DNA of 64,000 bases. Source: Malachius bipustulatus (lineage: Eukaryota > Arthropoda > Insecta > Coleoptera > Melyridae). The stretch is taken from positions 40,388,929 to 40,452,928 of the forward strand of contig OU342635.1 of the NCBI GenBank assembly GCA_910589415.1, given 5' to 3'. The notes under the pieces are model-generated. The model did no database searches. It was not told the DNA's origin and was given only the letters and a program-made list of their open reading frames with translations. The position numbers were made by a program, and so were the translations under genes. Below are positions 1-64,000 of this stretch, one piece after another (positions within the stretch are counted from its first letter, which is position 1; every line of letters begins with the position of its first letter).

Positions 1-133
1 GTGTATATTTTACTGCAACAAATGTCGCAATACAAATAACTGTATCCATCTGTCAATATTTTCCTTCTCTCTTTTACTGGACTTTCGTGTTGAGTCTTCT
101 TGTGCTTATTCAAAGTCCCCTTCTGTGTGAAAC
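1..133 (-). CDS. Gene A alternative 3' exon 4 (zinc finger, runs off window)
   Basis: The minus strand has a pyrimidine-rich acceptor ending in AG at 134-135, then an open frame to the window edge. Read in the phase left by gene A exon 2, it begins GFTQKGTLNKHKKTQH, which completes a C2H2 finger begun by CEFCGKG in exon 2. It then runs through a basic linker into YLYCDIC, the start of another finger. The layout matches the exon at 3067-3944, which begins GFTQKNGLKRHLENLH and continues into RYCDICSRTIYT, so these two exons look like duplicates. The exon is cut by the window start, so its length and stop codon are unknown. Use as an alternative terminal exon is inferred from splice phase and similarity. 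It could also belong to a neighbouring gene lying outside the window. Confidence 0.6.
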
Positions 134-712
134 CTAAAAGAGAAAGTAGAAAAAAATCGATGTAGATTACGCTTACGAATTGTACATTATTACATCAAAG
201 TCTCAGGTGATCGCGCCTATGAAACAGGTGAACAGAAACAACTATTTGTTATAGGAAAATGTATTTTATTACATATTTTTTTATTTCTAATAATTCAGAA
301 ATTACAGTATTCAAAACAAAGACATTTTCTTCTCCACTGTACTGCAACTCAAAACAAACAAAAAAACAAAAATCAACAAACAACAAACAAATTTAACGAA
401 TATACAGGGTCCCACAAAACTGGCACAAACTAAGATATGGTAGCAAAAACGTTCGTACGTCCAGCAGCAGTTTAACAAAGATTTGAATTGATATTTTATT
501 TTATTAGTCGTCCTCTAAGTTTTTTGCATTTTATATTCGTGATCGTGATTACTACTATTGTGTGTATATTGAATATTCTAGTCTTCCGTACTTAATCCTA
601 ATTGAATGACCTCGATTAGAAGCTCAAGAAAAATAAATTTTAATGTGTACCTGTACCTGTAACTACAGACTTGTAAAAAAGTAAAAACTTTATCTTATCT
701 TACTCAACTAAA
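134..712. other. Non-coding gap
   Basis: No coding region is supported here. Around 401-450 there is a stretch beginning TATACAGGGTCCCACAAAAC, which resembles the CAGGGT-type ends seen on inverted-repeat elements elsewhere in this window. No partner end was found. The stretch 670-712 leads into the kinesin-like frame but shows no convincing promoter. Confidence 0.4.
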
Positions 713-1824
713 ATGTCTGTATACAAGACGCAAAATGGCAGAACTCCAAGAATGGAAAGGACCATGTCAAACAACTCGGACTTGAATAAAGATCCAGTGC
801 GAGTTTACTGCAGATTAAGGACTGTAACCAGTGATAAAGATGTTAGCTGCATACGTTTACTCTCATCTACCACACTATCGATTTCAACGCCGATAGAATC
901 AAAAGGCGTCCACAAGGAAATCAGCTCAAGTTCCAGCACATTTTCACGAGCTGCGCTTCACAAAAGGAAGTCTTCAACCACGTAGCTCATCCCTTACTGG
1001 AGGATTTGTTGGACGGTAAGAACGGCCTACTCTTCACTTACGGTGTAACTGGATCTGGAAAAACGTACACTCTTACCGGAGAGCAAACCAATCCAGGAAT
1101 AATGCCCAACTGTATCGATGCACTTTTCAACACAATCGGCAACTTTCAAACCCCTAAATATGTAATAAAAGCAGACAAAATGAACGGATTCAAGGTCCAA
1201 TCAGAAAGCAAAGCAATGAGAGATCGTTTATCTGAAATTAAGTCATCAAATCGCACCCCGAAATCGTCACGTCGAACAGGAAACGGGGATCAAATCAGTT
1301 ACCTAAACGACGGAGTCACAGTTGCGAATTTCAACAAGTCCAATTTATATGCGATGTTTGTAGCTTACATCAAAATTTATAACAACATGGTATTCGATCT
1401 GTTGTAAGACTCTTCAACTAAAACGATGCGCAGATACACGCCGTACAAGAAGCCGGTTAAAAAGGTGGTGACGAACGGTACCGGTAATGGTACTCCTTCG
1501 GTCGTCACCAAGGTAAAGCCGACATTGTCGTTCACGTTGGGCCCGAAACTACCCTCTGCCGAATTAAATTCAAGTGACTTGGATCAACGTGAAGCATGCT
1601 TGGAGCGTTTCTTGAGAGTATTCGAAATGAGGAGAGAGAGGGGTAAAAGTATTGCGCAGCAAATCTCGAAAAAAGAGAAGCACTTCAGGGAAAGGTTACA
1701 ACAAATGCATCAAGAACAAGTACTCCACATTTTGAAAGACTTGAAGTACCAACTGAAACTGCAACGCCAACAGGGACACAACTTGGAACACAAAATTCTA
1801 ACTTTAGAGTCCGGTCTACAGTAA
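713..1824 (+). pseudogene. Processed kinesin-6 (MKLP1/Pavarotti-like) pseudogene
   Basis: Three open pieces in different frames read like one protein. The first (713-985) holds the start of a kinesin motor, with PVRVYCRLR as the first beta strand. The second (1006-1407) holds the P-loop YGVTGSGKTYT and the kinesin-6-like TGEQTNPGIMPNCIDALFNTI, then VAYIKIYNNMVFDLL. The third (1426-1824) is a basic segment (RRYTPYKKPVKK) and a long coiled coil rich in E, K, Q and R. A frameshift near 925-985 moves the frame before HIFTSC, and a stop follows VFDLL. The rest of the motor, including switch I and II, is missing between pieces two and three. There are no introns, so it is probably a retrocopy with later deletion. 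It lies on the opposite strand inside gene A. The Pavarotti/KIF23 assignment rests on the GIMPNCIDALFNTI region, from family knowledge. Confidence 0.75.
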
Positions 1825-3066
1825 TCTAATCTGGTCGAAAAGATATGGTAGACAATAATTATAATAAGAATCCAACAAAATAAAATCAAAACTTTTTCCG
1901 AAATAACTAAGCATCCTTTATATATTATTGCACCTGACCAATAGTAATTAGAACCTGCTTATAAGTTTACATTTTTTTTGTAATTAAAAACAAAAATTGT
2001 CATGAAAAATTAAGTTTCATGACCCTATATAAAGGAACCCAAAGAATTCTGCGTCATCTCAGTGACTAGTCACAAAATACACAGTTAAGTACATAATTTT
2101 GATTATTTTGCTCGAGAATGGGTTTAAGAACAAGTAGGGACTTCCCCAGTATCCTTCATGAAGCAGTAATCTTTCAAAAAATTTTTATACATGTACAAAA
2201 GCTTGTTTTGTGCAACAAATGACAACTGAAAAATAATCTTATCACTTGGGCTAGGCCAACACAACCAAAAGGCAAGAAAAGATTGCAAAGTTGGGATTTT
2301 TGAATTAATCACAGGTAAAAAAAAATAACAAATCAATTGAAGGATAACAATCAAAATGGAGGTATTAACATCCCTACAACCCCAAGTCATAACGAATAAT
2401 GACGCAACTTTGTATAGCGGTAAAAAACCCAGATATACATTTTTTGTGTATTAGCCATGTAATAGTATTCGGAGAGAGTTCTGGCTATCCCTTAAACTGT
2501 GGCGCTTTATCAAGGAAGGTCTCGATTAGGGAATGCAGGAAGTCCAGGCATGACCACGCGCTGCGGGAAGTACAGGCGAGCAGGACGATGAGTCCAGTAT
2601 CAAGTATATTTCCTAGTCTCAACAAGCAAAGATAAAATAAAAAGAAACAGCATTATGCACTGTAGTATCACACAAAGTTGATTGAAGTCAAAGTGAATAA
2701 GAGCAACAAAATCGTAACAGGTCACTAAACTTGTGATGGAAGAGTAGTGGAAGAAGATCTCAAGTTGCTCTTTGGGAAAATAAGACTGAGAATGAAGCGG
2801 AAGAAATCAAAATTAAACAATTAAATTAAGGTGAAGAAGAGCAACAAAACTATTGCAAATTACCTATCTGGAGTGAAGAAGTAGAAGCCCCCAAGTTGCT
2901 TTTTGTGAATGAAGATGAAACACCAGCAACAACACCAAGTCAAATGAAATCAAAGTGTTTATATAAAATTAATTATACTTCCACATCTTCCGCAAGAGAT
3001 AGTTTTTACGACACCCTGTATAATAATAATAAATAATAATAATAATAAAAGTTCATAAAATGTTTC
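1825..3066. other. Non-coding gap with imperfect duplication
   Basis: No gene is supported. At 2023-2031 there is a TATATAAAG box, and a TCAGTG initiator-like hexamer lies about 28 bases later, but only a very short frame follows it. Between about 2690 and 2915 an imperfect direct duplication of roughly 135 bp carries the shared parts GAGCAACAAAA and CAAGTTGCT. A TAATAA microsatellite lies near 3022-3049, close to the end of the following minus-strand exon. Confidence 0.4.
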
Positions 3067-3944
3067 TCATTCTTTTTCATCAATTATAATTGAATCCCGA
3101 CTCTCCTCCTCAACAGAAAACTCTTCCCCTTCACCGATAACCGCAATGTTGGCCCTCAAAATCTCCCGACTGACTTCGTCTTCGATCAGATGCAATATCG
3201 AATCGATCGATTTCGTATCCTCGATATCTTTATTCAAGTTAACGACATTCTTCAAGTCCAGCACAATCCCGTGGTTAGTCGCGCAATGCTTCTTCCTCAG
3301 GGAAGAATCCCGGAAACTCTCCTCGCACAAGGGACACTTGTACGGCATCTCTCCGGTGTGCACTCTTTTGTGCACTTTCAGATTAGTGTTCAGAGCGAAA
3401 CCCGTCCCGCACAACTCGCAACGGTACGGTTTCTCCCCCGTGTGAGTCCGGATGTGGCCCTTCAGCTGCGACGCCTGAACGAAATTCTTCGGGCAGTACT
3501 TGCACTGGTAAGGTCTCTCTCCCGTGTGGATGCGGTAGTGTCTCTGGAGGGTCATCCCGCCCGAGAAGCTTCTCGAGCAGATCCTGCATTTGAACGGCGT
3601 GTCTTTCTGGTGGCACATCAGGTGTTTCGACAGGTTGGATTGGTTACGTTGAAAAGTACCGCAAATATGACAGAGAAACAATCTGTCGTTCTCCGGGTCG
3701 GTGGAATGCTTTTCGGTTTTGTTGACTGGGTGTGGGTTCGGGGGACCATGGTGCTTGTTCGGCTTGTCTTCTCTATTGTGCCAGGTTCTGTGTTTGAGGA
3801 TACCCAGCCGGGTCGTGTATATGGTTCGGGAACAAATGTCACAGTATCTGTCATCGTACTTTCGGTCGCCATCTTTTGTTTTTTTCATCGCGTTTTCGTG
3901 TAAGTTTTCCAAGTGCCTCTTTAAGCCATTCTTTTGAGTGAAAC
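3067..3944 (-). CDS. Gene A alternative 3' exon 3 (six C2H2 fingers)
   Basis: The acceptor AG is at 3945-3946 after a T-rich tract, and the exon ends at a stop at 3067. Read in the phase left by gene A exon 2 it starts GFTQKNGLKRHLENLH, completing the finger opened by CEFCGKG. Six further fingers follow: CDIC..H-X3-H type, CHICGTFQRNQSNLSKH, CRICSRSFSGGMTLQRH, CKYCPKNFVQASQLKGH, CELCGTGFALNTNLKVH and CPLCEESFRDSSLRKKH. Most are joined by the TGEKPY-type linkers usual in DNA-binding arrays. An acidic tail of about 60 residues follows. Joined to exons 1 and 2 the total is 1,860 bases, an exact number of codons, giving a 619-residue protein. Being a nuclear DNA-binding regulator is inferred from the family. 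Confidence 0.85.
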
Positions 3945-4187
3945 CTACAAGATAAAGTAAAACACAAAATTGTTGTTAAGTGTTGGATGGTGTTGGTGTA
4001 ATAAAATATATCAAGTTATGTTTTTATCGTAATTTAACCAATTTAATATAAAATAAAACAGAAAAAATTACTGAACAATTTTATTATTTTACTTTTATAC
4101 AATAAATAAAAATATTATGTACAGTCAAAATTACAATAACAATACAGAACATTTTAAGAAACCTTTTAAGATCATCAGATCTTCTGA
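3945..4187. other. Intron spacer between alternative exons
   Basis: This short AT-rich spacer shows no gene. The acceptor for the upstream (lower-coordinate) exon lies at its left edge. Confidence 0.5.
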
Positions 4188-4788
4188 TTAATTCTGATGT
4201 GTTACAAGGTGACCCTCAAGAAAGAATTTAAGGGCGAAACATCTCTCACAAATGGTGCATAGATGTGGTTTCTCCCCCGTATGAACTCTGGTGTGATAGA
4301 CCAAATGAATTTTTTGGATGAAACGTTTGCTGCAAAACTCGCACTTGTACGGCCTTTCCCCGGTATGGATCTTCCGGTGGTTCCGCAACAAGCAAGCAAA
4401 AGAGAACCGCTTGAAGCATATATTGCACTCGTACGCCTTCTCCTGGCTCTGCATGCCCTTCTGGTGAATGTGAAGGCTATTTTTATATATGAATAAGTTA
4501 CTGCATTCCGGGCACTGGAATTTCTGGTCGCTGTTTTTGCAAGGATCCTTGTTTTGTGGATTCTTCGCCAGATTCTTTTCGGACCCGTGAGCTCCGGCCA
4601 AGTGCAGCTTGAAACCTCGCTCTTTTTTTGCTTAGCTGTCTCATTATTAAGTCTCTTACTCTTTCTCTGGACCACTTTATTTGTTACATCGATCCGATTT
4701 GCTTCGTGATTTTCAGTAACAGGAACGTCTTTTAGGGCACTACAATATAGTCTCTGATGATTATTAAAGGCATCCGGATGAGTGAAAC
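4188..4788 (-). pseudogene. Gene A alternative 3' exon 2 (C2H2 fingers, frameshifted)
   Basis: A good acceptor (CTGTTTCAG type) at 4789-4791 precedes a frame starting GFTHPDAFNNHQRLYC, which completes the gene A split finger as C2HC. About 40 linker residues follow in this frame. A run of seven T (seven A on the coding strand) at about 4622-4628 marks a one-base frame change. The second frame continues with four fingers: CPECSNLFIYKNSLHIH, CNICFKRFSFACLLRNH, CEFCSKRFIQKIHLVYH and CTICERCFALKFFLEGH, with TGERPY and TGEKPH linkers. Exons 1 and 2 plus this exon give 1,583 bases, one short of a whole number of codons. That agrees with a single missing A in the homopolymer. Either the exon is newly broken or the assembly has a homopolymer error; the well-kept fingers favour an error or a recent break. 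Confidence 0.7.
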
Positions 4789-5289
4789 CTGAAACAGAAA
4801 GTCTTAAAAATTTTGGGTTATAAAAACATAAGGCACTTTGCTTTTTATACTTAATATATTTTACATGAACTGCAAACAGTAACGCAACTGTCAATAATTA
4901 GACTATTGATTATGTCCTAATGCACAGAGCAATAAGGCACAAGGTTGAGAAAAAGATGAGTCATTAGACTAACCTTGTAGCTAGAATTCCATAGTGTTAC
5001 TTATGCTTTTGATTCCAAAGCTAGGACCACTTTAGCATTAGAAGAGCTATGGAAAACACATGTTTTTTCTTACTTTGAAAAAGTTTTTGAGTGAAGCTCT
5101 TTGAAAAAAATTTGTATGTGGCTTAAGAAGTGAAGCAATAGAGTGAAAGTTACTGAAAGAAGATATATTGCTAATAGTGGGTATGGAGAGTGCAGAGAAG
5201 TATAGCAAATTACTACTTATACTTATAGCCAAGAGGGTTGAATAAGGCATTCAGTTACAGAGATACGAAAAGAAAAATGAACAGCCTTT
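4789..5289. other. Non-coding spacer
   Basis: Intron or intergenic sequence with no recognisable gene or strong repeat structure. Confidence 0.4.
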
Positions 5290-5590
5290 AAAATAGAGAA
5301 GGTCAGCAAGTCGATCCTCACTGTATACAAAATATAAAAAGAGTCAAGTAGATAGTAGAGACCATGAGGAACTTAAAGATGAGATAGACTTCATGACATG
5401 GAAAATTGACCAGAGAAGTTGCGGACTTGTTATGTTATGAGTGTAAAAAAACTGGTCATACGTCAAAGAAATGCAAGTTCAAGGCAGTGAGAAGTTTAGA
5501 AGAGATCAAGGAGAAATTGACTTATTCGTTTTTTCTTCTTCTATTGCTTAGACACTTTCATAGAGCTTTATTCACCAACAACTATTAGAA
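5290..5590 (+). mobile_element. Copia-type gag remnant with CCHC zinc knuckle
   Basis: A short plus-strand frame (5406-5588) contains CYECKKTGHTSKKC, an exact CX2CX4HX4C zinc knuckle, followed by a basic tail. This is the nucleocapsid motif of Ty1/copia and related gag proteins. The preceding 100 bases are open in pieces and read like the end of a gag domain. No LTR, protease or reverse transcriptase is found nearby, so this is a fragment. It lies in the intron of gene A on the opposite strand. Confidence 0.6.
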
Positions 5591-6158
5591 TAAGGGTTAG
5601 AAATTTCTTTCAATATGTATATATTTTTTAAATTTTAATTTTCTTTTACCCTTATTTTATTTTTTGTTGTATTTCTTTTATTTTTTTTATTAGTTTATTC
5701 ACCAATTCCTTGTTGTTGTATTGCCTTAATTCATATTTTTATCTTTTATATACATTACTTAGTTTCTTATCTTTTTTTCTAAATCATGGATTTAATATTT
5801 AAAACTCAAAATTTCAAGAAAAAATCGAAAATAGATATATTTATAAAAAAAAAAACTTGAAAATGTTAAGTATTTGCATCATTGAATATAATAAAAATAT
5901 ATATTTTAATTGACACGTCGGACTTCCATTTAGAGGCCTGATAATATTAGAGGTCTAGATCTCAGCACTTGAACTGAAATCAACAAAGTATCACAAACTT
6001 GCATGCACATCAAAACTTTATAAAAAATCAACTTGAGACACAGCCCGATTAATAATATCACATTAAATTAAACAAATCTTCAAAACAATACAAAAAAAAA
6101 CACTTAACAACAACTAAAACCATTATTTCCATAAACATTTCAAAACTAAACAAATAAT
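5591..6158. other. AT-rich non-coding spacer
   Basis: Very AT-rich sequence (long T-rich runs at 5630-5780) with no gene supported. Confidence 0.4.
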
Positions 6159-7027
6159 TCAAGGTTTATAATCGATTGTTCCCTCGACATGTTTTTGCAG
6201 CACACTCTCCTCATTTATCAGATTGATCCGGTGTGCGATGTTGCAGTGCCTCTTCCTGATCTCCTTGGTGTAGAACAATCTGTCGCAAATCGAGCAGGCG
6301 AACGGCTTCTCGTCGGTGTGCAGCCTTGTGTGCACCGTCAAGTTCGACCTGCTTGAGAAGTCCTTTCTACAGTACTCGCACTTGTATGGCTTCTCGGCGG
6401 TGTGGACCAATCTGTGGCTCATGAGGGTGCTCCCATACTTGAAGCTCTCCTGGCACAAGTCGCATTGGTAAGGTCTGTCCGAGTGTACGAGCTCGTTCCG
6501 CTTGGGCCACAAGTCCGTTAAGCTCATCTGGTCTTCTTTCACTTCTTCCGGGTGAGAATGAAAGTAGTGACGTATCAGGTTTTTTCTGTTCGGGTAGATT
6601 TCGAGACATAAAGTGCATAAAGTGCACCGGTAATATCTATCCGAGTCCACGGACTGGTTCCGCTTGGGCCAAAAGTCCGTTAAGCTCATCTGGTCTTCTT
6701 TCACTTCGTCCGGATGAGAATAAAAGCAGTGGCATATCAGATTACTTCTGTTCAGGTATATTTCGTGACAAAATGTGCACATATAGGTGGTTACGATGTC
6801 CTCTTTGATGTTCTCTTCGTTCTCGTCAGTGACCATGAGCTCCTCTTCGATGGTTCCTCTTTCACGAACGTTTGTCCCTTTGCCGCATTTTTTAATGTGC
6901 TTTATGTAGATGCTTCTGATTCTGAAGTTTATTCCACAACGGTTGCATTTATTGAAAAGTTCGCTGACGGGTTTCTGATAGATTTGACGACATTTTTGAT
7001 GGGAGAGAATGTCCGGTCGAATCGAAC
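6159..7027 (-). CDS. Gene A alternative 3' exon 1 (C2H2 fingers)
   Basis: The acceptor AG is at 7028-7029 after TTGTTTATTTT. In the phase left by exon 2 the exon starts GSIRPDILSHQKC, a degenerate completion of the split finger. It continues with CNRCGINFRIRSIYIKH (C2HC), CTFCHEIYLNRSNLICH, CTLCLEIYPNRKNLIRH, CDLCQESFKYGSTLMSH, CEYCRKDFSSRSNLTVH and CSICDRLFYTKEIRKRH. The exon ends at a stop at 6159. With exons 1 and 2 the coding length is 1,851 bases, an exact number of codons (616 residues). Two blocks each reading VKEDQMSLTD.WPKRN are about 162 bases apart and nearly identical, a recent in-frame tandem duplication of one finger plus linker. The gap to exon 2 is 6 kb. Confidence 0.8.
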
Positions 7028-7529
7028 CTAAAATAAACAAGAAGAACCACTTGGTATTTGTGTATAAGGAAGTATTTAAGGCAGAAAAATATTTATTACT
7101 TATAAGGATACAAACATTCCTAACCCCCAACTAATCTCCTTGAATTATTATTACATTCTCCAGCTGAATTATAACAGAAATCTGTGCAGGGAGTTATCCC
7201 TATAAAAATTAATATTACCTATTGAAAAAGTATTTTTCTAATCAATTTTCATAAACACAACAATTCAGAACCACCACTTTCAGAAAGTGCTGTAACACAT
7301 TTTTCATTCCAAGTCAACTATTCACCCAAACTAGACCATAACGATCAACAATAAAACAATTTCTTTCAATAGCTCCCTCTTCTTTCCTTGACTTTGTAAT
7401 ATGCCACCCCCAGTGCAAGCATTTTTTTCTTCAAAATAATCCTCATCAGTGAAACTTGAGGAGAAGCCCGGCATTAATTAGGAAAAACCATTTGCAAGTG
7501 AGAATTTCAGAATCCTTTATTTCATCCGC
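7028..7529. other. Gene A intron, part 1
   Basis: No gene is seen. Near 7447-7460 the minus strand reads TTTCACTGATGAGGATTATT after CAAG, resembling the start of the alternative exons (GFT..). The phase does not fit and no finger follows, so at most it is a decayed exon. Confidence 0.35.
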
Positions 7530-8200
7530 CGCAACAATGGATTGGACTTTCACCTACAGTACCTACACGACGGTTAAAAGCTACGCGGGAATCTTGACCA
7601 AGAAGCACTGCAGGCGTGATACCTAAAAGGGTGGCGGGGGCAACGGTCAGTCGAGTTAAAGAGAGACGGATATAGATACAAAGGGTTATGTGAGTATAAA
7701 AACAACAGCACTGGCCCGCCTCGGGACACTACACTTCAACACTTGACTTTCAAGACTCCAACTCCTCTAACCCTTGGGTGGATTGAGAATACTCTCTGCT
7801 CAGCTCCTCTCTAAGCCGAAGCCAGTGCGATCGAGAATACTCTCTGCTGGTTTTACCTATCACTAAAAGTACCTACTACCTACCTATCTCGCCGAACCGC
7901 CTTGAAACCGCTATTCAGCGCCAGCCAGTCTACGAAGACCAGCCGCGGGTTCGAGCCCTGCCGCCTGCCGCCACCTACATTGCGCTATCCCGGAGGTGCT
8001 AGCTGCCGGAGTACTGAGAACCCCACCGGCACCCTAGGTCTGTCGTCATCGGAGACGTAGCCACCCTAATTGCGAAGCAAGGCCGCTTACTCTAAGTCCC
8101 GCGCTCGCCAGTCTACGAAGAGGAGGTTCGAGCCGAGCCACTGACGAGTGACGCTACCAACATCGCTTCATTCTGACACCGCCGGAGATGCTGCCAGGTT
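7530..8200 (+). other. GC-richer island with TATA box and internal repeats
   Basis: This stretch is clearly richer in G+C than its surroundings. It has a GAGTATAAAAACAAC box at about 7692-7706. About 35 bases later comes a segment with repeated ACACTTCAACACTTGAC-like sequence. Imperfect internal repeats occur, including GAGAATACTCTCTGCT twice (near 7785 and 7835) and CGCCAGTCTACGAAGA twice (near 7920 and 8105). There is no open frame. It could be an LTR or untranslated leader of a retroelement, or a promoter plus first exon. No matching second LTR or primer site was found, so the identity is open. Confidence 0.35.
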
Positions 8201-8342
8201 TTTATAAATCGTATCGCATTTATTTATTCGCTCTGATAAAATGCCCTTAGTTAGAAATGATAATTATTCCTTTTATTTCAGAAGTGTAAGTAAGTAAAAG
8301 TAAAGCTCGCAAAATTGTATTTATTTGTAACATATAATAACA

Positions 8343-8650
8343 GATCTTCCTAAGCGGTTCCGACGGCACAGTCATTCAAAATTCATCGACATTGTAGCCA
8401 AATGTCTCCCTCTCTCAGAATCAGAAAGAACCGGTCTGCTTGAAGTCATTTCGGTCATTCAAATAGCGTTAGGTTTAAGCGATCAGAAAATAATTGAGAT
8501 GTCTCAAAAATCAACAAAAGGCCAAAATAAACAGATAGGTAGAAACAGGCACAAAAGGCATGTCACCTCACTAACCAAGGGAAGTTTAACTTCATTTCTA
8601 GTTTGTTTGTTAAGTATCAATTTGTACCTCATTTCGGACTTTGACAACTA
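8343..8650 (+). other. Unassigned open frame of about 100 codons without ATG start
   Basis: After TAATAACAG, which would serve as a splice acceptor, the plus strand is open from about 8342 to a stop near 8648. It begins DLPKRFRRHSHSKFIDIVAK and contains LPLSESERTGLLEVISVIQI and LGLSDQKIIEMSQK. The composition (amphipathic, charged, few rare residues) looks more protein-like than chance. It lies about 150 bases downstream of the GC-richer island. I do not recognise the family. It may be a terminal exon of a host gene or the start of a decayed retroelement gag. Confidence 0.3.
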
Positions 8651-10081
8651 AAACCTCTCAGAAACTCAAAACAACAACATTCAAACAAATCGAGGTTTAC
8701 ATCAAAAGTTGGAATAGCATACTTATAACATTAATAAGAACAAATGAAGGGTTAAAACCAAAACAAACAAAAAACAAAACAAAACAGAGTTCCGTAATGT
8801 CAGACCATAGCCTTTTACGGTAAACTCAGATCCAAAGTGATCAAGGTATTTTCTTCCAGCAGTTGCGCGAATGCGAGAGTGCCTTCAGTGTTTTTATTAT
8901 TGTATAAGTCGCGTAAAACCGATGTTCACTTGAACAGAGTGGCCTGAGGGAGAAGGTCAGTGGGATGCTGCCTTCGTTGTAAAAACCACAAGCTTGAAAT
9001 TGAAGTAAAACTTGCCCAATCTGGCAACACCCAAACACCCGACGAAAGTAAAATCGCCAAACCATTCAATTCATTGTCAGGTCACTGGGAATTTTTACGA
9101 CAACCCTCACACACAAAAGCCGAGGCAAACAGAGAGTAAGATGATTGAAATGACTCAAGCAGGTCCTTTTCAAACCAGCTGCAGGAACAGCAGTGGAAGG
9201 TCTGAATAAATAAATGTAAAAGTAACTAATAGGAAATTAATTAAGGTAAATTAAGATTTCATTGTAAGGAATGAAATGATATTCAGTTTGAAACATATAT
9301 GAAATAGTGATATCATTTGATTCTTTAATTTTAAAGGAAGTAATTTTGATCACACAGGAATTTCTCGACTCCTGAGTTTTTGCATACCCTATCCGAGAAC
9401 CGAGGGTGGCTACAAGAAGAAACGACACAACGAGCGGGGTCCTGGCCGCATTTTCTAGACGATCATCGGGGGTAAGGGGGTGGTTGTTACAACTTGGACT
9501 CATACTTTTTTGAACAGACTTTTCTAACCTATTTCATAAGAAACCCTTTCATCGTGTTACAATTTCTAATTTAAATTTTCAACGATTAATACTGCAGTGT
9601 TAAGAAAAATTGAAAGAGATTTTAATTATTCATAGAGTAGAGAATGATTACATAAAGCCATCACAAGACGGCAAGAAATTTTAAATCAAGGACAAATAGG
9701 GATACTGATAAATTTTGTCAATTCGATGAGAGAGCTTGTGGGAGGAGCCAGTTACATGGATGGTAAGAACGTGAGCATCAACGAAGGATGCGCATAGACG
9801 GAGCCTGCTAAAGCGAGGAGGGGTAGGGGGATTGTAGCCAGTCTAAAATTTCACGCACATTCAAAACTAAAAAGCATAAAATAATTATTTAAATAAAAAC
9901 ATAACATATTTTAATATACCATGTTTATAATACTACAAAATTATATTTGCACAACACCCTTTTGTTTTCAAATATTTCTACAATACACAGTAAAAAAAAA
10001 ACTGTACAACTATTATAAGCCGTTCACTTATTATATTATATTGTTACAGTCTTACACTTTATTAATTCCAAATTAAAAATC
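8651..10081. other. Gene A intron, part 2
   Basis: No gene is supported. Plus-strand frames at 8660-9209 are broken and carry no recognisable domain. Positions 9230-9850 look like degraded repeat sequence. Confidence 0.35.
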
Positions 10082-10314
10082 TTACAGCTGATATTATAAA
10101 GACTCATTAAGTTAATGGGCAGATTTCTGTGGCCGTTTCTGAAGAAGGTATCAACTCTGTGTGGAAAATATTGCAATTTTGTCATTATTGGCATGGAAAG
10201 GGATTACAAAATTGTTAACAAAAGTCATTTGATGTCGATAATGGCTTAAAAAATGAGCACAGAAATCTGCCCGTTAACTTAATGAGCCTTTATACTACTA
10301 CCACCCGCTGTTAC
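10082..10314. mobile_element. MITE family M1, copy 1
   Basis: A 233-bp segment has inverted ends. The left end has TAAAGACTCATTAAGTTAAT then GGGCAGATTTCTGTG. The right end is its reverse complement with few changes. The outermost bases read CTTACAGC and GCTGTTAC. The middle is non-coding. A second copy in the opposite orientation lies at 17003-17233. Size, TIRs and lack of coding mark it as a non-autonomous DNA transposon. The superfamily cannot be assigned. Confidence 0.75.
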
Positions 10315-12537
10315 AAAATTCTTTAACACAACTACGTATAATGAGCTGTTCTCTTATTTACACACACACACATAGACACCACAACAACAATGCTCTTTCA
10401 CTTCACTCTGTTCTATGTCTTCCTTCAATCTTCTACTTCCAATTATTAACAACTGACTGCTAGAGTACCAACAGTTTTTATTATATACCCGTTGGCCGTG
10501 GAGTCTAGAAATGTCTAATAGTTTCATGCAATCTCGAACCTGTGTAGAACGCAGAACCATTCTGGTATTTAGTGGAAAGTGTGTTATTGTGGTCTGGCAA
10601 TATGTCATGCCTGTCATGTCACTAGAAATGTCGTGACGTTGCTGTTATCATAAGAATTATTGTAGTAGAAGGTAAACATAAACACGAAAACAAGTACGAA
10701 TAATTAAGAATCCAGAATAATTCGCGAGTGCTCCTTCATTATAATATGAAGTAGAAGGCTTTAAGATTATGTTTTTATGTTGACCAAATTGAAAAATCCC
10801 TAGATGCTTGCAAGCTTGTCTGATAATAATTATTAAAAAGTGTAATAGGTGACTGAAAATCGTTTTTCTAAACTTTTAATTTTTTTAGTTAGCTTTATAA
10901 TTAAAAGATTTCAATTTTTGCGCAAAAGTAAATTAAAAATCTGTCAGTAAATTACAGACTTTAAATTGCAATAAATTTTGAAAATATGGAGAATATATTT
11001 AACGATCTTTCATTTTTTATCGGTAATTAACTCTTCTAAGAGGGAGTAGAATTTACTTCCAGCAATATCAGACCCATATTTTGATAACAAGGGGCATTTT
11101 AAAATCAGTAATTATTAAGCAGATTGTTCATTTACGTTTGTGCAACCGGACCCATATGTTTCAAAATCCGAAGTCAAAAACACTTAAAGAAAAAGTAAGA
11201 AAAATCGCTCTGGCAACCATGTTTTGTTTATGGACATGCAACAAGAAATAGGCAAAAAATTGATCTAACCTAATTTCAATAAACGCATGACAGCGCTCGT
11301 ACGGGGTGATTTCTGTCTCCCTAATATGGCTACTTACTTTGCAAAAATAACAAGTGAACGCCTCAATAAGTAAAATTTTTACAAGACTAAAAAACTATAA
11401 ACCAAATTTCAATTCACAGATTGAATATTATGTTAACTAAATACTAAATACAACATAAATTAATATTAGTAGGCTTAAAAACCAAATCAACCTTCACCAA
11501 CTTAAAACAAGTAAAAAAATAAAATGAAGACTTTTAACAATTACATATTCTCATTGCTATATCAACCGATTGTTTCTTATTTCTCATTTCAAAGAAAAAT
11601 TACGTCATATCACATTACAAAAAATATGTTGAAATAAAAATAAAAAAATGCTTCACATTCCATTTCATTCAACGAAAGCTCACCATAATGTGACAAAATA
11701 AATTATTTTTTGTCTGATAAATACCCCAAAAGACATAAACAATTAATCGCTATAAAGTTGTATTCAAAAGTGCCTAAATGGGGCTCTGACTACTCTTATT
11801 ATATCTTCCTCTAGTCTTTTCTAGTCTTTAGATGTATTAAATTCCTGTTTGCAACCCAAAAATGTACCAAAAATTGTTAATAACATACATTACAATAGTA
11901 AAATTAATATTCTAATACATGATAAAATAATAAAATTATCTACTTACTTACCTTCCCCCTTCTCTACTTACTTGGCTATTTGTTGTAAATCTGATCACAA
12001 ATGACAAATAACTTTCACAATTCGCACTTACGCTAGTAAGCATTAATCGGAAGGTTCTTCTAAAAAAAAAAGCGACAACAAAATTTGTTTGCTAGTCTTG
12101 AAAAATCAGGAATGGTTATGAGACATCGAGTATCAAACTAATAATGAAAATCAGATTCATTACTCTTAAAATAATAAAAATGTGTTACATAACTTCCTGA
12201 TTATTTTAATAAGTACCGCAGTACCGGGCACCAGCACTGGTATAGGTACAGGTAACATGTAACAGGAACAGCTGAATCGATTACACATTTACTTAATCAC
12301 TAATAATAATAATAATTGTAGGCATGTGATGTGCGAATTTTGAATTTTTCAAACTTAGCAGAACTTCAGTTTCAATTTTCCAGTAAAACTGTCCCTTGAA
12401 ATAATTTATTAATTAATTAACTCAATTAATTCATTAATTGAGCATGATAATTCAACTTAACCTGACCTTTGATTGAATATTTTCCACTTACAAGTTTCAG
12501 TCGATCTAATTGATAATATTTTTTATTTATTTATTTC
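10315..12537. other. Gene A intron, part 3
   Basis: AT-rich sequence with no supported gene. It includes simple repeats (AATAAT near 12301-12318) and a palindromic TTAATTAATT stretch near 12407-12440. Confidence 0.4.
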
Positions 12538-12753
12538 TTAACAATTAACCAGTGAATCCTTTAAGGTTTCCATAAATTTTATACAATACCTTAGTACCAT
12601 AAAACTGAGGAATAGACAGTACAGACTGAGGCCCAGCCCATTACGAACTGCTGCCAAATTTTCTAATTTAACAAATGGACAATCTCCCGAACATATCCAA
12701 CAAATATTGAATTCTGCTGGCTGCTCATTTACTTCATTGTTTGTAATTGTCAA
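12538..12753 (-). pseudogene. Possible decayed ZAD-type exon
   Basis: A minus-strand frame of 71 codons contains FNICWICSGDCPFVKLENL followed by GLGLSLYCLF. The C-X2-C near the start and the hydrophobic stretch ending in a single Cys recall ZAD first exons, such as QLCRTC..LLELCLSLK in gene A. No second C-X2-C exon is seen nearby and no donor fits well. It may be a decayed duplicate of gene A exon 1, or chance. Confidence 0.2.
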
Positions 12754-13033
12754 CTGTCATTCCTTCAACAAATGCGAAATGTCTAAAACATCAAATCTTC
12801 TTAGAGCAATTGATCTTCGTCTTAGTACAAGACTAACAATGGAACTAATGGAAGGAATAACTATTTGAACTGTCACCTGTCACGTTACTTTAGATGGATT
12901 CGATTCGAACTCGAACTGTTCAAAATTTCAAAGCTTCGCACACCCCTACTCCTACTAATAACTTCAATAACTAAATCAGATCAGCTATTCCCGTCATCTC
13001 AAATCCGATCGTCTACTAAACTAAAAAACTGAC

Positions 13034-13766
13034 CTTTTCCGCAGAACTCGCATATGTGCGGCTTCTCCCCGGTGTGCGTCTTCATGTGACGCATCAAATT
13101 TCCGGCCAAGCTGAACATGCTCGAACACATGTTGCACTTGTAGGGCTTCTCCTTGGTGTGAGAGCGCAGGTGCGCGTTCAGCTTGAACCTGGACGTCACT
13201 ATCTTGGAACAGATCTCGCACATGTACGACGAGCTCTCCTTCGAATGGTTCGCCTCCCGCTTGTGGCGCTGCATCTCCCCCCTGCTCGCAAACAGGTCGT
13301 CACAGCCGTTGCAACTGAAATACTCCTTCACTTGCTTGACGTCGTTCAGCGTGGTCTCCTCCTTGACAGTGTCGTCGTTGTCTTCGTTCTCGTCGTTTGA
13401 ATCGTTCCTTATTATCAACTTTTCTACCACTTCATCGTCCGAGTTCTCGGACATTTCCGTCTCATTTTTGAAGATCTGCTTGCCGTAGTTGTGATCCCAT
13501 TCCTTAGTGTCCTTGTTGAAGATGACGGTTGCAGTTTCGTCCAATCTGGAATCGCGGCAGCCGCTGTCTCCCTCTTCTTCCTCTCGCGTGTTCAAGTCAT
13601 ACTTGTCGTCGTTTGGGCTGTCGTCCGAATCGGCTGCCGATGAGGTTAGGATCAGTTTCAGCGTCGACTCGTTCAGGTGACACTGCTTTCGGAAATAATA
13701 GAATCTTTGGATTTCGTTTACGCAGTTGGCACAGATGTTTTTTGGTAACGGGTCACTTGGATCCAC
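13034..13766 (-). CDS. Gene A exon 2 (second half of ZAD, acidic linker, 3.5 C2H2 fingers)
   Basis: The acceptor TTTCAG ends at 13767 and the donor AAAAG|GTCAG is at 13033. The exon begins VDPSDPLPKNICANCV, which supplies the second Cys pair of the ZAD. Then comes a highly acidic linker (DSDDSPNDDK, EEEEGDSG, SDDEVVEK). The fingers are CNGCDDLFASRGEMQRH, CEICSKIVTSRFKLNAH and CNMCSSMFSLAGNLMRH. After TGEKPHI a fourth finger opens with CEFCGKG and is cut by the donor in phase 1. A finger split exactly here means the 3' exon decides its recognition helix. Four downstream exons start in matching phase with GF or GS followed by the rest of a finger. ZAD domains dimerise and the fingers bind DNA, from family knowledge. 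Confidence 0.85.
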
Positions 13767-14229
13767 CTGAAACAAACAATTTTATAAATGGATCAATCTG
13801 ATATTTGATGATTTTTTGAAATGTTTCCTTGCACTTCTCGAATGGCCCATTAGTTTGAGAGTGACCTTAATGAGGACGGTGATATCATGGTCCGCTTTGA
13901 ATATACGATCATTTCCACAAAAAAATTAACTACAAATAATGAAACTACGAAGAAAATGAAATGTAACAATGTAAAAGTTGTAGTGAAATGTGAGTGGCCC
14001 CGCAAACAATGAACTAGGGTTTTTCTGGACTATGACAGAGAGAACAACTAATAACACGTTATTCCAACAATCTTGATCAGCTGTAGAATTTCCATATGAA
14101 CACATTCTAGATTCGAGCGGGCCAGCATCTAGATAAACAAGAAGAGCAGATTTTCAATGTTCCTAACCTCAAAAGCCAAATAAATCCAAAAGTGTTATAT
14201 AAATTTACGAGTCAGTTTTTTTAATTTAC
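13767..14229. other. Gene A intron 1
   Basis: A 463-bp intron bounded by GTAAAT donor and TTTCAG acceptor (minus strand). Nothing else is recognised in it. Confidence 0.6.
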
Positions 14230-14478
14230 CTTCAAAGACAGGCATAATTCCAGCAAGAAGGACAGCTTCTCTCCGCTGCTTATGGTCGACGTGTCTATTG
14301 GAATTAAGTCGAGCTTGCACAGGCAGGTTCTGCATAGTTGTTCGATTGATTTCGGGTTGATTTCAATGATTTGGGTATCTTCATTTTCCATTTCCTCATC
14401 TTCCATTTCATTTGCAAGGATTTGCCCCGAAGACTCTTCTTGGGGGTAAGAAGGAATCACTACCACTGTGCTGTTCAT
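14230..14478 (-). CDS. Gene A exon 1 (start and first half of ZAD)
   Basis: The frame opens with ATG at 14478 (MNSTVVVIPSYPQEES) and ends with the donor AAG|GTAAAT in phase 0. A short acidic N-terminal region is followed by QLCRTCLCKLDLIPID and FLLELCLSLK, the first Cys pair and helical part of a ZAD. The second pair (ICANC) is in exon 2, a normal split for ZAD genes. Two copies of a TIR element lie just upstream (14546-15283 and 15948-16666), so the promoter must lie within or near them unless there is a further 5' exon. The start codon is the first in-frame ATG upstream of the ZAD. Confidence 0.8.
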
Positions 14479-14545
14479 TTCTGGAAATTTTCCATGATTA
14501 ATAAAAACTGGAGGTATTCTAATTTTCTTGCATGTCTTACTAATA

Positions 14546-15283
14546 GCGAATTCGAGTTACTGCACTTTTCTGCTCCGGGTGCGCACCGAGACGGAATTTC
14601 GTGTTCGATTTGTAGGACTCTGTTCCAGTGCTTTTCGTAATCGTATTCGAGTTAAAGTGAACTCTAGCGGTGCATATCGTAATTGTGTTCGAGTTACACT
14701 TGCTCTCTGGCAGTGCATTGGAAAATATGTTCGAGTCGTATAGCGAAACTGCCCCGGAGCAAAATAAACTGCACCGTCAAATTTGACGGTGCAACGGTGC
14801 ACTCCCATAAATTTAGAGGTTAAAAATAGCAGGAAAATTAACTACTGCTGATTCCTAGTAATTCCTTACACCAAAAATTTGTGGATGAGTACATTATTTA
14901 CGTATTGTATGAAGTACAAAACTGACTTATTACAATAATTAAAAGGGATAACGCCTTGTATTTCCACGACTCTGTTATAATAACAATAACATCATAACAA
15001 CAAATAACCGTCATAGGTATAGGGTATAGGATAGGGACAGGTATTTTTTTAGTAGAAGGCTATACGAAAATGCAGACTGGAGGGAGACTGGATTGCACAC
15101 TGCACTGCACCGGTGCATGGCGGTCTGGCTCTGGCTCTGGTTCTGGTCTGACCTGACACAGTTCGGTTCCATACAGAGTAGAAATGCGAAAGTTCTGCTC
15201 CGGACTGGAGCAGAATTCTGGGCAGAACATATTCAGAGACAGGTCGATCTCGCTCCGAGCAAGTGCAGCCAACTCGAATTCGC
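14546..15283. mobile_element. TIR element family M2, copy 1
   Basis: A 738-bp unit starts GCGAATTCGAGTT and ends AACTCGAATTCGC, with TA on both sides. Subterminal parts (ACTGCACTT / AAGTGCAG) extend the inverted repeat. It carries a 22-bp perfect palindrome, GCACCGTCAAATTTGACGGT plus GC, at 14771-14792, and a second small palindrome GCACCGGTGC near 15109. Short frames inside it are not genes. The second copy 0.7 kb away matches over its length with small indels. A TA duplication would fit a Tc1/mariner-type element, but the flanks of the second copy are less clear. Confidence 0.8.
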
Positions 15284-15947
15284 TATAAGTAAGCCCTACT
15301 TTAGTTAAGTCAGGATTTTACTTACCTACTACACCTACTCGAATTTTCAATTCACAAAATACCGCCACAACAGATCATCTCGTTTCTGATTCGTAAAGGA
15401 AAAAGGAATCCCGACTGTGGTCTGTTCTGTGGCTGACTTATATTCTTATTCTATAGAAATACACTCATAGAATTTCTCACAGATTAAATAATGAAATTGA
15501 AATAATGGGAATGGGATCTTGCATCTTGCTCAGTTTGAGAGAAAAAATATAATTTAATTTTATCGATTAATAACAGGAACAGGGAGTAGCTTGTTCTAGA
15601 GTTTGGCACAAGACATTCAAATTCAAGACAAGACTTTCACAATTAATAAATTTTATCATTACCATCATAGATCATTTAAACCTTCGCCATTGCTGATATT
15701 TTTTATATTATTTTATATTTATATTATTATTATTTAGTGTTGGGAGTATTCGAATACCAGAATCGAGATATTATTATAAACTACGTCTACGTTAAAAAAA
15801 TCGAAAAACAAAACTTTGAAAATTGGAAAAAACAAGATGCAGGATTTGACATTGACGCGAATTTGACTTTGCTAGCAACAACTGACAAGTATGTCGTGTT
15901 ACGCGATTCAATCAAAGTCAATTGCCAATCAACGGTCGATTGTTATG
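15284..15947. other. Spacer between two M2 copies
   Basis: AT-rich sequence with one weak plus-strand frame that runs into the next element. No gene is supported. Confidence 0.4.
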
Positions 15948-16666
15948 GCGAATTCGAGTTACTGCACTTTTCTGCTCCGGGTGCGCACCGAGACGGAATT
16001 TCGTGTTCGATTTGTAGGACTCTGTTTCAGTGCTTTTCGTAATCGTATTCGAGTTAAAGTGAACTCTAGCGGTGCATATCGTAATTGTGTTCGAGTTACA
16101 CTTGCTCTCTGGCAGTGCATAGGAAAATATGTTCGAGTCGTATGGCGGAACTGTCCCGGAGCAAGAAAAACTGCACCGTCAAATTTGACGGTGCACTCCC
16201 GTAAATTTAAAGGTTAGAAATAGCGGGAAAATTAACTTCTGATTCCTTTACTGATTCCTATATAGTAATTCCTTACATCAAAAATTTGTGGATAAGACCA
16301 TTTAATTTACGTATTGTATGAAGTACAACTTATTACAATAATTAAAAGGGATAACGCCTTGTAGTTCTACGACTTTGTTATAATAAGAATAACACCATAA
16401 CAAGAACAACAAACAACCGTGATAGGTAGAACTGGTAGAAGGCTATACGAAAATGCAGACTGGAGGGAGACTGGATTGCACACTGCACTGCACCGGTGCC
16501 TGGCGCTCTGGCTCTGGTTCTGGTTCTGGCCTGACCTGACACAGTTCGGTTCCATACAGAGTCGAAATGCGAAAATTCTGCTCCGAACTGGAGCAGAATT
16601 CTGGGCAGAACTGATTCAGAGACAGATCGATCTCGCTCCGAGCAAGTGCAGCCAACTCGAATTCGC
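15948..16666. mobile_element. TIR element family M2, copy 2
   Basis: A 719-bp copy in the same orientation as copy 1, with the same GCGAATTCGAGTT and AACTCGAATTCGC ends. It has the same 22-bp palindrome at 16173-16194. Scattered substitutions and short indels separate it from copy 1, so the two probably arose by separate insertions or an old duplication. Confidence 0.8.
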
Positions 16667-17002
16667 TATTAGAGTATAAAATATCAGGACAGGCAATACC
16701 GTCCTAAGTGATGCGACCGCCAGAAGGGGTTGTTACGTTTGGGTTTGGATTGGATAATGGCGGACCAATGACCATGCGGACACAACAACATAATCCTGTC
16801 ATACGGCATATGGATATGGCGTACTAATAAACAAATACCTTAAAATATTGTCATTGCAGTTGGTTAAAATAGGTGGTCAAGCTCCACTGATGAAAATTCC
16901 CGAATTTTTAATTTTTCCTCGTTTAGGTACAATACAAAGTACAACTACATACACGTAGTACAGAGTACAGATACGTTAAGAAAGGTATTAAGATTTGTAA
17001 GT
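16667..17002. other. Non-coding gap
   Basis: No gene or repeat structure recognised. Confidence 0.4.
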
Positions 17003-17233
17003 GTAACAGCCAATATTATAAAGGCTCATTAGGCTAACGGGCAGATTTCTGTGCTCGTTTTTGAAGCTTATATAGACGTCAAATGACTTTTATTAACATT
17101 TTTGTAATTTATTTCATGTCAAGAATAGATAAAGTAAAAAAAATCCACTTAGACTCGATACCTTCTTCAGAAGTGGCCACAGAAATCTTCCCGTTAACTT
17201 AATGAGCCTTTATAATACTCGCTGCGCTGTAAG
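17003..17233. mobile_element. MITE family M1, copy 2
   Basis: A 231-bp copy of the element at 10082-10314, in reverse orientation. Its ends are GTAACAGC and GCTGTAAG with inner TATAAAGGCTCATTAGGCTA and the reverse complement near 17178-17215. The middle contains GATACCTTCTTCAGAAGTGG, matching GAAGAAGGTATC in copy 1. Confidence 0.75.
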
Positions 17234-17490
17234 TATTCAAGGATTGTAAATTAGTCCCGTTTTCACCTAAACAGACCCTATTTCACTACAAAATTGAAAG
17301 CAGAGCTCTCAATTCTCATACATGAAGAATGTATTTACCAGAATATTTTGCCATTATATAAAATGGCCGCCACTTGAGGCAGAGGCACGACAGTACCTAA
17401 ACAGTACAGACCTCACTACCACTTGTCACTTTTATCATGAATGAAATAAAAAACAAACTTCACTTTTGACAGCTATGTAGGACACAACAT

Positions 17491-18295
17491 GGTCGTTTTT
17501 TACTGATGCAGCGTGTTTAACCAGCTGCGTTCTGGTTTTAAAGGTTGCATTTTTGTGATAAAACAATGACGTCACGAACTAAAACGCTTAAAGCAGTTTG
17601 ATTATGGTTTGAACCAATCTTCGAGACCGGTTAGTAGCGTTTTGAGGCGTTTTGAAGGGTTTGACAGCTCAGCATGGAGAGCTAACCCAAATATATTAAA
17701 GTTACTTTTGTTTACGAATTACCTATACGATATGTACATTCATTCCGTAGGCGACATAAAAATGATAACTCTCGTCAAGATCCTTATCTAATAGGTAGGC
17801 TTTTTAATAACTGTTATGTATTAATAGTAATTATTATAGCTCAAATATTATTATGCGGGATGGCGCCGATGGCGGTATATACAACAAAATCATGCCAATG
17901 AAAATGTTCTATAATATGAATGCGGAATGCTGTGTAAACGAACTAATCAACGGTGTTATAAGTACTTAAGTGTGGCTTTGAATCTAGAACATTGCAGAAT
18001 GTCCAGCGAGTACGCCAACCAAAGAAGCAATATCAGAATATTTCTTAAATTGAAATTGAAAAGGGGCATGTGGCATATCTCAACCTCCTCAGTCTTTGAC
18101 ATTTTTAATTTTATTGTTAGGCTTAGAACTTGGTTGGGTTCAGAATCTTTGAATTTGGAAACTTAGGTATAGATATGACATGACTGATGACAGCGGTTTG
18201 AAAATATTTATTTTCCTGAATATCAAACTAGTGACGTCATCCTTTAATACGCTTCAAACCAGTGGTTAAACTCGCTGCATCAGTAAAAAACGACC
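17491..18295. mobile_element. TIR element family M3
   Basis: An 805-bp segment begins GGTCGTTTTTTACTGATGCA with GCG, and ends with the reverse complement TGCATCAGTAAAAAACGACC. The inverted repeat continues through GTTTAACCA and related bases for over 30 bp. Flanks are ACAT and CATA, with no clear target duplication. Internal frames are short and not protein-like. It is a non-autonomous DNA transposon. Confidence 0.75.
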
Positions 18296-18304
18296 CATAT
18301 AAAA

Positions 18305-19261
18305 GGTGTTTTCTTAATTCTTATCCAAGGATCGTTATAGACGCCGTCAGTGTGACGTCACAGGGCGGAGCTAAGCGGTTCTGGTTCCATACAAACAAAC
18401 CCTTCACGTGGTCATTGTTGTCAGTTGTCGTGTGTTTTCCTGAAGTTTGACGGCCATTGACATCGAAGTGATTAGTGAAGCCATTACTGAAGTCATTAGT
18501 GATGCCAATGATGCCATTAGTGATGCCATTAGTGAATGAATACTGAATATTTTAGTTTAGTTAAAATTACGCAGTTCAGTTAGGTACTTATTTAGTTATA
18601 GTTTATAGTACGTCTGTCGGTATTTATTTATTGATTGGGTGGTTTGATTTGGGTGTTCCCGTAAAATTTCAAGTTTATCCTCAGTTTGTTTTACGAAGAA
18701 ATCAAAGAATTTTCCAAAGGCAAAAATGCTGTAGAATCTGGCCATGTTGAAAGAATGGAGTTCGAGGCGGAACTTAAAATAATTCGTGGAACAGTACCCG
18801 CCAGCATGAAAAACAAAACGTAATATATACCTAGCGTTGAGGTAAGAATATCCTGCTATGGGTTAATTGTTTTTTATTAATTTACAGATTGATTTGAAGG
18901 ATGATTATCTCATTGGGAAAAGTATAGTTGTTATCCTAAGGGTATAAAATGATTAAAATGCCGTCACACATTTGCAGCACTTTTGAATTTCTACTAATGA
19001 GAGACCTCATTAGAGCTTTTGATGTTTGACGAGACAACTTCCATCAGAACTGGCAAACATGTAAACGTCAAACCTGTAAACAACGTTTGTTTGTATGGAA
19101 CCCTGGCCGTTGGCCCCGCCCACTGACGTCATCACTGTCGGCGTCTATTCTATTGGGTTGCCAAGCAGAGTGCCACATAATGTAGAACTTATTTTTACTT
19201 TTATAATTTGGGCCATCAGGGATTGATTTCATCAGGTTTTACTGATGAATTTAAGAACACC
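18305..19261. mobile_element. TIR element family M4 with internal short tandem repeats
   Basis: Ends GGTGTTTTCTTAA and TTAAGAACACC form a short inverted repeat. Strong inner inverted arms are seen at about 18341-18408 and 19072-19151, including ATAGACGCCG, TGACGTCA, GGGCGG and GGTTCCATACAAACAAAC. Between them, around 18463-18540, a short unit of the type GCCATTAGTGAT is repeated several times. No coding frame is seen. It abuts element M3 with only nine bases between. Confidence 0.65.
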
Positions 19262-19547
19262 ACCTATGTAATAAATAATAAATAAGAAGTCTGAAATTTT
19301 GGGACATTGTTTGAAAAAACCGAGTCAAATTATGATTTGTAGTCAGTGGTGGCTGGTCATCATCATCTTGCCTTTAAGCACCTGTATTAATTAATCATAC
19401 ACCTGTCTAATAAAATTACTTCAATTATTTTGTCTTTAAAAAAAAACTTTATTAACAAAATATTAATCAAAAACACAACCAATTAACAAACTTTGATTAA
19501 ATTTATCTAATAATAATACAACATTATTAATCGCAAACCTCCTCACT
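19262..19547. other. 3' flank of gene B
   Basis: AT-rich 3' flank. The minus strand has AATAAA-type signals (TTTATT on plus, near 19448-19456) shortly after the gene B stop. Confidence 0.4.
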
Positions 19548-20077
19548 TTAAAAAATAACAGAACAATTATGGGCTTTCAAACTCCCACTATAAGAAAAAG
19601 ACCTCCTACACAATCTACAACGATAAGGTTTCTCGCCACTGTGCGTCCTGAGATGATAATCCAAGTGCGACTTTTGCCTGAACTGCTTCTCACATATATG
19701 ACAAGTGAAGGGCTTCAGGTTTCTATGAATCAGCTCGTGAAACTTCACACTCTTCCTAAAAGCAAACGTTTTACCACAGTAAGAGCACTCGAACGAACTA
19801 TCCCTGACATGAACTTTAATGTGAGACAGGAGATCGTTATGACTGCTGAAGGTCTTCCCACATTGCTGGCAGAGGAGAGTCCTTTCCTCATGTGCTAGCC
19901 CGTGACGAGTCAGGGAGTACTTACTGGAAAACTCCTTGTCGCATAACTCACAGCCGAATTTACCTGCGCTGTTGGAATTAACACTACTGGACAATTTTTC
20001 GTGAATTGTCTCATGATTCTTATAATCAGGGATCGTAGGATATTCCTGGCTGCTTGTTTTCATTTTCTTCACTGCAT
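19548..20077 (-). CDS. Gene B exon 4 (five C2H2 fingers, stop)
   Basis: The acceptor TATGTAG ends at 20078 and the stop is at 19548. The frame enters in phase 1 from exon 3, giving NEDAVKKMKTSSQEYP at the junction. Five fingers follow: CELCDKEFSSKYSLTRH, CQQCGKTFSSHNDLLSH, CSYCGKTFAFRKSVKFH, CHICEKQFRQKSHLDYH and CRLCRRSFSYSGSLKAH, the last ending H-N-C. The SGEKPYR linker is typical of DNA-binding arrays. Exons 1-4 sum to 1,179 bases, an exact number of codons, giving 392 residues. A nuclear transcription-regulator role is inferred from the family. Confidence 0.85.
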
Positions 20078-20326
20078 CTACATAATAACAAAATATTTAC
20101 TGGATTTGATGATGTAGTTTTTCTCATCGACAGGATCAAATAAAAATTTGTGATAAGTTTTTAAGCCAGTATTTTAGATGTTTATAGTTTTAGATTCCAT
20201 CAGAATCAGGAGAGTAGACTCAGGATGCAACAAGTTATTTATAAGTATCCACTATCCAGTTTTAAATGTCAAGATCGTTTGTAGTGTAGAGTAGACTACA
20301 GTTTATGTTTCATTCTTTTAACTCAC

Positions 20327-20401
20327 CTTCATTAAAATCTTTTCCGTTTCGGTTTACATACATCAATTCTTCACTAAGTGCATTTCTTTTCTTCATCACA
20401 A
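20327..20401 (-). CDS. Gene B exon 3 (linker)
   Basis: A 75-bp exon between acceptor TTTTTGCAG and donor GAAG|GTGAGT. Read in phase 1 from exon 2 it gives VMKKRNALSEELMYVNRNGK and DFNE, a linker without fingers. Phase is kept on both sides, which is the main support for this small exon. Confidence 0.75.
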
Positions 20402-20575
20402 CTGCAAAAACATAACATTGGTAAATGCTTCTATAAAATTTTGCACATATAATTATTAATGTGATCAGTTCATGGGTAGGTATTATGTACTTAAGTAAAT
20501 ATTTGATTAAATCACAGCAATAATACAACAATATATGTGCAAATCTTCTTTATAAAATTCAACAGAAACTCTTAC

Positions 20576-21026
20576 ATGGGTCATTATTTTTATAAGAGTG
20601 ATTCTCTTGATAATGTACAAGGAATTCACAATATTTCGTGAAACTGTCTCCACAAAAATTACACTCAAACGGTTTATTAATAAAATCGATATTCGCATCA
20701 TTATCGGATTCATTTTTCAAATTTAGAATAATAATGTTATCTTCATTTGAAAAAGACTGTTCTGAAACGGGGAAGATATTTTGATGAGTGTCACTGGATT
20801 GTATGTGCCATATACGACCGTCATCGTCTATTTCGATTTCTGAACAAAAATCGGCTTCATATTTCTCATTCTTATTTAAGCCTCCTATTATTTCTACTAG
20901 GCTTGAGTTAATTTCTTCATACATGTTTTGTTGGAGTTTGTGACTTCTTATTTTAAATTTATGTATGCCAAGCAAAGTGTTTAGGCAGCTTTCGCAAATA
21001 CCTTTAGGCAGAGAATCATTTTTCAC
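20576..21026 (-). CDS. Gene B exon 2 (second half of ZAD, linker, one finger)
   Basis: The acceptor TTTTTTAG ends at 21027 and the donor CCAT|GTAAGA is at 20575. The exon begins VKNDSLPKGICESCLNTL, the second Cys pair of the ZAD and its closing helix. An acidic linker follows (EIEIDDDGRIW, NESDNDANID), then one finger, CNFCGDSFTKYCEFLVH. It joins exon 1 in phase 0 and exon 3 in phase 1. Confidence 0.85.
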
Positions 21027-21075
21027 CTAAAAAAGTACTTTAAAAAAAGTTTTTTCATTCGGGACAGTCACTTAC

Positions 21076-21198
21076 ATGGATACCGGTACAAGTCTCCAGT
21101 ATATCAGAGAGAAGTTTTTTGTTATAATTTACATGCAACATATTTCCAAATTGTCCATTTTTCATGCAACACCTGCAATTTTCTTTACTTATATTCAT
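21076..21198 (-). CDS. Gene B exon 1 (start and first half of ZAD)
   Basis: The ATG is at 21198 and the donor ATCCAT|GTAAGT at 21075. The 41 codons read MNISKENCRCCMKNGQFGNM, then LLSDILETCTGIH. CRCC supplies the first Cys pair of the ZAD. The open frame is too short to appear in an ordinary ORF search but fits the family pattern exactly. It joins exon 2 in phase 0 to give CTGIHVKNDSLPKGIC. Confidence 0.8.
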
Positions 21199-21571
21199 TT
21201 TTTAAGTTTATAAGCTTGTTTTACTGCATAAAAGAGATCTCAACAACACAACATGTCAAAATAGAAGACTATTTCATATAAATGTCAAAATTTTCTAGTA
21301 ATGACATTAATGACAATCAAATGTACCATAATGTTGCCTTATATTTTCTCCTTTTAGCCTATTGTATGATCATTTTTTACCCTATTATAACTGTGAAAAA
21401 TTATAACAATAATTAATTATTATTTTATCTCATTTTTTGGTTCATAACAGATACAAACATGACAATGCTGGTTGGTGTTGCTTTTTTATTTTTCTTATTC
21501 TTTTATTATCTTTATTATTACTAATTCTTTATTTTTTGTAGAGACAATGGTTTGAACATACATAGAGCAAT
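21199..21571. other. Upstream region of gene B
   Basis: AT-rich, presumably containing the gene B promoter. No motif is strong enough to name. Confidence 0.35.
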
Positions 21572-21834
21572 AATTGAACCCTATGCTGCAACAACGTTGT
21601 AAGTGCCAAAAGTAAATTTTGCGGGAAGTCGAAATAAAAATTTTTTTGTGAACCAATATAATATATCATCTTACAAAGATTAATATATTAATGTTAATTA
21701 ATGAATATAATTAATTAATATATTAATGTTTGTAAGCTGATATATTATATTGGTTCACAAAAAAATGTTTATTTCGACTTCCCGCAAAATTTACTTTTGG
21801 CACTTACAACGTTGTTGCAGCATAGGGTTCAATT
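21572..21834. mobile_element. Near-perfect 263-bp hairpin (fold-back MITE)
   Basis: Two arms of about 125 bp are almost exact reverse complements. The left arm starts AATTGAACCCTATGCTGCAA and the right ends with its reverse complement. Both contain the GCCAAAAGTAAATTTTGCGG part and the AATATAATATATCA part. Only a few central bases are unpaired. The transcript would fold into a very long stem. The element lies in the intron just downstream of gene C exon 2; its right arm begins only a few bases from the donor. Confidence 0.85.
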
Positions 21835-21842
21835 GTTTTTAC

Positions 21843-22130
21843 CTTACCCACTTTCTCAATGCAAATTTCCTCATTACTCAGTTCTTCTTGTTTTATTTCA
21901 ATTTTTTCCTGTATAAAAGTATCTGATTCTTCTGTTGGGTCCTGTTGCGACTCTCGATTCTGTATACTTTTGGGCACGCCCGACTTTTTGAGAAGATTCC
22001 AAGCTTCATTTTCATTGAAAAATGTTTTATTTGCAATCAAACATTGTTCCTTGAATTCTTCTATGTTTACCAGATGGTTAATGCAAGTTCCACATAATAT
22101 CCCTTTCGGATAAGAATCATTCTCTTGCAC
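21843..22130 (-). pseudogene. Gene C exon 2 (second half of ZAD; truncated gene)
   Basis: The acceptor TTGTAG precedes VQENDSYPKGILCGTC, the second Cys pair of a ZAD very like gene B (VKNDSLPKGICESC). An acidic linker follows (DPTEESDTF, EELSNEEICIEKVGK), then a donor GTAAAA at about 21842. No zinc-finger exon belonging to it is found between here and gene B. Its first exon is interrupted by a satellite array. It is most likely a broken duplicate of gene B. The linker is still open, so loss of function may be recent. It could instead be a spliced 5' module for a gene not recognised here. Confidence 0.65.
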
Positions 22131-22405
22131 CTACAAGAATATTAAAATAATAATACTGAACGCTTCGAAGGTTGACGGTGTAAGCTGTATATACCTTGTT
22201 GGCTGAATGATACTAGGTATAGGATTTATGACGAGTGACATAGATGAAAGTACACTGAACACTGTAAATGCAAAATAGAACGGGACAGCTAGCCCAGACA
22301 CAAGTTGCAAATTGTTGTCGCTTCATTAATTTCCAAATCAATATGACAACGTGTAGATTCTCCACCCTTTCTTAATGCATTATCACTCCTGTATAGCTAT
22401 CTTAC

Positions 22406-22462
22406 CTTTGTATTTTCTACATACATAACATCATTCAGCAAACACGGTAGTATCCCAGATAG
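22406..22462 (-). pseudogene. Gene C exon 1 remnant (end of ZAD first half)
   Basis: Minus-strand codons LSGILPCLLNDVMYVENTK lead to a donor AAAG|GTAAGA. They align with the end of gene B exon 1 (LLSDILETCTGIH) and join exon 2 in phase 0. The upstream part that should hold ATG and the first Cys pair is absent. At about 22465 the sequence turns into the satellite array. Beyond the array no matching Cys pair is seen. Confidence 0.55.
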
Positions 22463-22464
22463 CC

Positions 22465-23395
22465 CAAAATCTAAAATTACAACACCTGAATATATGGACT
22501 CGGAAATACAAAAATTCACGGTGGCCGTTCTAGGCCCGGACAGACGAGTTTTCACGAGAGCATGATAGGGTGGATCTTTGTCCTTGGTTTGGAAAAATAA
22601 AAAGCCCAGTAACGCATCAAGGGCAATTTTTTCGCCGAAAATCGAAAACTACAACACCTGAATATGCAGATTCGGAATTTCAAAAAATCACGGTGGCTGT
22701 TCTGGGCCCGGACAAGACGAGTTTTCACGAGGGAATGATAGGGTTGATCTTTGTCCTTGGTTTGGAAAAATAAGAAGCTCAGCAACGCATCAAGAGCAAC
22801 TTTTTCGCCGAAAATCGAAAACTACAACACCTGAATATGCGGACGCGGAATTTCAAAAAATCACGGTGGCCGTTCTAGGCCCGGACAAGACGAGTTTTCA
22901 CGAGGGAATGATAGGGTTGATCTTTGTCCTTGGTTTGGAAAAATAAGAAGCTCAGCAACGCATCAAGAGCAACTTTTTCGCCGAAAATCGAAAACTACAA
23001 CACCTGAATATGCGGATGCGGAATTTCAAAAAATCACGGTGGCCGTTCTGGGCCCGGACAAGACGAGTTTTCACGAGGGAATGATAGGGTTGATCTCTGT
23101 CCTTGGTTTGGAAAAATAAAAAGCCCAGCAACGCATCAAGAGCAACTTTTTCGCCGACAATCGAAAACTACAACACCTGAACATGCAGATTCGGAATATC
23201 AAAAATTAACGGTGGCCGTTCTGGGCCCGGACAAGACGAGTTTTCACGAGGGCATGATAGGGTGGATCTTTGTCCTTAGTGGTTTGAAAAAATAAAAAGT
23301 CCAGCAACGCATCAATTAAGGGCAGTTTTTACAGCCCAAAATCAAAAATTTCAACACCTGAATATGCGGACTCGGAATTTCAAAAATTCACGGTG
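22465..23395. repeat. Satellite array, about 173-bp unit, about 5.4 copies
   Basis: CAACACCTGAATATG recurs at 22481, 22652, 22825, 22998, 23171 and 23352, giving steps of 171, 173, 173, 173 and 181. Each unit also holds GGTGGCCGTTCT, CCCGGACAAGACGAG, TTTTCACGAGGG and TTTGTCCTTGG. The inner units are the most alike and the outer ones diverge, as expected for a homogenising tandem array. Unit length is close to one nucleosome repeat. Both ends of the array have CCCAAAATC. Confidence 0.9.
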
Positions 23396-23669
23396 TACAA
23401 AACACAAATAATATGTTTTTATTTCATTTTTTTTACAAATCGGTATTATGTTATATTTATTAAAATCAAGTAGGTACAAATAAAGATCTTAAAATAAAAT
23501 AATTGTAAGCATACGTAAGTATACTAAGTGAAAAAAATCTATGGAAATATGATTATCGAATATCTTTAGGTATTTATAGTTTTAGAATTTTAATATTGGC
23601 TCTGAGGATATTAAAAATATTAAAAAAGAACTTATATATTTTTAATGCGTGAGCCACTATTTTTGTAAT
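23396..23669. other. Non-coding spacer
   Basis: AT-rich spacer between the satellite and the retroelement. No gene. Confidence 0.4.
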
Positions 23670-23940
23670 TATTGCTAATACTTTTTTTTTTTAAAGGAGG
23701 GAGCATCGGTCTTAACTATGTAGGTAAGACAAAGTCGCTCCACTCCGGTAACACGGGATTTCGAGCATCTTACTCATTCACCCAGCCTCAAGTATGCCAT
23801 TTAAATGAGAGAAAAACTTTATTGAATAAAGTGGACTGCCCATTTAACTTGTGCATTAATACACAGCATATCGATCAATCAAAAAAAATGACATAAATAT
23901 TAAAAATTGTAACATAAATAATAATTAAAGAACATTAATT

Positions 23941-25360
23941 TTAGGAATAAATGTGTTTGTTTATGATTCTGATGGAATCTATTAAAATTTGTTCAGAAAT
24001 TTCGTTAATTATTTCTGAGTTCAGGTTAAAGCGATTGAAGAATTCAATTACACTTTTACCGATTGTACCACGACTACCAAACCAAAGGCCGATGACTTCC
24101 CATTTGCGCATGCCAAAACTTGGTGAATATTTGCTCTGGTAAAAATTAAAACATTTTTCATAAATATTCTTTTTTTTCTAATTGAATTTTATCATTTTGA
24201 TGACAGTCATTACTTTCAAAACGAATTGTAGGGTCGATAATAAAGGCAGAGTCTGTTTTTGGATCAAATGCAATAATATCACTGAAGCGATTAAGACCAT
24301 CAGTGTCTACGGCGTGTACTTCTTCATAGCATACAAATTTTTTCTCTTTTAAAACTTCAGTAATTCGGTGTTTAACATTATGATGGCGGTTAATGATTAG
24401 GCTGTTGTTCGCTTTACAGTTTCCAATTACATGGGAGGGTATTTCTCTCTGCTGTTCGTTGCATCGTCGGCAGAGGTTGGAACTGTGATTTGAACCAGGG
24501 ACACCATTCAAATTTGCGTAATTAATGTTGAGTTTGATAGCTGAAGTCCAGTCGGATGTTGATAATTTGCTCTTTGTGAAAATAAATTTATTGGTTTTTG
24601 TATAAGTTTGAAAATGTTTGACTCCTATTCCTTGATATGAGCATTTGTTCCATTCTTCAAAAGCTGATAATCTAAGTTTGGTTCGAATTTCTTTGGTGGA
24701 TTTGCCTTCGATTGATAATGATTGAAGGCAGTCTAACTGCTCCTTTTTAAAATCACATACAGAATGTAAAAGATTGTCGTTAATAAGATCTAGTTTCTTT
24801 GCTATTGCAAAAGGTTGTAATTTGACTTCCCATTTTGTTCTCATTAAAGCTAGTCCTCGAAGATTACGTGAAGCATAAAACATATTACTGTTTGTGTTGC
24901 TCGGAAGTCCAATAATTTCTTTAACTGTTCTTCGAATCATAACGTCTAAACCATCAGTAACATATGAAGGGATTTTGTTGATCGGAGCAGATTGTATAGG
25001 ATAGATTAATGTTGGAAATATATATTGATTAATTATGTTAATTTTCTGATCTGGTTTTAATAGGGGAGAACTTGACAGCTTTTGTAAATTTGTTTGAAGA
25101 CATTCAATTATGTTATCATCGAATATTAGTTCACTTTCAAAACTGCATCCTAAATAGCGTATTCGTTCATTTTGCTTCAGACTTCTTATGATATGTCCAT
25201 TTGATAGTTTAAGAGGAATATCTGTAAGCTTACCAGAAGAAATATTAATAGCATGACTTTTGCTATGATTGATTTCAAGACCTATTTGATTAAAAAGGTC
25301 CTCTGTTAGATCGATTGTTCGGTCGCTTGTTGTATTTTTCACATACATTCGAAAATGCAT
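23941..25360 (-). pseudogene. R2-like ORF, 3' part: RT end, CCHC knuckle, restriction-like endonuclease
   Basis: A 400-codon frame (25360 to 24158) begins after the position where the YxDD box should be. It contains GLEINHSKSHAI, the palm motif after the catalytic box, and RIRYLGCSF. Thumb-like sequence follows (INIINQYIFPTLIYPIQ). The knuckle is CRRC..H..GNC, then an RHHNVKHRI basic stretch. The endonuclease part reads FSDIIAFDPK and FIIDPTIRFE, as in R2-type restriction-like endonucleases. A frame change in an eight-A run near 24170 is followed in another frame by YQSKYSPSFGMRKWEVIGLW and FGSRG, the usual end of these proteins, with a stop at 23941. Truncated 5' and frameshifted, so it is inactive. 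Confidence 0.85.
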
Positions 25361-25373
25361 CCGAAAAATAACA

Positions 25374-25447
25374 CGAGTCGGTGAGTCCCGAACTCGCGAC
25401 CTTAGGCTCGGTAGGCAGCGGACTGAACCACTAGGCTACGCGAGTCT
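25374..25447 (-). repeat. tRNA-derived head of the chimeric retroelement
   Basis: The minus strand has an A box-like TAGCCTAGTGG and, 40 bases on, a B box-like GAGTTCGGGACTC. The T arm would be GCGAG-TTCGGGA-CTCAC with four of five pairs. The acceptor ends do not pair well and the anticodon arm is poor, so it is not a working tRNA gene but a tRNA-derived, SINE-like 5' end. Such a head could carry an internal RNA polymerase III promoter. Confidence 0.7.
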
Positions 25448-25462
25448 CTATTGCTAATACTT

Positions 25463-25994
25463 ATAAGTAGTTCAATATAATAATTTTTTTATTAATTCTT
25501 GAATAGCTGTTGAAGAAATAATACATACTACATACCTACTTGATATTATATTCGTAATTAAATTTGATATCAATACTTATTATTTATAAGTTTCATAAAA
25601 ATATATCGAACATTACTTTTTTACTACGCCGCTGGAAAGTCCGAATAAAGGAGACTTGAAATTTCTTGAAATACTCGACAATGAATTTGAAGCAAACTGG
25701 CCCATAAAATTCCAGATGTGTTGTAGGGACTTTTTATTTACAAAAAGGAAGATCCTTTTGTATTTCTTTGGCTGCGTGCCTTCCCATGAGCTCACTCACT
25801 GTCATTGATGGTAGTTTATGGTCGTCATAAATAATATAATTAAATAAACCCAACGCAGGCATCAATCGCTACTCGGTGCCTTTTATTAATTTATTTCTGA
25901 TAACATAGGTCTTTCTAATTATTTTCAAATTAATTTTTTTTTATTATTATGACTGGTTTGATTAGTAAATATGTATAAGTCTGAAATTTTTAAA
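25463..25994. other. Non-coding gap
   Basis: AT-rich, with no gene supported. TTACTACGCCGCTGG near 25621 resembles the CAGTGGCGTAGT ends of a small element elsewhere (39842), but no partner is seen. Confidence 0.35.
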
Positions 25995-26055
25995 GAGCCC
26001 CGCGACTCGGGGCCCACCGGGAAATGCCCGGCTGCCCGGCGGGCCAGCACGCGCC
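25995..26055. repeat. GC-rich double stem-loop
   Basis: In an AT-rich setting this 60-bp patch has GCCCCGCGACTCGGGGC (inverted ends with a short loop). Next is CCGGGAAATGCCCGG and then GCCCGGCGGGC. These form two or three strong hairpins. The composition jump suggests a repeat fragment or structured RNA part. I do not recognise a family. Confidence 0.5.
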
Positions 26056-26475
26056 TGCTCTCGTAATGCATCAAAAGTTTACCATTTTTAGAAAATACGT
26101 GTAGACTTAATAACAAATTATGTGGATTTTTAGACAGTTGTACGTTCATGGAAAATCTGACGTTTTTGAAGTTAAATTTGACATTCCCAACTTTTCGTGA
26201 GAATGAGAATGCGCTACACCCTGGTAAGCGTTATAATAGTGTCGGTAATGCAGGTTCCCTTACCGGAAGTAAATTATCACTGAACGCAAGGCTCTTTTGA
26301 AAAACGTTACCAGCTGCTACCAAGGTCAACCAAAGGTAACTGGCTATTATTTTTTTATAATGAGTGTTAATCTAAGGATTGTTGATTATAGTTATAGGAC
26401 TACATACACTTTACACCCACCTAAAACAACATACAAAGAACTTTTTAATTTTAATATCCAATTTCTGAATTTGTT

Positions 26476-26659
26476 GTGACAATAATGACAATTTCAGTAG
26501 CGCAGCTAGCTTTTGGTCGTTCAATGAACACACATTTCGGTTGCGTTCAAAGACGTCAACTGTAGAGTTGTAAGCAAAGCCGCTGTCTTGACAGCCGATG
26601 TGTGTTTATTGAATGAGCAAAAAATAACTGCGAGCTGCTGAAACTGTCATATTACTGTC
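26476..26659. mobile_element. MITE family M5
   Basis: About 184 bp, with inverted arms of about 50 bp. The left arm reads TGACAATTTCAGTAGCGCAG, then TTCAATGAACACACAT. The right arm is its reverse complement with changes (ATGTGTGTTTATTGAATGAG, GCTGCTGAAACTGTCA). The centre holds GCTGTCTTGACAGCC. A related fragment, GGCTGTCAAGACAGCGACTT, lies near 27590. Confidence 0.7.
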
Positions 26660-26735
26660 AATTGTAAAAAAAACAAAGTGTTTCACCATGAGAAATCCAG
26701 CAATTAAAATTTAAAATTTGTTTTAATTTTATTAT

Positions 26736-27371
26736 ACAGGGTGATCCTGAAACGGCGGACACGGTATACAGGGTGTTGTAGATGATGTTCAGAAAGACTG
26801 TAAATTTAAAACAAAAATTGTTTCCTCGCCTTCGTTACCGAGATATAGGGTGTCCTTTTTCTAAACTTTAAATCAAAACGGCAGTCAAATTTAAACAACC
26901 TCCACTGGCAAAGCACATGATTTGACATAACTATTACGATAGCGGTTGCTTTTTATTTTTATTATTATCGGGAACGGAATTACATGCATTCAAAGTTTAC
27001 CTATTCCCTGAGTTCAACAAAATTTTTCAATGTGGCATCGTTGTTCAAATTCGAGCTCAACAATGCAACTAAAATAGATTTTGAATAATATTATTGGATA
27101 TGTTTCCCCGCAACGATTATTATTTTGAACATTGTTTAACTTTCCATTTCATATGTTTCCATGGTAATATCTATCTGGGTATTATTGTAGACCTACACAT
27201 TATTTTTTCCTTAAGAAGGGTAGTGCAGTGTTGTGACTTTTTTTTCCACAAAAGTGGTCATATCTTCTTAAGGGAGCCATACTGGAGAAAACAGTAAATA
27301 AAACTTAGAATCCTTAATCCACAATGGATGCTGTGGTGCTGTCCGTGTCCGCCAATTCGGGATCACCCTGT
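26736..27371. mobile_element. TIR element family M6 with 5-bp duplication
   Basis: A 636-bp segment begins ACAGGGTGATCCTGAA and ends with GGGATCACCCTGT. It is flanked on both sides by ATTAT (26731-26735 and 27372-27376). The inverted repeat extends through GGCGGACACGG versus CCGTGTCCGCC. There is no coding capacity. ACAGGGTG-type ends recur many times from 39 kb onward, so this is one of a larger set. Confidence 0.75.
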
Positions 27372-27376
27372 ATTAT

Positions 27377-27876
27377 GTCTGTGTAGACTGTAGAGTGTAG
27401 GTATGTAGTTCGACAATGACATCGTCATAGAAAATAAGAGACAGGAATAGCGCTGCTTCCAAAAAGCGTAGATTTCGCTAGCTGGATGACCTTAGCAGCT
27501 GACAGAGCTTTTCAAAACAGTGTTTTCAGTAATGTTCACTTCCGGTTTGCTGCCAGCAGCTGACGGCATTGAATGCAACAATTGGCAATTGGCTGTCAAG
27601 ACAGCGACTTTGCTGTCGACACAGTCGTCCTGATATGGAGATTTTGAGTCAATTTGACTTTTCGATTACGTACAGTATAGCCAATTGCAAAAACATGAAA
27701 CAAAAAGCATGATTAACAAAATAATAAGAAACTATTTTGGCACAATTTTATTATCAAAGATCGAAAACTACAATATTATATAATCGTATAAACTTAACAA
27801 TAAACTTGATACATTACATCATTTTATAATAATAATATACAAAAATATGGCAATCAAACACCTAAAAAAAATCCAT
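27377..27876. other. 3' flank of the shootin gene with repeat arm
   Basis: Positions 27460-27545 are a diverged reverse complement of 26262-26340 (shared TTTTGAAAA, CAGCTGCTA and AAGGTCA parts). They may be the outer arms of an older element that encloses M5 and M6. Polyadenylation-type AATAAA (minus strand) may lie near 27830. Confidence 0.4.
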
Positions 27877-28362
27877 TCATATCTGCACCAATGCTTCAGG
27901 AGGAATATACTGCGACTGGCGTTTCTTAGGCGCTCTTCTTAAATTTCCCAATATATTCAGCAGCTCTGACACAGCTTTCGGAGTATCTTTCTCTTTCTTA
28001 TTCTCATTTTTAGCTTTCCTCAAGGTAAACTTTCCTTGCTTTATGGCGTTTATAATATCCTCGTTAACACCAGCAGCGGCTTTACTCTTCTCTTCACATT
28101 CCTGCACCCCTATGGTTTGAGCAAGCTCATGTATGTTCGCCCTCGATCGTCGTTTAACCCTCAGGGGAACCACCGGTGGTTGATCTGGTAAGATCGGCGG
28201 CGGTGGTGGTGGTGGGGGTAAAGGTGGTGCGGGCGGGGCATTCAACTTTTCTTCTGCCGCTTCGGCTCTTGCCAGCGCTGACTGGAGTTCCGATTCAATT
28301 AATTCGATTCTCTCCTCTAATACTTCTACTTGGGAGTTGCTTTCTAATTCTTCTAACTTCTC
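27877..28362 (-). CDS. SHTN1: Shootin-1 homologue, exon 6 (polyproline and C-terminal region, stop)
   Basis: The acceptor TTTACAG precedes EKLEELESNSQVEVLEERIE, the end of the coiled coil. Then comes a polyproline run (PPAPPLPPPPPPPPILPDQP) and a basic region. The C-terminal part reads DIINAIKQGKFTLRK, followed by AVSELLNILGNLRRAPKK, and a stop at 27877. This order (coiled coil, polyproline, [IVM]-K-[KQ]-G helix, ELxxILGxL motif) matches vertebrate shootin-1 (KIAA1598). That protein links actin flow to L1-CAM via cortactin in growing axons, from family knowledge. In insects the role is inferred. The vertebrate C-terminal extension is absent. Confidence 0.85.
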   Translation of the reverse strand, partial: EKLEELESNSQVEVLEERIELIESELQSALARAEAAEEKLNAPPAPPLPPPPPPPPILPDQPPVVPLRVKRRSRANIHELAQTIGVQECEEKSKAAAGVNEDIINAIKQGKFTLRKAKNENKKEKDTPKAVSELLNILGNLRRAPKKRQSQYIPPEALVQI

Positions 28363-28425
28363 CTGTAAATTTCAATATGTTAAAAATCAAAATTTAACAA
28401 TATTTGAAGTAGTGAAAAAATTTAC

Positions 28426-28612
28426 CTGTAATGAATTTATATCCTCGTTGTGTTTGTTCCGCTCATCCTCTAATGTCCGTTTAAGGTCTTCTATTTCTCC
28501 TAGCAGCAGAACACAATCCGGCCCTTCGCCTTCATTGTGAAAGCCTTGTAAAAGTATGGTACTTTGATGAGCTAACACGTTTCTTTCTCGTTTGTAATCA
28601 TCAGCTTCTCTC
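28426..28612 (-). CDS. SHTN1: Shootin-1 homologue, exon 5 (coiled coil)
   Basis: Between acceptor TATTTCAG and donor CAG|GTAAAT. It reads READDYKRERNVLAHQSTIL, then LQGFHNEGEGPDCVLLLGEI and EDLKRTLEDERNKHNEDINS. The part VLAHQSTILLQGF..LLGEIEDLKRTLEDERNKH resembles the vertebrate RQSHLLLQS..LTQQLEEERIQH segment. The entry phase is 2 and the exit phase 0, both agreeing with neighbours. Confidence 0.85.
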
Positions 28613-28718
28613 CTGAAATAAAAGAATCGATTACTTTAACTCAAGTAAGGGTGGGAGAGTAAGAGTTGAGAGGATTTAAAAATGGCAGGAGTGTATATTC
28701 AATCATTTGATAACCTAC

Positions 28719-28882
28719 CTTAAAGTGACGACATTGTTTTGAATATTTGTTTGGAATTCTTGTAGTTCTTGTACTTGAGTTTTCAACATTTCAGATATCC
28801 TGAGTAGCTGTTCATTTTCTCTCTTCAGTTCTGATAAATCGTGTTCCAGTTTTCCATTTCTCTCTTTTTCGATCTCCAATTC
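28719..28882 (-). CDS. SHTN1: Shootin-1 homologue, exon 4 (coiled coil)
   Basis: Between acceptor TTTGCAG and donor TTAAG|GTAGGT. It encodes ELEIEKERNGKLEHDLSELK and RENEQLLRISEMLKTQVQEL, a continuous heptad-rich coiled coil without proline. It joins exon 3 in phase 0. The splice to exon 5 completes an Arg codon. Confidence 0.85.
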
Positions 28883-29015
28883 CTGCAAAATTATAAATAA
28901 CACGTGACATTTAATATTTCTAGAATCGCGACAAATATAATAAATGCCTTATATAAGTTACATATCAGAGACAACTGAGGTGTAGTCCCCACGAAAGATT
29001 TTCCATTCATCGTAC

Positions 29016-29262
29016 CTCTGACAGTTTAACGTTTAGCTCTGACGTTTGGAATTCTGTCTGTTTGACAGAGTCCAGTTCTGTCTGGAGTTCCGCGACTTCG
29101 GTGCTTAGCTGTTTGATGGTTTTGTTCAGGTTGTCGAGCTCTGAATCTGGGTTGGATTCCCTTTCGCCTTCGTCCACACCTTCATCAACCGCATCCATGT
29201 CTGTCAATATCAGGGTTCGTCTCTTCAGTTCTTTGTTTTCTTTGTACCATTGTGATGCTACC
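29016..29262 (-). CDS. SHTN1: Shootin-1 homologue, exon 3
   Basis: Between acceptor TTTTCCAG and donor CAGAG|GTACGA. It reads VASQWYKENKELKRRTLILT, then DMDAVDEGVDEGE and a coiled coil (LDNLNKTIKQLSTEVAELQT). The first part matches the vertebrate KLNKENKTLKR..INIDDEDS order: a coiled coil, then an acidic insert, then a second coiled coil. The open frame upstream of the acceptor is intron sequence and not part of the protein. Confidence 0.85.
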
Positions 29263-30869
29263 CTGGAAAATTTGTTTTTGATGTTCTTGTAAATCATTGC
29301 AGGGTTCAGATACTTGGGAATTTTGTTAATTTTTGTAACACGATCAAGAGTTGTCATTGTGTTGATTACAATAATAATTATTATAAGGTGACAGGTTGAA
29401 AAAAATGTAAATTTTGTGAAATATAAACTTTTTGATGGCACTTTCATTCAAGTAGAATGCATTTATTGGATTGTAGCAATTCCGGAATTTATTAAACCTA
29501 CTTTATCATGCGACTTTGCGTTGTCGTCTGTTGGAACAAATTATGCTTCAAATATCAATAACTATTAATTTGTTATAAATTTATTATCAAAATTTCAAGC
29601 ATCAATCTATTTATTATTTCAAACAAGCATAAAAACTCGGGAATTGTGACGTAACCGAGAATGCTATGCATTATTGGTCAGTTCAGTAGGTTGCAAGCCA
29701 AGCTAGGGAACCTGCATTACCGACACTAACGCTTACTATAATACAGGTTCCCTAAGCCAAGCGTCTAGATGCACGGTTGCTGGTTTTTTGAAGTTTGCGG
29801 TTGCGGTTGCGTATTATTATAACAATCACGAGCTAAAGCTAAATTTTCCTAGAAGAACACGATGACCGGCGTCGTACTAGAACGGCCATAGTAAAACGCT
29901 GTCAATTTTTTCTTGCATGCGGTTTTGTTGGAAAATAGCGCTTTGAAAATAATAATAAAAAACTACATAAAAAAACGCCACCATTTTTTTTATCTTCAAA
30001 TAGGCTGTTGTCGCTACGAGGAGCTTGTCAGATATATCTACTAACGACTGATGTCACACTATTCGACGAGCGTTCACAATCACCTGACTTTTTGAATTTT
30101 TAAATCACAAAAATAAAGTATCTACTGCATGTTGTTCCACCATTGGGTAATTGTATACATCCGCGGCTCCTAAGTTTCATCAATTTTTTCGGGACCGAGG
30201 AGCGAATTAGGGGTGCTGGGTGGGTAAGACGCTAAAAACAGTCATTGCAAACTAATATTAAGGTCACAACTAAGGCCTCTTTGACACTACGGTGGAATTT
30301 ATATTTTTTTCTTCACTTTCAGAGAAAGGAAAATCTTCGAGAATAACAGTAGCACGATTTTTATTTTCAAATTTGCATTTATTTTGCATTTATATTCCAA
30401 AAATCGTAACATCAAATTCTGTGTTCTGAGAATGAGAAAAACGATATGAGAAAGCGGTTATATTGGAAGTCCGCGTCTGTATACGTTTGGAAGCGGTTCC
30501 CATTATCATAAGTGGTTTCATCCGTAGTGAGATCCGAGACTAGTGGTATTTCTCGGCGCTTGTGTCAGGACCGTACTTTCGTTGCACTCCCAAAATCAAT
30601 TTTTAAAGTCGTTTTGTGGCCTTCCCTTTTATTTGCAAAGCTAATGAATACCTTCCTGGTGTTAATAGGTATGTTCTCCCCCCTATATAGGTGTCATAGT
30701 GAAACTGTAGGAGCCGCGGATGTATGTAATGACCCATCATTGCAATGACGTAAAAGTATTTATAATGGAAGATTGATTCATCTTGTCATTTTCCATTTTA
30801 GACAATAGATAACTGTCAATATATAGTGTCAAATTATGTGACAACTGACAGTTTGCAGGTTATACTTAC
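29263..30869. other. Shootin intron 2
   Basis: A 1.6-kb intron. At 29703-29748 it has a short repeat (GGGAACCTGCATTACCGACA) that is the reverse complement of sequence at 26224-26260. At 30158-30722 it holds a TA-flanked TIR element, described separately. Confidence 0.7.
30158..30722. mobile_element. TIR element family M7, copy 1 (in shootin intron)
   Basis: A 565-bp unit with ends CATCCGCGGCTCCTA and TAGGAGCCGCGGATG, flanked by TA on each side. The inner inverted part AGTTTCA / TGAAACT extends it to about 24 bp. There is no coding frame. A second copy without clear ends is at 40561-41060. TA flanks suit a Tc1/mariner- or related-type non-autonomous element. Confidence 0.75.
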
Positions 30870-31056
30870 TTTTTCATGGCACCTGTTTCAGTTTCATACT
30901 GATTTTTCAATATCTCGTATTCCCTAAATAGATTTTTTGAAGCGGTCGTTAATCTGGTAAATTCCTCATTTTTTTCAAACAGTTCAGTTTCCAGCTGTTC
31001 ATGTTTTACTTGCAGGTCTATGTATTTCTTTTCGATTTCTTTGCAATGCCTCAATG
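30870..31056 (-). CDS. SHTN1: Shootin-1 homologue, exon 2 (coiled coil)
   Basis: Between acceptor TTTTTTCAG and donor AAAAA|GTAAGT. It encodes ALRHCKEIEKKYIDLQVKHE and QLETELFEKNEEFTRLTTAS, a coiled coil that corresponds to the N-terminal coiled coil of shootin. Both junctions keep phase (G|CA with exon 1, AA|G with exon 3). Confidence 0.85.
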
Positions 31057-32240
31057 CTGAAAAAAATACATTTTTCATAATTTACTTTTTAGTTTTCCTA
31101 TTTTTCTATTAATTTACATTTATTATTTAAATTAATAATTATTTTACTTTGCTTTACTTTTATTAAATAAATAAAGCTTAATCCAGAATACCAGCCTTCA
31201 AGATATATAAATAAATAAAAAAAATACAAGAATAATCAAGTGTCTTGAGGCACCAACCCATTGGAGCTATAAAAGGTTTGCGGTTGCGCATTATAACGTT
31301 TCATGGACTTATATCTACTTATTATCTCTCTTTGAAAAAAAACTTTATAAAATTCACCTTGGACTTCTTGTAACTCCCGTGGAGCTTTATTATCTTATTT
31401 TTTATTATGTGTATTGCTCATTCAATGTTGAGTTATTCAAAATAAGCCCATAAAAAATTTGTTCCTCTGGTTTTTTTGGAGCTCCACAATTTGACAACAG
31501 CGCTGTATAAAATTAACTACAATTCCAGGAGTTGAATAACCCGGAAAAGGATGCAGATATTTTCAAGAAAATTGTCTAATCAGCACCATTACGTATAAAT
31601 TGATAATTTCCCACGTTACTAAATTCTGTAATCGCATCAGCAAGACGAAACTGTGTCACTCTATCTGACTTTCTTCACTAAAGTCTTTCAGTCTTTAAAT
31701 ACATCTTTGTTTTCAGACTTATTTATATGATTTTTGTCCGTGGGAGGAAATAATAATTATTATGTATAAAGTTAAAATAAATTAAATAAGCGTTTTCAAT
31801 AATAATTATTATCATAAGAAAAGTAAATTGTTAAATTTTTGAATTGAAAGTTTCTGCTACGCGCATGATTATGGCGCACATAATATACTTCTTGCAGGGT
31901 TGCCAGACTTTTTTAATTTCAGAATTGCCCAACAAAAAATATATTAGGGGAATTCTGAGGCGCTAAAACTATGAACCGTCATTATTTCACTTCCCGTTAG
32001 TTAGTACCCCTAAATAGGTACCTAGATAAATGCAAAACTAAAAATTTGACGGAAATTAGCTTGAAAATTATGTCCTGAAACTAAGGGAAATTGTTTTTTA
32101 AACTTTGAAATAAAACAAAAGGATGAGAAGAGAGGGAGATACTTTAAAAATAACTGAAAAAAAAAACAACGGAAGACCTAACCTATCTAAATGGTAATAA
32201 CCAAAGATACTGTCTTAAAAAATACTACAAGAAAACTCAC
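31057..32240. other. Shootin intron 1
   Basis: A 1.2-kb AT-rich intron with no recognised element. Confidence 0.6.
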
Positions 32241-32520
32241 CTTTTTCCTTTTCCGAAAGTAAACCTTTCCTCCTCACTTCCGCTTCTTCGTATTTATTTT
32301 TCCACTTGCTCAATTCAACGCTACTTCGACTAGTACTGTTTTTCGCTTCGAAACTGTTCCTGGTATTACTGTTGACCATCCTGGATGGCTGGGTCCCGAT
32401 TCCAAGCGGACTGGAGGAGCACCGATAGGCCGGTTGTTTCCTTAGGGGGATATTCGAGGAACTCCCATTCATTTTTCCGGTCGGACTTGTCGGAACCCTG
32501 CCGCTAATACTGTTGTTCAT
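32241..32520 (-). CDS. SHTN1: Shootin-1 homologue, exon 1 (start)
   Basis: ATG at 32520 (MNNSISGRVPTSPTGKMNGS) and donor AAAAAG|GTGAGT. The first 60 residues are Ser/Asn-rich and probably disordered, then VELSKWKNKYEEAEVRRKGL begins the coiled coil. With exons 2-6 the coding length is 1,551 bases, exactly 517 codons, giving 516 residues, a little shorter than the human protein. A possible divergent exon starts 480 bp away at 33001, so the intervening DNA may be a shared promoter. Confidence 0.8.
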
Positions 32521-33000
32521 TTTGGTTGACGTTTGCGCCTGAAAATAGAGGTATTTATTTATAAATATTGATAGCGCAGTCTGTGGAACAATAACAATAA
32601 TGCCCGGAGCTGTGTGTAATTTCCGGGTTCTCTTTTAGCGCACACTTATTATGGAAAACGAACGGTTGCTGTAATGTTTATGGGTGTTGTGGATGCTTTC
32701 ACTGCATTTTTAACATCCTTTCAGGTGAATTTATTTATATTTAAATATTTACTGTAGTGGAGTGTTTGGTTGCTTCATAAAATAATAAATAACGAGGAGT
32801 GACATTGGTAAATAAAAACCAGAAGCATTCAGATTGATAGTGTACACTTGCACGTTCACAAAAGTAATATTATTATTAAACTGTTATTTTTTTATTACAT
32901 ATAACTATTTTTTTAGATAATTTTAGATGAGATATAAAGGTAATTACGTTAATCTTCTGCCCCTGGTCTCCATCAGACTCATACATAAGTCTCAAAAGTA
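32521..33000. promoter_or_regulatory. Region upstream of shootin exon 1
   Basis: No core promoter motif is convincing. The region lies between the shootin start and a possible divergent first exon, so it may hold promoters for both. This is inferred from position only. Confidence 0.3.
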
Positions 33001-33109
33001 ATGGCGGATGAAAACCAAGGGAGCAAAATTTTTGAAGGCAGTGATCCCTATGACGCTCTGGGAGCGGTGCATGAGCGGAGATATCGATTCACGTTGGCCT
33101 TGAATCTCT
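33001..33109 (+). CDS. Possible first coding exon of an unrecognised gene
   Basis: AAAGTAATGGCGGATG opens a frame of 36 codons plus one base. It begins MADENQGSKIFEGSDPYDAL and contains GAVHERRYRFTLALNL, and ends at a good donor CT|GTAAGT. The residue mix is protein-like and the ATG context is favourable. I do not recognise the family. Part of it (33044-33082) is repeated in inverted form at 33468-33506. No further exon is recognised in the window, so a long first intron would be needed. It could instead be the arm of a small inverted-repeat element with a chance frame. Confidence 0.35.
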
Positions 33110-33549
33110 GTAAGTTGTGTGACATTTGGCATCATCTGCAAAGGTGCCATTTATAAGGGTGTGCAAATGTATAAGTCAACTGTGAAAAAATTAAAATTAA
33201 GATGTGTACAAAAGCTGTGTTCTGTATCTCAATCGGTTCTTAAGATATCGTTAAAAACTAAAAAAAATTTTTACATCCTGTATCTCGAAAAAAGTACATT
33301 TGCGGACCAATGTCAATATAGGAACTTTTTTCTTAGAACGAGGCAGAGAATCACACCTTTCATTTTCCGTCATCTGTTTTAAAAAACCCTGTACCTATAT
33401 CTAAATAAATAAAGTAATGTTTTGTTCACACCAAGAAATGTTTTTGTTCACACCTGTGTTTCCTGAGATCTCCGCTCATGCACCGCTCCCAGAGCGCCAT
33501 AGGGATTTCCCTGCAGTGAATGCGCCATAGGGATTTCCCTGCAGTGAAT
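33044..33549. repeat. 39-bp inverted repeat plus 28-bp tandem repeat
   Basis: The segment 33044-33082 (ATCCCTATGACGCTCTGGGA ... GCGGAGAT) occurs as its reverse complement at 33468-33506 with one mismatch. Directly beside the second arm a 28-bp unit, starting GCGCCATAGGGATTTCCCTG, is repeated twice in tandem (33494-33521 and 33522-33549). RNA across this region would form a stem with a loop of about 385 bases. Confidence 0.75.
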
Positions 33550-36500
33550 GCGCCTTTTCAATAAAAAAAGTTAATAAATTTTGAAATACGTGGGATGACA
33601 CGCACCCAAAATTGAGACTGCATTTAACTGTAAATCGAAGAGCGTCAATACGAAATTCAAGATAGAGAAAGACACAAAATTATCAAGATTTTGATTATTG
33701 AACTTTTACTAATAAGCCTATTAAACCATGATCGGACGAACGATGCATGAATAGTTGATTATTTTTTCTTGCAAGCGAAAGTTACAAAAATCTCTTCGAG
33801 ATAAATTAGGGAGTGTTATTTTTAATTACGCGAGTGATGTTATACAAAGTCTGGACGCTGACGATGACCGTCGTAGGTAGTTTAATTTTTTTGACCTCCA
33901 CAATTGGCGGTATAAATTCTAGTTCGTCGCTATATTTGTTCAGGTAAAAATTCTCAGAACTTCTGTTTTTTAAACCTCAATTAATAGCCTGGAGGGTTTG
34001 GATGCGCGAGGTGCATGTATAAATACCTGAAGGCGAAACCATTATTCTATCAATCTTCTATTTGTAATAGAAAATAGAATAGAAGAAAGGAGGTCACCTA
34101 TAAGCCTACAGGTTCTTTAATAATATGTAGATATTTGCGTCGATAATAGTAATAGTGAATAATGATTAATGATTATTCGTCGCAGGTAGGTACTTCACAG
34201 GTAGATACTCGCAAGTACCTCATCAAGTACCTTATACCGAATAAATAAAATATTTAGTAAGGCAAATTTATCAAGAACTTTATTTTGGCTGCCTCTGTAA
34301 CATTGACGCGACTTAATAAGTATTCATATCTTCTTAACGCTTTCAATTTTAATTGAATCGTAGGTTGCATAAAATGTAGGTACATATACATATGAGAGAA
34401 AAATCCTTGACTTTTTAATAAAAACATGATGTTTAAAAGATCTTTACGAGGATAATAAAATGATCGATAAATTTATTTTGCGAAAAGTAACTACCATATA
34501 AGTAGTTGTTTGCATTCATATGACGCCAGTGAAGGCGATTAATATTCAGGGAAGGCAGCATACTTTGCCATAAAAATAAAACACCGCCGAATATTGAATA
34601 ATAAGAACCAAACCAATCATTAATAATGTATTTTTTAGTTTAGAGAATCCTATTAATTGCTCTTGTAAAATTATCACCATTTCCTGAAATTTAATTATTT
34701 TACGAGAATCATCTAGAAATAATATTTCGATTTAATCTCGTTAATTTTCTTTATCAACAGGGGATAAGGATACTGAATATTTCTGAAACTTGTTACAGAA
34801 ATAAAATAGCATATAATTTGACTTAGGTATTGTTAATTTTGTATGCAGATATAGATATCTGATTGGCCTAAACTTGACTTTAGTTCCACCTCTTGAAGCT
34901 TTCAGCCAATCAGTTGTCAGAATTATGAATATTTTGTCAAATGTCATCGTATATCCTTCGTGAATAGTTACATGTTACATGCTGGTTATCCAGCACCACT
35001 GGTCACTGGTCATCGTCACGCCTGATTAGTTTTCTAGCTTTTTAGCCTCCTTCAGTTTTAGATTTGGAAAGGTACCTGCATGAGCCTTAGAGCCTTAACA
35101 TTAAACTCGAGTTGTTCTTGAATTACTTTTAAGATCACGGCATTGGTGTTGGTGTTTGGTGTTGCACAAGCACAAACAGAATTAGCTCGTATGGCTTATG
35201 GCTGAACAGTAAATCCTCTTCATTATTATTAAAGTCCTCATAATCAAGATGCGTTCGTCGGTTTTAGAACGGATCAAGATCGTTAATTAAAATAATATGA
35301 AGAGCTGCGGTTGATTTATCTAACTACATATTATACTAGTCGTTCCGTTATAATATCGAACAGATGTTCGCGAATGTTGTTTGTTTGAAATTACATTTTT
35401 GTATTGTTCTTGACATCATTTTCCATCTAATTCGAAACAATATTACTTTCAATTTTACATCTGAATATGGCAACAACTTGGGAATCAACTAGTTTATTTT
35501 ACTCTTACCTAGAAAGTGTTAAAGGAGCTAAGACTGATATTTATCAACTACCTAACATCGTACAATCACTTATTATTCGACTAGGTGTATAGGAAAAAGT
35601 AGAACTAAATGTAAATGTAACAAAATAAGCAGAAGTATTTTGAATTGATTGGTGATGGTTCTGTATAAGGTGCATGCTAAAATGTAATTATTGAATGAAA
35701 ATTAATCAATCAGTTTAATACTTATTACACATCTCTTTATTTATTGAGTTGGTATCACTGCCTGTCATAAAATAATACCGTCAACAATCATCATAAGTTT
35801 ACACAAAAAATGGGAAACAAACTTTCACAACCAAAGCGAGAATAAGATAATAATAGCTTGCTAAATGCACAAGTGTGCGAAGGCCATTACAGAAACGAAG
35901 AAAAATAAGAAGAAGCTTAGTCTAAATAAGAAGCTAATAATTAATAAGTCATCATAACTTTCAGTACGCTTATACTATTGACAGTTGCATCTCAGAAGTC
36001 AACACACATGGCTTTGTTATTAATATGTAATTAATTGAGAATTTCTACCTCGAGCCTCATTGTCTTGTCAAGTCCCTATTCGTCAGGGCGCGTATAGGGG
36101 ATTTACAAAAATATAAGGCGGAAAGTTTCAACTATGACAGCTATGTATGAAATGAAGCTGTCAAAACAGTCAATGAGAATAATAAAGTTTCGCAGAAAAT
36201 TGTAATTTTCTGTGTTTTTGAATGAGTTAATAAATTTTGACAGAAAGTTAGTGGCGCCCTCTCTCGCGGCAGGAACAACTATATAAGTATTATAGCATTA
36301 TAACGCCAAATGTTACCGTTTTATACTATTAGGGGATCAACCCTCTTTTATGGTGAATTCTCATTGGTGTGATTACAATAATTAAAATTTATAATAGTGT
36401 AACACGTTATTGGGAAAAATCAAATATTAGGTAGGTACTTAACTGCCGAGAGTATAAACAAAAAAATACATACATTAATAAATTTAAATAAACTTACAAT

Positions 36501-36959
36501 AATAAAGTTATGAGCAAATAAAAAACGGAAATTGATCAATCATTAAACTTGAATTTATAAGTAAATAACAAAACAATGAAAGGCATTTGTTTACTGTTTT
36601 CATAGCTTTATGATAAATTGTAATAGACTTCTTATTACATGAATTATTATTACTTATACTATAATAAATGTACTATTATAGAACGTTATGTCATGATAAG
36701 ATTAGAGGATACTAAGTATATACATACTTTCAAAAACAAGTTAAGCTCTGTTCTTATACATAATGTACATATTTTATACATAGGTATATTATTATTTAAA
36801 TATAATTATTATTCTATAATTATATAAATAATTAAAAATAAATGAGAGCGTAAATTCTCTAACATCATAATATGAGCTAAAAATAATAGAAGAAGAATAA
36901 CTAATTTCAAAGCAGATTTCGTTAAATTTAAAAAAGTAGTCGATCAGTCGATCAAGAAA
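33550..36959. other. Long non-coding stretch
   Basis: No coding region, RNA gene or inverted-repeat element could be supported across these 3.4 kb. It is AT-rich. If 33001-33109 is a real first exon this would be its first intron. Confidence 0.4.
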
Positions 36960-37510
36960 TTTCATTAAAAACGGCGAAAAATATTAGGGTGTTATGGAAG
37001 TTTTGACTTAAACTAGTCTCTAAAAATTGCCAAAAATTTTCAGAAAACCGAAAACAAAAGGAGAAAATATTTTAAAAGGCGTAGCGTAAAATCCGAGCCT
37101 CAAAAACTGGCCAAGCAGTTTTGTTGAAACTGCGAAATAATTTTTTTAATTAAATTATTTCAAGGGGTGTTATGGGAATTTTGACTTAAACGAGCCTCTT
37201 AAAATGGACCCGGAATTTTTTTATCGCAAAAAACTCACTTTGAGACAAATTTGTTCAATTTCGAGGTAACTGCGAGTCTCAAAAACCAAACAAGCAATTT
37301 TCTTGAAAACTGCGAAATAAAATTTTTGATTAAATTTTGTCAAGGGATGTTCTGGGTATTTTGACTTATACGAGCCTCTTAAAATGGGCCCGGAATTTTT
37401 TTGGTAATAAAAACTTTCTTTACGACAATTTTGTTCAATTTCGAGGTAAATGCGAGCCTTTTAACCGACCAAAATATTTTTCTGAAAATGGCGAACTGAA
37501 ACTTTTTTGT
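36960..37510. repeat. Diverged tandem repeat, about 180-190 bp unit
   Basis: The phrases ACGAGCCTCTTAAAATGG, CCCGGAATTTTTTT and TTCAATTTCGAGGTAA occur twice about 185 bases apart, and weaker matches lie on both sides (AAAACTGGCCAAGCAG, AAACCAAACAAGCAA). About 2.7 copies are visible. There is no coding frame. Confidence 0.7.
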
Positions 37511-39448
37511 GGTTGTTGATTGACGTAAAAATTAACATCTTCAAATCGACCTATAGAATTTTCAGAAAAATCCTAAAAATTACTCTTTTCAGAAATATAG
37601 TTAGGTATACCTAATACCTACCTACAATAATCAATAATTAAAACACCTAACATCAATAAAATTGTACGTTGTTTATTAATTTATTACATAAACATTCATT
37701 TTGTTTTATAAATACATAATAACGTAACTTCCAAAGTCTAAAAGAATAGGCGCCCAATTTGAATGTTATTATTGTAATACTTGCAATAATTCAAGTCTTT
37801 TATGTATTCATGGAAGTGAGTCAGTCTGTGAGTTAAACAAAGAGCTAATTTAATTCATACTCATTGATTATTATGAATAATTATTAGGTATTAGTAATAG
37901 TTAAGAGTTAAAGGTCGTTGCAGTTACAGAACTATCGTGATAATCTCAATAAGCTTTGTCTCAATTTTTCTTAATTCAAGCGCAATGCCCTGTATGTATA
38001 CAGTTCTTCTTATTCAGGGGCGTCAGTACCTATGTTAATTTTTGCATCTCTTAAACAAATTTGAATATTTTATTATACGCCATAAACAATAATACCTATA
38101 CGAAATTTCCCCGCCACTTATCTAACTTTAATTTAGCCGCGCCTATGTATAATCGGGCCATAAAAAAGACAATAAAACATTTAAATAATATGTACACATA
38201 TTGTACCTACGTCACTGGGTGATATAAAAAATAGATCTAGGTGCTGAAATAAGTAGTGTCTTTCATATTTTTCACTCTGCTGGTTTCTAAAATTTTATTG
38301 GAGTGTTCTATATATTATGTTGTCGGCGCGCTGAGACCACTTCTTCTGACACATAAGACTGCTGAACTATCGTCTCAATTCTATAATCTCAATAAATAGG
38401 TGTTTCTTTATTGTTCCCATTCCGTAGAAGATCATATAATAATAATAATATGTAGTAACAAAATATCGCGTGTATAAAACAGAAGCAAGAATGAGAAAGT
38501 GCAAGAATCGATAGTACAAACTATACATCACACCAAGCTCTAATTAACGCGATAGAGGCTCGTTTAATAAATTTTAATTAAACGGATTCCTTCATTTGTG
38601 ACAAAATTAGACGCTATAACCGTTTCGACCGTGAGATTCAATTCGAGGAGCGATTCCCTCTTCAATTTACATCGTCGGGGTTTCAGTTTTACAAGAGGAT
38701 TTTACGTTTACCTATAAATTAGTTATATTTTTAGGCGGAACAGAACACTTCTATGACTTTTAGGAGAAGTTCAATGCCTTGGGAATGCACGGATACCCAC
38801 GTACCCTATTCTTCTCTCTCCGGCTGCAAGTTTAATTTTATGGCATGCCTAATTATAATAATAATAATAATAATAATCTGGGAATTGTTATAAGTTACAA
38901 AAAAAGTAATTTAATCAAAGATAAAAAATAAAAAAAAGCGAGAATTTACTTTTATTGAAACAATTTATTTAAAACGTTTGTTTGTGGGATGTCTTTCTGG
39001 ATGTTTGTAACTAAAAGTTCAACCATTTTCCGTACAAGTAATTGAAACTGAAACTACTGGATTCTAAAAATTCCAATAAGTACATATTATACAGGGTGAT
39101 TTAGGTTGAATCTTGAGTGATGAAGCTTTCTTTAGAAACGCTTAATTTCGACGCCAGAGGGCGCTGGAGTTGAATTTTTCCCCGGTTTTGCTTCACAACT
39201 TTAGAAACTCTTCCACAAACGGTTCTCTTCTAGAGTAACTTCGATTTCTCGCTTATGAACTTTTGAACTATAAAGTACTAAATATAGCTGAAGTTCTTCT
39301 TGGATAGTTAAAAACTGTACTGACTTCCACGTGCGCCGATGAGGCGTTCCTTATACACAAAGGCCGCAAAAAAATTTGATTTGTCAAAAAACTTTAAAAG
39401 CAAAATATCTATGATTGCTTGTATAACTTATTTTCCCCAATTAGATAT
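37511..39448. other. Non-coding gap
   Basis: No gene supported. An AATAAT microsatellite lies at 38856-38876. The phrase TATACAGGGTGATTTAGG at 39090 is the end of a CAGGGTG-type element with no clear partner. Confidence 0.4.
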
Positions 39449-39565
39449 ACAGGGGGTGTTTTAGTTTGTATGTTCATATAACTCCGTTAAAAGGTAGAAC
39501 ACGTAAAAATAATTATGTTTTTCTATCAAAGTTTTGCTCTAAAACGCTTTATTTTCGAGATATAT

Positions 39566-39712
39566 GCCCGTATTCACAAACGATAATTTCCAAAATAATT
39601 ACGTAATCAATTATCCCCATCTCATTCTATTGCAAAAAAACTGCATATCTCCATCTCACTCATTTAAATAATTACGTAATTATTTAGGAAATTATCGTTT
39701 GTGAATACGGGC
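39566..39712. mobile_element. Nested MITE M9 inside M8
   Basis: A 147-bp unit with perfect ends GCCCGTATTCACAAACGATA and ATTTCC, and the reverse complement at the other side. Inner ATAATTACGTAAT parts also pair. It interrupts the left arm of M8 just after CGAGATAT. The uninterrupted right arm of M8 shows the order of events. Confidence 0.8.
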
Positions 39713-39841
39713 AATAGGGTGTTAAGCTATAGGGGAAAAATATATTTTATGAGATATGGCTGCTCCGTACCCTTAACTGAACACGCGCTGTATAATAGAG
39801 GGGCCAAAATTTCTAAGTACAAAAAACTCTTCAGATGAAAC

Positions 39842-39898
39842 CAGTGGCGTAGTTATGTTTTTTTTTTATTTTTAAGTCTCAAAATTACTACGCCACTG
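39842..39898. mobile_element. Very short palindromic element M10 (57 bp)
   Basis: The perfect 12-bp ends CAGTGGCGTAGT and ACTACGCCACTG enclose 33 bases rich in T and A. CAGTGGCG-type ends are usual for hAT-like non-autonomous elements. Similar GCCAGTGGCG phrases recur at 57610, 58275 and 59100. Confidence 0.6.
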
Positions 39899-40083
39899 AA
39901 GAAAAAGAATTAAACTTATTTTTAGGAGATTTTCAATAAAATTGATTTTTTCTTCCAAGTTGAACACTCTGTATCTCGAAAATAAAACGTTTTAGAGCAA
40001 AACTTTTATAGAAAAACACACAATTATTTTTACGTGTTCTGTCATTTGCCGGAGTTATGAACATATAAACTGGAACATCCTGT

Positions 40084-40560
40084 ATAATGACGGAAGAGTT
40101 TATTTCATAAAGAAATGTTTTATGGTAAAATATTCTCCTTTTTTTGAATCGATAAGATAACATTACCATTAGCTTCTTCCTCTTTTTTTAATTAAAACTC
40201 CAAATTAGTGTACCTGTAAATTATAGTGGTACATTTTTATGTATAATAAGAAAACGTGTTCTAAAAGTCTCATAAACTTGCGCTATTTGACTAAAATGCC
40301 CAATCAATGGTTTATTCACGCTTCAGGCAGCAGAGTCACGTTATAATGACGTCATTATCAAGTCATTTTTGGGTCCCCGGCGTCATATTACCAAAAAATC
40401 ACAGGATTATTGTCGTTATTTCTCAGACGTGATTTATACGTGGTGTTTATGACGTCGATCTAACGTAGGGTTTTCGTTATTTACCAGACAAACTGAATGT
40501 TTGAATCTGGCGCTACAATTCTGCCTTACAGTAAATTATTTTTAGTAAATATTAACATTC
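40084..40560. other. Non-coding gap
   Basis: No gene or element recognised. Confidence 0.4.
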
Positions 40561-41060
40561 ACATGTCCTAAGTCCGTCAATTTTTTCGGGACCGAGGAGC
40601 GAAATAGGGGTGCTGGGTGGGTAAGAAGCTAAAAACAGCCCTTGCAAACTAATATTAAGGTCACAACTAAGGTCTCTTTCGACACTATGGTCGCATTGCT
40701 ATTTTTTTCTTCACTTTCAAGGCAAGGAATATCTTCGAAATTAACAGTAGCACGATTATTATTTTGATATTTGCATTTGAATTCCAAAAAGCGTGACATC
40801 CATCGCTATTATGGTCTGGATACGATTGAGTGCACTTGAGGTCTTATGCCGGTTCTGGAGCGCGCGAGTGATGAGAATCCGCCGCCCACCCGACGATGAG
40901 ACGGACTGACCGTGTATAATAATATGTGCGGTAGTAACCAGGACCGGACTCCCAAGTCCGATTTTTAGTGCCGTTTTTTTTGCTAACCTTGTATTTGCAA
41001 AGCAAACGAATACCTTCCTGGCGTTACTACAGGTACGTCCTCCACCCCTATAAAGTCTCC
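40561..41060. mobile_element. Element family M7, copy 2 (ends lost)
   Basis: Matches 30170-30690 in the same orientation. Shared phrases include TTTTTTCGGGACCGAGGAGC, GGGGTGCTGGGTGGGTAAGA, AACAGTAGCACGATT and AATACCTTCCTGG. It has extra sequence near 40801-40940 that copy 1 lacks. The CCGCGG ends are not preserved. Hence an older, truncated copy. Confidence 0.7.
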
Positions 41061-44000
41061 TCTTCTACCTCTTGCTTGTACAAATGTTCCTCTCAATTTC
41101 TCATCGGAGTTATATCTGCATTGCTTGTCAGATCTAAATTGTCTATACAATGATGAAAATAAAGTTTACTTTTGACAGACGTCCAAAATTTGATTGACGA
41201 TGACGTTATAGCTAAGTTTTCGCCAACACCTTGTATAATTGTGTTAACGTAACTTCTAAGCACTTTTTTTGAATAATGAATAATTCGTTGATCTCAAAAT
41301 AAGCCCCATGACGACGTATGCAGTTTGCATCTTATTTACTTTTTATTTATAGTTCTTAATAAGGAAATGTGTGCTAAAAATGTTATGTCAGGTTTTCTCC
41401 ATAAAAGAAATCAATTAGTCAGAGGTAGGTCTACGGACTTGTAAAAATTGATAATATGTAGGTGAAATAGAGTTTTTACGCTCGCGGAGAAAGTTTTTGT
41501 GTATATCCAAACCGACATGTTATATTAATTGATTGCATAATTATTGAAATACCGCTTTTACGTAAGAATTTTAAGATTATTAGGTACATGAAAATTGTTC
41601 AAATAGACCACGCAATTGAATTAAAATCGCCATTTAATTGACCGAAGATTCCAAAAAAGTGCTAGTTGCAAAACGTGTCCTCAAAAAGTAAATTTTACTT
41701 TATTTCTAAAAAAAATCGGTTAAGTGCGTGCGTGTTGAACTCGTATAATGTACGGGGGTTCCCACATCAAGGGGTTCCGTACCATATTCTAAGGTCTTGT
41801 CAGGATGCAATTCCATACAAGCAACTATATCTAAATTAAGTGAAAGATTATGTGGGCCCAAAACCTACTTACAGCTGCTGTGATGGCAAAACGACGAGAG
41901 CAATATAATTCTCATGGTGTCATTTTTGCTGTCTTTCTTCATTAATTTATAGTCCTTTGTTTAGAACCATATTTGTAGCCCCGAGTAGTGTACCAAAAGG
42001 TGTTTTTTTCGACATTTTCCGCAATATCTCGAAAACTAAACTAAGAAAACTTGTGAAAATATTTTTGAGATCTCAAAAAATATACCGGGTGTCCCATTAG
42101 TGCGGGATTCTTCTCTGTCAGCTTTACTTTTGAAGCTATAAAAAAAGATGAGGGAGAAAAATTGTATGGTTTGAAGAGACCTTCAACCTAAAATAATTTT
42201 CAGCTACACAGGATGGCCCAATATCGCTGTACGCCTTACAACTTTGTTATTTTAAATAGGACACCCTATATATTATTACATTTTCAGATTATCTGGAAAA
42301 AATCAGTAAGAATGGTTTTCACAGTTTCAGTATAATGTGAATAGTTTTTGAGTTATAAACAAGTGAAAATTGCCATTTTCCATTTTCAAAGCAGCTTACA
42401 ATGAAAACGGCTCAAGACAGCAGAAAAAGGTTTACATGTCTCTATCTTAACTTTTTACAAGGTATCCTATGATGTGGATGAAATTGTTATACAGGGTGAT
42501 GAAAAATCTGAAAATTTTCATCACCCTGTGTGACACTTATATACCTACACCCGGTATTATAAAACTTTTAAGGCCATCACTGAATATAGCTGACTTTAAG
42601 TGCATAAGGATGCGAAGGCCATTATGATATAGAGGAAGAAGACTCGTCGTCAGTCCGGTATATTTAGATTTCAATTTTTAATTCATTGAAGGGGGGGGGG
42701 GGGGGATTTTTGCCATCTTTAGAGTATACGTATACCTACAACCTACCACGTATGAATGTATAGGAAACTTGAATCTGAGTTATCGACTTTCGATTAACAA
42801 CTTCGATGTGATAATTTTTGGCGATTGTGCTAAAGAAAAAGAAGTTATTTGACCAGAAAACCCTCCATTTTGTAAATAATCGGTTGTAAGATAGTTACCA
42901 AAAAAAAAAAAAAATGGTTTCGGCTGTTTCTTCGATTTTACACGACTGTTATTCGTAAAACACTAACACCATTTTACCCCTTACTCAAAGATGGAGGAAA
43001 ACATGCAAGGAGTTCATGGTAGGAAACTCCGATTTAAGCTTTCTAACTGGATGAGGCTACCCGGCGAAGGCGAAAAATTTTTTCTTCCCCAATAAATAGC
43101 AAAATAACCTATATAGGCAAGGGTTAACTAAAGGGAAACTAATGCCAAAAACTTCAGGGGTGATTCCAGAGTTCATTGAAAGAAAAAAACTTCGTAAGAA
43201 CATAAAATACGTTGAAACAAAAGTATTCGCTCTAGAACTATAATATCTGTCTGAACTTTATCGAAGCGCGAAGAAAAAACTTTTTTGAATGTTAATTTAA
43301 ATACCCTGATGTTATCTTGTAAACGAAACGCCTATGTGGAAAATGACATAAGTAAATCCCATTACTTATTACCAAACGATTAAGTACGCACTTTTTTGCA
43401 ACTCCCTGTATTTTGCAAGTATTTTACCTGTATTTCTGTCAGTGGCGTTAGTGATGGATTTGAATTTTTTAAGAAAAACAGGCGCTTTTTAAAAACAGAA
43501 ACATATTTGAAATTACAACTCATTTATGAGTCAGTAAGGTCCCATATTTTTTTTCCGGCCGACTGTTATTATCTCACATATTATTCATGGAGTAAAAAAA
43601 TTATAACCATTTTGTTGAATGACCATTACCATTAGGTATTAGAATACCTACCCGATAGATACCGATAGGGACCGATTCCTTGCTGATGAAAATTAAGAAG
43701 GTTTTTTCAAATGAAAATAGATACCCCTCTCCCGTAGAGATGCGATCTCTGAAAGGGGAGGGGGGGGAGGTACGAAAATTGTTTTAAATTTTTTTCTTAA
43801 ATACGGAATAAGGTAACCAGAGAAATGAAATTAAGCAGGAGTAGTCTGCTATTGAGAAGACACTTATTAATGGATAAATTGCAAATTTTCCCCTATGGTT
43901 TCATTGGGTAGAAAAAGTCACCCCTAAAAATTATTTCGCATGCACGAATTTTTTATTACAGCTGTACTTCTACTTTAAACAACAATTTAGATAGCTTGAT

Positions 44001-44259
44001 TTATTTTAAACCAAGAAGTTGTTTTGTAATTTTTTCGCAAATGCAATGTTTTTTTTTTCAATTCTATTACATAGCATGGTGAATTAAGTATGCAAATAAG
44101 TTCTAGGGGTGGCTATTTATACCCCTTAAAACATCTTAAAAAATAAAGGAGAAATAAAGGATAATAAAATTATTAAAGGTTTTCAAAAAAAAAAACTCCC
44201 TAATTTACAACAAGGAATCACCCCCTGATTCTTTACATATTCTTACGCCCTGTATATAG
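41061..44259. other. Repeat-rich non-coding stretch
   Basis: No gene is supported in 3.2 kb. A perfect-type palindrome lies at about 42490-42532, where ACAGGGTGATGAAAAATCTG meets its reverse complement ending TCACCCTGT. A G-run is at 42692-42705 and another G-rich run near 43755. The phrase ATACCGGGTGTCCCATTAGT near 42081 is a further CAGGGTG-like end. Confidence 0.45.
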
Positions 44260-45158
44260 GATACAGGGTGGGAAATTTTTGTACTACCCATCATTGGAAT
44301 CTCGTAAACGGTAAGAGATACAGGGTCGCTTTTATTAGAGAAAAGTTTCTCAATTTCATGCTTATTAAAAATCTGAGTTTTTATTTCAGCCATATCTTAT
44401 TATTGAAAATTATTAAATTATTTTTTGTAGGGTTACATAAGTCATCAAAAGCTATTTCATTTGACATTAAAAAAAAAATTGAAGCCGACTAGATCCTGGA
44501 GTTTTCATAGCCAACTTTTGTTTTTCTTATGTAGTTCGGTACCTATAAAACAAATCTCGGAAACCAAAAAAACATTTTCTCATTCAATTTTTATTTTATT
44601 TTAAATCTTTTTCTTTTTTCCAAAAAACGAAAAATTTTTTTTTCACCAAAGTACGTCAGTATGAAGTAATATTACTTTCCTTATGTGTTTTTAATTTTTG
44701 TATGGTACCTATTCGGTAAAAAATGTTATCAAAAAGAGAATAAAATCAAAAAATTCTCTTTTGCGTGTTACTCACATTTGTTTTCTTTGATTTTTTTAAT
44801 GGCTAATGACATGAAAAAACATTATGGTGGCCATAAGAAATACAATTAATTGTTGATTATGAAAACTCTGCGATCTAGTCGGCTTTGAAAATTTTCGAAA
44901 TGTCAAATGGACAGCTCTTGATGACTTTATGTAAGCCTACAATTTTTTTAATTAATTTTCAAAAAAAAAAAAACAAGATATGGCTGAAATAAGGAATTTG
45001 GATTTTCAGTTTTTTCAGCATATTCCAGCAACGCCTGAAGTTTTCCTAAATTTTATTTCAGATTCATGCCCAGAATATAGGCATGAAATTGGGCAACTTT
45101 TCTCTAATTTAAGCGAGCCTGTATCTTTTACCGTTTATATTGCTACACCCTCTGTATA
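44260..45158. mobile_element. Fold-back element M11, long inverted arms
   Basis: Left and right arms of about 250-300 bp pair imperfectly. The outer arms share ATACAGGGTG / CACCCTCTGTAT, AAACGGTAAGAGATACAGG and GAGAAAAGTT..CAATTTCATG. The inner arms share GGTTACATAAGTCATCAA, TTTGACATT and AGCCGACTAGATC. About 330 bases lie between the inner arms. There is no coding frame. Many mismatches show it is old. Confidence 0.75.
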
Positions 45159-46311
45159 TTGCTACATAAAAGTCGTGTTTCTATTTTTTCTGAGCTTTTT
45201 TCAAGTGTTTAGTTTAATTTTATCTTGAATTTTCTGAAGCATTAATGACAGTTCACACATTTCACCATATTTTGTTATTTTAAATAAGATAAATATTTTT
45301 CTATTAATTAAAACTTCCACACCCTGTACATACTTCAAAAATTAAGCTATTTAAGAGATGTACAGCCTATACTTATAATGCCTTTTTCCTTGAAATGACT
45401 CCCGGGAATCCCCGCCTAAATATTTTGCTATGTGCAAACTAAAATATTTTAATTTAGCAATAGGACCCTAATATAGGTCACCATAATCAGCACCACCAAC
45501 CAAGGGCTCTTTTCTTCTCTTTTGCTGGGTTGTCAAGTCTTACTATTTCTTACTAGATATGAGGAATTAATAAACGACAGGTTGATTTTTTTAATAATAA
45601 TTATGAATTAGAATATCTAAATAGAAGTAGGTACTTACTTTCATATAATAGGTAGGTAGGTACTTAATTCAAGTATACATGCATACCTACACAGTTATTA
45701 GATACTTAGGTACCCAAATTGAATGGAAAATTTCATTTTCGTTCCACCTGATCAAATAATAAGAAACAGATGATATCACCGTCAGTTATTCGAGTTTTAA
45801 ATAATATAGGTAAGTATCTTAACAACATACATAATTCCAACGAAAGCTGCGATAAAATTCCTTCACTTTACTTTCGCAAACCAGACGGACGACACTACCA
45901 TACCTTCTTATTACCTTATTAAAAGCCGGCCCGGCAAAACCAGCACCAGGCTTCCGGTATGGTATAATCGACAAGCTATTAATATTGATGTCAATCACAT
46001 TCACATTCAAATTATCCATTATTGAAATAAGAAAATCGTGACATACATACCGGTCTTCAAAAAGATCGAAAATCCAATAAGGCACTCATGGTGCTGGTGC
46101 TGGTGCCATATCACTGGGCACCATAAAAAAGATGATAATAAACTGCACGTCCGCGCCAGAAGGTTGATTCAAAATGAACTGAGCAAATTTGCAATGCAAC
46201 TTATCATGCGTAAAGTAAACAAAAACGGAAAGGCGCGCGCGGTGCGGTGAAAGTACGAGAACGAGATGAAGTAGCCCAGTGCATCAACGATCAACGAGTA
46301 AAATCTGCTGG
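45159..46311. other. Non-coding gap
   Basis: No gene supported. GTAGGTAGGTAC-type short repeats occur near 45630-45720. A minus-strand frame at 45819-46085 lacks an ATG and any recognisable domain. GGTGCTGGTGCTGGTGCC near 46090 is a short triplet repeat. Confidence 0.4.
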
Positions 46312-49300
46312 GTCTCAGTCTGATCTGCCTGGCCAGCACCACACCACTGTGCCCAGTGTTGCCAGGTCAAATTTATTCTACCCACTAAATCACCAATGAT
46401 TTTCTACTAAAAATTCTACTAGATTGGATTTTTATAGGCGAACCCGGCCGCGAGGGGGGGGGGGGTGAATGGAAATGGAAAGGACTCCCCTCAGAAACAG
46501 CGCCGCAGGCGAAAATTTTTTCACAATTCAAGGTCACGCATTTTCCCCAGCACATGAAAATTTACGCACACGAAAAAATTGAAAAATTTTCCAACATTCA
46601 AGGTCATGCATTTTGCCAACACATGAAAATTTACGCACATAAATAAAATGAAAAGTTGAAAATAATTTAAATAGAGTTAAAAATAAACACCACACCTAAC
46701 CCAGTCCAAATCCAAACTACAAAAAAGTACCGGCAAGTCGGCAAGGTGTAAAATATATCGGGAGATTTGAATTTCAAACTGGCAAAACTAAAAGGCTAAA
46801 AGATTCGCCTTACCACTCTGTAACCTTAATAGGTAGGTACCAAGGTACCTACACTACAATGTGTTGCTTGTAGTTTTGTTTCAACTTAAGCCCAAGAATA
46901 TTTAACGCATCATTTATTTGACGTATTATCCGACCCGATTATTGGTTATTTCTAGTCGTAAACCCGGTGTTTATATGATTTTTTTTCCCTTAAAATCATA
47001 CACAGATTAATACCTTCTTTATTATTATTATTAAACACTCTGGGTATCCGTACTGCATGATTATAATAGAGTAAAGTAAGTCGGTGTAATATATTAGTTC
47101 ATATTATTGCAACGGGGTGTTATTCGCTTTCATTTTTTTTTCTTCTTTGTCATTCGCTTCATTGGATTTTAAAATTTACTAGAAAATTCACCAGCCACAA
47201 TTCGAATCTACTAGAAAATCCACTAGCCACTAGATATAAATTTTGACTACTAGGGCTGATAAGAATTCTACTAGATCTAGTAGAAAATCTACTAAGTTGG
47301 CAACACTGACTGTGCCAACACCGCTCACAGACCTCTAAACATGCGAACAAGATCGGAAGACCCAGACCGACTGACTGATGACTAGCGGCAAGCGGCAGCG
47401 GCAACTCGGCGAGCGAGAAGAGAATGAGAAGATTCGAGACATAATAGACAGTCTCCAGACTTATGTTAATATAATAATGTAGTACTTATGTACTGAGTCA
47501 GCGGCTATGTTGCCATGCCTTGCTCTCTAAAATTTCGGCAACAAAACTCCTTTTTTTCCATTTTTCGTCACGTTTTTTAGCCCCACGTCAACTTTACCGC
47601 AATAGTTTGTCAAAACAATCCCTCTTTATTTCGTGACTAATAAAATCTCAATATGTTACGATAAACCAAGAAATCTGGCAACATTGTCGATTATTCTTGG
47701 GAGAAAAAGATTTTCCGGACTAATCCTGCTATGATTGTACATTCCAGTCATCAGGGTTTAAGTGTAATTAAAAAAAGTCAGGCAACACTGTCAATTTATT
47801 CCAGTGATACACTCCAATAATTCTCTGGAGACTATTATAATAGTAAGAGGCAATGTTGCCATACTCAATGAAATTTAAGTTTAAAACTATAATTTTTTAT
47901 TGTTTTGGGCTCTAATTTATTTTTTTTGATAATATACCAGTGTCCCAGTATAAAGGGGACAAACTTTGACGGTAGAATATTAACTTAATTATTTTAGAAC
48001 AAAAAAATCTTAATGAAAAAGAAACCCTTCTTTAAAATGGATATTCGAAGTTACAGGGTGTTCAATGTTAAAAAAAAATTACTTTTTTTTGATAACTACT
48101 TCAAAACGGCTTAATATTTTTCTATGAAATTTTTTGTTTGTTTTTCTATTGATTAGTCTAATAAAACTAGATAGGGGTCCAACTTTTTTACACCACTGGA
48201 AAAATGTTGGTTTGGCATATTTTTCCAGAAGCCAGTCATTTCTGGTACGAAAGGATTGGTAGGTAAATTCTCAACTGTCTTTGAGATACCTGCAATTAAG
48301 ATATTCGAGGGGGTGAGGTCAAAAAATAGGCGTCTTTCGTCAATTTTTTCAACTTCTGGAAACATTTACAGATTTGACGTGGGACTTCTTCCCCAGCCCC
48401 TCGAGCACAAACATTTCTTGCAACGTTTCTTAGCGCTATGAGCTCAACTCTGGGAGCAGGACTTCCACGAGATGGCTTCGCCAGCGAGTGGTTTTTGAAA
48501 ATATAAATTATATTAAATTACGGAACTTCCTCCTATTTATTTGTATACATATCTCAAAAACAGTTGGGAATTTTTGAAATTGCCAGAAATGGATCAAAAT
48601 TTATCCAGTGGCACAAAAATTCAGGGGTTAAAAATTTGGGAGCCCTATCTACCGTACGTCCCTGGTTAACATTACATACATGTAATTAATGCTGTAATAT
48701 TAGGCTAATTAATAGAAAAACGACACAAAATATTTTATAAAAAAAATATTACGCCGTTTTGAAGTTACACAATTTTTTTTTATTTTTTTGGAATATTGTA
48801 ACTTCCCTGTAACAAACACCCTGTAACTTAGAAGTTTGTCCTCTTTATTCTGGGGAGCCACAATAGACCTACGGTCGCAGTGGAGGTGTCACAATGACCC
48901 ACTCAAAAGAAATCTAATGTTTGCTCTGGGACACCTGTGTGTACAAAATCATATTTAAAAAATTTAAAGTTTTACTTATTGAACCAATTAAATTTATTTA
49001 ATTATTATTTATTATTTTTTATTCAATTATTGTGCTTTTTTTATTGTGGGATTTTTTTTATCTGGCAACACTGTCGATTATTCTAGAAAGAATAAAAATA
49101 TTCTCCGAATTTTACTTCAAAACTTATTGCCCATTCTAGAAAAATACTCACTTTACCAAATGGAATAGTCAAGTTTTAGGATAATAAAACAGTCTGGAAA
49201 CACTGTCGATTAATCCTTAAGAATTATTTCCCTAGATTTACTCCATAAGAAAACCTCAAGATTTAGGATAAAGTAAAAAGTCAGGCAACAATGTCAACCC

Positions 49301-49729
49301 CTGTAGAAAAAAAAACTGTTCCCAAATATTATCGAAATTCGTTTTCATAAGAAAAAGGAAAGATATTAGGATATTATGTAAAAAGTCTGACAATATATGT
49401 ATAGGTACAATACAAAGTCCAGTGAGAATTTCCTTAGACTTATTACTCTAATAATTCCCCAGATACAGTGAAAGGCAGTGTTGCCATTCATTTAACTATT
49501 TATTTTTTACAATCCTTTAACGCCAATCGTTGTTCATTTTCAGTAACAAAAATAATTTTTTTGTTTTCCGTAAGAAAACCTCAAGATTTAGGATAACGTA
49601 AAAAGTCAGGCAACAACGTCAGCCCCATGGAAAAATATACTGTTTACCAAATATTATCGAAATTCGATCGTTTTCATAAGGAAAAGGGAAGATATACGAT
49701 ATATTATGTAAGAAGTCTGACAATAGGTA
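46312..49729 (+). repeat. Large repeat region R-L, copy 1 (with a hAT insertion)
   Basis: This region matches 55998-62880 in pieces: 46318-46345 with 56004-56031; 47318-47550 with 56044-56270; 47570-48720 with 59325-60480; and 48722-49729 with 61745-62875. Copy 1 lacks the two insertions that split copy 2, and copy 2 lacks the 955-bp hAT insertion in copy 1. Within it, at about 47940-48950, ends GTGTCCCAGTATAAAG and GCTCTGGGACACCTGTG suggest an embedded TIR unit. A phrase of the type GGCAACACTGTCGATTATTC recurs at least six times. No protein is encoded. Confidence 0.8.
46354..47308. mobile_element. hAT-type non-autonomous element with 8-bp duplication
   Basis: A 955-bp insertion begins CAGTGTTGCCA and ends TGGCAACACTG. 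It is flanked by the exact 8-bp repeat ACTGTGCC (46346-46353 and 47309-47316). The related copy near 56020-56045 has no such insertion, which confirms the limits. Eight-base duplications and CAG-type ends fit hAT. Subterminal repeats of TCTACTAGA or AAAATCTACTA-type motifs occur at both ends. An inner tandem duplication (about 46508-46640) repeats AAGGTCACGCATTTT and ACATGAAAATTTACGCACA. Confidence 0.85.
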
Positions 49730-49989
49730 TGAGGAAATAAGCGGTCATCCAACTCATTTCCGATCAAGCTAAAATGGGATTTCAGTGAATGCTCTCTATA
49801 AGACTATAGGACAGGATGTGATGTAAGGAAGCAACCACTTATGTAAGGTTGAACTTCTGTTTTGAAATATTATATTAATTCATTTCTTCAGCTAGTCTCC
49901 TCAGCGAGAACACTGAATTGTTAAATGTATAAATAAAATCATATTGCCGCGGTCTTTATTTTAGTACACCCATACCTGTAATTCCAATA
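49730..49989 (+). repeat. Copia 5' LTR
   Basis: It starts TGAGGAAATAAGCGGTCATC and ends near TGTAATTCCAATA. It differs from the 3' LTR at only a handful of positions (for example CTCTCTATAAG versus CTCTTTATAAG), so the insertion is fairly young although the coding part is wrecked. The primer-binding site follows directly. Confidence 0.85.
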
Positions 49990-50151
49990 GGTTATGGGCC
50001 CAGGTCACGCGAGTAGTGTCCACCTATGAATAAATAAGAATAGTACAGGTGGCAGGTGAGAAAAGTGTAGTGAGTGCGGAATCTCGTAAAAGTGTACTGA
50101 GTGCGGAAGGAAGCTCGTCAAGTGAGCCCCGTGTGAACTTCAGACCCGAAG

Positions 50152-50343
50152 GTGGATAACCGTACACTCGCGAAAAGGAATATTCTACCTTTTGATGGTG
50201 AACGATATGATTTTGGAAGTTCTGGAATAAGATATGTGAAACTTCAGCCCAATCAATCCTTATTGGAACATTCTCACCTTTTTTTTACTCACTCTCACCT
50301 TATCTTTCAAATCTCGCTTATTATTAGACTCCGCGATACCTAA
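50152..50343 (+). pseudogene. Copia gag start (broken)
   Basis: The frame starts MDNRTLAKRNILPFDGERYD, which fits the N-terminus of copia gag (LFDGEKY-type motif near the start). It soon drifts out of frame. It is about 160 bases downstream of the LTR end, the usual leader distance. Confidence 0.6.
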
Positions 50344-50599
50344 GACAAAGACTAGAGTACAGGCATTCAAATAACACGTTTAAAATAATGCAAAACATGG
50401 TTTCTGCAATACCTCATACCGCAATTTATCAAACCAACTTTCATGAATTTTACGATGTTTGCGGCAGAAGAAATCGTTTCAAAAAGGGATTGTTGTTCTA
50501 CAATAAACGTGCAAATCAATCCGCCCCTGAACTTCATAATCTGGTGAAACCTGCTTCAGGCAACCCAGCCACGGGTTTTGCGTTTACGATGTGCAATTC

Positions 50600-51010
50600 C
50601 TTCCCACTCTCAACGGATCCAACTGAACCTTTTTTTTTCTTCTTCTGGACTTTGGAGCAACGAATCACATCATCAATCAAAGGGATATTTATTCGACCTA
50701 TGAAGTCTTCCACCAATGATGATATCAGTGGCGAAGAATGGAGCAGCTGTTGCAGCCATAGGTAAAAGGACCATCGATGTGATGACAAACTTCAATAAAG
50801 AAGAAAAGCTAGAAGATTATAGCTGTTCCTGCTGCTGTCAGTATGCCGACTACAATCCAAAGGACATTCTGTGCTTGTCAAACCCGAATGTATCTACAAG
50901 GTATCTAAGCAGTGTACTCATTTCATTTCACAGGGCAAAGAAATCATTTTGCAAGGTATGTCAAATAAATCTCTGAGTAAAGTAGTGGTAAAGGTCGCAC
51001 ATTATAACAT
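50600..51010 (+). pseudogene. Copia protease and pre-integrase region (broken)
   Basis: Reading across frames, about 50636-50690 gives a retroviral-type aspartic protease box (DFGATNHI-like, with changes), followed at 50715-50790 by ISVAKNGAAVAAIGK. The next part resembles a pre-integrase segment. Stops and shifts prevent any product. Confidence 0.6.
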
Positions 51011-51159
51011 GGCTTGTTTGGGTTTCAATTTGAATAAAAAGTTATATCGCTTATGCCGCGTTGATCAACGTGAGTGGGAGCTGACTGTAAAAGATGAACT
51101 CCATTCGCTCCACACTTAAAACTTGGACATAGTCAAAAAAAACCTGTAAATGTAAATGT

Positions 51160-51440
51160 TGTAAGTGCAAATGGGTTTTTACTCTAAAACAAGATGCAGA
51201 TGGCAATTTAACCAAGTATAAAGCTCGTCTTGTTGCGAAAGGTTATAGTAAAAACTATTTATTAGACTATGAGGAGAATTTTGCTCCTGTAGCTAGAATT
51301 TCAACTTTTCGCTTCTTATTAGCCTTTGCTGTTCAATATAATTTAAGAGTGCATCATATGGATGTTAAAGCTGTCTTTCTGAATGGCGAATTTAAGAACA
51401 ATTATATGCTTTATGCAAGTGCCAGAAGGTATTAAAGCCA
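51160..51440 (+). pseudogene. Copia reverse transcriptase, N-terminal part (broken)
   Basis: The plus strand encodes KYKARLVAKGYSKNYLLDYE and ENFAPVARISTFRFLLAFAV, then HHMDVKAVFLNGEF. These are the fixed opening motifs of copia reverse transcriptase (W-VFKxK..ARLVAKGF..Y.E.F.PV.R....DV..AFLNGEL). A frame change follows the last motif. Beyond it, about 51600-51640 reads NIYLVLYVDDLVI, the catalytic YVDD box, before another break. Confidence 0.8.
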
Positions 51441-52846
51441 GAGATGGTGATGTCTGTAAATTAATAAATCACTCTATGGTTTAAAACAGGCTTCATGCTG
51501 CTGGTATGAAGCGTTCAACTTCTCTTTAAATACAAGGGTTTTCAAGCTTATCCGCTTGATAACTATCTGTATTTCCTGAATCAAGGTTTGATTAATAAAA
51601 ATATCTATCTCGTTCTGTATGTGGATGATCTTGTAATAATATAACAAAAGATGAGATAGCACTTCAAAGTTTAAAGGAAGTGTTTCCCAATGGTAGACAT
51701 GAAAGAAATAAAATTATGTCTAGGAATTAAAAGAAACGAGACAAGGTCAATCTAGATCAAATCGGATATTTGAAACTGTCTTAAAAATGTATAAAAATGT
51801 AATTGATAGAGTGCAAACCGGTCACGACTCCCCTATCTGTTCAAGTAGGTAGATTATAAAAGTTTGAAATCAGATGAAAATGGGGAGCACCATGTAAAAT
51901 GTAATATAGGATGGTTATAATGTATTAATTTAATGCTTTGTACGCGGCCCGATATATGTACTCCACTTAACATCTGAAGCAGATACCAGATACCAATGTA
52001 AGAATAATAATAATAATAATAATAACTTTATTTTCCAACAGGTGGTTGATGTCATGTCACCCAATTGCAGGAAAAGTGAGGCCTTATTTGAGGCTGATCG
52101 AAAAGCTAAATGGCTCCGATCTCCTGCTAATAGTCTCAACTAGTCTCAACGTAAAAGACCAATAAGTATTTATGAGGATCATACAGAGGATGCATTAGCA
52201 TCGCTCATAATCCCACAAGTCATCGAAAGGCTTACACATTGATGTAAAAATACCATTTTACCCGTTAACAGATTCTAAAGGGTGCACTAAAATTATTGTA
52301 TAGTCTAACAGATGATTTACTTGCTGATTTATTCACAAAATTTACCTGGAATAGATTTTGGAATTCTGAGCAGTACCTAATCTTAGTTTACTTGCTGGTG
52401 AATCCATCAGTAAATAATATATCATACCTTAAGATTACAAAAATATAAATATATTTATATGTATATCTCAATATATTATTCTAATAAGATTGTTAAGTTA
52501 GATTTAAAATATCTAAAATGATAAATAAAATTATTAAAATGCAATAGATTGGTTACAAAGTCTAAAACCAATATGAACAGAATGGTGTGTCTAGGTTTTT
52601 TAATGGGGGTTTTCCCCAGACTGGCTGGAAAAGCGAATGCTTCACCATGATGATGTCAATAACGCATCCTTATATTCTACAAACCGTTCTACCCCCCCGA
52701 TAATAATGAATTAAGAAAATACGATATACCTATTGTATAAATCATATCCTTCTAATTGTTATGTATAATTCATACGAAATATAAATATATCTAAAAAAAA
52801 AGGGCTTTGACTCTGATGGGGCTGCAATTCCATTTTAGAGTGGGAG

Positions 52847-53107
52847 TGAGGAAATAAGCGGTCATCCAACTCATTTCCGATCAAGCTAAAATGGGATTTC
52901 AGTGAATGCTCTTTATAAGACTATAGGACAGGATGTGATGTAAGGAAGCAACCACTTATGTAAGGTTGAACTTCTGTTTTGAAATATTATATTAATTCAT
53001 TTCTTCAGCTAGTCTCCTCAGCGAGAACACTGAATTGTTAAATGTATAAATAAAAATCATATTGTTGCAGTCTTTGTTTTAGTACACCCATACCTGTAAT
53101 TCCAATA
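52847..53107 (+). repeat. Copia 3' LTR
   Basis: Direct repeat of the 5' LTR, beginning TGAGGAAATAAG after a purine tract. Its outer edge is only about 20 bases from the splice donor of the gene at 53127-54240, so it lies within that gene's intron. Confidence 0.85.
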
Positions 53108-53126
53108 TCCACGACTCAGCACTTAC

Positions 53127-53243
53127 CACATCATTGTGATGTCTAACACCATCCAAGTTAAAACAATTTTTTATATTACGTAGGTCTTTTGACGTTAACA
53201 AATGAATCCTCTGTATCGCTTCATCTGATACAGAATCTCTCAC
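53127..53243 (-). CDS. Zinc-finger/MULE-like gene, exon 4
   Basis: Between acceptor TTTTTAG and donor GATGTG|GTAAGT. It encodes 39 codons, VRDSVSDEAIQRIHLLTSKD then LRNIKNCFNLDGVRHHND, joined in phase 0 on both sides. After the donor only about 18 intron bases remain before the Copia 3' LTR. No later exon is recognised in the window, so the gene is truncated, has a long TE-filled intron, or was cut by rearrangement. Confidence 0.7.
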
Positions 53244-53315
53244 CTAAAAACTTATAGTGTTACATATTGCATTATAGGTATATATATTTGTTTCTTTTTG
53301 TGAGCCCGGCCTTAC

Positions 53316-53619
53316 CTCATCCAATATTACTGACATTGGAATTTTTGAGGCCATCTTTGTTGCTAGCAACTTTCTCTCAGAAGAAGTTAAATTTAAATGG
53401 CACAGTTCATGTTTATGGCCTACATGGGTACTAACATATATAACGTTTAATGACTTATTTTGCCATGTCAATTTTAAGCCAGCGGGGCAAAATCCTCCAA
53501 TTTTTTTACTACCCTGAATTTTTATATGCCGAATCCCTTTAGCTTTACTTGTAAATTGTCCAGAGCGATGACAAGTATAATAATGCGTTTTTCTCTTCGA
53601 GGAATTTTCAATTACGTAC
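53316..53619 (-). CDS. Zinc-finger/MULE-like gene, exon 3
   Basis: Between acceptor TTGTTAG and donor GATGAG|GTAAGG. It reads YVIENSSKRKTHYYTCHRSG, then KIGGFCPAGLKLTW, YVSTHVGHKHELCHLNLTS and MASKIPMSVILDEV. The YYxCxRSG..KxxGxxCPAxxK....V.Y..TH.GH..EL.HL.L pattern is that of the WRKY-GCM1/FLYWCH-like DNA-binding domain. It precedes the transposase in many Mutator-like (MULE) elements and in host proteins derived from them. The Cys and His residues are all present. Confidence 0.75.
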
Positions 53620-53716
53620 CTAACAAAAAATTGAATTAGACAATTACAGGTAGGTATAGGTGTACCGTATATTATTATTATATTCACTTTTCAGTTCAAT
53701 TAAGTAATTTCCTTAC

Positions 53717-53949
53717 CTGGACTTTGTTTCAATCTCTGTATTATTTTTCCACATGATAAATTCTTCTTCTGAAGTAAAATGAAGCACTTCAGAAGTAACA
53801 ACAATATCATGGGTATGCTGAAAATGTTTAATTAAATTTGATTTAAGGCCATCCTGATAACTGCACAGCGGGCATTTTTTCGATCCTTTCCCTTTATTCT
53901 GATTCTGATCAGTAAGAGGTGTGATGCCGCTGATGCATGCATTGGAACC
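53717..53949 (-). CDS. Zinc-finger/MULE-like gene, exon 2
   Basis: Between acceptor TTTTTTTAG and donor TCCAG|GTAAGG. It encodes GSNACISGITPLTDQNQNKG, then CPLCSYQDGLKSNLIKHFQH followed by TH, a third C2H2 finger. The end reads LHFTSEEEFIMWKNNTEIET, the segment that normally leads into the FLYWCH/GCM-like domain. Phase agrees with both neighbours. Confidence 0.7.
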
Positions 53950-54000
53950 CTAAAAAAATACAGTCTAGTATTTAAGAAATCTAAATAATATTTAACATAC

Positions 54001-54240
54001 CTCAGATATAACGCCGTGCGTTTTTAAATGAAACTTTAAATGTCTCTTCACATTAAAATTCTTTCCACAATGACTACAGCTGAATTGATATTCAGGTTTT
54101 GGCTTATAAGGCGCCAATTCCATTAGTTTGTCAACATGGAATTTTTTAACGTGCTTCCGTAAATTAGAGGATGTACTAAAAGTACTATTGCAGTCCGCAC
54201 ATTTGTGATGATTATCACTGCACTCTTTGCTTATCTCCAT
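54001..54240 (-). CDS. Zinc-finger/MULE-like gene, exon 1 (start, two C2H2 fingers)
   Basis: ATG at 54240 (MEISKECSDNHHKCADCN) and donor ATATCTGAG|GTATGT. It has two fingers: CADCNSTFSTSSNLRKH..FH and CSHCGKNFNVKRHLKFH..H. Exons 1-4 sum to 894 bases, exactly 298 codons, with phase kept at all junctions and no stops. Such conservation of frame suggests a working host gene or a recently active element. Transposase catalytic residues would lie in later exons, which are not seen. Confidence 0.75.
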
Positions 54241-55283
54241 TTTAAAATGATCAGTTCTCCAAGTTCATTAAACCAACACGAATCGCACTATTATTTCACT
54301 CCACAAAAATGATTAATCAAACTTTTTTCTTATTCTTTTAGATATATCATTACATAGGATACAGACCAATGAATAATTCAATGACACAGATACAATCCAA
54401 TAACATAAACATATAATAAAGAGATAAGATAAGATATTAGGCGGCCTAATTTTCGTTAAGGGTAAGGGTAATCCTGTGTTAAAGGTCGCTGGGAATGCGC
54501 ATGCGGAAACAATAAAGTCAGCTGTTATTGCTTTCACCTGAATTAAAGAATGACCGGTTTGATCGGCCAATAGCGTTAAGGAATGCCTTGAATTCGTGCT
54601 TGTAGCCTTCTGTAAGTTTTGTATAGGAAATATTTAAATTATAATATTTGTATCTCAATACTTCATACCTTAGTATAAAGTTTATACATAGAAATAAATA
54701 ACAAAATACCTATCATGTTTAATTTCATCATCATATTCTTTTCTAACAGAAATAATGCATGGCAGAATTTGAATATAATAATAACTCTGTCCAACTAATA
54801 CTGTTCTGATTGGTTACATAAATAGCTATGCTTCAACTCATGTGGACATGAATCGATGCGCTCTGTTGCCATATATAATTTTGTACAATTTGGAATAGAA
54901 AAAATAAAATGGAAAAACAGGAAAATTTTTAATATCGCCATTTTAACTGATTTTTTCATTATTAATTTAAGTTTTTAAGTAAACTTTTCTAGTTAAGTTA
55001 TTTTTATTTATGGTGTTTTTTATTACCAATGCTAAAAATAAAATAGATCAATATAACATGGTCATTTATTATTGTTAGTTAGCTCTAATTGTTACTTATT
55101 TTCCTTTGAATTTATAATGTAAGTTTATTATTTATTTAGCTTAACTTATTTATTTAAGTAAATAAAAAGCAGTCTGTCAACACCGCAGGTAGACCGACTG
55201 TATGCGAAGGAAAACGGGACGCATGCGCATTCCCAGCGACGTATAACACAGGATTACCATAAGTCGACGCACAATATCGACGA
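54241..55283. mobile_element. Possible TIR element M12 in gene 5' flank
   Basis: Sequences at 54467-54506 (GGTAATCCTGTGTTA then GCTGGGAATGCGCATGCG) and 55209-55260 are reverse complements with few changes. They may be the arms of an element of about 0.8 kb between them. The outer limits are unclear. Otherwise no gene is seen; the AT-rich middle holds weak frames only. Confidence 0.5.
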
Positions 55284-55291
55284 GACTCGAG

Positions 55292-55627
55292 TAGGGATGC
55301 GCACGATACATCGATATTTGAAAAACATCGATATCTATCTTTCGATGTTCTCATCGATGTTTTTTTTTCGATAACATCGATCGACATTGATGTTATCTTT
55401 CGATGCTTTCTGTTCTTCAAAATTAAAATATGTATAGTTCAGTACACAGTGTCAGTGTCAATAATGTCATTCATTAAAGTCACTATATTTATGTCTACGT
55501 CTACCAAGGTTAGTTCGATTTTTAAAACATCGATATTTTTGATTCGATATTTTTGGAATATCGATTATGATTCTCGATGTATCAATTGATGTAAACATCG
55601 ATGTTTCAGAAATTTTGCGAATCCCAA
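55292..55627. mobile_element. Short hAT-type element with 8-bp duplication, ATCGAT-rich
   Basis: A 336-bp element begins TAGGGATGCGC and ends GCGAATCCCAA, near-inverted ends. It is flanked by the exact 8-bp repeat GACTCGAG (55284-55291 and 55628-55635). The inside is filled with ATCGAT, ACATCGATA and TCGATGT motifs, about a dozen, clustered near both ends. Eight-base duplications and subterminal repeats are typical of hAT elements. The motif cluster may be transposase binding sites. Confidence 0.85.
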
Positions 55628-55635
55628 GACTCGAG

Positions 55636-55997
55636 TTCATTTACCCGCGAAATAGTAAAGATACTAGGCGGTTCTGGCTGTCTTATTGTCCACAAGTCGA
55701 CGCAATGACGAAACTTGAGTTTATTTGCGCGCCGAGAGTTCATTTGCGCGCCAAGTTTATTTGTATCATAAATGTTTCCGTTCCAATGTAGTCTGATAAA
55801 TTAATGTTGATTCGGAAACAATAATTATTTTTAACATAAATGTTTGATTTATTATTATTATTGGCTGAGATCAACCCTACCCCCTACCTATCACAGTGAA
55901 TATTTTGATATTTCAAGAGATTGCCGCGCATTGGTCACGGCCGCTTTTGCGCAAACGCATTACGGGAATATCCGTGACAGTCTATGCTGTAGCCTCT
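55636..55997. other. Non-coding gap
   Basis: No gene supported. TTTATTTGCGCGCC and TTCATTTGCGCGCCAAG are a short direct repeat near 55718-55760. Confidence 0.4.
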
Positions 55998-57149
55998 TGT
56001 CTCAGACAGATCTGCCTGGCCAGCACTACACCAACACCCAACACCCAACACCACTCACAGACCTATAAACATGGGAAGGCGAACAAGATCCAAGATCGGA
56101 AGACCCAGACCCAGACCGACTGACTGATGAAAGAGAAGAGAATGAGAAGATTCGAGACATAATAGACAGTCTCCAGACTTATGTTAATATAATAATGTAG
56201 TACTTACGTACTGAGTCAGAGGCTATGTTGCCATGCCTTGCTCTCGAAAATTTCGGCAACAAAACTCTTTTTAATAAAAAAATACACTATTGAGGACGAC
56301 ATCACTTTTCGAAAATCACCCAAACTCATCAAATGTCCACCGATCCTGACTCCCAGATCACGAAAAAGTAGTTTTCCAAAATTCACCTGCCCACGATATA
56401 CAGGGTGTCCGGTAAGTACCTCCTAATCTCTCTGGAGCATACAGGGAAGGTAAAAAAAAACCTAGTCTGTCATAAAAAAATTTCCTAAAGTGCCCCCAAA
56501 CGGAGATATGGAGCCCTAAAAAGGTGCCCCGCAATTTACTTTTTTGGCTCCAACTTTTGAACCGACCTGTATAATTTGATGAAATTTTTATTTTTTATAG
56601 AGGCCATAAAGACTCATTAAGCCACATCAGAGTAGATGTTTGACGTCCTCAAGGAAGTCAGGAACGGTTTTACCTCCACACTCATTGTGTCAAAGTTTTG
56701 ACAGGTGTCATTTTACAGAGCTGAAAACTTATTTTTTAAATACACTGGTGATTCATCTTCACAAAAGGTACTCTTAATTTATTTCGATAAAACTAGCGGT
56801 TCTCAAGATAAATCGACTTTTATGCGAATTTTGACCGTCAAGTTCCGAACCAAGTTCCGTCAATAGCAATCCATTATGTAGGTATAGGTTTATCAACAAG
56901 AACCTGATTTTTACCTGTTTGTGTTTAGCATTAGTAACTTTTTAGTGTTTTGCATTCCTAAGTTTCCTGATGAAGACCTGAACGAAGTCGAAATATAGAA
57001 ATTTGCAAACAAGATCTTTCATTAAAAAGTGCCCAAAAATCAAGTGACCGCAAGCCCTTAATTTACCTACATTTATCCTAGTTTTCAACTAGTACGGTCC
57101 GTACTATTTTCAATTTTATATATACATTTATATATTATACACATTTATA

Positions 57150-58460
57150 TATTCTCCAAAATCGCGAAATTTCGATTTTAAAAACGCTCCTGTGGCTTTA
57201 TATTTCAAGATTAGTTAACGAAATTTTGGATCCTTGTAAAACTTTGGAATGACGTTGGATTTTCGTTGAAAAACTTTCCAAAAGTCGCGTTACTTCTACA
57301 GGGTGTCCTTTCAAAGTTCCAGAAATCCGGCTTTTGTCATCTCATTTTAGGTCGCAGTTTTCAATCTCGGGGGCTGAAATTTTTGTGAGAGTAAGATATC
57401 TATAAAAACTGGTCTGGTATTGTACTTGAGCAAAATCGGTCGAGCCGTTTCAAAATGGCGGTCATTTTAATTTTTGAAAAATAAGATAATTTTTGAACCC
57501 CTGTATGAGCAAGATGGAAAAAAACTTTGAAACCAAATCAACAGGGTTTGAAGAAAATTATTTGAAATTTAATTTAATGTAATAAAATTTACATTACTTT
57601 TATTAATAAGCCAGTGGCGTGGATAGGAAAGTGGTAAAAATGGCTAAATTTCTCTAAGAATTTATGATCACATTTACATTTTTGAAGCAATTTTGAACTG
57701 AAATTTTTGCAGTAGATAACTATACTAATAGCCTTTAACACTTGAAAATTTCAAGAAGTTAGTAAGAAAAATGGCGAAGATATTCGAATTTTTTTTACAT
57801 GATGTTTTTTACTCCAAAATTTTAAGAACGCTCCTGTAGCTTAATTTTTCAAGGTTAATGAACGAAATTTTTTACTTTTGTGAAACCTAGGGATGACGTT
57901 TGATTTTCATAGAAAAAACATTTTCCTAAAATTGCGTTACTTTTACAACGTGTCTCTCCAAATTTCCAAAAAAATATAACGGGTATGAGGCACGGTTTCT
58001 GGTCGCAGTTTTCAATCTAGGGGGCTGAAATTTTTTTGGCAGTAAGATAACTGCAAGTAGTCGTCTGGTACTGCATTTGAGTTAAATCAGAAGAGCCGTT
58101 CCAAAATGGCGGCCTTTTCAATTTTTAGAAAAATTGATAGATTTTGAACCCCTAAATAAGCCAGTTAGAAACAAAAACTTTTAAACGAAATTAACATTAC
58201 TGGAAGAAAATTATTTGAAATTTGAGTTATAAAATATTGAGTTAAAATATTGCAATAAAATTTGCAATATTTTTATTATTAAGCCAGTGGCGTGGGCAGG
58301 AAAAGGGAAAAAAGGCTAAATTTCTATAACCGTTTATGAACATATTTTTGAAGGAATTGAACGAAAATTTTTCCAGTAGACAACTATACTAATAATCCTT
58401 AACTATGAAAAATTTCAAGAAGCAAATAAGAAAAATGGCGGAGATATTAGAATATTTTTA
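57150..58460. repeat. Diverged tandem duplication, about 650-bp unit
   Basis: The same ordered phrases occur twice. These include AACGCTCCTGTGGCTT / AACGCTCCTGTAGCTT, GCAGTTTTCAATCT..GGGGGCTGAAATTTTT and GCCAGTGGCGTGG..GGAAA. A partial third copy follows the nested element near 59095 (GCCAGTGGCGGGCATAGG). Divergence is considerable, so the duplication is old. Confidence 0.7.
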
Positions 58461-58470
58461 CATAATTATG

Positions 58471-58996
58471 TACAGGGTGTTAAGAAAATGACGGATAAAC
58501 TCTTCAGTACATTGTAGGGGACACTCAGTAAAGTACGGGAAAAATAATTTAAAAAATTCCAGAGCTACATTTCAAAAGATATAAGCAAAATATTGAACAA
58601 TAAATTTGGCAACGTTTAACACGACAACAGTTGGTATTTGGTAATTTCGTCTAATTTCTAACAATGCAGGTAGTCAAGGTATCAAAACCGTTGTTGCCAA
58701 ATGCTTTTTTTTCAGCATCTCAGAAAAGAAAAAAAAATCTTATTAAATTTTCCAAGCCAGTAATACATCTTAAGCAATTTTTTTAATTGATAACGATTAA
58801 AGTACCATTTTTATATCTGTAAAGTCATTTATTTTTTGCAAATACTGAAAAACAAAGATAGTAAAATGTTAACTTTGGCATTTTTTATCTCACCAAATTG
58901 AAGACCAGAATTTTTTAAATTATTTTTCCCGTACTCTACTGAGGGTCCCCTACAACGTACTGAAGAGTTTATCCGCCATTTTCTTAACACCCTGTA
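58471..58996. mobile_element. TIR element M13 with about 90-bp arms
   Basis: A 526-bp unit begins TACAGGGTGTTAAGAAAATG and ends with the reverse complement CATTTTCTTAACACCCTGTA with one change. The arms continue through AAACTCTTCAGTAC, GTAGGGGAC and GTACGGGAAAAATAATTT. Nested within insertion 1 after the second tandem half. A TA duplication is possible. Non-coding. Confidence 0.85.
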
Positions 58997-60480
58997 TATT
59001 CCTCTAAAATTTCAAATTTGCAGTTTTCAAAGCTCCCCTTTCACTTTTTCCGTTCTATAAATAGTAATGTAAAAAATAATATTTTTTAAGTAAAGTTAGC
59101 CAGTGGCGGGCATAGGAAAAGGAAAAAATTGTTAAATTTAAAAATTCATTCTAAGGCACGGTTTAAAACGAAATGAAATGCAATTGTCAGTAAGCCACTA
59201 CGCGAATATCACCTGACTATGGAAAATTTCAGAAAGCCAATTTAAAAAGCGGTGAAAATATTCAGAATTGAATCGCATAAAAATACACTATTTCTGCGAT
59301 TGATGCGCAAGAAGGTTTTTTTCATTTTTCGTCATGTTTTTTAGCTCCACGTCAACTTTACCGCAATAGTTTGTCAAAACAATCCCTCTTTATTTCGTGA
59401 CTAATAAAATCTCAATATGTTACGATAAACCAAGAAATCTGGCAACATTGTCGATTATTCTTGGGAGAAAAATACTTTCCGGACTAATCCTGCGATAATT
59501 GTACTTTCCAGTCAGGGTTTAAGTGTAATTAAAAAAAGTCAGGCAACACTGTCAATTTATTCCAGTGATATACCCTCCAATAATTCTCTGGAGACTATAG
59601 TAAGAGGCAATGTTGCCATACTCAATAAAATTTAAGTTTAAAACTATAATTTTTTATTGTTTTTGGCTCTAATTTAAATTTTTTTGATAATATACAGGTG
59701 TCCCAATATAAAGGCGACAAACTTTGACGGTAGAATATTAACTTAATTATTTTAGAACAAAAAAATCTTAATGAAAAAGAAACCCTTCTCTAAAATGGGT
59801 ATTCGAAGTTACAGGTGTTCAATGTTAAAAAAAAAAATTACTTTTTTTTGATAACTACTTCAAAACGGCTTAATATTTTTCTATGAAATTTTTTGTTTGT
59901 TTTTCTATTGATTAGTCTAATAAAACTAGATAGGGGTCCAACTTTTTTACACCACTGGAAAAATGTTGGTTTTGGCATATTTTTCCAGAAGCCAGTCATT
60001 TCTGGTACGAAAGGATTGGTAGGTAAATTCTCAACTGTTTTTGAGATACCTGCAATTAAGATATTCGAGGGGGGGGGGGCAAAAATTAGGCGTCTTTCGT
60101 CAATTTTTTCAACTTCTGGAAACATTTACATATTTGACGTGGGACTTATTCCCCAGACCCCTCGAGCACAAACATTTCTTGCAACGTTTCTTAGCGCTAT
60201 GAGCTCAACTCTGGGAGCAGGACTTCCACGAGATGGCTTCGCTAGCGAGTGGTTTTTGAAAATATAAATTATATTAAATTACGGAACTTCCTCCTATTTA
60301 TTTGTATACATATCTCAAAAACAGTTGGGAATTTTTGAAATTGCCAGAAATGGATCAAAATTTATCCAGTGGCACAAAAATTCAGGGGTTAAAAATTTGG
60401 GAGCCCATCTACCGTGCGTCCCTGGTTAAAATTACACACATGTAATTAATTCTGTAATATTAGGCTAATTAATAGAAAAA

Positions 60481-61740
60481 CTACGAAGGCGTAGAAGCGC
60501 CACACCAGTTTTATTTTAAAATTCCGAGTTTAAACTCGGAATCAGGGCCGAGCCTAGCAGGTCTGCCGTGCGTGCCAGCACGCAGGCGGCAAGTTCATAG
60601 GGGCGGCGGGCGGAAGCAAGAATACAATCATAATTCATAACAATAAAAAAAAATATCAAAATATCATGATAGGATTAGTTATTAGTATACCCAAGGAAGC
60701 GGGGGGCGCGTGCAGCATCCTGGGCATTTTTCCATAATATGTATTCAGATCAGGGCCTTTGTAACCAAAGGGCTAAATAGGGCTGTATAGACCAGGGGCT
60801 CAAGCCTTTTGGGGCACAACTCTTTATTGAATTTTTTTTTTTTGTTATTTATTAGTCCTTTAGTTATAGTTTTCATATCCGAGTAAATTTTTAATTAGTG
60901 GGAAATTTGAACATTGAAAATAATTTCGCCTGCGGCGCATTTTCTTTAAAGTCTGACAAATATTACCTACTAGTATTAAGTTAAGAATCCATATTGCACT
61001 AACTTTGTAATCCATCAGTCGTCACTGACTTGTTCCCGGCGGCGTTAGCCAACCTATGTATTTTCTTATGAAAAAGGGCGCATTATTTTCAGTGGCCCTT
61101 GGGCGCCGAATATCTCAGGACGGCTATGGCCTGTACGGACTACCCGCGGAACGCCGAACCCGATTCAGCTAGTTGAATAATAAAAGTAGTTTTCTAATTC
61201 TGTATCTCAAAAGTTAAGACTTTTAGGACATACGTTCTTATGAAGTTTTCCTCTTAAAATGGACCCAAAAATCACCCCCTTAAATATTGACATTCAATTA
61301 CAAAACACCCTGTATAGGTATTGTCCGGCGGCCCGTGTGGTCCTTCAAACGTAACGTAAAAATGTATACCAGTATAAATGAATTTATTGCTTAGTGTGAT
61401 TAACATTTCCGCACTTGTTTTTTCCAAAATTTTCTCTCGATCCCCCCTCATTCTTGGAGGATATATTCGGTATCCCCCAAACCTTCCAGCGCAGCAGAAT
61501 TTACCTAATGTAATAAATAATGAGCATTTCGATTGGTGTTTAATTTTGACCCACAAGAAATTTCTTTTTGCCCTCTCTTAGATAGACATTTCTTCTTACG
61601 AGGGGGGGGGGGCAATTTTTGTATCGGCATGAAGGCTACAAATAGTCTAGTCCCGGCTCTGCACGGAATTCCGAGTTTAAAGTCGGAATTCTTAGTTTGA
61701 TCTCGGAATTCCGAGTTTAAAGTCGGAATTCCGAGTTTAA
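60481..61740. mobile_element. Insertion 2 in repeat copy 2 (element family M14, copy 1)
   Basis: Copy 1 of the repeat is continuous across this point. The insertion starts TACGAAGGCGTAGAAGCGCC, has a palindrome TTCCGAGTTTAAACTCGGAA at its left, and ends in four direct or inverted relatives of the same palindrome (61661-61740). Within it, CAGGGCCGAGCCTAGCAGG at 60544 and its partner near 61110-61130 resemble hAT-type ends. GGCGGCAAGTTCATAGGGGC is shared with 63008. No coding frame is supported. Confidence 0.6.
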
Positions 61741-62879
61741 GACACAAAAAATTTTATAAAATAATATTAAGCCGTTTTGAAGTTACACAAATTTTTTATT
61801 TTTTTTTGGAATATTGTAACTTCCCTGTAACAAACACCCTGTAACTTAGAAGTTTGTCCTCTTTATTCTGGGGAGCCACAATAGACCTACGGTCGCAGTG
61901 GAGGTGTCACAATGACCCACTCAAAAGAAATCTAATTTTTGCTCTGGGACACCTGTGTGTACAAAATCATATTTAAAAAATTTAAAGTTTTACTTATTGA
62001 ACCAATTAAATTTATTTACAAAACATTTTTTACGAGTTTTCGAGTACTAGTCGATGTCAATTATTGTGCTTTTTTTATTGTGGGATTTTTTTTATCTGGC
62101 AACACTGTCGATTATTCTAGCAAGAATAAAAATCTCCGGATTTTACTTCAAAACTTATTGCCCATTCTAGAAAAATATTCACTTTACCAAATGGAAAAGT
62201 CAAGTTTTAGGATAATAAAACAGTCTGGAAGCACTGTCGATTAATCCTTAAGAATTATTTCCCTAGATTTACTCTAATAATTCCCCAGATACAGTGAGAG
62301 GCAGTGTTGCCATTCAGTAAACTATTATTTTTTTGCAATTCTTTAAAGCCAGTCGTTGTTAATATTCAGTACAATTTTTTTTTTGTTTCCCATAAGAAAA
62401 CCTCAAGATTTAGGATAAAGTAAAAAGTCAGGCAACAATGTCAACCCCTGTAGAAAAAAAAAACTGTTCCCAAATATTATCGAAATTCGTTTTCATAAGA
62501 AAAAGGAAAGATATAAGGATATTATGTAAAAAGTCTGACAATATATGTATAGGTACAAAGTCCAGTGAGAATTTCCTTAGACTTATTACTCTAATAATTC
62601 CCCAGATACAGTGAAAGGCAGTGTTGCCATTCATTTAACTATTTATTTTTTACAATCCTTTAACGCCAATCGTTGTTCATTTTCAGTAACAAAAATAATT
62701 TTTTTGTTTTCCGTAAGAAAACCTCAAGATTTAGGATAACGTAAAAAGTCAGGCAACAACGTCAGCCCCATAGAAAAATATACTGTTTACCAAATACATA
62801 TTATCGAAATTCGATCGTTTTCATAAGGAAAAGGGAAGATATACGATATTATGTAAGAAGTCTGACAATAAGGTAGGTA

Positions 62880-63340
62880 CTTACGAAGGCGTAGAAGCAC
62901 CACACGAGTTTTATTTTTAAAATTCCGAGTTTAAACTCGGAATTCCGACTTTAAACTCGGAATTGGGGCCGGGCCTAGCAGGTGTGCTATGATTGGCCCG
63001 CACGCAGGCGGCAAGTTCATAGGGGCGGCGGGCGGAAGTAAAAATCCGATCATAAATCATAACAATAACAAAAAATATCAAAATATCATGATAGACTTAA
63101 TTATTATAGTGTAGCACAAACATTACCTTTATAGTATTAAGTTCTGAATCCATACTGCACTAAATTTTTAATCCATCAATAGTCACTGGCTTGTTCCCGG
63201 CATTAGCCATCCTATGTATTTTGTTATGAAAAAGGGCGGATAATTTTCAGTCGCCCTTGGACGCCGAATATCTTAGGATGGCTCTGGCCGCGGAACGCCG
63301 AACCCGATTCAGCTTGTTTTATAATAAAAGTTTATAACGA
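62880..63340. mobile_element. Element family M14, copy 2
   Basis: Starts TTACGAAGGCGTAGAAGC and carries the same AATTCCGAGTTTAAACTCGG palindrome. It shares GGCGGCAAGTTCATAGGGGC, ATCATAACAATA and TTGTTCCCGGC with copy 1, and GGAACGCCGAACCCGATTCA near the end. It begins directly where repeat copy 2 ends. It lacks part of the middle of copy 1. Confidence 0.65.
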
Positions 63341-64000
63341 AGGCTTTGACCATATTGAGACCAGATGTTGGCTCTAACGTAACTCCATTCAACTCTACAG
63401 GGTGTTTCACCAGCAGACCGACATATAGCATAGGTAGGTATTATAAGTTTTTCAAGGCGATTCAGGATCTGGTATTGAAATTATTGTGAGACCCTTCGAT
63501 GGGATGGAATTTAATGAAATTTGGTAGATATGCTCTGCTAATGACACTTAATACCTCGCATTTTTCTTCGATTCGCAAACTGCAGGACCGTACTTAATTT
63601 TTCAGGTCTCTGTCGGTTTTCTTAAAAAGTTCACCCTGTATTATGCATTCAAAGTTTAGTACCATTTTCTAAAAGTACATGAAAAATGCTACCTACAATT
63701 GCAGTAAAAAATTACTTTGCACCATTAAACTGAATTAAGAAGAAAATGAAAAATTTTTAGTTTTTTTTTCAGAATTTCAATTTATGGTTGTTAGGTACTA
63801 ATTTTCGAAAACCCAAATGTGATTTTTTTAAACTTATGTATTTTGTAGCTATTTCGAATAAATTTACTTGATCTACAGATTTAGCCAAGATTAGGAACCA
63901 CTCTAGATTTTTTCGAGCTAACAATAAGTTTTAATAAGAAAAACAGCTAAAAGAAGAAATGGTAATTTTGATGATAACCTATAACATCACATAAGCGTAT
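63341..64000. other. Non-coding end of window
   Basis: No gene supported. CTACAGGGTGTTTCACCAG at 63397 and TTCACCCTGTATTATGC near 63631 may be the ends of a further CAGGGTG-type element of about 240 bp, but their inner sequences do not pair. Confidence 0.4.

Follow-up and report, generated by a model that had tools for sequence, protein, structure and literature searches.

The window analysed here is a 64,000-nucleotide stretch of DNA from Malachius bipustulatus. Near its left end, on the minus strand, lies the 5' part of a zinc-finger gene. The coding part of exon 1 (14230..14478) begins with an in-frame ATG and encodes the start codon and the first half of a ZAD (CRTC). Its donor, TTTGAAG/GTAAATT (slash, splice site), follows 14230 and allows an in-frame join to exon 2 (13034..13766), which encodes the second ZAD half, followed by an acidic linker, then three fingers, and lastly the Cys-x2-Cys half of another finger. 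Exon 2 terminates with ...CEFCGK plus one base, i.e. in phase 1 inside a C2H2 finger, at the 5' splice site GTCAGT (13028..13033, context AAG/GTCAGT); the first base of the intron is 13033, matching the initial annotation almost to the base.

In a Pfam scan of the isoform ending in terminal exon T4 (described below), residues 48-118 of the joined protein scored 49.5 bits for zf-AD (PF07776), above the cut-off of 28, which confirmed the ZAD identity proposed earlier. zf-C2H2 matches were present in the same isoform, and C-terminal tandem C2H2 fingers were itemised for all five terminal exons. With an N-terminal ZAD bearing two Cys-x2-Cys pairs and a C-terminal C2H2 array, the gene encodes a ZAD-ZNF (zf-AD) protein. 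The ZAD weakly matched the solved chains 6fp5 (CG2712), 7pok (LD15650p), and 1pzw (grauzone), which we take to be ZADs, at E values of 0.0044, 0.0075, and 0.12, respectively. A search of a large protein database for homologs of the gene gave 674 candidates, none of them at E <= 0.001.

Terminal exons downstream of the donor

Five terminal exons, T1 to T5, face this donor on the minus strand over an extent of 11.6 kb, the distance from the donor to T5 being 16.5 kb. Four are intact (T1, T3, T4, and T5) and one is broken (T2). T1 (6159..7027; acceptor ending at 7028) is open over 289 codons with its own stop, yields a 616-residue product, and contains an in-frame 162-bp tandem duplication. The finger scan found no standard junction finger in the T1 join, and the profile score of T1 (93 bits) lies below that of other finger genes, which reach up to 278 bits (L001); membership of T1 therefore leans on its position, its phase, and its end. 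T2 (4188..4788), with a fair acceptor ending at 4789, rebuilds the junction finger and has a broken frame, shifted at an A run near 4629. As read by eye, its second finger is without the Cys pair and the last finger of the family is absent. T2 is probably decaying, or else reflects an assembly error. T3 (3067..3944; acceptor ending at 3945) is intact, with 292 codons and a 619-residue product. T4 occupies 1..133 of the window (acceptor ending at 134) and continues past the left edge to its stop, ending at position -714 (genome C13:40388214); it comprises 282 codons and gives a 609-residue product. T5 lies wholly outside the window, starting about 3.5 kb past the left edge (-3455 to -4605; genome C13:40385473-40384323), and comprises 383 codons for a product of 710 residues.

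The acceptors of T1 to T4 each read AG/GTT in phase 1; the phase is the same in all five exons, with 10-14 pyrimidines among the 15 bases ahead of each. Joining the donor to T2, T3, T4, or T5 rebuilds the junction finger as C-x2-C-x12-H-x4-H/C, with differing helices. The four intact exons (282-383 open codons) have a GC3 of 0.60-0.64, while GC content is 34-39% in the first four 4-kb bins of the window; by length and by GC3 relative to local GC, these reading frames exceed chance. The first AATAAA/ATTAAA past the T4 stop occurs at 644 nt. None was found within 1500 nt of the T3 stop, nor within 600 nt at B and M, two paralogs treated below.

The initial annotation had listed acceptors at 7028, 4789, 3945, and 134 and totals of 616 and 619 residues; all four positions stand, and both totals were reproduced, for T1 and T3. 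Its four alternative finger exons with stops of their own were retained for T1, T3, and T4 (whose stop lies outside the window) and reduced by the frameshifted T2. The helix of the junction finger, said to change in each isoform, does so in T2 to T5 and not in T1. A search for more exons to the left had been proposed, and extension in that direction yielded both the end of T4 and the fifth, intact exon T5.

Search for donors and ZAD exons

We scanned 113.9 kb on both strands for Cys-x2-Cys-x2-G/G[T/C] and obtained 10 matches, six of which combined GT with at least 40 open codons. One of the six is on the plus strand, in the neighbouring gene B. Four of the five on the minus strand fall inside longer finger-encoding frames and start with GTTT, and the fifth is 13034, which on these data is the one credible minus-strand half-finger donor found in the 113.9 kb. 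ZAD exons belonging to the terminal exons themselves, named earlier as evidence against a single gene, did not appear: on the minus strand, the stretch from exon 2 to T5 gave no tblastn match to a ZAD with an E value below 10. From the stop of T2 (4188) to the first base of T3 (3944) there are 243 bases, too few for a promoter plus a ZAD exon. When the intron flanks (120 bases) of the terminal exons were compared, none of the 10 pairs exceeded shuffles; taken with the conserved acceptors, this looks as if the splice sites were maintained while the flanks drifted. Pairing of the docking-selector type between the donor-side intron (200 nt) and the acceptor-side intron (100 nt) was, for all five exons, never below the lowest of 15 shuffles. 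The 2.9-kb interval between T3 and T4 consists in part of a kinesin fragment on the opposite strand, and the 2.7-kb interval between T4 and T5 is largely a fold-back repeat.

Paralogs sharing the in-finger intron

We defined a gene group by a ZAD exon 2 that breaks off at a GT donor one base after Cys-x2-Cys-x2 and is followed, without change of phase, by a terminal finger exon. The group with this phase-1 intron comprises the focal gene and nine paralogs (B, K1-K6, M, and N). One intact terminal exon was found for each paralog. As a control this has a limited reach: the sequence read past paralog N covers about 6.6 kb, whereas T5 lies 16.5 kb from the focal donor. The terminal exon of K5 had been missed by pattern scans and was recovered by profile search. 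Paralog K4 carries an additional terminal exon inside its intron, which is broken by an insertion and has lost the last finger, indicating that copies of terminal exons can die. The same in-finger intron occurs in the ZAD-ZNF cluster at C13:24.7 Mb of this genome. As the intron is common to nine paralogs, it is unremarkable in itself, and its position inside a finger is inherited and no device for isoform choice. The oddity of the focal gene is thus that one donor faces four intact exons and a broken one.

Relationships and selection among the terminal exons

In a tree of all 13 terminal exons, T1 and T2 were on long, uncertain branches and remained unplaced; they were therefore excluded from a later tree. 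There, T3 and T4 grouped with a support of 100/100, and T3, T4, and T5 separated from the nine other terminal exons at 82/85, which is moderate support for tying T5 to the other two. An impression gained by eye that T2 is a copy of T3 or T4 was withdrawn, as the tree gives T2 no placement. A codon model of T3 to T5 (274 codons) reached an lnL of -2896.3 versus -2935.9 with omega set to 1, and neutrality was rejected. Between T3 and T4, dN was 0.37 and dS 1.16. No extra divergence was detected at the DNA-contact positions of T3 versus T4 (13 of 24, versus 19 of 46 other core positions; p 0.33; six of seven finger pairs). The original exon is probably best represented by T5, which lies farthest from the donor and resembles the family most; T3 and T4 are probably derived copies, and T1 and T2, both diverged, have no placement.

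A probable shared ZAD part with competing terminal exons

The locus is probably one ZAD zinc-finger gene in which the terminal exon was multiplied within the last intron, with donor 13033 feeding competing acceptors. We favour a shared ZAD because of the single credible donor, the lack of a ZAD match between the exons, the 243-base gap, the grouping of T3 to T5, and the codon constraint. Compared with the initial proposal of one ZAD gene with interchangeable finger exons, this remains the reading best supported by the anatomy, with the changes that one of the exons named is broken and that the exon most typical of the family is found beyond the window. Transcription would begin to the right of 14478 and proceed along the minus strand. 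Exons 1 and 2 would supply the common ZAD as a dimerisation module, the linker, three fingers, and half of the fourth, and the donor would be joined in cis to one acceptor among those of T1, perhaps T2, T3, T4, and T5. Fingers, stop codon, and 3' end would be specific to each terminal exon, T2 to T5 additionally finishing the half finger, and the products would have a common dimerisation surface and different DNA-binding fingers. ZADs are able to drive dimerisation according to the available text of PMC9810180. Judged from genomic sequence, the junctions may be used, the choice among them may be regulated, and the isoforms may dimerise and bind different DNA. A splice-choice locus in the full sense, in which one ZAD part is spliced, within a finger, to any one of four or more finger cassettes, giving chimeric junction fingers along with factors capable of homo- and heterodimerisation, has in our estimate a slightly better than even chance.

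It is unlikely, although conceivable, that a single terminal exon is used, the likeliest being T5 or else T1 as the nearest one, and that the others, which have no ZAD exons to themselves, are decaying remnants left by duplication of the exon or of the whole gene. The frameshifted and truncated T2 fits such decay, as does the broken extra exon of K4, but T1, T3, T4, and T5 have stayed open over 282-383 codons and have retained acceptor and phase, T3 and T4 combine a dS above 1 with a dN of 0.37, neutrality is rejected for T3 to T5, and a ZAD match between the exons is absent. We regard it as improbable that the terminal exons are separate genes with short, unrecognised 5' exons, which would either have no ZAD or end in a donor without Cys-x2-Cys-x2-G. 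The 11.6 kb from T1 to T5 includes two intervals, T3-T4 and T4-T5, that could fit a small exon, and T1, having no rebuilt junction finger, might be served by another donor. However, T2 to T5 each open precisely where the second half of a finger starts, and so require a half-finger donor, of which 13034 is the only credible one on the minus strand; T3 starts 243 bases past T2, and the two wider intervals are partly occupied by the kinesin fragment (T3-T4) and mostly by the fold-back repeat (T4-T5). We rejected an origin of T1 to T5 by tandem duplication of the whole gene, as tblastn revealed no ZAD relics between the exons.

Comparison with known systems

In Drosophila lola, the common N-terminal exons encode a protein-interaction domain and are spliced to one out of many unique C-terminal exons, mostly encoding zinc fingers; at least 20 isoforms arise through cis- and trans-splicing (PMC1947980). 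In mod(mdg4), the interaction domain is encoded by constant 5' exons, and the 3' exons are alternative (PMC12692577; PMC4667647). As in these genes, one 5' part of the focal gene faces several stop-bearing 3' exons, four of the five being intact and in frame. In contrast to lola, the focal gene has a ZAD in place of the BTB domain and far fewer exons, and its splicing is deduced from the genome. mod(mdg4) combines BTB and FLYWCH domains, uses trans-splicing from independent promoters, and has some 3' exons on the opposite strand, whereas the focal gene combines a ZAD with C2H2 fingers on one strand, so that cis-splicing would suffice. Neither BTB nor FLYWCH was among the nine Pfam families matching the T4 isoform at E <= 0.001. 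The logic of lola and mod(mdg4) invoked earlier holds as a plan only, one shared 5' part with several 3' exons, and does not extend to kinship. If our reading is right, the plan would have been invented separately in a ZAD gene whose finger exons can be exchanged.

The culicine gene cucoid is likewise a ZAD zinc-finger gene (PMC9810180, accessible text), and its transcripts differ in the last exon, as demonstrated by RACE (PMC6783274, accessible text), a feature also predicted here. In Culex the short cucoid isoforms drop finger 5, and in Aedes they drop fingers 5 and 4 together with half of finger 3; the accessible text describes no swap of finger sets such as the one predicted for the focal gene.

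In D. melanogaster, 37 of 91 ZAD-ZNF genes are located in 13 clusters, as stated in the available text of PMC7655104. Tandem clusters of this kind, in Drosophila and at C13:24.7 Mb, share local duplication and common introns with the focal gene. If our reading is correct, ZAD-ZNF diversification also proceeds via terminal-exon duplication within a gene, beyond whole-gene duplication, and the focal locus would show how a splice-choice locus can begin: with the intron already inside the finger across the gene group, a duplicated terminal exon would be usable at once. The paralogs with a single terminal exon are ready-made controls in the same genome. In the tandem clusters the whole gene is duplicated, and each intact terminal exon has its own ZAD part, whereas in the focal gene the terminal exon alone appears to have been duplicated.

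Structure of the proposed shared part and of the terminal exons

The window corresponds to G000:C13:40388929-40452928, and adding 40388928 to a window position gives the genome coordinate; the ZAD family suggests an insect source. The focal ZAD zinc-finger gene is encoded by the minus strand. Its exon 1 (14478-14230) joins in frame to exon 2 (13766-13034), which, as proposed in the initial annotation, stops within a C2H2 finger in phase 1: CEFCGK and a single extra base come last, and the intron opens with GTCAGT. In the joined protein (T4 isoform scanned), the ZAD reached 49.5 bits in Pfam against a cut-off of 28.

The four acceptors proposed for the candidate alternative terminal exons T1-T4 were found in phase 1 at 7028, 4789, 3945 and 134. 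T1 (7027-6159) and T3 (3944-3067), both on the minus strand, are open to their own stops and give products of 616 and 619 aa, the totals predicted earlier. The same expectation of an open exon with its own stop was borne out for T4 (133 to -714, minus strand; negative positions lie left of the window; 609-aa product) only with flanking sequence, and failed for T2. T2, starting at 4788, rebuilds the junction finger, which is begun in exon 2 and completed by the terminal exon, but its frame breaks where seven A stand in a row near 4629. An assembly error in this A run is a possible source of the frameshift. Judged by eye from the translation, T2 is also without the Cys pair of its second finger and without the last finger of the family. 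T2 looks like a decaying exon. Extending the reading 50 kb leftward, as had been suggested, yielded one further exon of the same kind, T5 (-3455 to -4605, minus strand; 383 codons, 710-aa product).

Each isoform had also been expected to alter the helix of the junction finger. This holds for T2-T5, in all of which the finger is rebuilt, and not for T1, which is open but has no junction finger of standard spacing in the finger scan. Within T1, a tandem duplication of 162 bp that keeps the frame (window 6453-6776) repeats one finger and its linker; the two 41-codon parts compared differ at 15 of 123 bases (dN 0.106, dS 0.268).

Proposed assignment of the terminal exons to one ZAD part

In T2-T5 the first finger starts without its Cys-x2-Cys half. 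A search of both strands of 113.9 kb for Cys-x2-Cys-x2-G with GT or GC next gave ten matches. Six of them combine GT with an open frame of 40 codons or more: one belongs to the paralogous gene B (plus strand), four, beginning GTTT, fall inside finger-encoding frames, and the last is at 13034. Because the half finger is missing and a single donor remains, T2-T5 should belong to the ZAD part ending at 13034. Searching with ZAD halves (tblastn) returned no minus-strand match with E below 10 from exon 2 to T5, and the T2 stop lies 243 bases from the T3 start; for these reasons, the terminal exons were attributed to one ZAD part. The AG, the phase and a tract with 10-14 pyrimidines in 15 bases are retained at all five acceptors. 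None of the ten pairs among the 120-base stretches before these acceptors stood above shuffles (nearest were T2-T3 and T3-T4, reached by 3 of 60), and no pairing signal was found between donor-side and acceptor-side intron. The initial observation was largely right and extends beyond the window; one ZAD part with competing finger exons, joined by predicted splicing, is the best available interpretation, as yet unproven.

Paralogs with the same intron

The genome (544 Mb, 52 contigs) was searched, and stretches around 15 of 43 ZAD matches were read, with 8 more seen as 3.2-kb pieces only and 20 unread. Among the stretches read, ZAD exon 2 of nine other genes ends at the same finger position and phase: B (at 40369384 on the plus strand, some 20 kb beyond the left window edge), K1-K6 (contig C13, 24.72-24.81 Mb), M (C13, 23.07 Mb) and N (contig C1, 47.03 Mb). 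The in-finger intron of the focal gene is inherited. One intact terminal exon was found downstream of each paralog, about 6.6 kb being covered downstream of N; that of K5 begins with another residue and was detected by profile search. K4 alone among the nine has an extra terminal exon, within the intron (G000:C13:24776173-24775024, stretch L020), disrupted by an insertion whose ends look inverted by eye and missing the last finger, which we regard as a second, decayed case of terminal-exon duplication. Since nine donors elsewhere are matched by nine intact terminal exons and one broken, and the single focal donor by four intact and one broken, it is the multiplication of terminal exons that is unusual among the ten genes, not the in-finger splice position. 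No AATAAA or ATTAAA occurs within 1500 nt past the stop of T3, and the first after T4 lies at 644; B and M likewise lack one within 600 nt.

Selection and descent of the terminal exons

T3 and T4 have 145 of 275 aligned residues in common (dN 0.37, dS 1.16). For T3, T4 and T5 (274 codons), a free omega fitted better than omega = 1 by 39.7 log units, the direction being taken from T3-T4 dN/dS. A tree of 12 terminal exons, without T1 and T2, joined T3 and T4 (100/100) and set T3, T4 and T5 apart from the other nine (82/85); in a 13-row tree the group of three had 86/84, and T1 and T2 sat on long, unplaced branches. Profile scores were 300 bits for T5, 186 for T3, 179 for T4 and 93 for T1, with 107 for part of T2. 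As T5 has the highest of these scores and lies closer in the tree to the exons of other genes (0.59, where T4 and T3 add 0.43-0.67 to a stem of 1.46), it is probably nearest the original terminal exon. Other finger genes reach 278 bits with the same profile (stretch L001), so descent of T1 and T2 is not proven by profile score alone. Among 674 homolog candidates from a large protein database, none was at E 0.001 or better.

Predicted DNA contacts

At positions -1, 2, 3 and 6, the contact positions of the standard C2H2 code, the junction finger reads HDAN with T2, QNGR with T3, QGTK with T4 and QKNF with T5. Six of the seven finger pairs of T3 and T4 were compared, skipping the three junction-finger core positions encoded by exon 2: 13 of 24 contact positions differ, against 19 of 46 other positions of the core (p 0.33). 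Their predicted contacts differ, with no indication that selection has targeted the contacts themselves. The contacts of the final two fingers are near-identical in B, N and T5.

Comparison with known genes

According to PMC1947980, lola uses cis- and trans-splicing to link common BTB exons with unique C-terminal exons, and PMC12692577 describes mod(mdg4), with more than 30 isoforms, as exclusively trans-spliced. The focal gene would be similar in plan. Unlike these genes, it has neither BTB nor FLYWCH in Pfam (T4 isoform scanned), and all its exons are on one strand. PMC9810180 and PMC6783274 present cucoid as another ZAD gene that varies its last exon; its short isoforms are described as losing fingers. 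No ZAD gene with exchangeable finger exons was named among the literature matches listed (titles and abstract openings, few subscription journals covered).

Neighboring sequence

Between T3 and T4, on the opposite strand, lies a kinesin motor fragment (window 847-1404, plus; Pfam Kinesin 98.7 bits, profile positions 33-142 of 327). The open frame after it (1408-1821) has no Pfam match and the motor is incomplete; the fragment is probably a partial copy. Two fold-backs (stretch L009, 6759-8110 and 8128-8832; arms 90-98% complementary), probably mobile elements, occupy much of the T4-T5 interval. Upstream of the focal gene, a further ZAD-like gene (21092-19551, minus) has the second half of a ZAD with one finger at 21026-20562 and four or more fingers at 20096-19551; its intron appears to be placed differently from that of the focal gene. 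Beside it are a ZAD second half at 22130-21972 (minus; best E 1.8e-4) with no adjoining finger match and, at 22462-23395, a 173-bp tandem array. Roughly 9-11 kb beyond the left edge of the window, an open frame (G000:C13:40378242-40379660, plus) encodes consecutive fingers of a different, YKCxxCSYET-like type.
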